IMG/VR virus record: IMGVR_UViG_3300032205_000003
Span: 1-48,725 of that record
Strand: one strand, 5' to 3'
Length of the DNA: 48,725 nt
DNA from: a virus
Numbering within the stretch: the first letter of the stretch is position 1; every line of letters begins with the position of its first letter. A model generated the notes under the pieces. The model searched no databases. It saw only the letters and a program-made list of their open reading frames with translations, and was not told the origin of the DNA. Shown here one piece after another: positions 1-48,725 of the stretch. The position numbers and the translations under genes were made by a program.

Positions 1-116
1 TAGTGCTTCCCGTCAGGCGCGACCTCGACCTTCACGGGATGTGCTGGGTTCTTACGTGGCACGTCGTGCTCCTCTCGTTCGTAGTTGACCGCGTAAGAAA
101 CTATTTCGTACACCCG
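1..116. repeat. Terminal direct repeat, left copy
   Basis: Bases 1-116 are identical to 48610-48725. The repeat lies in the 5' end and upstream region of the integrase gene, so bases 1-62 are a second partial copy of the integrase start (GTG at 62, minus strand). An exact repeat at both ends is the usual sign of a circular molecule written out with an overlap. A true terminal repeat is possible but would interrupt a gene. Confidence 0.9.
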
Positions 117-150
117 GCGCCTTTTCGCCATCCCCCGTTTGGGTCAACCT

Positions 151-187
151 GCGGCCGGCGCCGGCCGCGCGGCGGACGCCCGCCGCG
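151..187. terminator. Two strong GC hairpins downstream of the early operon
   Basis: A perfect 18-base palindrome, GCGGCCGGCGCCGGCCGC, occupies 151-168. It abuts a second hairpin at 168-187 with an 8-bp stem (CGCGGCGG / CCGCCGCG) and a 4-base loop. Both lie beyond the end of the leftward early operon (last stop at 452) and before the integrase start (62). No T-run follows on either strand. They could terminate early transcription or be part of an attachment region. Confidence 0.35.
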
Positions 188-451
188 GGTCGGTACGTCT
201 CCCCTGGTAGGGACGGCAGCCCTGAGCGCGGCCGGCGTGGCGCCTCGCTCATACGCTCGGGGTTCGAGGTCACGCTGGCAGCGCCCCTGTTACGCGTGCG
301 GATCCGGAACACCCAAGACGGTCATCGTGGCGCACCCTCGCGCTCGATCGGCCACCGCCTTGCCGCCTCCTGCTCGCCCGTTGCGCTACGTCCCTTGCTG
401 CGGCCCGAACCGGATCTTTGCCCGCGGCTCGACTCTCCCCGAGCTTGTCGG
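188..451. other. Non-coding stretch between early operon and integrase
   Basis: No reading frame here has a ribosome site or phage-like composition. The best candidate, a minus-strand frame starting at 479 inside the previous gene, has no Shine-Dalgarno sequence and a repetitive Arg/Gly/Ala composition typical of a GC shadow. The position next to the integrase makes this a natural place for attP, but no core can be recognised without the host sequence. The phrase GGTTCGAG near 258 does not fold into a tRNA T-arm. Confidence 0.4.
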
Positions 452-646
452 CTACGCTCCCTTGTAGACCACCTCCCATCTTCCGTCATGCCAAAGGTCG
501 GGGTGTAGGAGGATCAGAGCCGGGAGGCGCAGGCGTGCCCAGGGGGCTTCCTGCGCCACCCGCTCCAGCGGCAGCATCGAGCAGTCCACGAGCACCTCGT
601 GGTCGACGCGAAAGTAGTCGGGCGTGGTGTTGATCGTGACCCTCAC
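452..646 (-). CDS. Hypothetical protein, 64 aa, last gene of the early operon
   Basis: The GTG start at 646 overlaps the stop of the preceding gene in a GTGA junction, which fixes the start and implies translational coupling. The small protein ends in an Asp/His/Trp-rich segment (HPDLWHDGRWEVVYKGA) and has no signal peptide, membrane segment or recognised motif. It is the last gene of the leftward early operon before a non-coding gap. Function unknown. Confidence 0.6.
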   Translation of the reverse strand: MRVTINTTPDYFRVDHEVLVDCSMLPLERVAQEAPWARLRLPALILLHPDLWHDGRWEVVYKGA

Positions 647-930
647 GACGGCTCCCGCGCGCGCATGATGTCGCCGCCGTCCGCGAGCGTGATCGCGTCC
701 TGCAGCTGACGGGCGAGGTAGCCGGCGTGCTCGCGGCAGAGGCGCAGCGTCCACTTCTCCCACACGTCGCCGCTCCGGCGGTGAAACCGGTTGACGATCT
801 CGACCTCGGGCACGCCGCTGCAGTCGTCCTCGTCCAGGCTCCCGGCCCACTGGTCGCAGAAGATGTTCTCGCCGGCGTGCTTGACGTGCTCGGCGTCGAA
901 GCTGCGAGGGAGCACCCGGACGGTGATCAC
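643..930 (-). CDS. Hypothetical protein, 95 aa
   Basis: The GTG start at 930 lies in a GTGA overlap with the excisionase-like gene, and the stop overlaps the next gene the same way. The protein is soluble, with two cysteines (in FCDQW and LCREH) and a run of His/Arg/Trp in the centre (NRFHRRSGDVWEKW). The pattern could bind a metal, but the cysteines do not form a standard zinc ribbon. I do not recognise the family. Its place directly after the excisionase-like gene suggests an accessory early function. Confidence 0.7.
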   Translation of the reverse strand: MITVRVLPRSFDAEHVKHAGENIFCDQWAGSLDEDDCSGVPEVEIVNRFHRRSGDVWEKWTLRLCREHAGYLARQLQDAITLADGGDIMRAREPS

Positions 931-1115
931 GGCTCCCCCACGCGGCGCGTCGAGCGGGTGATGAATCTCTCGACGTCACCCGGCCGGAACAGCGTGCGCC
1001 CGCAGATCTTCAGGAACGGCAACTGGCCGTCGGCGATCAGCCGGTAGACGGTCTGGCGCGACACGCTCAGCGCCTCGCAGACGTCCTTCACGCTCATCAG
1101 CGGCTCGACGCTCAC
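927..1115 (-). CDS. Excisionase-like HTH DNA-binding protein, 62 aa
   Basis: The protein is little more than one MerR/excisionase-type helix-turn-helix: MSVKDVCEALSVSRQTVYRL from about residue 7, then a hydrophobic GQLPFLKICGRTLF wing and RPGDVERFI. This is the standard form of short phage proteins of the excisionase family. The GTG start at 1115 overlaps the preceding stop (GTGA). With an integrase in the same genome, a role as recombination directionality factor is plausible, but the same fold also serves small transcription regulators. A second MerR-like protein is at 9039-9314. Confidence 0.8.
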   Translation of the reverse strand: MSVEPLMSVKDVCEALSVSRQTVYRLIADGQLPFLKICGRTLFRPGDVERFITRSTRRVGEP

Positions 1116-2002
1116 GGCAGATCTCCGTGGGTCATCGTTTCGGCCAGATACGCGTGAAACGGGTCGTCGCCCATCGCGTACTGCGAGATGCTCCAGCCGT
1201 AGTACAGGCCGAGCACGGGGATCACGCTCAGGTAGCCGCGAGCTTGCGCTTCGCTCACGAGCGCGTCCACGAAGCCGTTCGGGTCGTGCATCCAGTCGCT
1301 GTTGTCGTTCGCGTACGCTTCGACCATGCAGACGACGCCGCGCTCCTGGCAGTACAGATCGAAGCCGGCCATCGTGCGCGACGGCTCCAGATTCGTGACG
1401 ATCGCCAGCGGCAGGTGCGGGTTGACCTCGTAGGCGGCGCCGATCGCGTCCATCGCCGCCTGCCCTTGCCCCGTCTCTGCTTGAGCACAATAAAAATCTG
1501 GGTTGAAGCTGAGCGCCAGCCGCGCCCGGTCGGCGCTCGGCCACGCGTCCCATAGCCCGACCTTCAGGCCGCGCGCGCGGCCGGCCGACATGTAGTCGCC
1601 GCCCAGTTCGCGGTACAGCTGCACGAGCACGCTGCGGTAGCCCGAGCGCACGAACGCGTCGCAGGCCTGCTCGGGATTCCACTGACGACCGTTGTAGTCC
1701 GACCCCTTGTCGGGCTGCGGTGACTGCGGGTCGCTCATGTTGCTGCCGGCGCCGCCGGCCACGAACACGCCGTTCTCGAACTTGGTGGGCGCGATCGGGT
1801 TGGGCGGCTCAGGCTGAGGGTCCGGCGGCTTCACCCCGTCGTGGTCGTTCTTGAGGATCTGCAGCGTCCTCTCCAGCTTGTCGTAGGCGCCCCAGGTCGC
1901 CAGGTTGTTCGGGTCGCGGGCTGGCTTCGTGCCGCCGGGGTCGAGCACGCGCAGTCGCTCGATCGAGGCGTGGATCCCGTCCTGATCGCCGATCTTGGTC
2001 AT
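1112..2002 (-). CDS. TIM-barrel-like protein, possible glycoside hydrolase fold, 296 aa
   Basis: ATG at 2002 follows a strong GGGGGGAAGG site and overlaps the RusA stop in an ATGA junction. The first 85 residues are polar and Pro-rich. From about residue 100 there are regularly alternating hydrophobic strands and helices: YRSVLVQLYREL, GLKVGLWDAW, NPDFYCAQAE, LPLAIVTNLEPS, VVCMVEAYANDNS and YLSVIPVLGLYYGW. That is the pattern of a beta/alpha barrel, with acidic and aromatic residues at strand ends as in glycosidases. No signal peptide is present, and finding this among recombination genes is unexpected. Fold assignment is inference; the catalytic residues are not known. Confidence 0.6.
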   Translation of the reverse strand: MTKIGDQDGIHASIERLRVLDPGGTKPARDPNNLATWGAYDKLERTLQILKNDHDGVKPPDPQPEPPNPIAPTKFENGVFVAGGAGSNMSDPQSPQPDKGSDYNGRQWNPEQACDAFVRSGYRSVLVQLYRELGGDYMSAGRARGLKVGLWDAWPSADRARLALSFNPDFYCAQAETGQGQAAMDAIGAAYEVNPHLPLAIVTNLEPSRTMAGFDLYCQERGVVCMVEAYANDNSDWMHDPNGFVDALVSEAQARGYLSVIPVLGLYYGWSISQYAMGDDPFHAYLAETMTHGDLP

Positions 2003-2517
2003 GCCTTCCCCCCCACTGCTTTCTCGACGTTGCGTGCCTGCTTCGTGTCGCCGTCGCAGGCCTTCAGGAGCCGCTCGCGCCTTGACGGCGCGTCGACAGG
2101 CAGCACCTGCGGTAGTTCCGAGACGACCAGCTGGCAGTACGCGCGCGGGCCGTAGAACTTCCGCGCGTACACCACGGCCAGCTGCGAGTCGTTGCGGTAG
2201 ACGACGCCCTGCAGCGCGTCGGCGATCGCGCGCACGAGCTTGTCGACGTCGGGCGGCGAAGGCATGAAGGTGGGCGCGCTCGGCTTCAGCAGGGTCGAGC
2301 GCTTCCCCGTTCCGTAGTGCGACTTCGGTCGCGGGAACACGAACGCGACCTCCAGCGACAGCGCCCCGGCGAGCAGGCCGCGCTCGCCCATGACGTGGGC
2401 GCCGGCCGCGGCCACCGTGCCGCGCCAGGGCTTCGTGTTCGCGTTCGCCTCGCTGCCCCACGGCGTCTTCGACCCCTGCGGCGCCGGCGTCCCGTCGATC
2501 AGGATCTCCACGATCAT
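1999..2517 (-). CDS. rusA: RusA-family Holliday junction resolvase, 172 aa
   Basis: The N-terminus has the family's opening strand (IVEILIDGTPAPQGSK). The active-site block is at residues 89-112: PDVDKLVRAIADAL then YRNDSQL, giving Asp90, Asp92 and Asp110 plus a conserved Lys93. RusA proteins are dimeric, Mg-dependent and cut four-way junctions symmetrically, and phages use them to resolve recombination and packaging intermediates. The ATG at 2517 was chosen because GGAGG lies 9 bases upstream and because the preceding micro-gene stops exactly there (ATGA). The 50 residues after the domain are an extra charged tail. Confidence 0.9.
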   Translation of the reverse strand: MIVEILIDGTPAPQGSKTPWGSEANANTKPWRGTVAAAGAHVMGERGLLAGALSLEVAFVFPRPKSHYGTGKRSTLLKPSAPTFMPSPPDVDKLVRAIADALQGVVYRNDSQLAVVYARKFYGPRAYCQLVVSELPQVLPVDAPSRRERLLKACDGDTKQARNVEKAVGGKA

Positions 2518-2615
2518 CGTCTGTGCCTCCGCTTCCCGCGCCGGCGGCGGTAGCGCCGGCCGGCGCTCGTGCTCGGAGCGCGAGCCTTCTTCGGCTTCTC
2601 GCTCCACTTGCTCAC
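2514..2615 (-). CDS. 33-residue Arg/Lys-rich micro-protein
   Basis: A GTG start at 2615 overlaps the stop of the upstream gene (GTGA), and the stop overlaps the RusA start (ATGA), so the frame fills the gap exactly. The product begins MSKWSEKPKKARAPSTSAGR and ends in an almost unbroken Arg/Lys run. About half its residues are basic, so binding to DNA or RNA is likely. Coupling at both ends is the main evidence for translation. It could instead be a fortuitous open frame through which ribosomes re-initiate. Confidence 0.5.
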   Translation of the reverse strand: MSKWSEKPKKARAPSTSAGRRYRRRRGKRRHRR

Positions 2616-2878
2616 TTCAATCCCATCTCCGCGCGCCACTCCTTGTTCAGGCGGCGCGCCTCGCGGTGGGCGCGGATCTCGGGCCGCACCTTCACCGTGA
2701 TCAGGAGCGTGCAGCGGTGCGAGCGGATCCGTAGCGGCCCCGCGTTCCGGTACGTGCGCACGACGCTCCAGTTGTCGAGCGTGTCGAAGATGTAGGCGGT
2801 CGTCGTCAGGCGGCCGGTATCCGTGAAGCCGGTCACGGTGCCGGGCTGGAAGCGGGTGCGCCGCACCTCACCCACCAC
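2612..2878 (-). CDS. Hypothetical basic protein, 88 aa
   Basis: The protein overlaps the end of the HNH gene by 11 bases. It contains beta-type segments (TTTAYIFDTLDNWSVVRTY, RCTLLITVKVRPE) and a basic C-terminal helix (HREARRLNKEWRAEMGLK). No cysteine motif or membrane segment is present. It has no recognised family. The position between an HNH nuclease and a resolvase suggests a role in DNA metabolism, which is inference only. Confidence 0.7.
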   Translation of the reverse strand: MVGEVRRTRFQPGTVTGFTDTGRLTTTAYIFDTLDNWSVVRTYRNAGPLRIRSHRCTLLITVKVRPEIRAHREARRLNKEWRAEMGLK

Positions 2879-3536
2879 GGCCCCCGAGCGCGTCGATGAA
2901 GCGCTTGCGATCCTGCTGCGCGTACACGAGCGCGGGGACGAGCACGTAGTACCGGCCGCTCGCGTTCGGCTCGACGTGCAGGAGCGGCGCCAGGTCGTCC
3001 ACGAGCGTGTCGAGCACCTCGGCGCCGTTCTCTTCGGCGTCGGCCGGCACCGGCACTGTCCAAGACTTGCGACGGCGCCCCGGATGCGGAGCGGAGCGCC
3101 GTCGCTTTAGCTGCCCGCAGGACGGGCAGCGATCCGACTCCTCGATGGTGGCGGAGGCTCGCGTGGCGAGCGATTCGGGAGTCGGAGGCTGTGGCTCCAG
3201 GGGCGCGATCCGCTCGAAGCCGAGACGGCCCCGAGACAGGTTCAGCACCCGGCACCAGACGAACACGCCATGCACGAGCCGGATCGCCGCCTGGTGGCCG
3301 CCCACGCGCCCCGTGACCATGTCGTGGCAGTCAGGGCACAGGCCGGTCTTGTTGGCGAAGACCTCGCCGTTGATCTCGACCCAGTCCGCCGGCCCCGCGG
3401 TCGCCGAGCGTCGCACGATGTGATGCGCGTGCTCGGCGATCCGGCCGCAACGCGGGTTCGCGCAGTACGGCCCCACCGTGTAGTCCGGCCCATCGACGCG
3501 GAAGATCGCGTCGGTGTCGACGGGGTCGAGCGTCAC
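2868..3536 (-). CDS. HNH endonuclease with extra zinc ribbon, 222 aa
   Basis: The GTG at 3536 overlaps the ParB-like stop. An HNH core runs from residue 25 to 71: Cys25 and Cys30, then HAHHIVRRS (His38/His39), then Asn62, then LCPDCH with Cys67, Cys70 and His71. This is the beta-beta-alpha metal nuclease fold with a structural zinc. A second Cys pair (CPSCGQLKRRR, residues 137-147) starts an Arg-rich segment, and the last 70 residues form a separate acidic/aliphatic domain. HNH proteins in this position can be packaging cofactors, homing enzymes or accessory nucleases; the early-operon location argues for DNA processing. Confidence 0.85.
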   Translation of the reverse strand: MTLDPVDTDAIFRVDGPDYTVGPYCANPRCGRIAEHAHHIVRRSATAGPADWVEINGEVFANKTGLCPDCHDMVTGRVGGHQAAIRLVHGVFVWCRVLNLSRGRLGFERIAPLEPQPPTPESLATRASATIEESDRCPSCGQLKRRRSAPHPGRRRKSWTVPVPADAEENGAEVLDTLVDDLAPLLHVEPNASGRYYVLVPALVYAQQDRKRFIDALGGRGG

Positions 3537-4363
3537 TCGTCGTCCTCGCCCTTCGTGAAGTCCTGGGGGCGGAGGATTGGGTCGATCTTGTTCGCCTTCG
3601 GCAGCCCGTGGTTGTACTCGCCGAGCAGCGCTATGTAGTAGCTCGTCGGCGTGACGCTCCGGTGCCCGATCGCCATGGCGGCCTGCGTGACGGCGATCAG
3701 CCCCGCCCTGCGAATTCGAGTCGAGAGGCGGTTCACGTTGATCTCGCGGTGCCGGCTCAGCACCCAGTGCGTCGCGGTCAGGAAGGCGCCGGGCGCCGTG
3801 TCCTTCGAGATCTCGCCCAGGGTCACCTTGATGAAAGTGAGGACGGCCTTGAGGTCGTGCTCGCCGCCGCGCTCGTGGATTTCCTTGAGCGCGCCGATCC
3901 CGTTCAGGTTGTTGCGGCCGAAGCCGTCGGTGCCGCGGATGCCGGCGCCGAACGAGACGACGATGTCGTGGATCGTGACGGCGTCCGGCTTGCCGGCCGC
4001 GACGTCGCCCTTGAACTTGTCGAGCGCCGAGAGCGGCTTCGTGTTGTTGAGGGCCGTGTACATCTCGGCTTCCTCGTCCACGGTCAGCCCCTCGAACACG
4101 CGCGCGAGCATCTCCGGCTCGGCGGCCTTCTTCGCACCCAGCCAGCGCTGCTGGCCGTCGATGATGTACAGCCATCCGTCGGCTCGGCGGTTCACGACGA
4201 TGTAGCCCGCCAGCACGAGGTTGTAGTGCAGGCCGATCTCCTGGACGAGCGAGTTGACGCGCCGACGCTGGTACGTCTCGTCCACGCGGCACTCGGCGCA
4301 GGCGATGACCTCTTCGTCCCAGGACTTTTCTTCCATGATCGACGGGAGCGTGATCACACTCAC
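3533..4363 (-). CDS. ParB-like/DGQQR-domain protein, 276 aa
   Basis: Residues 27-80 carry a ParB/sulfiredoxin-type fold signature: VDETYQRR, a hydrophobic strand (LAGYIVVNRR), then YIIDGQQRWLGAKKA, where DGQQR (69-73) corresponds to the nucleotide-contacting box of this family. Actinophages often carry such stand-alone ParB-like proteins in early operons. The rest (about 90-260) is helical with no second HTH. The ATG at 4363 overlaps the HTH gene stop (ATGA). Together with the HTH protein it may form a split ParB-like pair, for partition or nicking. Confidence 0.75.
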   Translation of the reverse strand: MSVITLPSIMEEKSWDEEVIACAECRVDETYQRRRVNSLVQEIGLHYNLVLAGYIVVNRRADGWLYIIDGQQRWLGAKKAAEPEMLARVFEGLTVDEEAEMYTALNNTKPLSALDKFKGDVAAGKPDAVTIHDIVVSFGAGIRGTDGFGRNNLNGIGALKEIHERGGEHDLKAVLTFIKVTLGEISKDTAPGAFLTATHWVLSRHREINVNRLSTRIRRAGLIAVTQAAMAIGHRSVTPTSYYIALLGEYNHGLPKANKIDPILRPQDFTKGEDDE

Positions 4364-5091
4364 CCCCGCACCTCCTCCCTCAGCAGCTTGGCTCCCTGCT
4401 CGGCATAGCCGGCGCGGCGCTCGTCCAGGAAGTCGATGACCTCGCGGAGCGCGCGCGCTCGCCGAGCAGCTTCAGCGATCGAGATCCAGCCGTCGTCCGA
4501 CACACGCCACGAGCGGACGGCGCCCTGGATCCGGTTCAGCAGCCAGGACGTCTCGTTGGCCGCTGCCGTCGCCGCTTCCATGGCCGGCGACCTGCGAGCC
4601 GCCTGAACGGTGGCCGACACCGCCGACGGCGAGATGTCCAGGGACGCGGCGATCACCTTCTGCATCTCGCCCGCCTGGACGCGCGCCAGGATCTCGCGCT
4701 TCTCGTCCGGGGTGAGGTTGCGGCCCGCCGGGCGACGTGTCCCATTTCGGGACGCCTTCGTGGCCGGCAATGCCGTAGGGCTGGACGCTGGCGACGGCGC
4801 TGTCCCAAAGGGGACAAGATCGCGGTGAACCTGGCTCTTGCCGGTGCCGATGACGGCCGCGATCTCGCGGATCGTCATGCCCTCACGAGCTAGCTCCACG
4901 ACCGCCTCGCGCCGCTCCTCGATCGCCAGCCGCACGTAGCCGCCGAACCGCTGCGTCACCCACTCCTCGGCGTTCATGCCGAGCGCCTCGGGCACGCCCA
5001 GGCGCAGGCCGAGCGCGATCTGTCGCCAGTTGCTCTCGCGCGCCAGGCCGAGCGCGGCCGTGAACTCCTCGGCGTCCTTGGCGTCCATCAT
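4360..5091 (-). CDS. DNA-binding protein with two HTH segments, 243 aa
   Basis: A first helix-turn-helix lies at residues 72-91 (MTIREIAAVIGTGKSQVHRD) and a second, weaker one near 143-165 (MQKVIAASLDISPSAVSATV). A Pro/Ser/Thr linker separates them, and an Arg/Glu-rich helical C-terminus follows. The first HTH resembles those of ParB/KorB and sigma-like proteins. The start is ATG-ATG at 5091, overlapping the nuclease stop. Its immediate neighbour is a ParB-fold protein without an HTH, so the two may work together on a phage site. Otherwise it is a transcription regulator. Confidence 0.75.
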   Translation of the reverse strand: MMDAKDAEEFTAALGLARESNWRQIALGLRLGVPEALGMNAEEWVTQRFGGYVRLAIEERREAVVELAREGMTIREIAAVIGTGKSQVHRDLVPFGTAPSPASSPTALPATKASRNGTRRPAGRNLTPDEKREILARVQAGEMQKVIAASLDISPSAVSATVQAARRSPAMEAATAAANETSWLLNRIQGAVRSWRVSDDGWISIAEAARRARALREVIDFLDERRAGYAEQGAKLLREEVRG

Positions 5092-5978
5092 TCGACCCTC
5101 CAGGCAGGGCAGGTGGGCCGATAGCCGCAGTAGTCACAGGCCCAATTGTGGAAGCGACCCAGGAACGGCCACGGCTCGTCGGGACCGAACTGGGCCATGT
5201 AGAAGTTGGCCGTCCAGATCAAGGCCTTGAGCGTGTCCACGAGCACGACGCGCTCGTGCGGCGTCGGATCCACGAGCAGCGCCTCGGCTTCGAGCGGCGT
5301 GTAGATCGAGACGGTGTTCTTGGCCGTGGCCGTGACCGAGTGAAACTCCACCGGCTTGCCGCGCGCCTCGCCGTAGATCAGCGCCTGAATGCGCCAGTCC
5401 TCCTTCGGCTTCTTGGCGGCCGACTTGCCGGTCTTGACGTCGATCGTCGTCGTGTCGCGCTCGACGTCGAAGCGGCCCACGATCGGCACCGGCAGCCCCA
5501 GGTCGAGCGTGATCTCCTGCTCGACCGCGAGCGGCTGCACGCGCGGCACGACCTTCTCGTGGTAGCGGGACAGCATCAGCCGGCCACGAGCGCCGGCCTT
5601 CTCTGCCGCGCTGACCGTGACCCTTCCTTCGACCATGGTCGGCGGCGTGTCCCACTCGATCTCCTCGCCGGCGCGCTCCTGCTCGCGCTCGACCGTCTCG
5701 GGCCAGCCCACGTCGTCGTACCAGTCCAGGATCGCCGGCAGCGGGATGTCGATGTGCGAGGCGACCTTCTGTCTGAAGTTCTCCTCGACGGCGCGATGAA
5801 CGGCGCTCCCCACCGTGAGCGATTCGGCCGGCCGGCGCTTCTCGTGCAGGATGTAGCGCCGGCGGTACTGCTCCGGGCAACGCTGGAACATCGCCGCCGA
5901 GGTCGGCGACCAGTGGTCGACCGGCAGCACCCACGGTCGCGGGTCGACCGGCGTCAGGAAGCGGTCGAGGTCGATCAC
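5088..5978 (-). CDS. Cas4-like PD-(D/E)XK nuclease with predicted Fe-S cluster, 296 aa
   Basis: RecB/Cas4-type features appear in order: SPTSAAMFQRCPEQY with Cys34, His61 (GSAVHRAVEE), Glu153, the catalytic GRFD (Asp171) and IDVKTGK (Asp180, Lys182), a QALIY motif (Gln198, Tyr202), and C-terminal CDYCGYRPTC (Cys281, 284, 290). One N-terminal cysteine plus C-x2-C-x5-C is the 4Fe-4S arrangement of Cas4 and AddB. Family members resect DNA ends. No Cas1/Cas2 or CRISPR array is present, so this is a phage recombination exonuclease. The GTG at 5978 overlaps the previous stop. Confidence 0.88.
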   Translation of the reverse strand: MIDLDRFLTPVDPRPWVLPVDHWSPTSAAMFQRCPEQYRRRYILHEKRRPAESLTVGSAVHRAVEENFRQKVASHIDIPLPAILDWYDDVGWPETVEREQERAGEEIEWDTPPTMVEGRVTVSAAEKAGARGRLMLSRYHEKVVPRVQPLAVEQEITLDLGLPVPIVGRFDVERDTTTIDVKTGKSAAKKPKEDWRIQALIYGEARGKPVEFHSVTATAKNTVSIYTPLEAEALLVDPTPHERVVLVDTLKALIWTANFYMAQFGPDEPWPFLGRFHNWACDYCGYRPTCPAWRVE

Positions 5979-6289
5979 GCGAAGTCGACCGCCTCGACCG
6001 CCGGCTCCTCGCCGGCAGCTTCGTAGATCGTGTTCGGGCCGCGTACCGGGATCAGATGGATGTAGATGTCCCATTCGGCCGGCGTGTCCTTGGCGCGCCG
6101 GTAGCCGCCCGGAGGGCGATCGGGCGCGGGGATCGCGGCGCTGCTCGTGAACGTCGTCCCGCCCAACGCGAGCAGCCACTCGGCCAGGTCGGGATCGTTG
6201 GTCAGCACGAACACGGCGTGACCGTCCTGAAGCCGGTAGATCCGACCATTGAGATGACGGATGCGGCGCAGCAGCTGCGCCGCCGTCAT
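5975..6289 (-). CDS. Hypothetical protein, 104 aa
   Basis: ATG at 6289 is preferred because GAGGAAG lies eight bases upstream; an ATG at 6319 would add ten residues and has no such site. The protein has a basic N-terminal helix (AAQLLRRIRHLNGRIYRLQD), a hydrophobic strand (HAVFVLTNDPDLAEWLLALG) and an acidic end. No family is recognised. It sits between the SSB-like and Cas4-like genes and is coupled to the latter, which suggests a recombination accessory. Confidence 0.65.
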   Translation of the reverse strand: MTAAQLLRRIRHLNGRIYRLQDGHAVFVLTNDPDLAEWLLALGGTTFTSSAAIPAPDRPPGGYRRAKDTPAEWDIYIHLIPVRGPNTIYEAAGEEPAVEAVDFA

Positions 6290-6302
6290 CGACGGGGCTT
6301 CC

Positions 6303-6923
6303 TCACCGCGTCGCATCAAAAGGGATGTCGTCGTCCCCGTAGCCGGGGTGCGACGGATCGGGTCCGGGGTCGGGTGTCCAGTCGCGCTCGCCGAAGCCGC
6401 GCATCCGCGGGGCGCGGAATCCGGGTGTGGTCGCGAGCGGCGTGCTCGGGTAGTCGGGCACCGGCTCGAAGAACAGGAACTCGGCTACCTCGCGCGCCAG
6501 CCCCTTGACGCGCTCGATCGTGCGCTGCTCCTCGGCCACGTTCGGCAGCAGCAGCATGGCGACCTTCACGCCCGTGCCCAGCGAGATGCGCCAGGCCGTC
6601 TCGGGGTGCGTGCGCGACATCGTCTTGCCGTCGTCGCCGCCGCGCTCGATCCCGTCGTCCAGCGGTAGCTTCTGCTGCCGCTCGACGTACGGCTCGGCGT
6701 GGTCGTAGTAGTTGTCCTCCCAGACGCCCTTGCCATCGCGCTTCGGCCGCGTGCGCTGGTTGAACACGATCAGCGACGGCCCCTTGCCCTTCAGGCCGGC
6801 GGCTTCCCTGGCCTTGTCCTCGTCCTTGGTGTCGAGCCGCTCGACGTCGTCGTTGTCCGTGAAGATCCGGTACCAGTCGCCGTCTTCCTTGACGCGAATG
6901 ATCTCGGCCACCATCTCCTGCAT
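6303..6923 (-). CDS. Single-stranded DNA-binding protein (SSB-like), 206 aa
   Basis: The N-terminal 90 residues have short beta-type segments (MVAEIIRVKEDGDWYRIFT, PSLIVFNQRTRP) compatible with an OB fold. The decisive feature is the C-terminus: after a Gly/Pro-rich linker the protein ends GYGDDDIPFDATR. DDDIPF is the hallmark C-terminal tip of bacterial SSB, which recruits host repair and replication proteins; here four residues follow it. The ATG at 6923 shares one base with the repressor stop (TGATG) and has GGAGGAGG upstream. Standing next to a Cas4-like exonuclease fits a recombination module. Confidence 0.72.
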   Translation of the reverse strand: MQEMVAEIIRVKEDGDWYRIFTDNDDVERLDTKDEDKAREAAGLKGKGPSLIVFNQRTRPKRDGKGVWEDNYYDHAEPYVERQQKLPLDDGIERGGDDGKTMSRTHPETAWRISLGTGVKVAMLLLPNVAEEQRTIERVKGLAREVAEFLFFEPVPDYPSTPLATTPGFRAPRMRGFGERDWTPDPGPDPSHPGYGDDDIPFDATR

Positions 6924-7168
6924 CAGTCCTCCTCCTTCACGCCCCACATCAGCCAGTCGGGGTGGCAGCGGAGGATCGAGCAGACGGAGCGCACGTTGAT
7001 GCCGCCCTGGGGGCGGAACGTGCCGCGTTCCCAGTTGGAGATCGTCTCGCGCGTGACGCCGGCGAGATCGGCAAGCTCGGTCTGGGTGTAGCCGTACTTC
7101 CGGCGCCGAGCGCGCAGTCGAATCGCGAAATTCTCGTCGGCCCGATGGTCTTCCACCGTTGTCGCCAT
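6923..7168 (-). CDS. XRE-family repressor, first gene of the early operon, 81 aa
   Basis: A Cro/CI-type HTH occupies residues 28-49 (YTQTELADLAGVTRETISNW) followed by ERG, the classic XRE sequence. The short C-terminus holds a single Cys and Trp residues. The ATG at 7168 follows GGGGAGG; an in-frame GTG at 7201 lacks a ribosome site. The gene heads the leftward operon and a perfect 18-bp palindrome lies about 60 bp upstream, so autoregulation is likely. It is small for a lysogeny repressor and may be Cro-like, with the 149-aa XRE protein at 45861-46310 as partner. Confidence 0.85.
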   Translation of the reverse strand: MATTVEDHRADENFAIRLRARRRKYGYTQTELADLAGVTRETISNWERGTFRPQGGINVRSVCSILRCHPDWLMWGVKEED

Positions 7169-7202
7169 GCTCCGAATACCTCCCCGTATCTCGATGGTCA
7201 CG

Positions 7203-7231
7203 TTACTAGCTGAAGCGACCCCGGAACGAAA
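7203..7231 (-). promoter_or_regulatory. Candidate early leftward promoter
   Basis: On the minus strand, TTTCGT (7231-7226) and TAGTAA (7208-7203) are separated by 17 bases, about 35 bases before the repressor ATG, leaving room for the GGGGAGG ribosome site. The -10 match is fair and the -35 match weak. The adjacent palindrome at 7230-7247 overlaps the -35 box, which is where a repressor would block polymerase. Confidence 0.35.
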
Positions 7232-7247
7232 TTCCGCATGCGGAATT
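7230..7247. promoter_or_regulatory. Perfect 18-bp operator palindrome (left)
   Basis: AATTCCGCATGCGGAATT is fully self-complementary. Its central 12 bases, TCCGCATGCGGA, recur in a second palindrome at 7513-7530 in the same intergenic region. Size, symmetry and position beside an XRE gene fit a dimeric repressor operator. Confidence 0.75.
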
Positions 7248-7512
7248 ACGCAAGTGAATGTGAAGAGTTAGGAAGAGGGTGTGAAAAGGCGCTGCAAATA
7301 GGCACCCCGAATTCGCGGCGATAAACCACCTCCTCAGGAAACGTCGCTTCGCCACCGCCGGCCCCCCCACCGTCGGCGGCGGATCTCAGTCCACGGGATC
7401 CGGCCCTGTCTCCCGAGCGATACGCCCGGCAGCGAATCCACCGCAGCTTGGTTCTGAGCCTGCCGACGGGCAACGTAGCCACCCCGTCACCACTTTGCAA
7501 GCATTCGCACGA
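7248..7512. other. Spacer between the two operators
   Basis: No gene with a ribosome site is visible in this stretch. A minus-strand frame crossing it (about 7246-7626) has shadow-like composition and would run through both operators. The stretch may hold the promoter for the rightward regulator, but I see no convincing -35/-10 pair. Confidence 0.4.
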
Positions 7513-7530
7513 AAGTCCGCATGCGGAGTT
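7513..7530. promoter_or_regulatory. Near-perfect 18-bp operator palindrome (right)
   Basis: AAGTCCGCATGCGGAGTT has the same TCCGCATGCGGA core as the site at 7230-7247 and one mismatched symmetric pair. It lies about 90 bp before the rightward regulator gene (ATG at 7619). The centres of the two sites are 283 bp apart, about 27 helical turns, a distance that would allow looping. Confidence 0.7.
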
Positions 7531-7618
7531 TGCGGAGCGCGTGCGAAAGGTGGCGCGGATGCCCACCGCGTGTACGCTTCCGGGCGGCGAGGCTCGCCGG
7601 CGAGCGGGGAGGGGCGCG

Positions 7619-8344
7619 ATGTCCACCCTCGCGGCGAAGGTCGAGAAAGTCAGGTTGCTCCTGACGACGCTCCACGATCCGTACCCGGCTCCACGAGCGT
7701 CGTTGCGGCCCGATCCGGGACCCTCACGGTCACGCTACGTCCCCTGCGAGACGTGCCGGCACACGGGCTGGACGAAGAAGCGCGACGGCTACGCGCTCTG
7801 CCTCTCGTGCAACGGAAGCTCGTGGCGCCGGCGCGAGCGCGGCGACCAGGAGTGGGACGCGTACCTGGAGCTACCGCTGCCGGAGGCGGCGTCGCTGCCG
7901 CGCGAGCCTGGCCGGCCGCGTCCCGAGCCGGATGACGACACGTTCGCCTGGGAGCGGCAGCGGGCCGCCTACGATCGGCACGGCTCGTATCGGGAGCTAC
8001 GGACGGCGCTCGCCTGGCTCGCGCACCATGACGAGCGCCGGTACCGGCTCGTGCGCGCCGTCCTGATCAACCACGAGCCGCGCACGCTTTCGGCCCTGGA
8101 TCGGATCGATGTCGACCTCGGGGTGATCGCCATCGCGCTCAGGATGAAGACGGTCAGGGTCCCGGCCTGGTTGATCGAGCGATCGAAGGCGGCCGAGAAG
8201 CGCGAGACGATCGAGGCGCTGGCGGGGGAGGGTCTGCGAGCCGGCGAGATCGCGAAACGGCTCGGCATTCCGAAGGAAGTTGTCCGCCGTCGGATGCGGA
8301 CGTTAAGATCCAAACGCGCCGGAATCCCCCTCGGGGCGATGTGA
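7619..8344 (+). CDS. Zinc-ribbon/HTH regulator, 241 aa
   Basis: ATG at 7619 follows GGGGAGGGG; the frame is open further upstream, but only this start leaves the right-hand operator outside the gene. Cys43, Cys46, Cys61 and Cys64 (PCETCRHTGW, LCLSCNG) form a zinc ribbon. The C-terminal 38 residues contain an HTH (LRAGEIAKRLGIPKEVVRRR) followed by a basic tail. The layout suggests a sequence-specific regulator. It is the only gene rightward from the operator region, transcribed away from the XRE gene, as in a phage genetic switch. Family unknown. Confidence 0.72.
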   Translation: MSTLAAKVEKVRLLLTTLHDPYPAPRASLRPDPGPSRSRYVPCETCRHTGWTKKRDGYALCLSCNGSSWRRRERGDQEWDAYLELPLPEAASLPREPGRPRPEPDDDTFAWERQRAAYDRHGSYRELRTALAWLAHHDERRYRLVRAVLINHEPRTLSALDRIDVDLGVIAIALRMKTVRVPAWLIERSKAAEKRETIEALAGEGLRAGEIAKRLGIPKEVVRRRMRTLRSKRAGIPLGAM

Positions 8345-8387
8345 GGCGTTACGTCGTCGGTGGCGCAGCGACCCCTCAGAACGACAA

Positions 8388-8407
8388 CGGCCCCCCGAAG
8401 GGGGCCG
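8388..8407 (-). terminator. UUCG-tetraloop intrinsic terminator
   Basis: Read on the minus strand, the stem CGGCCCCC / GGGGGCCG closes a TTCG loop and is followed by TTGTCGTT. It lies beyond the last gene of the leftward 8435-11359 operon and after the convergent gene ending at 8344, so it may act on both. A near copy lies after the integrase (47308-47325), sharing the flanking ACGACAACGGCCCCC. Confidence 0.75.
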
Positions 8408-8434
8408 AAGTCGCCACTACCACGACGTGGGAGT

Positions 8435-8668
8435 CTAGCGGTAGAGGTTCTTGACCCTCTCCCAGGGGATGGACGCGATCATGCCAGCGCCATCGATCGT
8501 GTCCCAGCGGACGACGGCCCCGTGGCGCGGGTGACGCCCGACGTACGTTCCTTCGCTGCCGGCGCCGAGGAAGGAGCCGTAGCCCTGGGGGGCGAACACG
8601 CGGCACCCCTCGGTGAACGTCTCTTGCGCCTCGGACGCGAAGTACGGCTCGGTGTCGAGATCGGTCAT
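8435..8668 (-). CDS. Hypothetical protein, 77 aa
   Basis: ATG at 8668 overlaps the upstream stop (ATGA). The protein is acidic at the N-terminus (MTDLDTEPYFASEAQETF) and then Gly-rich with beta-type spacing (CRVFAPQGYGSFLGAGSEG, VVRWDTIDGAGMIASIPW). This could be a small beta-barrel, but no family is recognised. It is the last gene of its operon and is followed by a strong terminator. Confidence 0.7.
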   Translation of the reverse strand: MTDLDTEPYFASEAQETFTEGCRVFAPQGYGSFLGAGSEGTYVGRHPRHGAVVRWDTIDGAGMIASIPWERVKNLYR

Positions 8669-9042
8669 GCCTCTTCCTCCTCGTATCCCTCGCCCGTCCA
8701 GCCGTGGCGCGCTGCGGCCTTGGGCGAGTGCTCGTAGTAGAAGGCGAGCGCGCGCTGCTTCGCCTCGCGCCGGGTGTCGCAGGTGTCGACGCGGACGCGC
8801 TCCCAACGCTCCGCCTTGCCCGAGCGCGAGCCGCGCCCACGCGGCTCGTACACGAATACGGCGAACGTGCCGTCGAGCTTGCCCGCCCGGATCCGCTTCG
8901 TGGTGTAGCTCACGAGCCAGCCGTCCTCGGTCTTCCAGTCGCAGGTCGGCGCCAGGCCGTCGGGCGAGAACGCGGCTGCGTACTGCTCGTCGGTCATGGT
9001 CTGCGCCATGTGCTTCATGAATCTGTCCCAGTGCTCGCTCAT
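8665..9042 (-). CDS. Hypothetical protein, 125 aa
   Basis: The ATG at 9042 (MSEHWDRFMKHMAQ) overlaps the MerR-like stop. The mixed alpha/beta sequence has an aromatic-rich C-terminal helix (QRALAFYYEHSPKAA) and an acidic tip. Segments such as LVSYTTKRIRAGKLDGTFAV and WERVRVDTCDTRREA alternate strand and turn. No metal-binding or catalytic motif stands out. Function unknown. Confidence 0.7.
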   Translation of the reverse strand: MSEHWDRFMKHMAQTMTDEQYAAAFSPDGLAPTCDWKTEDGWLVSYTTKRIRAGKLDGTFAVFVYEPRGRGSRSGKAERWERVRVDTCDTRREAKQRALAFYYEHSPKAAARHGWTGEGYEEEEA

Positions 9043-9314
9043 GCTGCCTTCCTCTCCGCTGCCCAGCGCTCGATGTCCTGGCGCAGCCACACGGTCGCGC
9101 CGCGAAGCTCGGCCACGGGGGCCGGCAGCTTGCCGCGGTGCTTCCACATCGTCACGGTCTTGTAGGCCACGTCCATGAACTCGGCCACTTCGTACATGCC
9201 CATCAGTTGCAGTCGGCCGGCGTGGACTTCCTCCACGAGGCGCGCGTACCACTCCGCGCACTCGTCCATCTCGGTGCGGATCCGCTGCATGCGGTCGAGT
9301 ACCTCGCCGGTCAC
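9039..9314 (-). CDS. MerR-like HTH protein, 91 aa
   Basis: Residues about 38-84 form an excisionase/MerR-type HTH: MGMYEVAEFMDVAYKTVTMW, then KHRGKLPAPVAELRGATVW and LRQDIERWAAERK, the usual pattern of an HTH plus wing plus final helix. A 35-residue helical N-terminus precedes it. The GTG at 9314 overlaps the preceding stop (GTGA). It could be a second directionality factor or a regulator of this operon. Confidence 0.75.
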   Translation of the reverse strand: MTGEVLDRMQRIRTEMDECAEWYARLVEEVHAGRLQLMGMYEVAEFMDVAYKTVTMWKHRGKLPAPVAELRGATVWLRQDIERWAAERKAA

Positions 9315-9547
9315 TTGCCATCAATCCCTCGGGGCGGCGGCATGTGCCGCTCGTGCTTGAAGTAGTTCAGCCAGCTGCCGCCGACGACGGCGAGCAGCAG
9401 CACGGCGAAGAAGGCGGGGATCAGGTAGATCAGGCCGCCCCAGCCGAACAGCAGGTAGACGCCGACGAACAGCGCCGGCACCCAGATCGCGCCGAACGCG
9501 CTGAGCGCCGCTCGTCCGGGCGACATCCCGAACAGTCTCTGACTCAT
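9311..9547 (-). CDS. Small membrane protein with two TM segments, 78 aa
   Basis: Two hydrophobic stretches are visible: about residues 14-34 (SAFGAIWVPALFVGVYLLFG) and 37-58 (GLIYLIPAFFAVLLLAVVGG), joined by a two-residue turn. A basic C-terminal tail (KHERHMPPPRG) follows. This hairpin topology is found in holins and superinfection-exclusion proteins. It is not next to an endolysin, so exclusion or another host-membrane role is at least as likely. Starts ATG at 9547, overlapping the upstream stop. Confidence 0.75.
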   Translation of the reverse strand: MSQRLFGMSPGRAALSAFGAIWVPALFVGVYLLFGWGGLIYLIPAFFAVLLLAVVGGSWLNYFKHERHMPPPRGIDGK

Positions 9548-9744
9548 GACGCATCCCTCCGCTCGGCCACGAGGTTGGTGGTGCAGGCGTCGTAGAACCG
9601 CTCCTCGTCAAAGCGAGGGTTCTCGTGGCGCAGCCGGGCGATGAAGCTCTCGGCGAGCCGATCGCGCAGCAGGCCGCCGTCCTCTCGATCGCGGGCGTAG
9701 CCGTTCACAACCGCGGCGATCAACTCGAAGTCCTTCCTGGTCAT
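9544..9744 (-). CDS. Hypothetical protein, 66 aa
   Basis: ATG at 9744 is preceded by AAGGAGGATGGA; an in-frame ATG ten codons earlier lies in the conserved leader and would encode MLHHHH from the CAC repeat, so it is rejected. The helical charged protein begins MTRKDFELIAAVVNGYARDR and contains one cysteine. No family is recognised. It is the first gene after leader copy A. Confidence 0.7.
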   Translation of the reverse strand: MTRKDFELIAAVVNGYARDREDGGLLRDRLAESFIARLRHENPRFDEERFYDACTTNLVAERRDAS

Positions 9745-9749
9745 TCCAT

Positions 9750-9819
9750 CCTCCTTGTGGTGGTGGTGAAGCACTGGCGCTTCGAGGGGCGCCGGCCGAG
9801 CCGGCGCCCGTGCGAAACG
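9750..9819 (-). promoter_or_regulatory. Two-hairpin intercistronic leader, copy A
   Basis: In mRNA order: the upstream stop, CGTTTCGCAC, a hairpin with a 10-bp stem (GGGCGCCGGC / GCCGGCGCCC, 9787-9809), a second hairpin GAAGC-6-GCTTC (9768-9783), then CACCACCACCAC and AAGGAGG. The same architecture is found at 10141-10217 and 10806-10879. The outer pair of the first stem is G:C here and A:T in the other copies, a compensatory change. Confidence 0.75.
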
Positions 9820-10005
9820 TCACTGCGCTGCGAAGCCCTCCTGGATCAACGCGGTCACGAGCGAGTCGACGTACCGCGGCTCGACCACGAGCGCCATGCC
9901 GAACCACTGCGCGTCCTCCTGGGCGTGCCCGCGCAACCAGGCGAGCACGTCCATCGTGTGAGGCTCGATCAGGACGACCGAGCCGTGGTCGTTGACGCTG
10001 AACAT
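9820..10005 (-). CDS. Hypothetical protein, 61 aa
   Basis: ATG at 10005 shares a base with the previous stop (TGATG). The sequence has alternating strands and helices (MFSVNDHGSVVLIEPHTMDV, MALVVEPRYVDSLVTALIQE) like a small alpha/beta fold, without cysteines or membrane segments. Its stop is followed directly by leader copy A. Function unknown. Confidence 0.65.
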   Translation of the reverse strand: MFSVNDHGSVVLIEPHTMDVLAWLRGHAQEDAQWFGMALVVEPRYVDSLVTALIQEGFAAQ

Positions 10006-10133
10006 CAGGCCGCCGCCTTCCAGTAGTGCCGCACGAACGCGAAGACGGCTTCGGCGGCGGCGAGCCGCCGGATGGTCTTCGCCTCGGTCGCGTTCGTGGC
10101 GCGCCGCAGGTGTCTTGGTGTTCTCTCGCTCAT
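10005..10133 (-). CDS. 42-residue basic helical protein
   Basis: ATG at 10133 follows AAGGGA, the ribosome site at the end of leader copy B. The product begins MSERTPRHLRRATNATEAKT and continues as an amphipathic Ala/Arg-rich helix ending YWKAAA. The gene fills the space between leader B and the next ATG with a one-base overlap. No family is recognised. Confidence 0.6.
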   Translation of the reverse strand: MSERTPRHLRRATNATEAKTIRRLAAAEAVFAFVRHYWKAAA

Positions 10134-10140
10134 GGCTGTC

Positions 10141-10217
10141 CCTTCGTGGTGGTGGAGTGAAGCCTGGTGCTTCGAGCAGCGCCGGCCGGGAGCCGGCGCT
10201 GGTGCGAAACGTCAGGC
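10141..10217 (-). promoter_or_regulatory. Two-hairpin intercistronic leader, copy B
   Basis: TGACGTTTCGCACC is followed by a 10-bp-stem hairpin (CAGCGCCGGC / GCCGGCGCTG, 10177-10201), then GAAGC-5-GCTTC (10159-10173), then ACTCCACCACCAC and GAAGGGA. It matches copies A and C in order and spacing, with different loops. Confidence 0.75.
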
Positions 10218-10418
10218 CTAGCGGTTGCTCGGCGGGTTGCTGTAGGTGTCGTGCGCAAGCGCGTCGACCTCGGCCGCGTCCTTCGTGTCGCAGTGTCGAC
10301 CGGCCCAGCCGCACGCCTCGCAGGCGGCGAACCAGACGGTCTTCTCGTCCCCTGCGCGCTTGGTGCGCTGCACCTCGGCGAGGTGGTAGTCGAAGCCGGT
10401 CTTGACGGGCATGCTCAT
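10218..10418 (-). CDS. Small protein with CxxC-type motif, 66 aa
   Basis: ATG at 10418 follows GAAGGAG. Cysteines in FAACEACGW and GRHCDTKD give C-x2-C-x6-C with nearby histidines, a possible single zinc site of the kind common in small actinophage proteins. The C-terminus is Asn/Ser/Pro-rich. The upstream gene overlaps by four bases. Function unknown. Confidence 0.7.
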   Translation of the reverse strand: MSMPVKTGFDYHLAEVQRTKRAGDEKTVWFAACEACGWAGRHCDTKDAAEVDALAHDTYSNPPSNR

Positions 10419-10534
10419 GAGATCTCCTTCGTGGTGGTGTGGTTGTCGCGGCGCCGCGCTGCGTACCAGGCGGCGCCGATGGTCAGGGCGATGTAGCTCT
10501 CGACTGCGAGCAGCCCGAGCAGCGAGCCGCTCAT
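10415..10534 (-). CDS. 39-residue single-TM membrane protein
   Basis: ATG at 10534 comes just after the upstream stop, with GGGGAG before it, and the stop overlaps the next gene (ATGA). The sequence starts MSGSLLGLLAVESYIALTIG and continues GAAWYAARRRDN: one hydrophobic helix followed by an Arg cluster, an Nout/Cin topology. Its 3' end doubles as the CACCACCACGAAGGAG leader of the next gene. Confidence 0.6.
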   Translation of the reverse strand: MSGSLLGLLAVESYIALTIGAAWYAARRRDNHTTTKEIS

Positions 10535-10798
10535 CTAGCGCCACTCCCCTTCGTTGTAGACCTCGTAGGTGATGCCGGACACGATGTCCGAGATGTCGAT
10601 CGCCTCGACGCCCTGCCAGGCGGGGTCGTCCAGGAGGATCTGGGTGACGCTCTCGCGCGCCCACTGCTCAAGCTCGAACATCTCGTCCAGGCCGTCCTCG
10701 ACGGCGTCGCGCAGCGCGCTCAGGACGTCGCGCCGGATGCTCTTCTCGTACGCGCGCTCCAGGGCGTTCACCCGCCGCTCGTAGCTCTGCTCGCTCAT
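10535..10798 (-). CDS. Hypothetical helical protein, 87 aa
   Basis: ATG at 10798 follows GAGGAGAGCACC. The N-terminal half is a charged helix (YERRVNALERAYEKSIRRDV) and the C-terminal half is acidic and aromatic (ESVTQILLDDPAWQGVEAID). There are no cysteines or TM segments. It stands alone between leader copy C and the 39-residue membrane protein. Function unknown. Confidence 0.7.
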   Translation of the reverse strand: MSEQSYERRVNALERAYEKSIRRDVLSALRDAVEDGLDEMFELEQWARESVTQILLDDPAWQGVEAIDISDIVSGITYEVYNEGEWR

Positions 10799-10805
10799 GG
10801 TGCTC

Positions 10806-10879
10806 TCCTCGTGGTGGTGGTGGTGAAGCGGACGCTTCGTGAAGCGCCGGCCGGAGCCGGCGCTCGGACGAAGGGTCAG
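10806..10879 (-). promoter_or_regulatory. Two-hairpin intercistronic leader, copy C
   Basis: After the upstream TAG: CTGACCCTTCGTCCG, a 9-bp-stem hairpin (AGCGCCGGC / GCCGGCGCT, 10843-10864), GAAGC-4-GCTTC (10825-10838), then five CAC triplets and GAGGAG. Same architecture as copies A and B. Confidence 0.75.
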
Positions 10880-11359
10880 CTACTTGCAGCAGGGGAAGAC
10901 GCGGACGTCCTCGGGGCCGTAGCCCATCTCGGCCATCTCGCCGTCGACGTAGTCGGCGAGGGCGGCTTCGACGCTCTCGAACGGGCCGTAGATCTGCGAG
11001 CCGTGCTCGCGGGCGTCCCGCTCGATGTCGCGGCAGCCATCGCGGTGGATGTGCGCGATGTGCTCGCGGCTGATCGAGTGGTTGAGGATGACGACCTGCG
11101 GGCCGGCCGGCTCGACCGGGAAGGCGGCGGGGTTGCCGAGCTTGAAGTCAGCCTCGGCCTTCTCCTCCAGCGCGAAGCGAAGCTCGTGGAGCGCCTGCGC
11201 GGCGTCCCAGAGCGCCTTCTGCGCGGCCTTGTTCAGGTCGCTCGCGGTGACGTGCTTGATCATCTCGGCCAGCGTCTCGACCTGCGCCTGTGCGGCCTTC
11301 ACGGCGTGCGCCTCGCGCTTGTGGATCGTGGACACCAGGATGTGCTCGTTCGGGGTCAT
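10880..11359 (-). CDS. Hypothetical protein, first gene of the small-protein operon, 159 aa
   Basis: ATG at 11359 has AGGAGG upstream at good spacing. The N-terminal two thirds are helical and Ala/His/Lys-rich (AQAQVETLAEMIKHVTASDL). The C-terminus has a separate unit with two histidine-rich turns and a Cys (SREHIAHIHRDGCRD) and ends in Cys-Cys-Lys. A metal site is possible but unproven. It is transcribed from the promoter at 11406-11434. Confidence 0.72.
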   Translation of the reverse strand: MTPNEHILVSTIHKREAHAVKAAQAQVETLAEMIKHVTASDLNKAAQKALWDAAQALHELRFALEEKAEADFKLGNPAAFPVEPAGPQVVILNHSISREHIAHIHRDGCRDIERDAREHGSQIYGPFESVEAALADYVDGEMAEMGYGPEDVRVFPCCK

Positions 11360-11364
11360 GCGAT

Positions 11365-11398
11365 GCCTCCTGTGGTGGTGGGCGCGCCGGAGCGGCGC
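11365..11398 (-). promoter_or_regulatory. Leader of the small-protein operon (related copy D)
   Basis: The mRNA leader consists of a short hairpin (GCGCCG-3-CGGCGC, 11384-11398), then CCACCACCAC and AGGAGG. It keeps the hairpin-CAC-SD order of copies A-C but lacks the second GAAGC hairpin. It begins about where the predicted transcript starts. Confidence 0.55.
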
Positions 11399-11405
11399 TG
11401 ATCCC

Positions 11406-11434
11406 ATCTATCGGCACCGCGTTGAAGAAGTCAA
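11406..11434 (-). promoter_or_regulatory. Sigma70-type promoter for the 11359 operon
   Basis: On the minus strand, TTGACT (11434-11429) and ATAGAT (11411-11406) are 17 bases apart; TAGATG with an 18-base spacer is an alternative register. The match is good for a GC-rich genome and leaves a leader of about 40 nt before the ATG at 11359. Divergent transcription of the small terminase may share this region. Confidence 0.65.
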
Positions 11435-11458
11435 CCCTCAGGAGGACGAATCCCCCAA

Positions 11459-12082
11459 ATGGGTCACACGCCGAACGAGCATGAGCTTGAGGTCGAACAG
11501 ACCCTCTCCGAGCAGAGTGGTGATGGAGAAAAGCGGGCTAGCGCCGCAGAGCCTTGCGTCCAGGACGCGAAGCTCGCGCTCCCCGAGGGTCACCGCGTCC
11601 CCGAGGGAGCGACCCTGCTCGAAGGGGAAGACGACGGCTTCTGCCGCGTCCTGAAGCTCGACGGCTCGCGCTGCCGCGCCGCTCGGATCCGTGGGACGCC
11701 GCTCTGCGCCGGCCACACAGGGATCGGCGTGGGGCGTGACCCTCAAGGCAATGCCGTTCTAGCTCGTGAAGCGAAGGCTCGCGTACGAGCACGAAGGGAG
11801 CTACTCGGGATCGGGCCGGCAAGAGTCGCTCAACCACGCCAGATCGCGCGGCTCAAGGCGCAAGAACGCGCCGAAGAAATCGCCGCCGCGCTCGTGATCG
11901 CGCCGCTCGAAGACCCCTCTCTCGGCACCCTCGAACGGCAGCGCGCCGTGGTCACGATGCTCGCCGAGACGTACCCGCTCGCCACCGCCAGCGTGGAGGT
12001 CGAGGTCCCCGCCGCCGGCGAGGTCGGGTCGCTCGGCTGGGCGGACATGCAGGCGCTCGCAGCCAGGCTCTTGGACGCCTGA
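11459..12082 (+). CDS. terS: Probable terminase small subunit, zinc-knuckle type, 207 aa
   Basis: Residues 62-86 carry a C-x7-C-x8-C-x2-H knuckle within CRVLKLDGSRCRAARIRGT and LCAGHTG. This resembles the zinc-binding opening of many actinophage small terminases, where it is followed, as here, by an Arg/Ala-rich helical region. AGGAGG lies 13 bases before the ATG, which is rather long. The large subunit is 8 kb away, which is unusual. An alternative is a DNA-binding regulator. Confidence 0.55.
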   Translation: MGHTPNEHELEVEQTLSEQSGDGEKRASAAEPCVQDAKLALPEGHRVPEGATLLEGEDDGFCRVLKLDGSRCRAARIRGTPLCAGHTGIGVGRDPQGNAVLAREAKARVRARRELLGIGPARVAQPRQIARLKAQERAEEIAAALVIAPLEDPSLGTLERQRAVVTMLAETYPLATASVEVEVPAAGEVGSLGWADMQALAARLLDA

Positions 12083-12132
12083 CACCCGCCTCACACCGCA
12101 GCGCTAGCCCAGTAGCCATGCGGCCTAGCGAC

Positions 12133-12161
12133 GCGTGGGAGAACGAGCCGTTCTCGCACGC
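12133..12161. other. Long imperfect hairpin after the small-terminase gene
   Basis: GCGTG-G-GAGAAC-gagcc-GTTCTC-G-CACGC: an 11-bp stem with one G-G mismatch and a 5-base loop. No T-run follows. It could be an operator for a dimeric protein or part of a packaging site. Confidence 0.45.
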
Positions 12162-12253
12162 ATGCCGCTCGCTGACAGGCAGGAGCGATCGCCGGCCGGC
12201 GCTCAACGAGGTCACCCCCCTCGTCGCGCTCAGCGTCTCGCGCGAGTGCTAGA

Positions 12254-12270
12254 GGGCGGCGAAGCCGCCC
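12254..12270 (+). terminator. Possible terminator hairpin
   Basis: GGGCGGC-GAA-GCCGCCC is followed by a C-rich run, not T. It lies 170 bp after the small-terminase stop. Weak as an intrinsic terminator. Confidence 0.3.
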
Positions 12271-12297
12271 CCCCTCCCCCCTGCGCGAGCGCGACGG

Positions 12298-12375
12298 CGC
12301 GGGGCCTGTGACCGGGCCGCCAAAGCGCTGAGCGCGCGACCGCGGGGCCTGCCTTCGCGTTACGCGCGGGGCCTG
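12298..12375. repeat. Three direct repeats CGCGGGGCCTG
   Basis: Exact 11-base copies are at 12298-12308, 12341-12351 and 12365-12375; a shorter form, CGGGGCCTG, occurs near 12608 inside the next gene. The clustering in the 317-bp gap after the small-terminase gene suggests protein-binding iterons, for instance a packaging recognition site. The rest of the gap (12083-12399) shows no gene. Confidence 0.5.
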
Positions 12376-12399
12376 CTTGACGTAACGGGAAGGAGCCTC

Positions 12400-12903
12400 A
12401 TGCGTTACACCTGCGAGCACTGCCGTAACGAATTCGAAGCGGACAAGCCGGCGCGGTTCTGCTGTAACGCGCATCGCCAGGCAGCGCATCGAGAGCGTCT
12501 ACGTCGAGCCGAGACGAACCTGGAAGGGCAGCGCCTCGCTCGACAGCTGACCGAAGAGAAGGCCACGGAAGAATTGGCCGAAGCGCTGACCCCGGTAGCT
12601 CAAGGCTCGGGGCCTGACGTCAGCGTCGAGTCACCTTCGACACCACCCCTCACTGCTGAGGGGCAGAGCGGCCGTCAGGCCCGGGACGAAGTCTACGTCG
12701 AGTTCGAAGGCGAGCCGAGACAGGTCGTCAGGGAAGCGCAGGTCAGCGAGGACGAGTACATCTTCAACGAGGTCGCTCAGACCAGACTGTACGTCGAGGG
12801 CATCAGGTCGAGTGTTCCTGTTGAGGAAAGGTTGAAGAGAACTGCCTCGTACGCTCGCTGGCGCTACCGGGGGTTTTTGTGCGGGGAGATCGCTAGTCTC
12901 TGA
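12400..12903 (+). CDS. Zinc-binding N-terminal protein, 167 aa
   Basis: ATG at 12400 follows GGGAAGGAG. The first 32 residues form a compact zinc motif: YTCEHCRNEFEADKPARFCC then NAHRQAAHRERLR, i.e. C-x2-C-x12-CC-x2-H with a basic helix, as in small DUF-type zinc fingers. The centre is Ser/Pro/Thr-rich and disordered; the end is helical with Arg/Trp (TASYARWRYRGFLCGEIASL). DNA or RNA binding is likely. It follows the putative packaging repeats. Confidence 0.7.
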   Translation: MRYTCEHCRNEFEADKPARFCCNAHRQAAHRERLRRAETNLEGQRLARQLTEEKATEELAEALTPVAQGSGPDVSVESPSTPPLTAEGQSGRQARDEVYVEFEGEPRQVVREAQVSEDEYIFNEVAQTRLYVEGIRSSVPVEERLKRTASYARWRYRGFLCGEIASL

Positions 12904-12905
12904 GC

Positions 12906-13169
12906 GTGAATCCCGAGCTTGAGCTAGCCGAGAAACACGCTCTGGCGCGCGAGTTCGGGGGGGCGCTCTGCTTCATCTCGGACTGGGATCCTGACGACAC
13001 CGCCGACATCGGGGTGCTCAGGCTTTTGGAAGGACCGGAGGGGATCGGGCTGCTGCGGTTCACGAACCCGTACACCGACTTCGTCATTCGCATCAGGCTT
13101 GAAGACCTGGATTGGCTGATCGAGAACGGCCCGCTGGGCAACCCGGAATCGCCTGACTACTCGCCGTAG
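12906..13169 (+). CDS. Hypothetical acidic protein, 87 aa
   Basis: GTG start at 12906, two bases after the previous stop; no strong ribosome site, so translation is probably coupled. The sequence is acidic with several short strands (GGALCFISDWDPDD, IGVLRLLEG, TDFVIRIRLEDLDWL). Its 3' end overlaps the convergent gene 13157-13546 by 13 bases. Function unknown. Confidence 0.65.
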   Translation: MNPELELAEKHALAREFGGALCFISDWDPDDTADIGVLRLLEGPEGIGLLRFTNPYTDFVIRIRLEDLDWLIENGPLGNPESPDYSP

Positions 13170-13546
13170 TTCCCCGGATGGTCGCGCCAGTCTCCGTAGA
13201 CGTGCTCCGACTCCGGCAAGCCGCACTTCTCGCACGGATCCTCCGGGTTCGCGACAGCGAGTGCTTCCCGCGCCCAGCAATCCACCTCACAGAGATACGT
13301 GTAGATCGAGAAGGCGACGTGCTCGAAGTTGGTCGGATCGTGGCCAAGCTCCCTGAAGACGATTCCGTGGCTTCGCAGCACCTCAAGCACCTTCGGTTGC
13401 TGGGCGGCGATTTTCTCTAGGACGGCTTCGAGGGCGACCACGCGGGCGGATACCGCATCCAACGCCGCCCACGCCTCGTCGTAGAGGTCGTGGTCGAGAA
13501 GGTGCGCGGCATCAAGCGCCGTGTACGCCTTGTTGAGGTCGCTCAC
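13157..13546 (-). CDS. Hypothetical protein with C-terminal Cys/His cluster, 129 aa
   Basis: The GTG at 13546 overlaps the previous stop. It begins MSDLNKAYTALDAAHLL and has a coiled-coil-like stretch with ARVVALEAVLEKIAAQ, the same phrase as the next gene upstream. The C-terminus has DPCEKCGLPESEHVYGDW, a C-x2-C-x6-H type pattern often seen in small actinophage proteins. A zinc role is inferred. Confidence 0.7.
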   Translation of the reverse strand: MSDLNKAYTALDAAHLLDHDLYDEAWAALDAVSARVVALEAVLEKIAAQQPKVLEVLRSHGIVFRELGHDPTNFEHVAFSIYTYLCEVDCWAREALAVANPEDPCEKCGLPESEHVYGDWRDHPGNYGE

Positions 13547-13893
13547 GGCGTCTCCTCCGAGTTCGCAGCCGCGACAGCGGCGAGCTTCCCCGCGAGCGCG
13601 GCCCGATCGAGCGCCACCTCGTCCAGGAGCTTCCTCAGATCGCGGTTCTCGGCTTCGAGGGCGCCGACACGCTCGTCCGAAGCGGCTGCGAGTTCGCGAA
13701 GCATCTCTCGCGCGAGGTGAAGCTCGGCTTCGAGGGCGACCACGCGGGCGGCGTGCTGGGCGAGCGACCCGAGTACTCGCAGGGGTGAGGGTTGATGGTC
13801 TGCCGCGGTTGCGAGCGCGAGATCTCCCCAGGGGGTCGACCTGTAGCGCTCGACCCAGGCGAGGCAGTCTTCGAGGGGCAGGAGGTCGCTCAC
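13543..13893 (-). CDS. Coiled-coil protein, 116 aa
   Basis: GTG at 13893, GTGA overlap. It starts MSDLLPLEDCLAWVERYRST; residues about 45-110 are a heptad-rich helix (ARVVALEAELHLAREMLREL, ALEAENRDLRKLLDEVALDR), clearly a coiled coil. It shares the MSDL start and ARVVALEA phrase with its downstream neighbour, suggesting a local duplication and divergence. Probably an oligomerising partner in this small operon. Confidence 0.7.
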   Translation of the reverse strand: MSDLLPLEDCLAWVERYRSTPWGDLALATAADHQPSPLRVLGSLAQHAARVVALEAELHLAREMLRELAAASDERVGALEAENRDLRKLLDEVALDRAALAGKLAAVAAANSEETP

Positions 13894-14201
13894 TTCTGCC
13901 TGATCTCCTCGTCCTCCATGTCCTCCCTCAAAAGCTGAAGTGCCTGTATCCCCGCCATGATCGTGAACCGCAGGCGCTTGTTCTCGGCTTCGAGATCTGC
14001 TACGCGCGCGTGTAGCTCGTCCCATTCCGCCCGAGCGATCTGAATCAGGTCGGTGTCGATGCCGAGCGTGATCACGCCTCCCAGGATCTCCCCGCTGTCC
14101 GAGTTCCAGCGACATCCGCACCGGACGCAGAAGAAGGTGGGGGAGGACGTGTTGACGCCCGTCCAGCCGCAGTCGGGGCAGTGAACGGGGAGGGCGCTCA
14201 C
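13890..14201 (-). CDS. Zinc-ribbon coiled-coil protein, 103 aa
   Basis: GTG at 14201 overlaps the previous stop. An N-terminal ribbon is visible: CPDCGWTGVN then FFCVRCGCRWN (four-cysteine C-x2-C / C-x2-C). Then a coiled-coil helix (HARVADLEAENKRLRFTIMA) and an acidic end. Third member of a block in which metal sites and coiled coils recur; a nucleic-acid-binding or scaffold role is plausible. Confidence 0.7.
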   Translation of the reverse strand: MSALPVHCPDCGWTGVNTSSPTFFCVRCGCRWNSDSGEILGGVITLGIDTDLIQIARAEWDELHARVADLEAENKRLRFTIMAGIQALQLLREDMEDEEIRQK

Positions 14202-14584
14202 GAGGTCGCCTCGTGTACGAGCCGCACCTGCTCGCACATCAGCTGGTGCCCTTCGACCGCTTCCGCCTCGGTCGCGTACCGCCAGCACTCCAGGTCCGTT
14301 CTGTCCTCCTTGAAAACCATCGTCTCGAAGACGATCGGAGGGCCGCGCCCAAAGCTGTGGTCAAGGCCGAGCCAGACGGTCGACACGAAGTAGGGGCCGA
14401 CGTGCTCCTGCTTCACGACCTTGTAGTCGCGGTCGTGCGCGAGCATCCCCCATTGCCGCATCGTGATCGGCTCCCCGTCGCGGTCGAAATGCTCGCTCAA
14501 GCCGTCCCAGTACGTCGACATCTCCTCGGGGCCGCCGAAGCCAAGTTCGAGCAGCCGTCTCATGGTGCGCTCGCTCGGCATCAC
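14198..14584 (-). CDS. Hypothetical protein, 128 aa
   Basis: The GTG at 14584 overlaps the preceding stop; an ATG one codon later is an alternative. The soluble mixed fold has aromatic-rich strands (GPYFVSTVWLGLDHSFGRGP, PIVFETMVFKEDRTDLECWR) and a helical C-terminus (YATEAEAVEGHQLMCEQVRL). It resembles small phage proteins of unknown function, which often stand in early operons of actinophages. Confidence 0.68.
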   Translation of the reverse strand: MMPSERTMRRLLELGFGGPEEMSTYWDGLSEHFDRDGEPITMRQWGMLAHDRDYKVVKQEHVGPYFVSTVWLGLDHSFGRGPPIVFETMVFKEDRTDLECWRYATEAEAVEGHQLMCEQVRLVHEATS

Positions 14585-14745
14585 TGTCCGATCCGTCTCG
14601 TGCCAGCCTGCAGACGAGAGGGCCAGACCTGATCTCGGTAGAACGCCTTACGGAGCACGGGGGCGCAGCGCACGACCTTGCCGCCCTCGATCACGAAACC
14701 GGCGCAGAGCGACCCCACGGTCACCTGGTACAGGCCGTCTCTCAC
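14581..14745 (-). CDS. 54-residue protein of a common actinophage type
   Basis: The GTG start at 14745 and the stop at 14581 both lie in GTGA overlaps. The sequence MRDGLYQVTVGSLCAGFVIE then GGKVVRCAPVLRK matches a pattern I associate with many actinophage genomes: an LY(Q/R)V start, CAGFV, then CAP(V/I)LR. Function unknown; the two conserved cysteines may pair or bind metal. This is one of the clearer hints at an actinobacterial host. Confidence 0.72.
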   Translation of the reverse strand: MRDGLYQVTVGSLCAGFVIEGGKVVRCAPVLRKAFYRDQVWPSRLQAGTRRIGQ

Positions 14746-14969
14746 TCCTCCTCCTCGGGGTAGCGATCCCCTGCGATGTTTGCACCCAAGTTCCCCTCGA
14801 AGTGGTCAGGCTCGGGGTAGGCGATCATCGCCATCGCGGTCGCGCTCCACTCCGCGTTGCAGTGCTCGCAGTAGTAGGCGTCTCGCGCGCGCGCGCGCGC
14901 GAGCGCGACCCCGCAGATCGGGCAGGGGTAGAGAGGTTCCTGCGTATCGATGTCGTCCGGGAGGCTCAT
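14742..14969 (-). CDS. Zinc-ribbon protein, 75 aa
   Basis: A four-cysteine ribbon is visible: YPCPICGVALARARARD then YYCEHCNAEW. The C-terminus is acidic. The ATG at 14969 lies across from the start of the rightward gene at 14950, and no ribosome site is visible upstream, so the exact start, or leaderless translation, is uncertain. First gene of the leftward block down to 13157. Confidence 0.65.
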   Translation of the reverse strand: MSLPDDIDTQEPLYPCPICGVALARARARDAYYCEHCNAEWSATAMAMIAYPEPDHFEGNLGANIAGDRYPEEEE

Positions 14970-15540
14970 GTCGTCAGTCGACCGCGGGTTCAGCTGGGAG
15001 CAGCTGGCACAGGATATCGCTCATGGTGTCGCTCGCTTCCTGGATGGCAGACGACGGGGCAGGCCCGAGCCGCACAACGGGGGGCCACGGCACCCGATCG
15101 AGTGCGACATCATCGGCGTGATCGGCGAGCGCATCATGAGCGCCTACCTGGGGATTCCCTGGCACCCGATGGTCGCCAAGCCCGGCCTGCTCGAAGGCGA
15201 CGTGGGCGTGCATCAGGTCAGGTCGACCGACGTCCCTCATGGCTGCCTCACGGTCTACGAGGAGAACCCCGACGACGTCCCCTACTGGCTGGTGACGGTC
15301 AACGTGCGCGTCCCCATGGCGTCCATCAAAGGCTGGGCCTGGGGCCACGAGGTGAAGCAGCGGGAGTACTTCCGCACCGACCGCGAGGCGGACGCCTTCT
15401 GGCTGCCTCAGTCCAAGCTGCACGATCCGTCCACCGCCCCTGCTATCGTTCGCGCGCCTCGGGCCGGAGTCGACGGGTTACCTCTGCTAAAGGACAACTC
15501 CCGCCGGCACAACATGACCGAGGCTTGGATCCTAGGATGA
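14950..15540 (+). CDS. Putative nuclease-like phage protein, 196 aa
   Basis: From about residue 52: ECDIIGVIGERIMSAYLGIP, then LLEGDVGVHQVRSTD, then PYWLVTVNVRVPMASIKGW. A helix with GE, a strand with GD and a following Q-V-R strand mimic the PD-(D/E)XK order, with Gln-Val-Arg replacing E-x-K. Related proteins occur in many actinophages without an assigned role. The start may be ATG 14950 or ATG 14968 (GGGAGG just upstream but very close). Its 5' end overlaps the divergent gene. Confidence 0.6.
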   Translation: MSSGRLMSSVDRGFSWEQLAQDIAHGVARFLDGRRRGRPEPHNGGPRHPIECDIIGVIGERIMSAYLGIPWHPMVAKPGLLEGDVGVHQVRSTDVPHGCLTVYEENPDDVPYWLVTVNVRVPMASIKGWAWGHEVKQREYFRTDREADAFWLPQSKLHDPSTAPAIVRAPRAGVDGLPLLKDNSRRHNMTEAWILG

Positions 15541-15881
15541 AGCCGCCCAGAGAGATCTCGCTCAAAGCCCTGAGCTTGGCCTGGTGGCTGGCGCTCGTGA
15601 CCAACGCGGCGCTCGGCTTCTTCCAGATCTGGTACCTGCACTTCTGGGGCGGCTGGATCTGCATCTTGATGACGATCTCGCTTTTGACCTTGCGCTCCTA
15701 CCTGCTGGGGCGGCTCGGCGCCTTCGAGGCGATGCAGCCCGACTACAAGATCGAGTACATGGACGGCACCGCCTACGTCACGCCGAAGCACGGCGAGCCG
15801 TACATGATCCGCGTCCCCGAGGATCTAGAACTCGAGGGACCCGACCAGATCATGGCCTACGTCAGAGAGCACCTGCGGTAG
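15537..15881 (+). CDS. Membrane protein with two TM segments, 114 aa
   Basis: ATG at 15537 overlaps the preceding stop (ATGA). Hydrophobic segments are at about 13-31 (LAWWLALVTNAALGFFQIWY) and 35-52 (FWGGWICILMTISLLTL), with a basic loop end (RSYLLGRLG), then a soluble domain of about 55 residues with an acidic tail. Cytoplasmic C-terminus predicted. It could be an exclusion or sensing protein; no lysin is adjacent. Confidence 0.7.
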   Translation: MKPPREISLKALSLAWWLALVTNAALGFFQIWYLHFWGGWICILMTISLLTLRSYLLGRLGAFEAMQPDYKIEYMDGTAYVTPKHGEPYMIRVPEDLELEGPDQIMAYVREHLR

Positions 15882-16036
15882 CCGAGGCAGACGACGGAGA
15901 CGGGGCGCCGCAAGGCCCCGGCTCTCCGTTCCTCGACCAGGGCCGTCAGGTCCCAGCCGTCCGCCCGCAAGGCCTTCCACTCGCCGAGCTTCCGGTTCAA
16001 CTCCCCGAACCGATCCACGGGCAAGCGCTCGATCAT
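15857..16036 (-). CDS. Hypothetical protein, 59 aa
   Basis: ATG at 16036 is three bases beyond the stop of the preceding gene. It begins MIERLPVDRFGELNRKLGEW and continues KALRADGWDLTALVEERRAG, helical and charged. Its last 20 residues lie over the convergent terminator and gene end, so the C-terminus is less certain. No family is recognised. Confidence 0.45.
   Translation of the reverse strand: MIERLPVDRFGELNRKLGEWKALRADGWDLTALVEERRAGALRRPVSVVCLGYRRCSLT
15895..15928 (+). terminator. Terminator after the 15537 gene
   Basis: CGGAGA-CGGGGC-8-base loop-GCCCCG-gc-TCTCCG is a 12-bp stem with a 2-base bulge, followed by TTCCTC. It lies 14 bases after the rightward stop and inside the 3' part of the convergent small gene. 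Confidence 0.55.
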
Positions 16037-16038
16037 GA

Positions 16039-16473
16039 TCAGCGTGGCGCCGTCCCGTTGATCCAGGCCCGTCGCATCATCTGCGCCGCGACGCCGTTGG
16101 AGCCGTGGTAGCGCTTCGTCAACTCGCCGGTCGCGACCATGAGCTTGTCGGTCGATATGCGAGACAGCAAGGCGCGCTCCTCCTTGGAGAGGTTGCCGAG
16201 CGCGATCTTGCGGCCGGCGGAGGTCAGCCGCCACTCCCCGAAGTGCTCCTTGGTCGAATCGGTCTGGCGTTCGAGCACGCCGTAGCGCCTCATCCAGCCG
16301 AACCGCACCCCGACGCAGTTGTTGGCGTGGATGTGATCCAGCCCCATCGCGACCGCGCACTCTTCGGTCGTCACCCAGCCGTGCTCGGGTTCGACGTCCA
16401 GGACGATGTTCATCAACTCGCGGTCGGAGAACTCGATCAGCTTCAGCGAGTGCGGCTGTCTATTCGTCGCCAT
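16039..16473 (-). CDS. Winged-helix-like protein, 144 aa
   Basis: The sequence suggests a winged helix: ELMNIVLDVEPEHGWVTTEE, then AVAMGLDHIHANNCVGVRFG and WMRRYGVLERQ, then GEWRLTSAGRKIALG. That is helix, recognition helix and wing, as in MarR/ArsR-like replication or regulatory domains. The C-terminal part (KLMVATGELTKRYH) is helical. It overlaps the upstream coiled-coil/HTH gene by 14 bases, suggesting a co-translated pair of DNA-binding proteins. Confidence 0.65.
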   Translation of the reverse strand: MATNRQPHSLKLIEFSDRELMNIVLDVEPEHGWVTTEECAVAMGLDHIHANNCVGVRFGWMRRYGVLERQTDSTKEHFGEWRLTSAGRKIALGNLSKEERALLSRISTDKLMVATGELTKRYHGSNGVAAQMMRRAWINGTAPR

Positions 16474-16978
16474 TGCGCTGCTCCTCCGGCATCAGCGCGA
16501 AGTGGACCATAGCCGCGCCCATCTTCCCCTTCTCCCTCGGCCGCCGTCCCAGCAGCCTGATCTGCTGTCGTTCCCGCAGGATGTTTGTGGCGCTGTGAAC
16601 GGTCGTGTGGTGTAGCCCCGTCTCCTTCTCAAGCTCGGGGTTCGAGAAGGTGCGATCGGGATGATCGGTGAAGGCCTTGAGCACGCGGGCGATCGTCTCC
16701 TCCTTCGACCGCGTCTTGATCGCCGGCGACTTCCTCGGCGTCGCCTTCTCGACGTTCTCGGGATGGATCGCTCGCTCGGCCGCGCTGATCACGGCGCGCG
16801 TCCGCATGATCTGCACGGTGTACTGGCGGATCTCCGTCTTCCTCTCAAGGATCATCTCGTTTAGCTCCTTCTCCAGAGCCTCACGCTTCGCCACTAGCTC
16901 GGCGACTTCGTCCTGAAGTGGCTTCAGGATCACCTCAAGTTGGCCCCCGACGCGGGCTGCCAATGTCTTGTCGGTCAT
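16460..16978 (-). CDS. Coiled-coil plus winged-helix DNA-binding protein, 172 aa
   Basis: ATG at 16978 follows AAGGAGGAGG, preceded by ACCAC like the leaders of the 11359 operon. Residues about 10-65 are a long charged coiled coil (LVAKREALEKELNEMILERK); residues 95-150 form a winged HTH (RTFSNPELEKETGLHHTTVH, SATNILRERQQIRLLGRRP). Probably a dimeric regulator. Transcribed divergently from the late gene at 17043, so it could control late expression. Confidence 0.72.
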   Translation of the reverse strand: MTDKTLAARVGGQLEVILKPLQDEVAELVAKREALEKELNEMILERKTEIRQYTVQIMRTRAVISAAERAIHPENVEKATPRKSPAIKTRSKEETIARVLKAFTDHPDRTFSNPELEKETGLHHTTVHSATNILRERQQIRLLGRRPREKGKMGAAMVHFALMPEEQRNGDE

Positions 16979-17042
16979 GCGTGGACCTCCTCCTTGTGGT
17001 TGCTGACCGCGGGCAAAACCTACCAATTGATGCGGGGGTTCG

Positions 17043-17696
17043 ATGGGGTACGAAGCAACCCTTCTGGACGGAACTGTGATCGCCACGGCGGACAGTATGC
17101 AAGTCGACGCGCTGCTCCGCAGCCTTGCCCCCTCGCTTGAGATACAAGTCCGTAGTACGGAGACTGGCGAGGTCGTCACCAGGGCGCTCGTGCAGCTGGA
17201 GCAGCAGAAACAGCCGCTCAGCCTGAGCTACGGCGAGGGCGAGGCGCTCACGTACGACTTCGGCCTTCAGGGTCACGACGCCGACGCCGTGATCGAGTAC
17301 GGCGACGGCGCCCAGGACGTGATCGCCATGGACGCCACCTACGCGACCCACACGTACGCGAAGCCGGGCACCTATCACATCATCGCCTCGACCCCGGACG
17401 GTAGGTCGGTGGAGACGACGATCTTCACCCAGGACTTCTCCTTCCGACTGCTCTCGATCGAGCCGGCGCAGAGCAGACTCGACGTCGGCTCGACCCTGCA
17501 CTGCAACGGCTTCGGGTTCGTGGACGGCGCCGTGATCGTCATGGACGACGTCGACCTGCCCACCAGCTTCCAAAGTCCCCAGGAGCTAGCGGCGCCGGTC
17601 GACGTGACGGGGAGGGTTCCCGGCCCCGTGGGCGTTCACGTTCGCAACCCCGACGGCGTCACGAGCGCCGAGATCCCCTTCACGTTCATCGAGTAG
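17043..17696 (+). CDS. Ig-like virion protein with PKD-like and IPT/TIG-like domains, 217 aa
   Basis: After a 60-residue N-terminal region, residues 65-120 show a PKD pattern (VIEYGDGAQDVIAMDATYA, then THTYAKPGTYHI) and residues 135-217 an IPT/TIG pattern (FRLLSIEPAQSRLDVGSTL, NPDGVTSAEIPFTFIE). Such immunoglobulin-like modules decorate phage heads or tails and bind carbohydrate on cells. GGGGG lies just before the ATG. First gene of the rightward late region, with its own terminator after it. Confidence 0.7.
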   Translation: MGYEATLLDGTVIATADSMQVDALLRSLAPSLEIQVRSTETGEVVTRALVQLEQQKQPLSLSYGEGEALTYDFGLQGHDADAVIEYGDGAQDVIAMDATYATHTYAKPGTYHIIASTPDGRSVETTIFTQDFSFRLLSIEPAQSRLDVGSTLHCNGFGFVDGAVIVMDDVDLPTSFQSPQELAAPVDVTGRVPGPVGVHVRNPDGVTSAEIPFTFIE

Positions 17697-17756
17697 ACTC
17701 GCGACTTCAACTCCTCCCGTCGAGGCTCAGACCCGAGACGGTTGTAGTTGACCGCG

Positions 17757-17784
17757 GACGAGGGCGCCTTCGGGCGCCTTCGTC
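17757..17784 (+). terminator. UUCG-loop hairpin terminator
   Basis: GACGAG-GGCGCC-TTCG-GGCGCC-TTCGTC: a 12-bp stem (one G-U pair) on a TTCG loop, followed by GTCTCTGG. It is between the Ig-like gene and the fibre-like gene at 17800, and may instead be part of the latter's leader. Confidence 0.6.
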
Positions 17785-17799
17785 GTCTCTGGAGGCTGC

Positions 17800-18579
17800 A
17801 TGCCCTACGCGCCCACGAACTGGGTGGACGGCGCCACGCCCGTGAATCGCGCCACCATGAAGAACATCGAGGACGAGCTTGTGCTCCTCGACGGTCGCCC
17901 GGTCGTCCCGACCGTGGTGAACGGGAAGTGGCTGCGAGGGTCGGGCGGCGCGGTGATCTGGGACGACATCACCCCCACCACGGTCCCCATCGCGGGGCAG
18001 GCGAACGGGTTCGCGACGCTCGACGCGACGGGGAAGATCCCGGTGGCGCAGCTGCCAGCGGCCGGAATCGCCGGGATGACCAAGTTTGCGGACACGGTGC
18101 TCGGCGCCTCGGCGGCCAACATCGACCTCCAGAGCATCCCGCAGACCGCGCTCCATCTGATGCTACGCATGCTGCTGCGCAGTGACGCAGCGGTCACCGG
18201 CGTCAACGTGGCGCTGCGGTTCAACAACGATTCCGGGGCGGACTACTGGGATGTCGCGTTGTCGAACCAGGCGGCCGCCCCGACGGGAGTCGAAACCCTG
18301 TCGGCCACGCTGGGCCTGGTCGGATTCGCGCTCGGAGCTTCAGCCGTGGCCGGGTACTTCGGTGACGTTACGGTCAACATCGGTGACTACGCCGCGGCCA
18401 GACAGCACAACTGGACGAGTGTCACACACGCCCTGTGGTCTTCGACCACGTCCACTCACCTGATCCGCGCCCAGGGCGGCGCGCACGCGCTAAGTCCTGC
18501 GATCACCCGGATCACGATCATCCCCGGCAGCGGCAACTTCATCGCCGGTAGCCGCGTCACCCTGTACGGCCTGAACTAG
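17800..18579 (+). CDS. Fibre-like virion protein, paralogue 1, 259 aa
   Basis: ATG follows CTGGAGGCTGC. N-terminus NWVDGATPVNRATMKNIEDE, middle motif ANGFATLDATGKIPVAQLPA (typical of phage fibre shafts), C-terminus ending AGSRVTLYGLN. The protein at 28803-29591 has the same plan, with VVNGxWL, NGVATLDGTGQVPSAQL, RFNNDSGA and the identical last 11 residues, so the two are paralogues. Probably a receptor-binding or minor virion protein; the C-terminal half is likely a beta-sandwich. Confidence 0.75.
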   Translation: MPYAPTNWVDGATPVNRATMKNIEDELVLLDGRPVVPTVVNGKWLRGSGGAVIWDDITPTTVPIAGQANGFATLDATGKIPVAQLPAAGIAGMTKFADTVLGASAANIDLQSIPQTALHLMLRMLLRSDAAVTGVNVALRFNNDSGADYWDVALSNQAAAPTGVETLSATLGLVGFALGASAVAGYFGDVTVNIGDYAAARQHNWTSVTHALWSSTTSTHLIRAQGGAHALSPAITRITIIPGSGNFIAGSRVTLYGLN

Positions 18580-18587
18580 GAGGGCGC

Positions 18588-18791
18588 ATGGAGACTCCGA
18601 CCATCCTGGTCGTCAACGTCGAGACGGGCGAGGAGGAGCACCGCGAGATGACGCCCGAGGAGATCGAGGCGCTGGGGGCGGCACAGCAGGCGGCGGTCGC
18701 CCCCGAGCCGGTCGACCCGCTCGCCGGTCTACCCGACGAGGCGACCGTGACGGTCGCTCAACTGCGAGAGCTACTGGGGAGGACACCATGA
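18588..18791 (+). CDS. Hypothetical acidic protein, 67 aa
   Basis: ATG follows AGGAGGGCGC. It begins METPTILVVNVETGEEEHRE, with a short strand and then a Glu/Ala/Pro-rich linker, ending with a small helix (VTVAQLRELLGRTP). Such proteins often follow fibre genes and may be chaperones or linkers; not established here. Its stop overlaps the next ATG. Confidence 0.65.
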   Translation: METPTILVVNVETGEEEHREMTPEEIEALGAAQQAAVAPEPVDPLAGLPDEATVTVAQLRELLGRTP

Positions 18792-18874
18792 CCTTGACGT
18801 TCATGGACGTGTGCGTGTTCGCCATCGCCGTGGCACTTTGGCTCATCTTCCTATTCGGGACCAACGTGGTTTAG
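18788..18874 (+). CDS. 28-residue single-TM micro-protein
   Basis: ATG at 18788 overlaps the previous stop (ATGA), and the next gene starts directly after its TAG, so it fills the interval exactly. The product is nearly all hydrophobic: MTLTFMDVCVFAIAVALWLI, then FLFGTNVV. One membrane helix with one Asp and one Cys. Possible pinholin-like or regulatory membrane peptide. Confidence 0.6.
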   Translation: MTLTFMDVCVFAIAVALWLIFLFGTNVV

Positions 18875-19183
18875 ATGGCTGAAGGCGACTGGTTCCCGGC
18901 ACGCGCCACCCCGCACCCGCCCGCGCAGACGATCGCCGCGAGCGCCGTCTTCGATTTCCTCGCGCCCGCGGGCGCCAACGGGTTCTACCTCGGCGCCGAT
19001 AACGGTCCGCTGATGCTCACGTTCGACGGGACGACCGCCACGGCCACCAACGGGTTCGCGGTCGATCCCGGCAAAGGCAGCGCTGGCCTTGTCCCCGTGA
19101 CGGTGAGGGGGAAGCTGTCTGTGTTCAACGCGGGCGCGCAGCCCTCCAAGGTCGAGGTCGCCTGGCTGGAGAGAGAGGGGTAA
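18875..19183 (+). CDS. Hypothetical beta-rich protein, 102 aa
   Basis: Begins MAEGDWFPARATPHPPAQTI; the rest alternates short strands and Gly/Ala/Asn turns (NGFYLGADNGPLMLTFDGTT, SAGLVPVTVRGKLSVFNAGA), ending VEVAWLEREG. A small beta-sandwich, probably a virion or fibre-associated protein. Shares one base with the next gene (TAATG). Confidence 0.6.
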   Translation: MAEGDWFPARATPHPPAQTIAASAVFDFLAPAGANGFYLGADNGPLMLTFDGTTATATNGFAVDPGKGSAGLVPVTVRGKLSVFNAGAQPSKVEVAWLEREG

Positions 19184-19350
19184 TGAAGAAGGCAGCCCGT
19201 AACGCCAAGGTCAAGACGGTGATGGGCGAATACAAGAAGGGCCAGCTGCACTCCGGCTCCGCGAAGGGGCCGGTCGTGAAGAAGCGATCCCAAGCGATCG
19301 CGATCGCCATGAGCGAGAGCGGTCAGGCGAAGCGTAAGCGCAAGAAGTGA
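19183..19350 (+). CDS. DUF6496-like basic protein, 55 aa
   Basis: The central sequence KVMGEYKKGQLHSGSAKGPV and VVKKRSQAIAIAMSESG matches the pattern of the short phage family known as DUF6496 (M-x-E-x-K-x-G-x-L-H-S-G, QAIAIAxSE). Ends in a Lys/Arg run. Members lie near terminase genes in many phages; function unknown. The ATG shares the A of the previous stop, and its own stop overlaps the next micro-gene (GTGA). Confidence 0.75.
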   Translation: MKKAARNAKVKTVMGEYKKGQLHSGSAKGPVVKKRSQAIAIAMSESGQAKRKRKK

Positions 19351-19460
19351 AAAAGAGGAGAGGAGGTGAGGAGCCGGACGCGCTGACATCGCATCCGCCA
19401 GCGGGTGGGTCCTCGCCGCATCCGACCCGCGCCTCGGGGACCCGTCCGGTGGCGGCATGA
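19347..19460 (+). CDS. 37-residue Pro/Arg-rich micro-protein
   Basis: A GTG start at 19347 overlaps the upstream stop (GTGA), and its stop overlaps the next ATG (ATGA). The product begins MKKRRGGEEPDALTSHPPAG and is Pro/Ser/Thr-rich after that. Evidence for expression is the double overlap; an internal GGAGAGGAGG shortly after its start might instead serve other translation. No family is recognised. Confidence 0.45.
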   Translation: MKKRRGGEEPDALTSHPPAGGSSPHPTRASGTRPVAA

Positions 19461-19612
19461 TCGCCAGGATCCCCGACCAGGCTCTCATCACCATCAACAG
19501 CCTGGAGATCCTCGGGATCATCTACCTGGCCGTCGCCGTCTCCAACCTGCGCGCCAGCATCGCCAAGCTCGAAGGCCGCCTGCAGGAGCGCGACCGCGAG
19601 CAAGAGAAGTGA
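19457..19612 (+). CDS. 51-residue membrane protein with coiled-coil tail
   Basis: ATG at 19457 overlaps the micro-gene stop. Residues about 8-30 are hydrophobic (ALITINSLEILGIIYLAVAV), followed by a charged helix (NLRASIAKLEGRLQERDREQ). One TM helix with a cytoplasmic coiled coil. This resembles small phage spanin/holin accessory proteins, but lysis function is not shown. The next gene begins at once. Confidence 0.6.
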   Translation: MIARIPDQALITINSLEILGIIYLAVAVSNLRASIAKLEGRLQERDREQEK

Positions 19613-19780
19613 GTGCTGGCGCTCTCCGATCACTCCACCATCACGATCTCGGTGATCGGGCTGTTCGCCTTCCTGGCGATCGTCGCGCTCGCCCGCTCGC
19701 TGATCCGTAAGGGCGCGAGCGACTGGCACCGGATCCGGATCGGCTTCTTTATCGAACGTGACCCGCACGACAAGGACTAG
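19613..19780 (+). CDS. 55-residue single-TM protein
   Basis: The GTG start at 19613 comes directly after the preceding TGA. The N-terminal 28 residues form a TM helix (STITISVIGLFAFLAIVALA), then a basic/aromatic tail (DWHRIRIGFFIERDPHD). Together with its neighbours it makes a run of tiny membrane proteins just before a secreted lysozyme-like gene, so a holin-type role is possible. Confidence 0.6.
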   Translation: MLALSDHSTITISVIGLFAFLAIVALARSLIRKGASDWHRIRIGFFIERDPHDKD

Positions 19781-19784
19781 GCCC

Positions 19785-19919
19785 ATGCCTGAGTGGTTCA
19801 TCGGGTTCTGGACATGGTGGCGACGCCGACGTGGCGACAGGATCGTGGATCGCGGTGACGTGGTGCTCGCGTGGTCGCAAGACCGAATGCACTACGTCCG
19901 GCGTCGCGCGACATCGTAA
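19785..19919 (+). CDS. 44-residue Arg/Trp-rich protein
   Basis: ATG at 19785 comes four bases after the previous stop. The start is MPEWFIGFWTWWRRRRGDRI, unusually rich in Trp and Arg, followed by VVLAWSQDRMHYVRRRATS. Such an amphipathic cationic/aromatic peptide could sit at the membrane surface. No strong ribosome site; coupled translation likely. Confidence 0.5.
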   Translation: MPEWFIGFWTWWRRRRGDRIVDRGDVVLAWSQDRMHYVRRRATS

Positions 19920-19938
19920 GCGACCAGGGAGGCAGCCC

Positions 19939-20277
19939 GTGAAGGTGCTGGCCGCGATCCTGCTCGTGCTCGTCTTGACTACGTCTGCCGCGTCTGCTAC
20001 GCGCACGCGCGCGTCAGACATTCACTGGCTTCACCGCGCCTTCCTCTGCATTCATCGTTTTGAAGGCTCCTGGCGCGATCCCAACCCGCCCTACTACGGC
20101 GGGCTTCAGATGGACTACAGCTTCCAGCGCACCTACGGGCGCGAGTTCCTGCGCGCCTTCGGCACCGCCGACCACTGGCCCCCGTACCTGCAGATCGCGG
20201 TGGCGATGCGCGCCTACCTCTCGGGGCGCGGCTTCTACCCCTGGCCCAACACGGCACGGAGGTGCGGCCTGCTGTGA
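19939..20277 (+). CDS. Secreted transglycosylase/Rpf-like protein, 112 aa
   Basis: GTG at 19939 follows GGGAGG. A clear signal peptide is present (MKVLAAILLVLVLTTSAASA, cleavage after residue 20). The mature part has the lysozyme-like Rpf/transglycosylase pattern: CIHRFEGSW with Glu42 as likely catalytic acid, YYGGLQMDYSFQRTYG, then FYPWPNTARRC; Cys37 and Cys109 may pair. Similar secreted proteins are common in high-GC actinobacteria, where they cut or remodel peptidoglycan. Here it overlaps the terminase start. Confidence 0.8.
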   Translation: MKVLAAILLVLVLTTSAASATRTRASDIHWLHRAFLCIHRFEGSWRDPNPPYYGGLQMDYSFQRTYGREFLRAFGTADHWPPYLQIAVAMRAYLSGRGFYPWPNTARRCGLL

Positions 20278-21920
20278 CAGCGACCCTCGGCGTCGACCCC
20301 GAGTTTCTCGCGGCCTTCAAGAAGGACTACGCGCGCCGGCTCAACGAACGCGCCGAGGCGATGCAGCATCCCGCCGGCCTGCTCGACCACGTCCAGTGCG
20401 TGGACGGCAAGACGGGCGAGGAGTTCAGCTTCACGCTCACCGACCCCGAGGCGGGCTGGTACTGGCAGCGCGAGGTGCTCGACAACTGGATCGAGCACAC
20501 GCTCAGTCTGGTGTTGAAGGCGCGGCAGATCGGGATCACCTGGCTGGCGTCCGGCTACGCGCTCTGGAAGCTCCTCACCCTTCCAGGCACTCGCTGCCTG
20601 ATCGTGTCGATCAACGAGGACGAGGCGATCAAGGTCGTCAACCGCCTCTACGACATGTTCATGTCCCTGCCCGAGCACCTGCAGTTCGAGGCGCAGGTGA
20701 CGAAGCCGTCACGGGGCGCGCGTCCCACCACCCTGATCGAGTTCACCTTCCCCTCCGGGAAGATCTCCTCGGTCGTCGGCCTGTCGAGCACGAGACGAGC
20801 GGGTCACGGCGAGACGGCCACGCTCGTGCTCCTGGACGAGTTCGCGCGCCACGAGTACGCGCGCGACGCCTGGAAGGCGACCTTCGCCACGGCGGACAAC
20901 GGCGGCCAGATCATCGTCGTGTCTACGGCCAACGGCGTCTCCAACGAGCAGACGGGCGAGGGCAACTTTTACCACCACCTGTACGTCAACGCCGAGGGCT
21001 ACGGCATCGAGACGCAGTTCCTGCCCTGGTCACTGCACCCCGACCGAGACGAGGACTGGTACGAGCAGGTGGCGCGCGCGCTGCCGCCGGCGGACAGGGC
21101 GGAGCAGTTCCCGCGCTCCCCCGAGGACGCCTTTATCAACACGGGCGAGTGCTGGTTCGACGCCGAGGATCTCACCTGGTACTCGGAGGAGCACGCGCTC
21201 GAAGACAAGACGCGCATGCGCTTCGTCGTGGACGACTCGGGCGCCAAGGCGAAGATCCACTGGGTCGACAAGGGCCTGATCCGCGTTCACGAGAAGCCGG
21301 ATCCGAAGCGCGAGTACGCGATCGGCACCGACGTCGCCACCGGGCGCGGCTACGACTACTCGTGCGCGTACGTCATCGATCTCGCGTCGCAGGCGCTCGT
21401 GGCCGAGGCGTACGGGAAGGTCGACGCCGACGAGTGGGCCGAGCAGCTGCACTACCTGGGCCGCTGGTACAACAGCGCTCGCATCGCGGTGGAGATGGGC
21501 GGCGGCTACGGCGAGCCGATCATCATCTCGCTGCGCGACGGTCGCAAGGGCCGGCCGCACTACCCGAAGCTGTACCGGCACTCGATCGCCGACCGGGTCG
21601 ACGGGCACAAGCTCGCGAACTACGGCTTCCCGATCAACAACAAGACCCGGCCGCAGCTGATCAACGTGATCGAGCAGGCGTTGCGCGAGCGCACGGTACC
21701 GGCGCTTCCGCGCACCCTGCTCATGGAGCTTCGCACCTTCGTGCGCAGGGACACGCTCCCCTCGCCTCGGGCGCAGGAGGGCGCGAACGACGACCGCGTC
21801 ATGGCGTTCGGCCTGGCGTTGGAGATGTACCGGCAGTACGGCCGGCACGAGCGCCAGGTGCGGCGTCGCGTCAAGACGAAGCCGCACGCCTACCCGTGGC
21901 AGAAGAGGAGGGTCGCATGA
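20274..21920 (+). CDS. terL: Terminase large subunit, 548 aa
   Basis: ATPase: Walker-A-like KARQIGIT (residues 83-90), Walker B LVLLDEF (Asp188, Glu189) and a coupling motif STANG (217-221). C-terminal RNase-H-type nuclease: GTDVATGRGYDYS (Asp353), IAVEMGGGYG, and a late NDDRVMAFGLAL. Packs DNA into the prohead and cuts the concatemer. The GTG at 20274 overlaps the lysozyme-like stop (GTGA). Length is normal for phage large terminases; which packaging class cannot be read from the sequence alone. Confidence 0.95.
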   Translation: MTATLGVDPEFLAAFKKDYARRLNERAEAMQHPAGLLDHVQCVDGKTGEEFSFTLTDPEAGWYWQREVLDNWIEHTLSLVLKARQIGITWLASGYALWKLLTLPGTRCLIVSINEDEAIKVVNRLYDMFMSLPEHLQFEAQVTKPSRGARPTTLIEFTFPSGKISSVVGLSSTRRAGHGETATLVLLDEFARHEYARDAWKATFATADNGGQIIVVSTANGVSNEQTGEGNFYHHLYVNAEGYGIETQFLPWSLHPDRDEDWYEQVARALPPADRAEQFPRSPEDAFINTGECWFDAEDLTWYSEEHALEDKTRMRFVVDDSGAKAKIHWVDKGLIRVHEKPDPKREYAIGTDVATGRGYDYSCAYVIDLASQALVAEAYGKVDADEWAEQLHYLGRWYNSARIAVEMGGGYGEPIIISLRDGRKGRPHYPKLYRHSIADRVDGHKLANYGFPINNKTRPQLINVIEQALRERTVPALPRTLLMELRTFVRRDTLPSPRAQEGANDDRVMAFGLALEMYRQYGRHERQVRRRVKTKPHAYPWQKRRVA

Positions 21921-22321
21921 GCAGCATGATGGATTTGGCGGCGGCGCTAGGTCCCGGTGGGGGAGGCGGCCCCCCGCCTGGCGCTGGACCTGCGGGGCTT
22001 CCCCCTGGTCTGGGACCGAGTGGGCCGCCACCCGGCCTTGACGCCGGCGGGCCGCCGCCTGGCGCCGCAGACCAGGGGGGAGATCAGGGTCAGTACGCCG
22101 ACTCGATCTCCGCGCTCGACGGCGCCGAGGAGGCGCTGCACGCCTTCATCCAGCTTGACCCCGACGAGGTCGACCGGGCCGAAGCGAGCAAGGCGCTGCA
22201 GATCGTGCTGAAGCTGAAGGCGTCCAACCAGACCTCGAACCAGCAGGGCGACATGAAGTCGCTGGCGCGAGCGCTGCAGGGCGGGCCGGCGCCGGGACCG
22301 GGTGGAGGGCCGCTTGGCTGA
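21917..22321 (+). CDS. Gly/Pro-rich linker protein, 134 aa
   Basis: ATG overlaps the terminase stop; GGAGGG precedes it. The first 55 residues are low-complexity Gly/Pro (repeats of PPPG and GGGG), then a helical segment (ISALDGAEEALHAFIQLDPD, SKALQIVLKLKASNQTSNQQ), and a Gly/Pro end. Between terminase and portal it may be a small head-completion or portal-associated protein. Composition strongly biased. Confidence 0.65.
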   Translation: MSSMMDLAAALGPGGGGGPPPGAGPAGLPPGLGPSGPPPGLDAGGPPPGAADQGGDQGQYADSISALDGAEEALHAFIQLDPDEVDRAEASKALQIVLKLKASNQTSNQQGDMKSLARALQGGPAPGPGGGPLG

Positions 22322-24230
22322 GAAGGATCTCTACGACCAGTCCGAGCAGAAGGACGCCGTCCAGTTGGTGGTGAAGGCGGTGGAGACGTGCGAGCGCCGC
22401 TACCACGACGCCTTCGTGGAGCGGGTCGAGCGGCGCTACAACGCCTACCGCGGCCTGGCCGAAGCGCAGCCCAGCAAGGACACCTCGCAGGATCCCGACG
22501 AGGACTGGCACTCGAACATCACGACCCCATACGTGCTGAACACCTGCGAGGGGATGCTGGCGACGATGCTGGAGCCGTCGCCGCGCTTCAACGTCACCCC
22601 CAGGCCGAAGCCGGACGAGCCGCTGGAGGAGGTGGTCGCGCGCCTGCACAGCGTGGACGCGGTCAGCGACACGTTGCGCTACGCGCTCGACGTCGACCAC
22701 TTCGCGGAGAAGCAGCGCGACTTCATGCAGCAGGACCTGATCGCCGGCATCTCCGTCCTCAAGGACTACTGGCACGAGGAGCACCGCGACGTCACGGCGC
22801 TCGTGCCCGACATGATCGACATCCAGGACGCCTACGGCACCACGATCGACACGCTTCAGTCGCACAAGGAGGAGACGACCCGAAACGCGCTCGTGCGCGA
22901 CGACGCCTGCTGCGAGGTCAGGGACGTGCGCGACTTCTTCTGGCCGCCCCAGGCTCCCAACGTCGACAAGGCCGAGTACCTGATCGACCGCACCTGGGAG
23001 AGCTTCTCCTCGCTCAAGCGCAAGGAGAAGGACGGCTACTACCAGAACGTCGACAAACTCAAGGAGACGCGCTCGGTCGCGCGCATGAGCGACCTCACCA
23101 AGCGCGAGCAGCGACTGCGCGGCATCGACCGCACGCAAGACCTGGTCGAGGTGCTGGAGTACTGGACGCCGGAGCGCGTGATCACGGTCGGCAACCGCAC
23201 CGTGAAGCTGCGCGACGACGCCAACCCGTTCTGGAACGGGCGCCTCCCGTTCGTCATCTGCTCGGCCATGCCCGACGCCTTCCAGATCCCCGGCATCTCG
23301 GTGGTCGAGGCGCTCGCGCAGCTGCAGCAGATGCTGTGGACGCTGCAGAACCAGCGCCTCGACGTCGTGCGCCTGCTGGCGAACCTGATCACCGTCATCC
23401 GCTCCGACGTGGACGACCCCGAGGCGTTCGAGTGGGCGCCGAACGCGCAGTGGATCGTGGAGGATCCGGGCCAGGTCGAGACGCTGAAGATCGACCCTAG
23501 CGCCGCCCAGATCACCCTCCAGGCAGAGGGCCTGCTCAAGGGCGACCTCCAGAACATCATGGGCGGGCTGCCGATGGCGAGCGGCGCCGACTCGCAGACG
23601 ATCGACCAGCAGACGGCGACCGGCGTCTCGATCATCACGACGATCGCGCAGCGGATCATCCAGTCCCGCAAGCAGCACTACCTGTGGGCGTACTCGAAGC
23701 TCGGCAAGCACTTCCTCCTCCTCTACCAGCAGTTCCTCCGCGACGACCGCGTCGTGCGCGTGCTCGGGATGTCGGGCGCGCAGGCCTACCGCAAGATCAC
23801 CCCGCTCGACATCCAGGGCGACTTCGAGGTGATGATCGACGTCACCTCCGACTCGCTGATGCGGCAGGAGCGCCGCGCCGAGGCGCAGGGTCTGTTCCAG
23901 ATGGCGGTGCAGGCGCAGCAGGTGATGGCCGTCTCGGGCACCCCGCTCAACCTCAGAGCATTCATGGAGAAGCTGCTCGACTCCTACGACGTCCCGGACA
24001 AGGAGCGCTTTTTCATGCCGGCGCAGGTGGGCGCGCAGACCATGGGTCAGATGCCGGGACAGCTACCGCAGCCCAGCGCAGTCCCGCAGAACGGCGGCGG
24101 CGGCGGCGTCACAAACCCCGCCCTCGCTGCGGGGCCGACCGCGCCCTCGAATCCGAACTCGCTCAGCCCGGTGAGCGACATGTCGCAGATGCTGGCGATG
24201 CAGGGAGGCGCGGCGAATGCTCAAACGTAA
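22302..24230 (+). CDS. Portal protein, 642 aa
   Basis: Large protein between terminase and scaffold with podovirus-type portal features: RRYNAYRGL, WHSNITTPYVLNTCEGMLAT near residue 70, a long helical centre (VVEALAQLQQMLWTLQNQRL), a Gln-rich C-terminal region (QAQQVMAV) and a Pro/Gly/Asn-rich tail. Forms the dodecameric ring through which DNA enters and leaves. Start is uncertain: GTG 22302, or TTG 22314 with a better-placed GGAGG. Confidence 0.85.
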   Translation: MEGRLAEKDLYDQSEQKDAVQLVVKAVETCERRYHDAFVERVERRYNAYRGLAEAQPSKDTSQDPDEDWHSNITTPYVLNTCEGMLATMLEPSPRFNVTPRPKPDEPLEEVVARLHSVDAVSDTLRYALDVDHFAEKQRDFMQQDLIAGISVLKDYWHEEHRDVTALVPDMIDIQDAYGTTIDTLQSHKEETTRNALVRDDACCEVRDVRDFFWPPQAPNVDKAEYLIDRTWESFSSLKRKEKDGYYQNVDKLKETRSVARMSDLTKREQRLRGIDRTQDLVEVLEYWTPERVITVGNRTVKLRDDANPFWNGRLPFVICSAMPDAFQIPGISVVEALAQLQQMLWTLQNQRLDVVRLLANLITVIRSDVDDPEAFEWAPNAQWIVEDPGQVETLKIDPSAAQITLQAEGLLKGDLQNIMGGLPMASGADSQTIDQQTATGVSIITTIAQRIIQSRKQHYLWAYSKLGKHFLLLYQQFLRDDRVVRVLGMSGAQAYRKITPLDIQGDFEVMIDVTSDSLMRQERRAEAQGLFQMAVQAQQVMAVSGTPLNLRAFMEKLLDSYDVPDKERFFMPAQVGAQTMGQMPGQLPQPSAVPQNGGGGGVTNPALAAGPTAPSNPNSLSPVSDMSQMLAMQGGAANAQT

Positions 24231-24513
24231 GTACACCGAGGAGGAGCGGCGCAAGCTGCTCACCACACAGGGCGACCTCTCCGCGCTCGCCACTCACCCC
24301 GCCTGGCCCACTTTCGAGGCGCGGATCGAGGAGAAGCGCGAGACGATCGAGAAGCATGTGCTCTCGCTGGCGCTCACCGGCCGCGGCGAGCTAAACACGC
24401 ATTCCATCGAATACTGGCGCGGCTTCCTGCAAGGGATGGCCTGGCTGGCCGCCGTGCCGGCCGGCGCCGAGCAGCGCCTTGAGAGCCTCCTGAAGGAGAA
24501 GGGAGTAGCGTGA
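24217..24513 (+). CDS. Hypothetical protein, 98 aa
   Basis: Overlaps the portal end by 14 bases and is coupled to the scaffold gene. The charged helical protein (MLKRKYTEEERRKLLTTQGD, ARIEEKRETIEKHVLSLALT) has an aromatic C-terminal helix (YWRGFLQGMAWLAAVPAGAE). Small proteins at this place may assist head assembly; no family is recognised. Confidence 0.72.
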   Translation: MLKRKYTEEERRKLLTTQGDLSALATHPAWPTFEARIEEKRETIEKHVLSLALTGRGELNTHSIEYWRGFLQGMAWLAAVPAGAEQRLESLLKEKGVA

Positions 24514-25577
24514 ACACCGAGGAAGTGACGCGGCAGATCATGTCGGCCTGGGACGAGGTGCAGGACGAGGAGGACGCCGCGGTCGAGAACGACGAGCGCG
24601 AGCTACCGGACGATCAGGACGACCAGGCCGAAGAAGAGCAGGAGGGCGCCGAGGACGGCGAGCAGGAAGCGGAACAGGAAGAGGTCGCGCCCGGAGACGC
24701 CGACGGCGACGAAGAGGCTGCCGCCGAGGAAGAGGAGGGCGAGGAGGAGGAAGAGCAAGAAGTCCAGGCTCAGTTCGAGGACCCCGAGGTTCAGGCCTTC
24801 CTGGCGAAGTATGGCGGCGACGTCGAGCGGGCGCTCAAGGCCGAGGCGCACCAGCAGCGCATCATCGGGCAACTGGGCAGCGACAAGCAGTACCTGAGCC
24901 GGCGCGTCCAGGAGCTTGAAGCCGAGCTAGCCCAGCAGAGCGCGCTCTCGGGCATGGGCGTCTCGCTCGACTCCGATCAGGCCGCCTGGGTCGAGGAGGC
25001 GGTCGAGTCGGGCAACCCGCAGATGTACGTGCAGAACGCGCTGCGGGTGGGCGAGTTCGATCTGGCGCGCGCCGTGTGCGACGCCTGGGCGCAGGAGCAG
25101 CCCTACCAGGCGATCCAGGCCCGGCAACTGGTCGACCACGCGCACCAGCGAGCCTTTCACGCAGCGCAGGAGGCGGAAGGGGCGAACGGGGCGGTTGCGC
25201 TCCCGACCGAGACGATCCTGGGCGTGCTCGTGAACCACTACCCCGACATGCCCCGCTACGAGCAGCAGATGATCACGACGATGGGGAACCTCGGCCCCGA
25301 GCATCCGCTCGTGGAGCAGGCTCACTCCTCCGACCCGGAGGTTCAGGCCTACGCCATCCTCGGGATCTACGAGATCGCGCGTGCGCAGACCGCGACGGTC
25401 ACTTCGAGCCGCGACGCCGTGAAGGCGCAGCGTCGCGAGGAAGCGGCTGGCGCGAAGCGACGCGCAAAGGTATCGTCCTCACAGGCAACACCGTCTCCCG
25501 GCGAGACACCCCGGCCCCGTCGTCTGGGTCCGGGCCTTACCCTGGAGCAGCTGGACGCCGAGTGGGAACGAGAGTAA
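24510..25577 (+). CDS. Scaffold protein, 355 aa
   Basis: The first 100 residues are strongly acidic (Glu/Asp runs), then a coiled coil (SRRVQELEAELAQQSALSGM), helical middle, and a basic C-terminus (KAQRREEAAGAKRRAKVSSS). This acidic-helix-basic pattern, just before the capsid gene, is characteristic of scaffolds, whose basic end binds the coat protein. The GTG overlaps the previous stop. Confidence 0.82.
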   Translation: MNTEEVTRQIMSAWDEVQDEEDAAVENDERELPDDQDDQAEEEQEGAEDGEQEAEQEEVAPGDADGDEEAAAEEEEGEEEEEQEVQAQFEDPEVQAFLAKYGGDVERALKAEAHQQRIIGQLGSDKQYLSRRVQELEAELAQQSALSGMGVSLDSDQAAWVEEAVESGNPQMYVQNALRVGEFDLARAVCDAWAQEQPYQAIQARQLVDHAHQRAFHAAQEAEGANGAVALPTETILGVLVNHYPDMPRYEQQMITTMGNLGPEHPLVEQAHSSDPEVQAYAILGIYEIARAQTATVTSSRDAVKAQRREEAAGAKRRAKVSSSQATPSPGETPRPRRLGPGLTLEQLDAEWERE

Positions 25578-25625
25578 GGCCACAGTAGGCCGCCCCCTCG
25601 CGTAGGGATACGCCGCCTCCCAGGC

Positions 25626-25645
25626 CGAAGGGATTCACACCTTCG
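25626..25645 (+). other. Small hairpin in the capsid gene leader
   Basis: CGAAGG-8-CCTTCG lies 20-39 bases before the capsid ATG; CCCC-TGGA-GGGG closer in includes the ribosome site. Could tune translation of the most abundant protein. Confidence 0.35.
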
Positions 25646-25664
25646 AGCACCCCTGGAGGGGCAC

Positions 25665-26888
25665 ATGGCTGGAACCATTGTTTCGACGCCGCCGGGCGTC
25701 GGCGTCAGCACGGAAGACGTGCTGTCGGACGAGCGGGTCATCGACATGGACGACAAGATCCGTGTCCTCAAGCCCGACGACACGCAGTTCACGACGATGA
25801 CCGACCGGGTCGGCGCACGCCAGGCGATCCGGGAGAAGGTCAACTGGCTGGAGGAAGAGGACTTCCCGCGGATCGTCTCCGCGGCTGCCGGGCAGACAGC
25901 TAGCTCCGGGGCACTCACCCTCACGGCCGGCCAGGGCAAGGTCGTCGGTCCCAACGACATGCTCCGCAACATGCGCTCGGGCGAGATGAGCCGGGTGCTG
26001 ACGGTGACCACGGACGCGCTCACGGTCGCCAACGGCGTCGGCAACATCGCTGCCGCCGCGGTGAACTCGGGCGACGTGTTCCTCGTCGTTGCCGACGCGC
26101 AGCCGCAGGGATCCGACCTCCCCAACCCGCGCTACCTGCAGCGCGTGCTGGGCTACAACTACACGCAAATCACCCGCACAGTCTGGACGTTCACGGGTAC
26201 GCAGACCGCGATCGAACTCTACGGCGGGCGCGAGCCGGCCAAGGAGGCGAAGCGGAAGGCCCGGGAGCACAAGAAGAAGTGGGAGGCGATCCTGTTCTTC
26301 GGCGCCCGTTCGTTCGCCGCCAACTCGGGCGCAGCCCCGGGCAACGGCGAGCCGCAGGGCACCTGCGGCGGGATGCTGGAGTACATCTCCACGTTCAAGC
26401 GGGACGCCGCCGGTCCGCTCACGCCGGACTTCTTCGACCTGTTCCTGCTCGACATCATGCAGTACGGCTCGGAGGACAAGGTGCTGTTCGCCTCGCCGCT
26501 CGTGGCGTACGGGATGGCGAAGTGGAACCGCACCGGCATGGGGTCGCAGTTCATCGCCCCGGCCGACGGCACCGTTCACGGCGTGCATGTCGACGCCTTC
26601 ATCTCGGGCGCCTACGGCTACCGGATCCCGGTGGTCGTGAAGAAGGAATGGGGCGAGTTCCCCTCGAACGTCAGCACTCCCGCCGTGCCGAAGGGGTTCG
26701 GCTCCTACGCGTTCCTGATCGACATGAACTACGTCGAGCAGCGTCCGCTCCGCGATCGCGACACGAAGCTCCTGACCGAGCAGCAGCCGAAGGGGAGAGA
26801 CACCTACTCGGCTGAGTACATGCGCGAAGCCAGCTTCGAGTGCGCTCACGAGCGCGCGCACGGGATCATCTTCGGCGTGACGCAGTAG
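25665..26888 (+). CDS. Major capsid protein, SU10-like HK97 fold, 407 aa
   Basis: ATG follows GGAGGGGC. The order fits the SU10-type (DUF5309) branch of HK97-fold coat proteins: an N-terminal arm (DERVIDMDDKIRVLKPDDTQ), inserted beta domain (LTLTAGQGKVVGPNDMLRNM, VTTDALTVANGVGNIA), a spine helix (AKEAKRKAREHKKKWEAILF), the P-domain, and C-terminal GFGSYAFLIDMNYVEQRPL. Follows the scaffold and is followed by a strong terminator. Forms the icosahedral shell. Confidence 0.88.
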   Translation: MAGTIVSTPPGVGVSTEDVLSDERVIDMDDKIRVLKPDDTQFTTMTDRVGARQAIREKVNWLEEEDFPRIVSAAAGQTASSGALTLTAGQGKVVGPNDMLRNMRSGEMSRVLTVTTDALTVANGVGNIAAAAVNSGDVFLVVADAQPQGSDLPNPRYLQRVLGYNYTQITRTVWTFTGTQTAIELYGGREPAKEAKRKAREHKKKWEAILFFGARSFAANSGAAPGNGEPQGTCGGMLEYISTFKRDAAGPLTPDFFDLFLLDIMQYGSEDKVLFASPLVAYGMAKWNRTGMGSQFIAPADGTVHGVHVDAFISGAYGYRIPVVVKKEWGEFPSNVSTPAVPKGFGSYAFLIDMNYVEQRPLRDRDTKLLTEQQPKGRDTYSAEYMREASFECAHERAHGIIFGVTQ

Positions 26889-26912
26889 GTCTGGGCGCTA
26901 CCGCCTAGCAAG

Positions 26913-26941
26913 CGAGGGGGCCGCTTACCACGGCCCCCTCG
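26913..26941 (+). terminator. Terminator after the capsid gene
   Basis: CGAGGGGGCCG-7-CGGCCCCCTCG is an 11-bp perfect stem, 24 bases after the capsid stop, followed by GTGTCTCTGG. May reduce read-through to the following genes and protect the capsid mRNA 3' end. Confidence 0.8.
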
Positions 26942-26958
26942 GTGTCTCTGGAGGTCAC

Positions 26959-27519
26959 ATGCGATTCATCTCCCCCTGGGGCGAGTACGCCCTGCAATGC
27001 CGGCCGCAGGTCATGGTGGCGCTCGGCGCCGGCCTGGCCGAGGAGAGGCAGGCACCCCTCTATGCCAGGTTCAAGCCCGGCGGCTTGCTCCCGCACGAGC
27101 GCGAGCTTGCGTTCCACCAGTGGTCGTGGAACGGCCAGGCGCAGGAGGCGGACGAGGCGACCCCGTACCCGCCCGACTATCGGATCGGCGTGTTCGATTC
27201 CGAGCAGGCGAAGGTCGCGAGTAACTGGACGGACGAGGAGCACGACTTCGTGGTCGAGAAGCTGCGCAAGCGGGCGACCGAGACGAACGATCTCCTCGAA
27301 GTCCCGGCAACGCTGAAGGCTCCGCCCTGGCCGCGCTACGACGAGTACCGGGGCACGCCCGCGGCGCTCGTGCGCAAGCTCGTGGACGAGGGCTACAACC
27401 TGGACGACGTCCTGGAGTACGAGCTTCAGGGCCAGAACCGGGACAAGGTCGTGGGCGCCATCACCGCCGCGATCTCGGGCGACGTGTTCGAGGAGCGAGA
27501 GGAAGAGGTCGTTGGTTAG
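26959..27519 (+). CDS. Probable virion-assembly protein, 186 aa
   Basis: ATG follows CTGGAGGTCAC. Begins MRFISPWGEYALQCRPQVMV; central NWTDEEHDFVVEKLRKRATE; C-terminal region with an LVDEGYNLDDVLEYELQGQN helix and Glu-rich end. Lies between capsid and small zinc-ribbon gene, where head-completion proteins are common. No recognised family; role by position only. Confidence 0.7.
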   Translation: MRFISPWGEYALQCRPQVMVALGAGLAEERQAPLYARFKPGGLLPHERELAFHQWSWNGQAQEADEATPYPPDYRIGVFDSEQAKVASNWTDEEHDFVVEKLRKRATETNDLLEVPATLKAPPWPRYDEYRGTPAALVRKLVDEGYNLDDVLEYELQGQNRDKVVGAITAAISGDVFEEREEEVVG

Positions 27520-27862
27520 CCGCTGGCGCCGGCCGGCCGTCGTCCTCAACATCGAGCAGGCACCCGACCAGGCCATCTGGCTCCCCGACGGTCGCGTCCA
27601 GGGTCAGGTGATTCTGAACCTCGCCTACGAGACGGTGGAGCGGATCCGCTCCGGCTACATGTGCGTGAAGTGCCTGGAGCCGTTCCCGATCGCCTGGCCC
27701 AAGCTCTGCCCCGTGTGCGGCTGCCGCGTGCGTACCGAGCAGGCCGCCTACTTCGCGCGCGAGTTCGGGGGCGAGCAGCACCTCGGCCCCTCGACCTCGA
27801 TCGATGACGAGGTCGAGCGCATGCACGAGGAAGTCGAGCGCGAGCAGAAGGAGAACCCATGA
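27512..27862 (+). CDS. Zinc-ribbon protein of the head region, 116 aa
   Basis: A TTG start at 27512 overlaps the previous gene by 8 bases, with GAGGAAGAGG before it. Cysteines in YMCVKCLEPFPIAW and KLCPVCGCRV give a C-x2-C / C-x2-C ribbon at residues 50-70; the C-terminus is a charged helix (DDEVERMHEEVEREQKENP). Zinc-ribbon proteins beside head genes recur in actinophages; role unknown. Confidence 0.72.
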   Translation: MVSRWRRPAVVLNIEQAPDQAIWLPDGRVQGQVILNLAYETVERIRSGYMCVKCLEPFPIAWPKLCPVCGCRVRTEQAAYFAREFGGEQHLGPSTSIDDEVERMHEEVEREQKENP

Positions 27863-28281
27863 AGCACACCTGGTACGCCTCCTCGGCCGAGGCTCTGCTC
27901 GGGGCGTTGTGGCTCGCGAACCCGATGAAGATCATGCTGATGCAGCCGTCCTTCGTGCCGAACATCGACACGCAGAAGGTGTACGCGGACATCTCCGCGA
28001 GCGAGGTCGCTTCGGGCGGCGGCTACGTGACCGGCGGCGCGACGCTCGCCAACAAGACCGCCGTCTACAACGCCGCCGCTGATCGCACCGACTACTACGC
28101 GGACGACCCCGTGTGGGGGCCGGGCGCCACCTTCAACGCCGGCTTCGCGGTCGTCTACGACTCCTCCGGCACCAAGCCGCTCTGGAGCATGGTCGACTTC
28201 GAGGGCACGAAGAGCGTCTCCGCGGGAACCTTCACGCTTGACTTTCCGACCCTCGGCTTCCTCTACACGATCCTGGTGTAA
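27859..28281 (+). CDS. Beta-rich virion protein, 140 aa
   Basis: ATG overlaps the previous stop. The pattern VYADISASEVASGGGYVTGG, TLANKTAVYN, DDPVWGPGATFNAGFAVVYD, ending in a hydrophobic strand (TLDFPTLGFLYTILV), matches a family of phage structural proteins found near capsid genes. Probably decorates the head or neck. Confidence 0.72.
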   Translation: MKHTWYASSAEALLGALWLANPMKIMLMQPSFVPNIDTQKVYADISASEVASGGGYVTGGATLANKTAVYNAAADRTDYYADDPVWGPGATFNAGFAVVYDSSGTKPLWSMVDFEGTKSVSAGTFTLDFPTLGFLYTILV

Positions 28282-28284
28282 CCC

Positions 28285-28803
28285 GTGACGACCTGCACGC
28301 CTCCGCAGCGGGCGGTCGTCCACCAGTTCACCTGCGGGCAGGTCAACGTCGGGCAGGGCCAGACCGACGCGACCTGTGGCGTCGCGATCTGCGGCTGGAC
28401 GACGATTGCGCGCTGGTACGAGTACGTCTGCCAGACCGGCCTGGGCCTGAGCGGTCAGCTACCGACGGTCACGATCTTTGTCGACCCGAGCCAGATCCCC
28501 CAGGGTGTCCTTGGCCTTGGACCACAGGTCCCCACGGTCAGGATCAGCCCCGACCCGCTCGTCGTTCCAACGGCGGGGCTGGCGCTCACCGGGCGCCTCC
28601 CGGCCCTGGTCGCTAACACGAAGCTCACCGCGACGCAGGCGGGCATGGGTCTGGGCACGGACATCCCGGTCTTTGTCGGCCAGGAGTGGCTGAACGACAG
28701 CGTCTGCGCCGACCTGCCCCTCGTGGCTGCCGGTCAGACCGACCTCGTGCTCGCACCCGCGGGCGCGAGCGACCTCGTCCTCGATCCCTCGGAGTGTGGC
28801 TGA
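28285..28803 (+). CDS. Virion protein with about 22-residue repeats, 172 aa
   Basis: GTG at 28285. The N-terminus has several cysteines (TTCTPPQ, FTCGQ, ATCGVAICGW). From residue 51 four imperfect repeats follow: GLGLSGQLPTVTI, VLGLGPQVPTVRI, GLALTGRLPALV, GMGLGTDIPVFV, 20-26 residues apart, the design of phage fibre or Ig-like stalks. Precedes the second fibre-like paralogue with one-base overlap. Confidence 0.68.
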   Translation: MTTCTPPQRAVVHQFTCGQVNVGQGQTDATCGVAICGWTTIARWYEYVCQTGLGLSGQLPTVTIFVDPSQIPQGVLGLGPQVPTVRISPDPLVVPTAGLALTGRLPALVANTKLTATQAGMGLGTDIPVFVGQEWLNDSVCADLPLVAAGQTDLVLAPAGASDLVLDPSECG

Positions 28804-29591
28804 TGGCCTACACGCGCCAGACCTGGACGGACGACCTGACGCTCGTGGACGCCGCCCACATGTCCCACATCGAGGACGGCATCTTCAACGCAGACGCTGC
28901 TGCTGCGACCGCGCAGGCGGGCCTGCCTCCCGCGGTCGTAAACGGCCAGTGGTTGAAGGGCGTGGGCGGCGCGATGCAGTGGCAGCCGATTGCGGTCGGC
29001 GACCTCGCGTTCGCCGGTCAGCCCAACGGCGTCGCCACGCTGGACGGTACAGGGCAGGTCCCCTCGGCGCAGCTGCGAATACCCACCATCACGAAGATCG
29101 CGGACATCACGCTCGGCTCTGCCGCTGCGACGATCGACTTCACCTCCATCGCCGCGACCTACGCGCACCTGCGACTGGAGTGGATGTTGCGTGGTGACAC
29201 CGCCGCCGCTAGCACCGCGCTCTACGTCCGCTTCAACAACGACTCGGGTGCCAACTACTGCACCGAGGTTTTGACCGCGAGCGTCACGACCGCTGGTGCC
29301 CAGGAGTTGGCGAGCCAGAACCAGATCCAGATCGGCAGCATCGCCGCCGCAACGGCACCTGCGAACTGGGCGACAGCCGGGGACATGGACATTCCCCTGT
29401 ACGCGGGCGGGTGGATGAAGCACGTCCTCGTGCGGGGCGGCTACGCGGTAGGGATCACCACCACCAGCCTTCAGCCCCGCTGGGGTGCCGCTGTCTGGGC
29501 GAGCACGGCGGCGATCAACCGCATCACGGTCCTCGCTGCGGCGGGGAACCTCGTCGCGGGTTCGCGCGTCACCCTGTACGGCCTGAACTAG
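28803..29591 (+). CDS. Fibre-like virion protein, paralogue 2, 262 aa
   Basis: ATG at 28803 shares a base with the preceding stop. N-terminal TWTDDLTLVDAAHMSHIEDG, then VVNGQWLKGVGG, then NGVATLDGTGQVPSAQLR, RFNNDSGANYC, and C-terminus AGSRVTLYGLN identical to paralogue 1 (17800-18579). Receptor-binding or whisker protein is likely. The two copies differ most in their C-terminal halves before the shared end. Confidence 0.75.
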   Translation: MAYTRQTWTDDLTLVDAAHMSHIEDGIFNADAAAATAQAGLPPAVVNGQWLKGVGGAMQWQPIAVGDLAFAGQPNGVATLDGTGQVPSAQLRIPTITKIADITLGSAAATIDFTSIAATYAHLRLEWMLRGDTAAASTALYVRFNNDSGANYCTEVLTASVTTAGAQELASQNQIQIGSIAAATAPANWATAGDMDIPLYAGGWMKHVLVRGGYAVGITTTSLQPRWGAAVWASTAAINRITVLAAAGNLVAGSRVTLYGLN

Positions 29592-29613
29592 TCCACAACG
29601 CAAGGAGGAACAC

Positions 29614-29910
29614 ATGGCTGGCAAGACCACCAAGGACGAGCCGAAGCTCAAGCTTCCGGCTGGACACCCGCAGGCGGGGTACGTCGGTCCCGACCTCTCG
29701 CTCCAGGACGGCGTGGGGACACTCCCCGACGACGCTCAGAAGGAGATCGATGAGGCGAACGCCGACCGCGAGGACGAGGTGGCCGCGGTCGAGGACGCCG
29801 AGCACAAGGCCGCCAAGCAGGCGCAGGAGGAGTTCCTGAAGGCGCAGGAGGGCAAGGAGGCGAGCGCCTCGTCCTCGTCGTCCAGCACGTCCAGCAAGTC
29901 CTCGGCGTAG
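29614..29910 (+). CDS. Acidic, Ser-rich small protein, 98 aa
   Basis: ATG follows AAGGAGGAACAC. It has a basic N-terminal segment (MAGKTTKDEPKLKLPAGHPQ), then an acidic helix (EANADREDEVAAVEDAEHKA), ending in a Ser-rich tail. Low complexity. Follows the fibre gene; could be a fibre assembly helper or minor virion component. No family is recognised. Confidence 0.65.
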   Translation: MAGKTTKDEPKLKLPAGHPQAGYVGPDLSLQDGVGTLPDDAQKEIDEANADREDEVAAVEDAEHKAAKQAQEEFLKAQEGKEASASSSSSSTSSKSSA

Positions 29911-29928
29911 CTCCTACTACGTCCGAGC

Positions 29929-29989
29929 GGGCGCGGCCCGAGCAGACCTCGTACTGGCCCCGAGGTTCCCTGTTGCTTGGGCCGCGCCC
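29929..29989 (+). promoter_or_regulatory. Nested hairpin in the endolysin leader
   Basis: An outer 11-bp stem GGGCGCGGCCC / GGGCCGCGCCC (29929-29939 with 29979-29989) encloses 39 bases containing an inner hairpin ACCTCG-9-CGAGGT (29946-29966). The AGGAGG ribosome site of the endolysin begins 8 bases after the outer stem. May control timing of lysis or be a processing/termination site. Confidence 0.65.
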
Positions 29990-30005
29990 TGATCTAGGAG
30001 GTCGA

Positions 30006-30932
30006 ATGTCTGAGTGGTACCAGCAGGCCTACCGCGGTGGTGGTCCCGTCAAGGCAACGTTCCCGCGCTCGCTCTATCCGCCTGACGCGAGCGAGTATGG
30101 GAAGAAGCCGTCGGTCGACGGTCCCGACGTGGTCGCCTACAAGCGGGCGCTGTGCCGGGGCGGGCGCTGGGGCGACTGGGACCCGGACGCCTGGGACGAC
30201 TCGTACTCGAACGGCTTCGCGCACGGCAAGAGCGGCAACGTCAAAGACTCGGGCCTGGCCGGGTTCCAGCGCCAGCAGCATCTGGACGCGACCGGCTGGC
30301 TGGGGAAGAAGACGTTCGACAACCTCCGCTACGCGCTGATCTCAGACCCCGACGCGCAGCACTACGGGGACCCGCTTTTCGACAGCGTCTGCGTCGACCT
30401 TCTGGAGGAGGCGTACGAGATGTTCGAGGGACACGAGCCGAGCGACGGCGGTGGGACACTGCGGGAGGCGGCGCTCGGACGCGCAATCGGCGAGATCGGG
30501 AACGCCGAGTCGCCATCCGGCTCGAACAACCAGAAGTACGGATCCTGGTACGGGATGAACGGCGTCCCCTGGTGCGCAATTTTCTGCACGTGGGCGTACG
30601 AGAACGAGGGCGACTCCCCCGCGTTCGTGAAGGGCAGCCGTTACAGCTACGTGCCCTACATCGTCGCGGATGCGTACGCCGGTCGTTACGGCCTTAGCGT
30701 TACGGACGATCCCATCCCCGGCGACCTCGTCTGTTACGACTGGGCGTGGGACACGATCTACGACCACGTCGGGATGTTCGAGGCGTGGCAGCCGGGATCC
30801 GGCACGAGCTTCACCGCCGTCGAAGGCAACACCTCCACGAGCAACAACTCGAACGGCGGTCAGGTGATGCGCCGCACCCGTAACCGCGGCGCTCAGGGCA
30901 CCGTGTTCGTTCGAGTGAAGGAGCCTGCGTGA
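30006..30932 (+). CDS. CHAP endolysin with N-terminal peptidoglycan-binding-like domain, 308 aa
   Basis: ATG follows AGGAGGTCGA. Residues 38-107 resemble a PG-binding domain (GPDVVAYKRAL, SGLAGFQRQQHLDATGWLGK, KTFDNLRYAL). Residues 170-300 are a CHAP amidase/endopeptidase: VPWCAIFCTWAYE (Cys190), PGDLVCYDW, YDHVGMFE (His254), AVEGNTS (Glu273/Asn275). Degrades host wall at lysis. No signal peptide, so it needs a holin; lies amid virion genes and could also be carried in the particle. Confidence 0.85.
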   Translation: MSEWYQQAYRGGGPVKATFPRSLYPPDASEYGKKPSVDGPDVVAYKRALCRGGRWGDWDPDAWDDSYSNGFAHGKSGNVKDSGLAGFQRQQHLDATGWLGKKTFDNLRYALISDPDAQHYGDPLFDSVCVDLLEEAYEMFEGHEPSDGGGTLREAALGRAIGEIGNAESPSGSNNQKYGSWYGMNGVPWCAIFCTWAYENEGDSPAFVKGSRYSYVPYIVADAYAGRYGLSVTDDPIPGDLVCYDWAWDTIYDHVGMFEAWQPGSGTSFTAVEGNTSTSNNSNGGQVMRRTRNRGAQGTVFVRVKEPA

Positions 30933-31573
30933 CCAAGAAGCAGATGCAGGACGAGATCCGCTACACGCTGGGGCTGCAGGACATCTCCGCCTTCGACGAG
31001 ACGGCCTTCATCCCGGTCAAGCTACAGCAGGGGACGATCGACTTGCTGTCCCGGACGAAGTGCGTCGTGCGCTGCGTCAACCTGCGCACCACGGCGGGCG
31101 AGGACACGTACATCCTCGACAGCGCCGTGCTGGGGCTGGTGGATCTCAGCGATCTCCCGAAGGCGCGACGCGATCAGACGAGCTACGCGCCCTCGTTCAC
31201 GCTGATCCGCTCCGACGTGCTCCGGCTTGAGCCTGCTCCCGATACGGCGGGGAGCGTGCAGGTCTGGGCCGTGCTCCGTCCGGGCCTGATGGCGGTCGAC
31301 ACCGATTCGCCCGGCGACGAGGCGTTCGGCGCCATCCCCGACGAGTACCAGGACGCGATCGTCACCTACGCGCTCTGGAAGCTCGCCGACTACGGCGACG
31401 ATTCAAGCTCGCAGAACGGCGAGCGCTACCGCCAGATGTACGAGGGTCAGGACGGGCGCGGCGGCCGGATCCTGCAGATCCGCCAGAGCGTCAACAGGCG
31501 CGGCACCGCCAAGGGGCCGCAGCGCCGCGTGCGTCTGCCCGGTCTTCTCGACAAGGCTTCCTGGGTGGGCTGA
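30929..31573 (+). CDS. Head-tail connector/adaptor-like protein, 214 aa
   Basis: GTG at 30929 overlaps the endolysin stop. N-terminal helices (KKQMQDEIRYTLGLQDI), a central beta part (YILDSAVLGLVDLSDLP), then DEYQDAIVTYALWKLADYGD, SSSQNGERYRQMYEGQDGRG: the pattern of helical adaptor proteins that attach to portals in short-tailed phages. Directly precedes the beta-propeller tail gene. Confidence 0.7.
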   Translation: MTKKQMQDEIRYTLGLQDISAFDETAFIPVKLQQGTIDLLSRTKCVVRCVNLRTTAGEDTYILDSAVLGLVDLSDLPKARRDQTSYAPSFTLIRSDVLRLEPAPDTAGSVQVWAVLRPGLMAVDTDSPGDEAFGAIPDEYQDAIVTYALWKLADYGDDSSSQNGERYRQMYEGQDGRGGRILQIRQSVNRRGTAKGPQRRVRLPGLLDKASWVG

Positions 31574-33072
31574 TGGCCGCACCTCAGTCGCTCCTGCGCG
31601 GGGCGCGCGCTTTCGCTCGCGACTTCGCGCGCGACTCGATGCCGCAGGGCTACCTCTGGGACGTGCTCGACTACGTGCCGATCACGGTCGACGCGCTCCT
31701 CACCGGCCGGGCCGGCTGGCTGTGGGGATCGACGGCGATGGGCGGCGACGCCGAGTCGGGCCTGCTGGCGCTGTACTCGAACGGCGACCAGCTGGTCATT
31801 CAGGGCACCAACGGGCAGCTGTACAGCGTCGGCCTGACCGATCCGTACACGGCGACCGCGACCGGCGGCGCCGTGCCGCGCTCGGCGCAGAACCCGGTGC
31901 TGTACACGAACGACCAGGTCATTCACTTCGACCAGGCCGGCTCGATGACCCCTCGCATCATCAAGCCTCCGACCTCCTCGACGCTCGCGGTCACGGCCAT
32001 GAACGCGGCCCATAAGTTCAGCAAGGTCGGCTGCGTCTACAAGTCGAGGCTGGTGACCGGCGGGGCGCCCGGCGAGACGGACACGATCCGCTTCTCGTTC
32101 ATCGATCAGCCCGACCTCTCGAACGCCGCCTCGTTCGACGCCAAGTCGTACATCCGCATGAACGGCGCCGTCTCCGCGCTGGCCGCGATGCGCTCCCTGG
32201 TGCTCGTGTTCCACGCCGGCTCAGTCGAGCGCATTCGCGGCTCGACGCCGCCGTTCGGCACCGAGGACGGCGACATGTTCGTGGAGAAGGTGTTCGACCG
32301 GATCGGCTGCATCGACCCGAAGACGATCGCATTCTGGAACGACAACTGCATCTTCGCGGACGAGCACGGCGTACATGTCACCGACGGCTCCGTCGTCCGC
32401 AACATCGTCGCGCAGGGCGGCATCCTCACCTACTGGCGCAACCTCTACGCCAACAAGGTGTCGATGGCCGGGGTCACCTTCATGGACTACTACGTGATCT
32501 CGCTCAACTTCGCGGATGGGTCGAGCACGACGCTGATCTCCGACCTGCAGAAGCGGCAGTGGTTCCGGTTCGGGAACATCAAGGCGCTCACCTTCATCTC
32601 CTCCTCGGGGTCGTCGGGGATGGAGCGCACCTGGGGCGGTCAGAAGGGCACCAACCGGCTGATCCGGCTCGGCCCTTGCTTCTTCCCCAACTCGAACGCG
32701 ACCACGGTCGCCGACGCCGACGGCACCCTCGTGCTCCCCAGCTTCGAGACGCCCTGGTACCGGCTGGGCCAGGAGGGCCGCAAGCGCGTCAAGAGCGCCT
32801 GGCTCTCTTACGACGCGCGGGTCACGCCGATCCCCCCGAACTACTCGACGGCCACGCCCGTGCTCGACCTCGGCTACATGCGCTCGCCGCAGGATCCGGC
32901 CTACACGTCGGTCGGCGGCCTGCCGCCCACCAACCAGTACACGCGCTACAAGCTGCCGGTCGGGCAGTTCCCGTACGGGATCGCCTTCCGCGTCAGGCAG
33001 ACGCAGCCGACCGTCGCCACGCGCATCTTCGACCTCGCCGTCGATGAGTGGGTCGCGGAGCGTGGACGTTGA
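31573..33072 (+). CDS. Beta-propeller tail hub/stabilisation protein, 499 aa
   Basis: ATG shares a base with the previous stop. Repeating strand motifs (LLALYSNGDQLVIQGTNGQL, VLYTNDQVIHFDQAG, LVLVFHAGSVERIRG, WNDNCIFADEHGVHVTDGSV, LISDLQKRQWFRFGNI) indicate a beta-propeller, as in P22 gp10-like plug proteins and podovirus tail hubs. Located between adaptor and collar-domain protein. Supports a short-tailed particle. Confidence 0.75.
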   Translation: MAAPQSLLRGARAFARDFARDSMPQGYLWDVLDYVPITVDALLTGRAGWLWGSTAMGGDAESGLLALYSNGDQLVIQGTNGQLYSVGLTDPYTATATGGAVPRSAQNPVLYTNDQVIHFDQAGSMTPRIIKPPTSSTLAVTAMNAAHKFSKVGCVYKSRLVTGGAPGETDTIRFSFIDQPDLSNAASFDAKSYIRMNGAVSALAAMRSLVLVFHAGSVERIRGSTPPFGTEDGDMFVEKVFDRIGCIDPKTIAFWNDNCIFADEHGVHVTDGSVVRNIVAQGGILTYWRNLYANKVSMAGVTFMDYYVISLNFADGSSTTLISDLQKRQWFRFGNIKALTFISSSGSSGMERTWGGQKGTNRLIRLGPCFFPNSNATTVADADGTLVLPSFETPWYRLGQEGRKRVKSAWLSYDARVTPIPPNYSTATPVLDLGYMRSPQDPAYTSVGGLPPTNQYTRYKLPVGQFPYGIAFRVRQTQPTVATRIFDLAVDEWVAERGR

Positions 33073-33797
33073 GCGAGCTTACGCAAGAAGGCCGTACCTC
33101 CCAGGACGACCGTCCGCTCAACGACCAGGAGTACCAGCTGCTGCAGCGGCTCCTGTCGGATCCGTTCTCACTCCCCATCGCCTTCAAGACCTGGCTCGTC
33201 TCCTACCTGGAGACGTCCGACCTCAACCTGCCGATCGGTTCGGTCACGGGACTGAAGGACATCCTCGGGATCGCGAGCGTCGGCGGCGGCACACTCGGGA
33301 TCTTCCCGCCGGGGATCATCCTCCCCTACGCGGGCACCGCCGCGCCCGACGGGGCGCTTCTGTGCCAGGGCCAAGCCGTGTCTCGCACCACGTACGACCG
33401 CCTCTACGCGCTGATCGCCAACACGTACGGGGCGGGGGACGGTTCGACCACCTTCAACGTCCCCGACCTTCAGGGCCGTATCCCGGTCGGTAAGGGCAGC
33501 GGCGCCGGCACCACCGCGCTCGGCGCCAACGAGGGGCTGGCGCTCGCGAGCCGACGCCCGCATCACCGGCACACCGTCACCGACTCGCACGTTCACATCC
33601 AGCCCAACGACGAGCAGTTCATGGTGCTGTACGGGAGCGGCGGCAGCGGGTTCGGGGTTGTCTCGGGCGGGCGTGTCGCGCAGCTGGAGGGCGGCAGCGG
33701 TCCCGCGGGGGGCGGCGCGATCGTCGTCGGCCCGGTGGCGGCGGTCGCTAACGACACGCCGGCGTACCTGACCGTCAACTTCATCATCATTTACTGA
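33069..33797 (+). CDS. Tail collar-domain protein, 242 aa
   Basis: TTG at 33069 overlaps the previous stop (TTGA); an in-frame GTG at 33048 is the alternative. Residues 80-150 carry the phage collar domain: ILPYAGTAAPDGALLCQGQA, YDRLYALIANTYGAGDGSTT, FNVPDLQGRIPVGKG. The end has an HHRHTVTDSHVHIQ metal-binding-like segment and a Gly-rich stretch, with C-terminus FIIIY. Likely a receptor-facing fibre or collar part. Confidence 0.85.
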   Translation: MSELTQEGRTSQDDRPLNDQEYQLLQRLLSDPFSLPIAFKTWLVSYLETSDLNLPIGSVTGLKDILGIASVGGGTLGIFPPGIILPYAGTAAPDGALLCQGQAVSRTTYDRLYALIANTYGAGDGSTTFNVPDLQGRIPVGKGSGAGTTALGANEGLALASRRPHHRHTVTDSHVHIQPNDEQFMVLYGSGGSGFGVVSGGRVAQLEGGSGPAGGGAIVVGPVAAVANDTPAYLTVNFIIIY

Positions 33798-33808
33798 AAG
33801 GGGGCGGC

Positions 33809-34792
33809 ATGGCTCTGCCCGGCTCGATCACGAGCTACTTCCCGTATCTGAAGCCCGCCGCCAAGAAGAAGGGTGGCATCGTCCCGGCGATCTTCGGCTC
33901 GCAGGTCGACACGCCGATGTCGCCGGTGGGGCAGACGAACCTCGGCTCGATTCCCGGCGCGAACTACAACATGGGCAACACGGGGGGAGCCGGCGCCGGC
34001 TACGCAGCCTTCAACCCCGGCACCGACTTCAACGCCTCGATGTCCGAGATCCAGGGCGACCCGATCTACCAGGCCGCCATTCAGCAGATGAACGCGAACA
34101 TCGGGAGCGGGCGTACCTCGCTGCGCGACGCGATCCGCCAGGCGGTGATCAAGGGCGGCTGGGATCTCACCGGCAGGATGAGTGGCGATCTCGCCGGCTA
34201 CGCGGGCGACGTCGATCCGGCCACGAGGGCCGCCGCTGCCGGGAATCAGCTGAGCACGAAGGCGCAGCTAGACCTGGCGCTCAAGCGCGGGATCTCGAAC
34301 GCGAACGCGGGGCTTGCGGCGCGCGGCATGCTGCGCTCGGGCGGCACGGAAACGTCGGGGCAGCGCCTCAACGAGCAGTACCAGGTGCAGTCGAACACCG
34401 CCATGGGCGACCTGGTCGATGCGATCCGGGGCGGCGTCTCGAACTTCGCCGGCCTGCAGCGCGAGCAGCAGAGCGGCCTGAACAGCGTCATGTCCGAGGT
34501 CGCCTCGCGCCTCGCGCAGTCGAAGGCGACCGCGGCCTACTACGCCTGGCTCGCGAGCCAGGGCGGGCAGTCCGGTGGCGGCGAGACGGTCGCGCCGCCG
34601 ACCAGCGGGATGGCGTACGACTACTTCGCGCCGCTCGGCAACCTCACGCCGCAGCAGCTGGGCACGTCCGGCATGTCGCAGGCGTCGATGGGGATGATGT
34701 CGCCGGCGCAGAGGGCGGCCTTCCAGGGCGGCACCAAGTCGGCCGCGCAGATCCGGGCCGACATCGCTCGCAGGAACAGGTGGTACGGGTAA
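33809..34792 (+). CDS. Putative ejection (internal virion) protein, 327 aa
   Basis: ATG follows AAAGGGGGCGGC. Ala/Gly/Ser/Gln-rich helical protein (ASMSEIQGDPIYQAAIQQMN, LNEQYQVQSNTAMGDLVDAI) with a Met/Gly-rich C-terminus (SGMSQASMGMMSPAQRAAF). First of three consecutive genes with this composition, just before the giant protein, as in the internal-core clusters of podoviruses. Confidence 0.65.
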   Translation: MALPGSITSYFPYLKPAAKKKGGIVPAIFGSQVDTPMSPVGQTNLGSIPGANYNMGNTGGAGAGYAAFNPGTDFNASMSEIQGDPIYQAAIQQMNANIGSGRTSLRDAIRQAVIKGGWDLTGRMSGDLAGYAGDVDPATRAAAAGNQLSTKAQLDLALKRGISNANAGLAARGMLRSGGTETSGQRLNEQYQVQSNTAMGDLVDAIRGGVSNFAGLQREQQSGLNSVMSEVASRLAQSKATAAYYAWLASQGGQSGGGETVAPPTSGMAYDYFAPLGNLTPQQLGTSGMSQASMGMMSPAQRAAFQGGTKSAAQIRADIARRNRWYG

Positions 34793-36220
34793 ATGCCCGG
34801 CTTCGTCGCCCCCATCCCTTCCAGCGCCTACCGGCCCTTCGACCCCGGCATCGCGCCGAACTCGTCCGGCCCCGTCATTCAGGGCACGGTGGTCGGGCCG
34901 CCCACCAGGAAGAGGAAGGGCGTGGTCGGTCAGCCGCTCACGATCCAGTCGATCCTCGGGCAGCTGATGGGCACGATCGAGACGCCCCAGCAGACCGAGG
35001 CGCGGGCGAAGCGAATCATCAGCGACCAGATCAACCTGGAGATCCAGGCGGCGCAGGCGTCGGCGCTGCGCGCGCAGCGGCAGCTGATGGCGCAGCAGGC
35101 GCAGACCGCAAGCTTCGCGGGGGGGCTTTCGAACCTGATGCGACCGGGAGCGGGCGAAGCGCAGGCCGCGTTCGACCAGGCCGCCAACGAACTGAAGGCG
35201 CTGGGGGGCGGGCTGACCGGCGCGGTGGCGGACGCGGACACGGCCGCCGCCGGCAAGATCAGCGCCAACATCGCAGCGCAGACCGGCGGGCTTGGCGGCC
35301 CCGCGCAGGGCTACAGCATCCCCGGCCTTCAGGCCACGGCGCAGACCACGGGCGTGGACATCCCCGCCGCGGGGCTGCACGACCAGGGGGCGTCGGCCTA
35401 CCTCGCGGCGGAAGCCGAGCGCATGAGGGGGACGGGGACGCTGGCGAACCTCGCGCGCGAGTACGGCGGTCAGATCGCGCAGTCGATCCAGGACGAGCTA
35501 CAGGCCGAGCGTGACATCCAGGCCAAGCGCCCCTCGCTGATCACGCAGCAGCTTGAGAGCCTCCAGGGCAACACGCGCTCCAACCTCGCGACGGCGCTGC
35601 AGGCGCTCGCGCTGGGCGGCACGCAGCTGAACCAGGCCGCCACCCGCAAGGAGACGCAGAGCTACCACAACCAGATGATCAAGCTGCAGACGCAGAAGTT
35701 CAACGCGCAGCAGAAGATCGACATGCAGACCGCGCTGAACAGGGCGAAGCAGCTGGCGCTGGAGACGGGCAGGGTCACGGGCGTCGGCCCCGGCAACGTC
35801 ATCCTGCCGGGCTTCTACTACGACCCGCGTCTCAAGACCGTGGCGAAGATGCCGGCCGGTACGCAGCTGGGCACCGACGGCCTGCCGCACAAGGTGCCGG
35901 GGAGCGGCACCACGCCCGACGTGGGCAAGTGGATCCGGCAGCAGGCCACAGGGATGGACAAGACCTTCAACTCCGTCCTCCAGGATCCGACCTACACGAC
36001 GGTCGTGACGCCGGCGAACGCCCTGCTCAAGAAGCCGGCGGTGTACGCGCCGGCGCCGGGCATCACCTACCAGCAGGCCTACTCCGCGCTCTCCCAGTAC
36101 TTCGCCCCCTACCAGGGCGACGCGCGCGTGCGCGGGATCGTCAACGCGAAGCTGGCGCAGTTCGGGTTCAAGGTGCCGACCGTGAAGAAGGGATCGAAGA
36201 TCAAGACGAAGAAGTCGTGA
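34793..36220 (+). CDS. Putative ejection (internal virion) protein, 475 aa
   Basis: ATG directly follows the previous TAA. Long Gln/Ala helices: EARAKRIISDQINLEIQAAQ, ALRAQRQLMAQQAQTA, QQLESLQGNTRSNLATALQA; C-terminal basic tail (KKGSKIKTKKS). Composition suggests an elongated helical internal protein released with DNA. No enzyme motif. Confidence 0.68.
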   Translation: MPGFVAPIPSSAYRPFDPGIAPNSSGPVIQGTVVGPPTRKRKGVVGQPLTIQSILGQLMGTIETPQQTEARAKRIISDQINLEIQAAQASALRAQRQLMAQQAQTASFAGGLSNLMRPGAGEAQAAFDQAANELKALGGGLTGAVADADTAAAGKISANIAAQTGGLGGPAQGYSIPGLQATAQTTGVDIPAAGLHDQGASAYLAAEAERMRGTGTLANLAREYGGQIAQSIQDELQAERDIQAKRPSLITQQLESLQGNTRSNLATALQALALGGTQLNQAATRKETQSYHNQMIKLQTQKFNAQQKIDMQTALNRAKQLALETGRVTGVGPGNVILPGFYYDPRLKTVAKMPAGTQLGTDGLPHKVPGSGTTPDVGKWIRQQATGMDKTFNSVLQDPTYTTVVTPANALLKKPAVYAPAPGITYQQAYSALSQYFAPYQGDARVRGIVNAKLAQFGFKVPTVKKGSKIKTKKS

Positions 36221-36234
36221 CGGCGGTGCGCTAG

Positions 36235-39200
36235 GTGGCACCGTTCGTCGTCCCGCGCGGCAAGGCGGGACTACCAAAGTCGAGTAAGCGCAAGGAGAAG
36301 CCGCAGCCGCAGACGGCCGCGACCGCCACCTCGACCGGCGCGATCTTCCTCGTGCGCCCGACCGAGACGCTGAACCTGAAGCCGCGCACCGGCTCGCGCC
36401 GGGTGAAGGTGGACGAGCCTCAGCGCAAGGGGTACGGCGGCAAGAAGGTCGTGCGCGATCCCGCCCCGATCGTGGTCGTGGACAAGAAGCACTACGGCTC
36501 GCTGCCCGCCGGTCTGCACTACGCGCCCGTCGCCAACAAGCTCCCCACCGGCGAGGTCGTGATCGGCCGCAAGGCGGTCGAGGACAAGGGGCCGCAGCGC
36601 GCCAGCGCCGCCGACAAGAAGCGGTTCCTCGGCGCCCCGCTCGGCCCCGGCGTCCGACGCAACATCGCAGCCACGGCGACCTCGACCGAGCGCTGGCTGG
36701 CGCGGCATCCCGGCTACCACGGCCCCCCGCCCGAGCACCTGAACATCTTCCAGCGCTGGTCGCGGCGCGACCGCGCGCTGGGCGACGCCATCCCGAAGGT
36801 GCTGAGCGCCGCAGCTACCGGCACGGGCCACTTGATCGGGCAAGGGGCAGAGACGGTGGGGCGCGCGGTGCTCGGCGAGGTCACCGGGCTGGCGCGCGGC
36901 CCCAGCCAGAAGCCGCTCGGCGCTCCCGGCAGCGACATCATGAAGGTGCAGGAAGCGGGCATCTCTCCGATGGTGCCGCTCAACCAGCTGGGTGCGGTCG
37001 GCATGGGCGCCACGAAGGCGCTGGTCGGCGGCGCCGGCGCACTGTACGCGCTGCGGCACCCGGAGAAGGGGCTGCCCGCCCTACTCTCGGACGGTCTGAA
37101 GATGCTGGAGGGCGCCGCGCTGGCGCCCGGCCTGGTCGTGGCGATGTCCGACCCGAGCATCTCGGCCGCCAAGAAGGAGCAGATGGTCACTGAGGGCTTT
37201 CAGATGTTCCTCAAGGACCTCAAGGACAAGTACGGCGAGGACGCCACCTACTCCGAGGTGTTCGGCGACGCGCAGAAGGAGCCGGCCACCTACCTGCTGA
37301 ACGCGCTCGCCGTCGCCTCCCCGCTCGCCAAGGCGCCGCTGGTCGCCAAGGCGCTGGCCGAGGGCGCCAGCTTCGGCGAGGCGGTGCGGCTCGCCAACGT
37401 GCCGGCCAAGGCGCGCATGCTCTACTACGGCGCCGGCGCCGAGAAGAAGGCGGTCGAGATCGCGCGGGCGCGCAGCCCGATCACGCGCTGGACGATGAAC
37501 GCGCCCTACGACGCGCTCTCGCACCTGGCCGACCGCTACGCGCTCACGCGCCGGCTCTCGATCTCGGAGACGCGGCGCGCAGCGCGCGCGGCCTACAAGA
37601 ACATGAACCGCAACGTGCGGCGCATGCCGGCCGAGGCGCAGGCTGCGTTCCGCGACGTCGTCAACCTGCTGCGCGAGGATGAGAACGCCGGCACGGCGCT
37701 CGCCATCCTGCTGCAGAAGCCCAAGGGGATGACCGACGACGAGTTCCTCCGGGCCGCCCTCCGGAACATGCAGGACATGCTGACCAGCGGGGAGTTCCAC
37801 ATCCCGCAGGTCGAGACGGCCACTGCCCAGCGGCTGCTCAATCGCATCGACCGGCTCGACAAGGCGACCGCCCGGCTGCAGGACATCCGCCGCACCCGCG
37901 CGATCAAGAACGTGGCCGCCGAGCAGGATCGCCTGCACGGGGTGATCGAGGAGATCGGCGCCTCCCGCGCCGCCGTCAAGAAGGAGATGCGCCAGCTAGC
38001 CGACGACCCCAACGAGGCGCCGCGCGAGAAGCGCCTGTACATGAACGATCACGAGGTCGAGCTTCGGATGCTCGATCGCCAGGCCGCCGAGGCGCACGCC
38101 CAGCTTGGCCGCATCTCGGGGATCGACCACGCCCCGATCTCGGGGCCGGCGCGCGACCAGGCTCGCGGCGTGCTGGAGAAGATCCCTCACTTCCAGGAGA
38201 ACCCTCAGCGCATCGACCAGGCGCTGGCGCTCACCGACACGCTGGCGCAGCGTTACGCCACGCGTTACGGCATCGAGCCGGACGAATGGTACGCGCGCAA
38301 CCTCAACGAGTTCGTCAGGGATCCGGGGAAGCTGTCCAGCGAGGCGGGCCTGTTCTACCAGGAGCGAGGCGTCGTCGCGCCGCAGCGGTTCACCGCCGCC
38401 GAGCACGGCGGGGAAATTCTCGACCGGTACACCCCCGTCAAGCAGCGCGGCGAACCGCGGCCGAAGATCGCCGGCCTGCCCAAGATCATCAAGACCAGGG
38501 CGCAGTTCGGGCGCCTCATCGAGGACATGGCCGGTCGACTCGAAGCCGGCCTGGACTTCGCGAAGAACTGGTACCGCGACTCGGGCCGCGAGATCCTCGC
38601 CGCGGTCGGAGGCGACGAAGACCGCGCCGACAAGGTCGCGCAGCTTGTCGCCATCTACTCGCCGCAGAAGCCGGTCGCCCCCAACATCGCCGTCGCTCTC
38701 CGCGTGCTCCAGGACTGGGAGGACGGGGTGGCGCGCGGCCTGCCCGGCGCCGTGAAGGTCGGGAGCGCTCACCAGCGCCGGCTCGCCCGCATGGCGCTCA
38801 AGGGCGAGGACTGGCTGGCGAGCGTGAAGCCGAACCAGTTGCCGAAGGTGCGGCGCTTCTACGCGAACATCCTCAAGCATGTCGCCCCGGAGCGGCTCGC
38901 CGATCACGGCTTCAACGGCCGCGAGGTGACAGTCGACGGCTGGATGGGCGCCGCCTTCGGCTACGGCTACAACACCGGCAACAGCGGGCTGACCGAGGCG
39001 CAGTTCCGGCTGGTCGAGGACGTGGTGCAGCGGCTCGCCGACCACTACGGCATCGACCCCGAAGAGGCGCAGGCGGCGATCTGGACGTCGATCAAGGCCG
39101 AGCGTGATCGCTCCACCGCCGCGATGTACGCGAACCCCGAGACGCGCCTCCAGGCGCTGGAGAAGGCCGGCCAGTCGTTCGCGGATGCGATGTTCACTCC

Positions 39201-42200
39201 GAAGAACACGCTGCGGCTTCCGCTCGAATCCATGACGGCGGACAAGCCGTTCCTGCAGGACCTCACACCGGGGCAGTTGGCCGCTCACACCTCCGAGTAC
39301 GGCAACGCCACCCTTCGCGTCCTCCATGACGAGGGGTTCGTCGTCCGTCACGACGCCGGCGGGTTCGGGTTCTGGCGCGACCCCGCCACGGGGGAGATCG
39401 AGCGCAACCCCGCGACCGCCGTCGAGGTGGCGCTCGGCGACCGTCCCGTGACACGGATGCGGGGCAAGGAGGTCGCCCAGCAGGCTGCACGCGGTCTGTA
39501 CCTGAGCGTCCCGCAGTCGGTGCGCGAACTGGCGCAAGGTCTGTCGGCGGCGCTCGGCGACGCGGCCAAGCAGCACCAGGCCGCCTGGGCGCGCTACCTG
39601 AACCCGCGCGGTCAGGCCAGCGACGTCACCGCCTGGCGGATCGAGCTTGGCCGGCCGCTCGCCGACGCCGAGTCGGAGGCTCTCAACGACGCCCTCCACG
39701 GCGACTTCCACTTCACACCCTCGGAAGACGGCGGGATCATCGCCTTCAACACGCCCGACGCCGTCCTCGATCGCTCCGTCAGGGTCGAGAACATGGGGCA
39801 GCGGGGGCTGAAGGCCGAAGCTCGGCAGGAGCGGCGCGCTCTCACCAACCTCGCTAACGAGCGGCGCGCCCACGTCGATAACGCAATTGGGGCCGTCTGG
39901 CCTGGCGACGACGAGATTACACTTACCGAGCTAGCTCACCGTGGAGGTCTTCTAGACCGTGGCGATTATCAAGAGGCAATTTCCGCAGGACGACGATCCG
40001 ATCTTTACCAACGAGTTCGTGATCGGCTTTCCGGCGCGTACGAAGAGATCGACGGGCACTTCATCGCAGACCCCGTCGCCGCTGCCGCCCGAGCCGAGCA
40101 GCACCCCGGCTCCCTCTCCCTCGGAACCGCGGGGGGAGACGTTGCCCGACTCGACCAGCTGAACCAGGCGCGCCGGGGCGACATTCTCGGCGCCGTCCGC
40201 TTCCTCTCCGGCACCGACGAGGGGAAGCGGATCGTCTACCTCACCAGCAAGGCTGACTTCTCGACCTGGGTCCACGAGATGGTGGGACACGCCGCCCGTG
40301 AGATGAAGCAGATGGAGCCGGGCGAGTTCGCCGCCGTCGAGCACCTGCGCGGCAAGGCGCTGGAAGACTGGAACGTCACCGACCACGAGTGGTTCGCCTC
40401 GCAGGTGGAGCGCTGGTTCTACGCCGGCAAGGCGCCGACCCCCGAGCTTGTGCCCGTGTTCGAGCGCGTCCGCACCTACATGCGGACGATCTACGCGGCC
40501 GTCAAGAGCATCATCAAGGAACCGATCCCGGCCGAGATGAAGCGCCTCCTCGACACGTACTTCGGCGGCTACGACGACGTCAACGTCGACCGCATCGCCG
40601 GGTTCATGCCCAGGGAGACGGCTCGCGAGCAGCGCGTCTCGCACGGCGCCGCAGCCGCGCGCGAGGAGCTTGCCGCCTACCGCTCGCGCCAGGCCAAGCT
40701 CAAGCACGCCCGCTCGATCGAGGGCATGCAGGAGCGGCTCACCGCGATCCGCGACAAGGGCGACGACGCGACCCAGGAGGAACTGGACGAGGCGACGCAG
40801 ATGACCGCCACCCTTCTCGCCCGCGTGGCCGAGCGCGAGATGCGCCGCGACACGCGGGAGAAGGCGCTCACCCAGAAGATCAGCGAGGTCAAGAACGCGC
40901 TCGACAAGGGGGTCGACCATCCCCAGTTCCAGAACGCCCTCAACGCCATGCGCTGGATCGCGGACGACCGCGAGCGGATCCTGCGCGAGGTGTTCGGCGA
41001 CCGCTACGACGAGACGTTCCGGAACCGCAAGGATCTGCTGGCCGACTTCCTCGTGGAGCGGGGGCTGCTCAGGGCCAACTTCGTCCGGGGTAGCGCCCAC
41101 TACTTCCCGGCCACGCTGGACGAGCCGTACGACGTGCGGGTGAAGCAGCCGGCGGCGCCGCTCACGAGCAACGTGATCGGCCAGACGAAGGCGTCGCAGC
41201 TGGTGCTGCACAAGCGCAACCAGATGATCCTCTGGCAGCGGGGCGACTGGACGGCCGATCCGCAGGTGCTGCTCGACGCGCACGCTCGCGCTCAGGCCTA
41301 CGCCTGGTCGAACGAGGTGAAGAAGACCCTGTTCGAACTGGGCCGCCCGATCACGCTGGAGGAGTACGAGAACCCCCGCCTGCTCAAGGGTCAGGGCTAC
41401 CTCGTCAACCCGCGCGGCACCCCGGTCGGCACCGACATGCGGGCGGCGATCAACAACAAGACCGTCACGCACAACGTGCAGAAGTTCCACGACGGCGGCG
41501 AGGGCGGCGACCCCTCTGCGCTCGAAGCCTCGCTCGTGAATTACTGGCGCAACTTTCTCGGCGACGCCGACGCGCAGCTGCCCGAGGGCTTCCTGATGAG
41601 CGACGTCCGGGTCGTTCCCCGCGAGATCGTGGAGTCGATGCTCCGGCCGCTGTCGGGCACGAGCACGAAGTTCGGCCGGCGCTGGGACTACGCCACCACG
41701 GCGGCTCGCTGGGCGACGATGTACGCCAACGTCCCCGGCTACATGATCGCCAACGGGGTCGGCTCGATCGGGTTCCTGCTCGCCCAGTACGGCTGGCGCG
41801 CCGACCGCATCGTGCGGGACGCGAAGACGCTGCTCGGCAACGAGAAGCTCTACCACCGCGTGCTCGCGGAGATCGGCGAGCTTCCCTACCAGGCGATGCG
41901 AAAGACCGGCTACGGGCTGAACGCTCGCTTCACCGACGCCGAGCAGGCGGCGCTGCATTTCGTGGGCACGGCCGACCGCTGGCCACGCGCCGTTTCCTGG
42001 GTCCACGAGGCGCGCAAGGCCGGCTACAACACCGAAGAGGACATGCTGCGGCTGGTCGCCGGCAAGACCGCGAAGACGCAGCGCGACCGCGATCTCGTCG
42101 CTCAGTCGACGGCCAACTTCATGGTGGACTTCGAGCGGCTCACCGCCTTCGAGCGCCAGGTCGTGACCCGCGTCTTCTTCGTGTGGCCCTGGATCCGGGG

Positions 42201-43257
42201 CGCCACCGCCTGGCCGTTCTGGTTCGCCAAGAACCAGCCGGTGAAGGCGGCGCTCGGGGCGGCCTGGGGGCGCGCGCAGTACCAGCGCGCCGAGGACATC
42301 CTGGGGCCACGACCGCCCTGGTACGCCGCCATGTATCCGATCGAGAAGCTCCCCGGCGGGCAGGCGCGCGTCGCCAACGTCGGGCCGATCTCGCTCACGG
42401 GCACGGCCGCTAGCTCGGTGCGGATGATCCGCGACCTCGTGCTCTCGATGGTGGGGATGAAGGACAAGGCGACCGCCTCGCACCTGAGCGACCTGTTCCA
42501 GCCACTGCTCGGCGACGCGCTCACGATGGCGACCAACCGCGATCCGTTCGGCAACCCGACCACGCTCCGGGACGCGCTGCAGGGCGCCGTCTTTAGCGCC
42601 ATCCCCGGCGCCCGCCTCATCCGCTCGACCATGTCGGACGACGCCACCCCCAACGTCTTCACCTTCACGGGCCTGGAGCACCGGCTCATGCACACCTTCC
42701 TGCGGATCGAGCCGGAGAACATCATGCTCGCCCGCCTCAACAAGCAGGCCTACGACGGCGGCGCCGCCCTGGCGCCGGCCGACCAGATCCGCGACACGAT
42801 CACCGAGATCGGCAAGAAGTACCAGGCGCTCTACGACGAGCCACTGCCGCCCGAGGTGAAGGCCGGCATCCGTCTCAAGATCCACTACGAGGCTGCCTCC
42901 AAGGTGCTGATCGACAAGATCAAGGGCGACCGCAAGCACTACGCTCCCAGCCGCGTGTCGCCGGGCGGCGCCTGGCGCCAGCAGCCCAGCCTGTCGGAGC
43001 CGCGCTACCGCTACCAGGACGTGCTGCTCAAGTACACGATCCTGAAGCAGGATCTGCCCGGCGCCGACATCGAGTCGCCCGACGCCTACCTGCGCGAGAA
43101 CAACGCCACCCCCGACACGGTCTGGGGGCAGCAGGTCATGAACGCCTGGGAGCGGCAGTGGAGCGCGTACGCCGACCTGCCCTCGACCGTCGAGTCGGAG
43201 TACAAGCAGACGAAGCTGGGCCAGAAGATGGAGCGCCAGGAGACGGGTAAGAAGTGA
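36235..43257 (+). CDS. Giant internal virion protein with metalloprotease-like motif, 2340 aa
   Basis: GTG at 36235. Basic N-terminus (to about 200), helical and coiled-coil segments, then a conserved-looking block at 795-1000 (QLVAIYSPQKPVAPNIAVAL, VDGWMGAAFGYGYNTGNSGL). At 1340-1420 comes a metallopeptidase-like stretch: STWVHEMVGHAAREM with His1347, Glu1348, His1352 (H-E-x3-H, not the usual H-E-x2-H), then HEWFASQVERWFYAGKAP. The end is helical with a hydrophobic region near 1830. Resembles polyvalent podovirus ejection proteins. Confidence 0.8.
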   Translation: MAPFVVPRGKAGLPKSSKRKEKPQPQTAATATSTGAIFLVRPTETLNLKPRTGSRRVKVDEPQRKGYGGKKVVRDPAPIVVVDKKHYGSLPAGLHYAPVANKLPTGEVVIGRKAVEDKGPQRASAADKKRFLGAPLGPGVRRNIAATATSTERWLARHPGYHGPPPEHLNIFQRWSRRDRALGDAIPKVLSAAATGTGHLIGQGAETVGRAVLGEVTGLARGPSQKPLGAPGSDIMKVQEAGISPMVPLNQLGAVGMGATKALVGGAGALYALRHPEKGLPALLSDGLKMLEGAALAPGLVVAMSDPSISAAKKEQMVTEGFQMFLKDLKDKYGEDATYSEVFGDAQKEPATYLLNALAVASPLAKAPLVAKALAEGASFGEAVRLANVPAKARMLYYGAGAEKKAVEIARARSPITRWTMNAPYDALSHLADRYALTRRLSISETRRAARAAYKNMNRNVRRMPAEAQAAFRDVVNLLREDENAGTALAILLQKPKGMTDDEFLRAALRNMQDMLTSGEFHIPQVETATAQRLLNRIDRLDKATARLQDIRRTRAIKNVAAEQDRLHGVIEEIGASRAAVKKEMRQLADDPNEAPREKRLYMNDHEVELRMLDRQAAEAHAQLGRISGIDHAPISGPARDQARGVLEKIPHFQENPQRIDQALALTDTLAQRYATRYGIEPDEWYARNLNEFVRDPGKLSSEAGLFYQERGVVAPQRFTAAEHGGEILDRYTPVKQRGEPRPKIAGLPKIIKTRAQFGRLIEDMAGRLEAGLDFAKNWYRDSGREILAAVGGDEDRADKVAQLVAIYSPQKPVAPNIAVALRVLQDWEDGVARGLPGAVKVGSAHQRRLARMALKGEDWLASVKPNQLPKVRRFYANILKHVAPERLADHGFNGREVTVDGWMGAAFGYGYNTGNSGLTEAQFRLVEDVVQRLADHYGIDPEEAQAAIWTSIKAERDRSTAAMYANPETRLQALEKAGQSFADAMFTPKNTLRLPLESMTADKPFLQDLTPGQLAAHTSEYGNATLRVLHDEGFVVRHDAGGFGFWRDPATGEIERNPATAVEVALGDRPVTRMRGKEVAQQAARGLYLSVPQSVRELAQGLSAALGDAAKQHQAAWARYLNPRGQASDVTAWRIELGRPLADAESEALNDALHGDFHFTPSEDGGIIAFNTPDAVLDRSVRVENMGQRGLKAEARQERRALTNLANERRAHVDNAIGAVWPGDDEITLTELAHRGGLLDRGDYQEAISAGRRSDLYQRVRDRLSGAYEEIDGHFIADPVAAAARAEQHPGSLSLGTAGGDVARLDQLNQARRGDILGAVRFLSGTDEGKRIVYLTSKADFSTWVHEMVGHAAREMKQMEPGEFAAVEHLRGKALEDWNVTDHEWFASQVERWFYAGKAPTPELVPVFERVRTYMRTIYAAVKSIIKEPIPAEMKRLLDTYFGGYDDVNVDRIAGFMPRETAREQRVSHGAAAAREELAAYRSRQAKLKHARSIEGMQERLTAIRDKGDDATQEELDEATQMTATLLARVAEREMRRDTREKALTQKISEVKNALDKGVDHPQFQNALNAMRWIADDRERILREVFGDRYDETFRNRKDLLADFLVERGLLRANFVRGSAHYFPATLDEPYDVRVKQPAAPLTSNVIGQTKASQLVLHKRNQMILWQRGDWTADPQVLLDAHARAQAYAWSNEVKKTLFELGRPITLEEYENPRLLKGQGYLVNPRGTPVGTDMRAAINNKTVTHNVQKFHDGGEGGDPSALEASLVNYWRNFLGDADAQLPEGFLMSDVRVVPREIVESMLRPLSGTSTKFGRRWDYATTAARWATMYANVPGYMIANGVGSIGFLLAQYGWRADRIVRDAKTLLGNEKLYHRVLAEIGELPYQAMRKTGYGLNARFTDAEQAALHFVGTADRWPRAVSWVHEARKAGYNTEEDMLRLVAGKTAKTQRDRDLVAQSTANFMVDFERLTAFERQVVTRVFFVWPWIRGATAWPFWFAKNQPVKAALGAAWGRAQYQRAEDILGPRPPWYAAMYPIEKLPGGQARVANVGPISLTGTAASSVRMIRDLVLSMVGMKDKATASHLSDLFQPLLGDALTMATNRDPFGNPTTLRDALQGAVFSAIPGARLIRSTMSDDATPNVFTFTGLEHRLMHTFLRIEPENIMLARLNKQAYDGGAALAPADQIRDTITEIGKKYQALYDEPLPPEVKAGIRLKIHYEAASKVLIDKIKGDRKHYAPSRVSPGGAWRQQPSLSEPRYRYQDVLLKYTILKQDLPGADIESPDAYLRENNATPDTVWGQQVMNAWERQWSAYADLPSTVESEYKQTKLGQKMERQETGKK

Positions 43258-44351
43258 AGCCGGATCAGGTAGCCGCCTCGATCGACAAGCTGCTGCAGAA
43301 GCGCGGCTCGCCCATGGCCGGGCTGGGCAACGTGTTCGTGGCCGCCGGCCAGAAGTACGGCGTCGACCCGCGCCTCGTGGCGTCGATCTCCGGGATCGAG
43401 TCGAACTTCGGCAAGGCCACGCTGGGCGCGCACAACGCCTGGGGCTGGGGACCCGGCCACAGCTTCGGCTCCTGGGCCGAGGGGATCGCCGCCGTCACTC
43501 AAGGCCTGAAGCACGGCTACATCTCGCAGGGCCTGCGCACGCCCGACCAGATCGTGAGGAAGTACTCACCGGGGAGCGCCGGCAACGACGAGGGCAACTG
43601 GGCCAAGACCGTCTCCACCTTCATGAAGGAGCTTGGGGCGCCCGCCACGATCGCCGCCACCAGGAGTGGATCCCCTCCACCCACCGGTCGGACCGCGACG
43701 GGCGCTCCGAAGCTTCCCCCCACGCCGTCGTTTGCCGGTATCCGAGGCGCTGCCCTGTCAAACCTGGCCGACATCGCCATGCGCGGCGGCCGGACAGACC
43801 CCTTCTCGGCCCTCACGAACATCCTGGGAGGGGTTCAGTACGACCGGCAGGCGGACGCCGCCGCGCTCGCCGAGTACCAGCAGGCGCCGAAGGGCACCCG
43901 CGGCGTCACGATCCCGACGGCGGTGCCGAACAAGCGCGGCGCCAAGACCTTCTCGACCAAGTGGCTGCCGAAGCCGGGGAAGCTGATCGGCTCGCCGCAC
44001 TCGGGTACGCACACGCTCGGGAACTGGCAGTCCGACAACGCGGTCGACATCGCGCTGCCGGTCGGCACCCCGATCTACGCGCCGGTCGGCGGCAAGCTCG
44101 GGAACACGGGCCTGCTCGCCGGCGCCGGCCCCTCGGGCGGGGGACGCTTCGCCGGCCAGCGCATCAACCTGTACGGCGCCGGCCAGGGCTTCTACTTCGC
44201 GCACCTGTCGCAGCTAGCGCAGGGCATCCGCCAGGGCGCCACGGTCAAGAAGGGGCAGCTGCTCGGCTACACCGGCGAGGCGAACGGGGTTGCGCACCTG
44301 CACTTCGGGGTCGAGAACGGCTCGCCCTACACGTACGTGCAGAAGGGCTAG
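43254..44351 (+). CDS. Virion lysin: lysozyme-like domain plus M23 peptidase-like domain, 365 aa
   Basis: GTG overlaps the previous stop. Residues 20-128: glucosaminidase/transglycosylase-like (YGVDPRLVASISGIESNFGK, Glu49; AHNAWGWGPG; SWAEGIAAVTQGLK). Residues 245-365: M23 fold with DIALPVGTPIYAP, YFAHLSQL (His317) and HLHFG (His348, His350). The first zinc-ligand His of H-x-G-x-D is Asp261 here (DNAVD), so metal binding may be altered. Probably opens the wall during infection. Confidence 0.82.
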   Translation: MKPDQVAASIDKLLQKRGSPMAGLGNVFVAAGQKYGVDPRLVASISGIESNFGKATLGAHNAWGWGPGHSFGSWAEGIAAVTQGLKHGYISQGLRTPDQIVRKYSPGSAGNDEGNWAKTVSTFMKELGAPATIAATRSGSPPPTGRTATGAPKLPPTPSFAGIRGAALSNLADIAMRGGRTDPFSALTNILGGVQYDRQADAAALAEYQQAPKGTRGVTIPTAVPNKRGAKTFSTKWLPKPGKLIGSPHSGTHTLGNWQSDNAVDIALPVGTPIYAPVGGKLGNTGLLAGAGPSGGGRFAGQRINLYGAGQGFYFAHLSQLAQGIRQGATVKKGQLLGYTGEANGVAHLHFGVENGSPYTYVQKG

Positions 44352-44722
44352 GCGTTCTCGGTGAAGCGTCGGGCCGTGGCCGAGTAGGCCGAGTTCGTGG
44401 TCAGGAACTGCCGCTTCCAGTGCCAGTCGTCCATGACGTAGGCGGCGAAGTCCTGCTCCTCGATCAGGATCTCGTCGTCTATGTGCATCTCCAGCATGGC
44501 GATAATGCGGTCGTACTCGTGGGTGTGATCCTCCGGCCGCGGCAGCTGCACCACGACGTGGATCACCCGGCCCTCCTTGATCTGCTCGATGTGCCGCTCC
44601 AGCTGCTCGATCGCTGTCTTGCGGTAGCCCTCGACCGCCTCCTCGAAGATCGCCCGATGCGCCTTCCGGTTGGCGGTGATCTTTTCCAGAAGCTCATCTT
44701 TACGGACCATGACCGAGTTCAT
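44348..44722 (-). CDS. Hypothetical helical protein, 124 aa
   Basis: ATG at 44722 follows GGAGGAGAG. Helical N-terminal half (VRKDELLEKITANRKAHRAI), then strand-like RVIHVVVQLPRPEDHTHEYD and acidic IDDEILIEEQDFAAY, ending in aromatic/basic residues. Last gene of the leftward accessory module; its end overlaps the virion-lysin stop by 4 bases. Function unknown. Confidence 0.68.
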   Translation of the reverse strand: MNSVMVRKDELLEKITANRKAHRAIFEEAVEGYRKTAIEQLERHIEQIKEGRVIHVVVQLPRPEDHTHEYDRIIAMLEMHIDDEILIEEQDFAAYVMDDWHWKRQFLTTNSAYSATARRFTENA

Positions 44723-44736
44723 CTCTCCTCCTTCAT

Positions 44737-44961
44737 CTAGTGCAGGAAGGGCTTGAAGACCTCCAGCCTGCTCACGTCGAACAGCCCGGCCGGCTCCCCT
44801 AACTCCCAGATTCGCAGGCACTGGCCGCCGATCATCCCGACCAGCAGCAGCAGGACGCCGAACTTGTCCTCCGACTCGGCGCGGTCGCGGGTGTTGACGA
44901 ACTGCTGGCAGAGCGCCTCCAGCTGCGCTAGCTCCCACTCGTAGCGATCGCGGTCGATCAC
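44737..44961 (-). CDS. Small protein with hydrophobic helix, 74 aa
   Basis: GTG at 44961 overlaps the preceding stop. Acidic N-terminal helix (DRYEWELAQLEALCQQFVNT) then a hydrophobic stretch (FGVLLLLVGMIGGQCLRIW) long enough for one membrane helix, and a short tail (SRLEVFKPFLH). Candidate membrane partner in the SLOG-containing module. Confidence 0.65.
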   Translation of the reverse strand: MIDRDRYEWELAQLEALCQQFVNTRDRAESEDKFGVLLLLVGMIGGQCLRIWELGEPAGLFDVSRLEVFKPFLH

Positions 44962-45185
44962 TTGAAGACCCAGCAGCGTGGGCAGAGATCCCGCCCCTGG
45001 TGCGGGAGCGGGTCGAGGTACCAGTCCTGGATCAGCGGCTCAAGCTCCTCGACCGTGGGGGCGACCGCCTCGATGCCACAGCGGTCGCAGTAGACGGCGA
45101 AGAAGGCAGGCACCAGCTGCTCGCCCGTCTCGTCCCAGGCCACGCCCATCACGTAGGCCGCGCGCCTTCGCAGGATCTCGTTCAT
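44958..45185 (-). CDS. Zinc-ribbon protein, 75 aa
   Basis: ATG at 45185 overlaps the SLOG stop. Cysteine pairs in VYCDRCGIEAVAPT and DLCPRCWVFK form a C-x2-C / C-x2-C ribbon at the two ends of the protein. An Arg-rich N-terminus (MNEILRRRAAYVMG) precedes it. Function unknown. Confidence 0.68.
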   Translation of the reverse strand: MNEILRRRAAYVMGVAWDETGEQLVPAFFAVYCDRCGIEAVAPTVEELEPLIQDWYLDPLPHQGRDLCPRCWVFK

Positions 45186-45538
45186 GGCCTGTATGCGCCT
45201 CCGTGAAGGACGGGGATGTTGCGCTTGTGCGCCTCATCGATGCAGTGCCTGGTGCCCGAGCTATGGCCGTCCCAGAAGGCGATCACCAGGTCGGGCTTCT
45301 CGGTGTCGAGCATGTGACGGTTCCGGATCAGGGGGGCGAGCGCTCCGGGGTAGCGATCGTAGCGGGGCCGGTGCTCCCGCACCTCCATCCCGAGCGAGCG
45401 CGCCACCACCCCGGCCAGCTGATCGGCGCCCCGAGCGCCGCCGTGAACGACGATCGTCCCACGGTCGAACTCCCTCAGGACGGAGCGGATCTCGTGCTCG
45501 CTCGTCCAGGACCTGGAGCCGCAGACCAGGACCTTCAT
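45182..45538 (-). CDS. SLOG-superfamily (YspA/DUF2493-like) protein, 118 aa
   Basis: Rossmann-like: MKVLVCGSRSW at the N-terminus (the GSR loop), then VVHGGARGADQLA (the GGAxGAD nucleotide-binding loop), then PDLVIAFWDG, SSGTRHCIDEAHKRNIPVLH. This is the DprA/YspA-type SLOG fold, which binds nucleotides or nucleotide-derived signals. Phages often carry it; in several defence systems SLOG is the sensor. ATG at 45538 overlaps the previous stop. Confidence 0.85.
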   Translation of the reverse strand: MKVLVCGSRSWTSEHEIRSVLREFDRGTIVVHGGARGADQLAGVVARSLGMEVREHRPRYDRYPGALAPLIRNRHMLDTEKPDLVIAFWDGHSSGTRHCIDEAHKRNIPVLHGGAYRP

Positions 45539-45792
45539 CCCTGTCCGATCGGCATGATCATCAACTTCTGTCCGTTCGCCTCGAAGATCGCCATCAGGTG
45601 CGCGAACAGGAGCGCCACCGCCTCGTTGTCGCTCTCGAAGCCGTGGATCGCCGTGCCGGCCCGGCCCTCGTCCGAGATCAGCACCACCGCCCTCATCTTC
45701 TCCCCGCCCATCTCGTCAAGCTTCCGCAGCATCTCGTTCGCCATGTACGTAAGCGGGTCGTGCGGCTCGTTTTCGGTTCGCTTGACGTCCAT
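45535..45792 (-). CDS. Hypothetical protein, 85 aa
   Basis: ATG at 45792 follows AAGGGTGG. Helical N-terminus (DPLTYMANEMLRKLDEMGGE), then RAVVLISDEGRAGTAIHGFE and ALLFAHLMAIFEANGQKLMI: a small alpha/beta fold. It resembles small phage proteins with a hydrophobic core, no motif. Coupled to the SLOG gene and first of the four small genes downstream of the repressor. Confidence 0.65.
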   Translation of the reverse strand: MDVKRTENEPHDPLTYMANEMLRKLDEMGGEKMRAVVLISDEGRAGTAIHGFESDNEAVALLFAHLMAIFEANGQKLMIMPIGQG

Positions 45793-45823
45793 CTTGGGTA
45801 CCACCCTTCTACAAGTCTGCGGC

Positions 45824-45843
45824 GACGCCTCTGGGGGGGCGTC
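45824..45843 (-). terminator. Hairpin between repressor and accessory genes
   Basis: GACGCC-8-GGCGTC (minus strand, C-rich loop) lies 18 bases after the XRE stop. No T-run. May attenuate transcription into the accessory module. Confidence 0.35.
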
Positions 45844-45860
45844 ATGTCGGGGCCGTCCGA

Positions 45861-46310
45861 TCACGAAGCGGGCGGCCCCTTCCTTTGGCGTGGCGTCAGT
45901 CGGCCCTTCGTCTTCCAGTACTCCTCGATCAGGGCCTGCATCTCGGGGACGGTCATACCCGATTCGATCCGCTCCGGCCACTCCTGGGTGATCCGCCGCA
46001 GCGTGCGCTCGCGCTCGCGCTTGTCCTGGTGGTAGGCGCGGCAGATCTCGACGGTCTGCTCGTTCCAGCCGTCCTCGGGCAGGCCGCCGTCCATCGTCAG
46101 CCACTCGGCGTTCAGCCCCATCACGCGAGCCGCGATCTCCAGCTTGCTGATCCGAGGCGAATGCCGCCCCTGCTCCCAGTCCGCGATCGTGCGGGCGTTG
46201 AGAGCTTCCTTCCCCCTGGTGAGCTTCGCGAGGGCACGCTGACTCAGACCGAGGTACTCGCGCGCGTACCTGAGCCGCTCTACCGCCTCGCGCTGTTCGG
46301 AGGGTGTCAT
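45861..46310 (-). CDS. XRE-family repressor, 149 aa
   Basis: N-terminal HTH at about residues 20-48: LGLSQRALAKLTRGKEALNA, RTIADWEQGRHSP, typical XRE with an insertion in the loop. The C-terminal half is helical with no LexA-type protease motif. ATG at 46310 has no ribosome site, so leaderless or weak translation is possible, as for some lysogeny repressors. An inverted repeat lies 50 bp upstream. Candidate lysogeny maintenance repressor. Confidence 0.82.
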   Translation of the reverse strand: MTPSEQREAVERLRYAREYLGLSQRALAKLTRGKEALNARTIADWEQGRHSPRISKLEIAARVMGLNAEWLTMDGGLPEDGWNEQTVEICRAYHQDKRERERTLRRITQEWPERIESGMTVPEMQALIEEYWKTKGRLTPRQRKGPPAS

Positions 46311-46359
46311 GCCTGAGCGCCGCAGGGAGGGGCGAAGGAGGCGTTTGTATGTGTGGTGG

Positions 46360-46374
46360 GAGGGTACTACCCTC
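46360..46374. promoter_or_regulatory. Candidate operator of the 149-aa repressor
   Basis: GAGGGTA-C-TACCCTC: 7-bp arms around a single central base, 50 bp upstream of the XRE start. On the minus strand it contains TAGTAC, which may be a -10-like element. Autoregulation is inferred. Confidence 0.45.
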
Positions 46375-46461
46375 GGTTCGCCTCAGGCAAACGGCTCAAC
46401 CATCACGATCCCCTGAGCAGGCAGATCCGCCGAACCTGTGAAAAGTCCGGCAGGTCTGCCC

Positions 46462-46488
46462 GCGTGAGATCCAGGGGATCTCCCACGC
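46462..46488 (-). terminator. Hairpin in the repressor upstream region
   Basis: GCGTG-AGATCC-agg-GGATCT-cc-CACGC: an 11-bp stem with a 2-base bulge. On the minus strand it is followed by a small GGCA/TGCC hairpin and CTTTT. Could end transcription from the 46568-47052 genes before the repressor. The remaining part of 46311-46567 shows no supported gene. Confidence 0.4.
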
Positions 46489-46567
46489 CAGCGATAGCAC
46501 GAAGGCGATAACCCCCGCTCAGAGCGGTTTCGGTACCCGACTCGAAACGAGGAAACAGCCCAAGGTG

Positions 46568-46864
46568 TCAGGAGGGCGTCAGTTTTCGGAGCCTGTGCTT
46601 GAAGTGGGCGACGCTGCCCATTTCGAGAGAGACGTCGGTCAACTCGATGCGCTCTACAAGCTCGCGCGCTCGCCGAACCTCGTCGGCGTCACCCTCGATG
46701 TCGGCAACCTCTTGGTCGCCATTCGGTCTGTACCAGACGCGCCCCAAGGCGACGGACTGCTCGCCGAGCACGTCGCGGACGATGGTGTAGATCTCCTCGA
46801 CCTCCTCCGTGTCGGTGTCCACGATCACGACGACGTCGGTCGGGAACCAGAGCTTGATCTTCAT
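46568..46864 (-). CDS. Hypothetical protein, 98 aa
   Basis: ATG at 46864 overlaps the preceding stop. Beta-alpha-beta pattern: MKIKLWFPTDVVVIVDTDTE, EEIYTIVRDVLGEQSVALGR, then DEVRRARELVERIELTDVSL. A ferredoxin-like small fold is possible. No motif. Coupled to the 63-aa gene. Confidence 0.65.
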   Translation of the reverse strand: MKIKLWFPTDVVVIVDTDTEEVEEIYTIVRDVLGEQSVALGRVWYRPNGDQEVADIEGDADEVRRARELVERIELTDVSLEMGSVAHFKHRLRKLTPS

Positions 46865-47052
46865 CTCGCCTCCTGGAACGTCATGGTGCCGTTCTGGAGC
46901 TTCACCTCGACGTCCGTGACGGCCACGTCGTCCTCAAGGCCGTTCAGGGCGTCGAGCGCGGCCAGGATGTAGCCGACCGCGTCTTCGGGCGGCAGGCCCG
47001 TGGAGATGTCGAACTCGACCCTGGCGTGGTACGTCGTGCGGGGAAGCATCAT
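46861..47052 (-). CDS. Hypothetical protein, 63 aa
   Basis: ATG-ATG at 47052/47049 follows AAGGAG. Sequence MMLPRTTYHARVEFDISTGL, PPEDAVGYILAALDALNGLE, DDVAVTDVEVKLQNGTMTF: a strand-helix-strand unit like a small dodecin- or ferredoxin-type fold. First gene after the integrase terminator; unknown role. Confidence 0.65.
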   Translation of the reverse strand: MMLPRTTYHARVEFDISTGLPPEDAVGYILAALDALNGLEDDVAVTDVEVKLQNGTMTFQEAR

Positions 47053-47307
47053 CGCTGCTCCTTCGGTTGACCGCGCCCGGATCCTACAACGGATAGAAAA
47101 GGAACCGCCGAACGCCCAGGTGGTCCCGCTCCGGCGCCAAAGCTCGGAGCGGCGACTCCATCGCCCGGCGGCTCCTTCAAATCCCTTCCGGTGGATCGAC
47201 CGCTGCCCCTGCCTCAACCTGGCGGTGGAAGGCAGTGACCTCAGGCTTCGGGTTTGCGAACCAGCGGCAGGCGGCAGGGGCACGCTCACCCTATCGCGAA
47301 ACGACAA
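47053..47307. other. Non-coding stretch between small operon and integrase terminator
   Basis: No supported gene. An 8-bp-stem hairpin CCGCTCCG / CGGAGCGG lies at 47126-47152. The area must hold the promoter for the 47052 gene (TAGGAT is a weak -10 candidate on the minus strand) and could contain part of attP; neither is certain. Confidence 0.35.
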
Positions 47308-47325
47308 CGGCCCCCGAAGGGGCCG
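47308..47325 (-). terminator. UUCG-loop terminator of the integrase gene
   Basis: Minus strand: CGGCCCC-TTCG-GGGGCCG followed by TTGTCGTTTCG. It lies about 40 bases after the integrase stop. Near-identical to the terminator at 8388-8407, including the adjacent ACGACAACGG. Confidence 0.8.
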
Positions 47326-47366
47326 CGTCGATCGATGGTGTGCTGCCGTCGACAGCGGGAGACTAC

Positions 47367-48671
47367 TCAGTCCCAGCCCACCGCGTCCATGACCTCCTCC
47401 TTCTTCTCCAGGAGGAAGAACGCGTAGTGCTTCTCGGCCGTGTTCGACTTCTCGGATTGCCCGATCATGTTCTTCACGAAGTCGATGTCCATGCCCGGCT
47501 TGTTGAAGAGCATGGTCACGAACGTGTGCCGGAAGTAGTGGGCCTTGAAGCCGACCTTGCGGTCGAGGTGCGCGTTCGCCCGGTTGAGCGTCGAACGGAC
47601 GGTGTCCCAGCGCATCGGCTTCTCGCCCTCCGGCGAGCGGAACAGGATCCCGTCCTGGCCCGCAGGAGCGATCCAGCCCTCGCGCTCGCTCACCTCGACG
47701 TACTCGGCCAGCACGCGCCTCGCGTGCGGCGAGAGGGGCACACGACGCGTCTGAGCGCCCTTGCGGCCCTCCTGGCCCTTGGTGCGGGTGAACCAGCCCT
47801 CGGGGTTGCCGGCGCGCCAGGAGGGATCGAGCTTGCGCCGGATCCAGAGCACGCCGTTCTTGCCGGCGTCCCAGTCGATGTCCGACTTGTGCAGCCCCAG
47901 CGTCTCGCCGAGCCGGGTGCCGATCTGCGGCGACAGCTGCACGATTGTGGCGACGATGTCGGCGAGCCGCTGCTCGCGGGGGCGGCGGCCGGCCGTCTCG
48001 ATCACGGCCGCCGACAGCGCGTTGATCGTCTCGCGAGGGAGCACCGCCTCCTCGATTGAGATCGGCTGCACCTCCGGCTGCGAGATCGGGTCGACGCGCT
48101 TCACGGGGTTGTCGTCGCGGTAGTACATGGCGCCACGCGTGCAGGCCTTGAAGAAGCCGGACAGCATGCAGTAGACGCTGTAGGCGACCGACTCGCTCGT
48201 GTGCTCCTGGCCCTTGGCGATGGCGCGGTCGCGGGCGCGCTCCTCCACCAGCGTGAGGATCTGGATGATGTGCGAGGCGCCGACGCGCGAGACGCGCATG
48301 CCGCCGATGATGTTCTCGCAGTAGAGCGCCCAGTTGCCGCCCAGCACGCCCGTCTCCTCGAACCGGCCGCCCGCGTACTTGCGCTTCGTGCTGGCGGCGT
48401 GGTTCTCGCGCCGGATCCAGACGGCGAAGGCCTGGCGGCAGAAGGGATCGCCCTGGGGGACGCTGGCCGCGTCCTTGCCGACGTACTGGCGCTCCATGCG
48501 CTTGTACTCGGCGATCGTGGGCGCGTCCCACTCGGACGAGGAGAGGATCGACTTGACCTTCCCCTTGTAGATGAATGTGAAGACCGGCCCCCGCTTGAAC
48601 AGGTGGTCGTAGTGCTTCCCGTCAGGCGCGACCTCGACCTTCACGGGATGTGCTGGGTTCTTACGTGGCAC
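47367..48671 (-). CDS. int: Tyrosine-family integrase, 434 aa
   Basis: GTG at 48671 (bases ACGAGAGGAG before it) is preferred over an upstream in-frame GTG at 48722. An N-terminal arm/core-binding region (to about 200) is followed by the catalytic domain: QIGTRLGETLGL (Arg253), a Lys-containing beta-turn (RTKGQEGRKGAQTRRVPLS), HYFRHTFV (His379, Arg382) and the nucleophile in EKHYAFF (Tyr416). Catalyses site-specific integration at attP/attB. The gene straddles the circle junction; it stands alone with its own terminator. Confidence 0.92.
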   Translation of the reverse strand: MPRKNPAHPVKVEVAPDGKHYDHLFKRGPVFTFIYKGKVKSILSSSEWDAPTIAEYKRMERQYVGKDAASVPQGDPFCRQAFAVWIRRENHAASTKRKYAGGRFEETGVLGGNWALYCENIIGGMRVSRVGASHIIQILTLVEERARDRAIAKGQEHTSESVAYSVYCMLSGFFKACTRGAMYYRDDNPVKRVDPISQPEVQPISIEEAVLPRETINALSAAVIETAGRRPREQRLADIVATIVQLSPQIGTRLGETLGLHKSDIDWDAGKNGVLWIRRKLDPSWRAGNPEGWFTRTKGQEGRKGAQTRRVPLSPHARRVLAEYVEVSEREGWIAPAGQDGILFRSPEGEKPMRWDTVRSTLNRANAHLDRKVGFKAHYFRHTFVTMLFNKPGMDIDFVKNMIGQSEKSNTAEKHYAFFLLEKKEEVMDAVGWD

Positions 48672-48725
48672 GTCGTGCTCCTCTCGTTCGTAGTTGACCG
48701 CGTAAGAAACTATTTCGTACACCCG
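48610..48725. repeat. Terminal direct repeat, right copy
   Basis: Identical to bases 1-116. Contains the integrase start, its ribosome site and upstream sequence. See the left copy: closure of a 48,609-bp circle is the simplest reading. Confidence 0.9.

Follow-up and report, generated by a model that had tools for sequence, protein, structure and literature searches.

The early operon and its repeated leaders

The window analyzed here is the whole of a 48,725-base virus record from IMG/VR, with a GC content of 65–70%, and it carries podovirus-like portal and head genes as well as an integrase gene. The phage was sampled from soil, and with its integrase we read it as temperate. The leaders with which we are concerned sit in a minus-strand operon of small early genes, whose relevant features are the following (positions are those of the window).

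9544–9744 (-): 66-aa gene, downstream of leader 1
9745–9822 (-): leader 1; stop TGA 9822–9820; stem 1, 9809–9800 with 9796–9787; potential site CTC^GAAGC at 9786–9784/9783; GAAGC 9783–9779 and GCTTC 9772–9768; CAC repeat; SD AAGGAGG 9756–9750
10005–10133 (-): 42-aa gene, downstream of leader 2
10134–10220 (-): leader 2; stop TAG 10220–10218; stem 1, 10200–10192 with 10186–10178; potential site CTC^GAAGC at 10176–10174/10173; GCTTC 10163–10159; CAC repeat; weak SD GAAGGGA 10145–10139
10415–10534 (-): 39-codon ORF ending in ...HTTTKEIS (sequence read directly), which holds a fifth CACCACCAC (10439–10431) and AAGGAG
10535–10798 (-): 87-aa gene, downstream of leader 3
10799–10882 (-): leader 3; stop TAG 10882–10880; stem 1, 10864–10856 with 10851–10843; potential site CAC^GAAGC at 10841–10839/10838; GCTTC 10829–10825; CAC repeat; SD GAGGAG 10810–10805
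10880–11359 (-): first operon gene, downstream of leader 4
11360–11400 (-): leader 4; hairpin GCGCCG 11398–11393 with CGGCGC 11389–11384; CACCACCAC 11380–11372; AGGAGG 11371–11366

The initial annotation described three intercistronic gaps built on one plan, and this repetition is real and lies far above chance: the three copies are 80–81% identical over about 73 nt, and a BLAST search with the 10800–10885 copy returned 9749–9822 (80% identity, E = 6e-13) and 10144–10215 (81%, E = 7e-12), with no further match in the window record. The stem 1 arms of the three copies are GGGCGCCGGC/GCCGGCGCCC, AGCGCCGGC/GCCGGCGCT and AGCGCCGGC/GCCGGCGCT, and the outer pair of this stem is, as had been claimed, G:C in one copy and A:T in the other two. 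Other elements of the plan hold in part. A TGAC-TTTCG-AC block at the upstream stop is exact in two copies and reads TGACCCTTCGTCC in the third, and the CAC repeat and an SD-like tail are found in all three, this tail reading AAGGAGG and GAGGAG in two and a weaker GAAGGGA in the other. GAAGC and GCTTC do enclose loops of GCCAGT, ACCAG and GTCC (6, 5 and 4 nt), but folding energy speaks against the separate second hairpin that they had been taken to form. Folding each copy by itself gives a single long hairpin as the preferred structure: the TTTCG/CTTCG flank upstream is base-paired both with CGAAGC and with what had been taken for loop 2, and imposing the second hairpin costs 3.6–7.9 kcal/mol.

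Two further leaders had been proposed from their CACCACCAC-AGGAG part. The one at 11365–11398 indeed has CACCACCAC-AGGAGG, and it also has a hairpin of its own (GCGCCG-CTC-CGGCGC) that had been overlooked. The other, at 10419–10439, is not a clean leader, as its CACCACCAC falls within the 39-codon ORF; the stop codon of this ORF overlaps the next start (ATGA), and part of its coding sequence coincides with a GC-rich inverted repeat.

No family among the Rfam covariance models covers the window leaders, and a blastn comparison of the window with phage records gave no match. Pattern searches of IMG/VR with the window stem or with the second hairpin and CAC tail returned only unrelated coding matches; the CACCACCAC-SD pattern was unspecific there, and among the matches listed no stretch had two. 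Individually, the window's own five leaders score no better than their shuffles, and the case for pairing in the window is thus drawn from the shared repeat and from the relatives described below.

Leaders and tags in related phages

A search with the portal protein succeeded where the early nuclease, as a single-protein query, had found no relatives: it gave 50 related contigs with 61–77% identity, and an alignment of the nuclease, used as the query, added further early regions. All of these relatives are metagenomic sequences. Nine of the first ten that include an early region have repeats upstream of their gene starts, and the same plan recurs in seven further phages (L103, L106, L107, L110, L112, L115 and L116); L105, represented by a contig fragment, shows a few leaders of weaker form.

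Across the 16 relatives the plan occupies nearly every early gap, and consists of a hairpin on or after the stop codon, which often falls within the hairpin loop, followed by a phage-specific tag, the SD and the start. The tags differ by phage or subgroup (CTCGGTCAACCAAC, CTCGATCACTC, CTCAGTCATCC, GTCTTCCCAACC, CACGGTCA and CCAGGC...CACCCACGAAGGAG), have a single orientation and stand just before the starts of non-structural genes, nearly all of them preceding an SD and a start codon, TTG starts included. They follow the genome rather than the gene, since homologous genes in phages whose tags differ each carry the resident tag together with a different stem. L115 and L116 have true two-hairpin leaders, in which the second hairpin includes the tag.

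The pairing was assessed in 147 leaders from 17 phages, the window included. A helix of 5 bp or more, ending at its 3′ side no more than 8 nt from the tag, is found in 94% of these leaders versus 35% in dinucleotide shuffles, and helices of at least 6 bp occur at 85% of leaders versus 41% at structural-gene starts of the same phage group. Stem sequences change at almost every gap (108 different 5′ arms among 138), and when arms are swapped within a phage the value drops from 18.6 for own arms to 10.8 (p = 7e-48). The loops include 13 UNCG and 20 GNRA tetraloops, together 33 of 80. The distance between hairpin and tag is tight (standard deviation 1.7 nt), whereas that between tag and SD is loose (4.4 nt). 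Far from being unconserved in homologous phages, the leaders are kept in the relatives, and it is these relatives that strongly support the earlier suggestion of a functional RNA; the changing loops of three near-identical copies, on which that suggestion had leaned, do not.

A hammerhead-like RNA at the operon head

In the tagged relatives a conserved element of about 130 nt, here called the head RNA, lies just upstream of the first operon gene. Its parts are ordered 5′ arm, CUGANGA, helices A, B and C, GAAN, hairpin, N-H-H and tag. As judged from sequence and predicted pairing, the order corresponds to that of a type I hammerhead in which stem I is open, the hairpin before the tag is stem III, and the putative cut falls between H17 and the tag. 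The CUGANGA...GAAN core is present in 16 of 16 elements, with GAAN mostly GAAA, GAAU in L103 and L106, and GAAG in L115 and L116. Helix C adjoins GAAN and opens with G-C in all 16, and helices A and B are placed between A9 and the putative G10.1.

RNAalifold predicts 25 pairs in the head RNA, 18 of them with two-sided changes. The MAFFT alignment sets the tag off by 2–3 columns in some rows, and for this reason stem I counts were not drawn from the RNAalifold consensus. Over the 16 elements 98.2% of helix cells are paired and two-sided changes number 58 versus 17 in shuffles, and the pairing collapses in slid controls. Stem I, in which the 5′ arm pairs with what follows the putative cut, has compensatory arm/tag changes across six types, the complementary arm and tag being for example TTGACC/GGTCAA, TTGATC/GATCAA, TTGACT/AGTCA, GTGGAA/TTCC and AGCCT/AGGC; in the UUCC-type phages its unbroken run is only 4 pairs long.

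A strict search of both strands of 4.03 Mb for CUGANGA, three contiguous helices and GAAN recovered operon-head elements only. A covariance model of the head RNA matched 19 of 41 records (E = 9e-7 to 1e-19), with true elements scoring 33.6–86 bits, and its matches include L106 (where the element is at the far end of the contig) and L115, phages outside its training set. The untagged relatives G032 and L119–L122 have no head RNA by strict scan or covariance model, and none was found in L105; weak model matches in G066 and G067 look like chance. The Rfam hammerhead models do not match the head RNA at the gathering score or at E up to 1.

Gap tags as candidate substrates of the head RNA

Hammerhead cleavage follows N-U-H, where H is not G (PMC6412130), and A15.1-U16.1 is the most conserved hammerhead pair (PMC3088659). 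We examined the gap sites against these rules, leaving out each head's cis site where it was identified. Position 17 in 127 gap sites is C in 116, T in 10, A in 1 and never G; an earlier count of 124 sites likewise had C, T or A after the U and never G. Position 16.1 is the Watson-Crick partner of position 15.1 in the same phage's head RNA at 127 of 127 sites, versus 50% with other ribozyme types, and every site makes at least 6 of 7 tested pairs with its own RNA, versus a mean of 3.2 with other types, but these sites are not independent, as there are only six arm/core types.

The gap tags co-vary with the head RNA at stem I, at 15.1-16.1 and at 15.2-16.2. The gaps of L103 and L106 have C-A-H in place of C-U-H; a U15.1 (GAAU) was predicted beforehand for these two phages and was found in both. 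L116 and L115 supply a third state, G15.1-C16.1, with gaps reading U-C-C^AGGC and a GAAG core, so that the pair occurs in three compensatory states, A-U, U-A and G-C. Cofolding of one ribozyme with its own gap leaders indicates that stem I pairing is possible, and is not decisive.

We lean toward the reading that the gaps are trans-cleavage sites at which a hammerhead-like head RNA would split the early mRNA into single-gene units. Each leader module would then comprise, in order, stop codon, hairpin, cut site, SD and start, and the sequence after the hairpin in the relatives would be a substrate copy of the head ribozyme's own cleavage site. The head RNA would cleave itself and so lose its stem I partner; the freed arm of the released fragment could pair with each downstream tag (4–7 bp), and the fragment would exchange its own 16.2-16.1-17 end for that of the substrate. 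The gap hairpin would replace stem III, only 16.1 and 16.2 being exchanged, and each cut, just ahead of an SD, would yield single-gene mRNAs that carry the SD close to their new 5′ terminus and end in a hairpin. The second hairpin of L115 and L116, which includes the tag, could aid product release. Such a mechanism would explain why hairpin–tag spacing is tight and tag–SD spacing loose, why stem sequence is free, and why the core positions obey rules. Of the roles suggested in the initial annotation, namely a processing or stability element, a protein-binding site or translation control, a processing element is thus the one favored, in a form that it had not proposed, with tags that match a hammerhead-like RNA.

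Several points weigh against this reading. The gap hairpins would have to yield 16.1-16.2 to the enzyme, and we know of no precedent for such a strand exchange. The assignment as a hammerhead must also accommodate the inserted helices A and B, a departure from the textbook form, and a 15.1-16.1 pair that varies even though it is normally the most conserved.

The window lacks a detectable head RNA

The place that the head RNA occupies in the relatives can be located in the window from its neighboring genes.

11360–11458 (-): ribozyme slot, empty in the window; about 100 nt separating the first operon gene from the divergent gene, and the site of the head RNA in relatives
11459–12082 (+): divergent 207-aa gene, whose ortholog in relatives lies beside the head RNA; this fixes the synteny of the slot

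The 207-aa protein is 37–59% identical to that of the gene adjoining the head RNA in the relatives. A full-sensitivity covariance search of the window record for the head RNA gave a best score of 16 bits, versus the much higher range of true elements (above). One candidate at 41593 (+), with an arm reading GCTTC-CTGATGA and GAAG at +74, was rejected because it lies within a large structural ORF; it also fails the scan for helices A, B and C, and its 15.1 does not fit. The possible window triplets, CUC, CUC and CAC, disagree among themselves at 16.1 (U, U, A).

The window leaders are closest to the two-hairpin type of L115 and L116, with stem 1, C-U/A-C, GAAGC...GCTTC, a CAC tail and an SD. The gap before the homolog of the 87-aa gene, which in the window is leader 3, is occupied by a hairpin leader in G010, L110 and L116, and this makes a fairly strong case that the window leaders are members of the same class of intercistronic RNA module. 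The window would then have the module and no detectable enzyme, the latter having been lost, replaced or placed outside the linear record. An empty slot and no trans partner found make processing in the window uncertain, and we can argue only weakly that its leaders are cut today. They are probably retained as ribosome-binding sites that a hairpin insulates, or serve a partner outside the record, and their function may be either processing or insulated translation. Taking relatives and window together, we consider the chances evenly balanced that these podovirus-like uncultivated phages have a natural hammerhead-like ribozyme at the operon head that acts in trans on many sites, and that the window kept the sites after ribozyme loss; the proposal is built from comparative sequence data.

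As to the host of the window phage, WhiB was looked for and none was found, an alignment of portal proteins gave one 30-residue Arthrobacter match among genome contigs, which is spurious, and the head-RNA pattern is absent from 396 genomes of the phylum of Arthrobacter.

Alternative explanations

The alternative that survives best, which we nevertheless consider unlikely, is that the head RNA serves as an antisense or scaffold RNA, pairing with the tags in trans and controlling translation of the early genes jointly without cutting, its hammerhead core acting in cis only. The complementarity of arm and tag does lie within about 20 nt of the SD, catalysis is proposed from sequence, and no natural trans-acting, multi-site hammerhead was found in the open-licence papers that we searched; nor do we know of any natural multi-target trans-cleaving example. 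Plain antisense binding, however, needs neither a 16.1-15.1 or 16.2-15.2 match nor a non-G H17, and it gives no reason for a hairpin to keep a constant spacing to the tag. An antisense RNA complementary to the full tag was also considered and looked unlikely by the tag census; the arm of the head RNA is shorter, at 5–7 nt.

Somewhat less probable still is a scheme with no trans factor at all, in which the hairpin separates the cistrons and frees the SD, and the tag is an unstructured standby site or enhancer. This fits the window, which has no ribozyme, and there is little G in the spacer (11%, versus 43% C); shuffling of the hairpin region lowers SD accessibility slightly, from 0.472 to 0.441 (p = 4e-5), but random replacement of tag and spacer does not lower it, and the identity of tags within phages, their change between phages and their match to the head RNA would go unexplained.

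A little further down we place the possibility that a single leader was recently duplicated to give those of the window, or that these are recombination linkers; they would be retained by descent and would now have no function beyond the SD. The three window copies share their stem 1 sequence, unlike the variable stems of the relatives, and the record has no enzyme partner; against simple descent stand the hairpin leaders that G010, L110 and L116 have ahead of the homologous gene, and the outer pair, which went from G:C to A:T with pairing kept.

It is very improbable that the tags are stoperators, that is, DNA sites at which a phage repressor stops transcription and with which it co-evolves. 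Sites of one orientation, in the early region and specific to a lineage, would suit a temperate phage with an integrase, but nearly every tag stands before an SD and a start codon (TTG starts among them), the adjoining helices are kept at the RNA level in the arm-swap comparison and have many UNCG and GNRA loops, and complementarity to the head RNA would be left without explanation. Intrinsic terminators between genes, overcome by antitermination, have the least to recommend them, because the GC-rich hairpins that directly follow stop codons are missing the U-tract (0 of 138 have at least 5 T in the next 8 nt) and no terminator-like site was called at these leaders.

Comparison with known systems

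Trans cleavage by the head RNA, the reading that we favor, would join parts of known kinds, a hammerhead core and start-associated repeats, and what is new is the system that they form. Hammerheads acting in cis are known in phages, with type I intergenic examples from phage and bacterial sequences such as PaP3 and Bcep176 (PMC3088659). The head RNA resembles type I hammerheads (PMC3088659) in its CUGANGA/GAAN core, its stems I and III, its N-H-H triplet and its open stem I, and differs from them in the helices A and B that precede the putative G10.1, in a 15.1-16.1 pair that takes three forms (A-U, U-A or G-C), and in the copies of its tag that stand in front of many other genes; it also has no Rfam match and no counterpart in the window.

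The nearest described repeats are the SAS and ESAS of Cluster K mycobacteriophages (PMC3203893), which are alike in placement and not in sequence. They too are short conserved sequences before non-structural genes, in one orientation and specific to a subgroup, and part of the sites have an inverted repeat just upstream. The 13-bp SAS consensus GGGATAGGAGCCC is itself the SD, and its inverted repeats keep their sequence. In the present leaders, by contrast, stem sequence is free to change in the relatives, and the tag is a separate element, placed after the hairpin and before the SD, that matches the head RNA; the tags do not fit the SAS consensus, being other sequences 5′ of the SD. Stoperators of Cluster A mycobacteriophages (PMC6550527) are likewise numerous, one-way, lineage-specific sites thought to co-evolve with a trans factor, but they are DNA sites of a repressor, occur at promoters as well, and are not tied to hairpins or starts.

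The discontinuous hammerhead of mammalian Clec2 3′ UTRs (PMC6155905) also has strands far apart in one mRNA; it has one substrate per enzyme, in cis, whereas here there would be about 4–15 dispersed sites per enzyme. Natural hammerheads are described as mostly self-cleaving, and the trans-cleaving hammerheads whose arms recognize a target beside N-U-H are engineered (PMC6412130).

If the trans-cleavage reading is true, these phages would process their mRNA without protein, by means of an RNA whose arm and core evolve together with the tags that precede each early gene, and the long-standing question of natural trans activity among small ribozymes could be tested directly. It would offer a candidate logic for unexplained start-associated repeats of other phages, and the window would be a case in which leaders outlast the ribozyme. 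In a type I hammerhead the 2′,3′-cyclic phosphate stays on the ribozyme fragment, and because of this the fragment could even ligate itself to the 5′-OH genes, a form of leader trans-splicing.

Phage group and early operon

The window phage is a member of a large uncultivated podovirus-like group. A protein search with its portal found portals 61-77% identical in 50 IMG/VR contigs, and matches among isolates were about 25% identical or less; no prophage turned up.

Two genes near the hairpin leaders:

9039-9314 (-): gene matching excisionase/HTH families (phrog_597 and phrog_66), in the same operon as the leaders
9820-10005: 61-aa gene (MFSVNDHGSVVLIEPHT...), preceding leader 1 (the hairpin leader before the 66-aa gene)

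The gene at 9039-9314 has no hairpin leader itself, and its orthologues are present in many relatives. The 61-aa gene ranks with the best conserved genes of the early region: its orthologues in five relatives show 59-69% identity. Ahead of the operon's first gene, TTGACT and GATAGAT lie about 17 nt apart (11405-11434, minus strand); the pair looks promoter-like and fails a consensus promoter scan.

Other RNA matches and tags

An isolated match to the nematode sRNA family RF01656 (Rfam) at 15455-15524 (+) is barely over threshold and is very likely due to chance. Among the metagenomic relatives, G050 (L113:13071-13172) matches EGFOA RNA (RF02955; E 4e-4), and L107 carries a tRNA gene at 16734-16804.

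In G030 (L069:4780-4880), an extra hairpin followed by ACGGTCACTCACC and AAGGAG lies outside the early operon and is a possible additional target. L127 and L128 are more distant phages (GC 53%) linked to the group only via the early-region nuclease; in them AACGCAAGG is repeated upstream of 3-4 gene starts, perhaps as another start-associated tag system.
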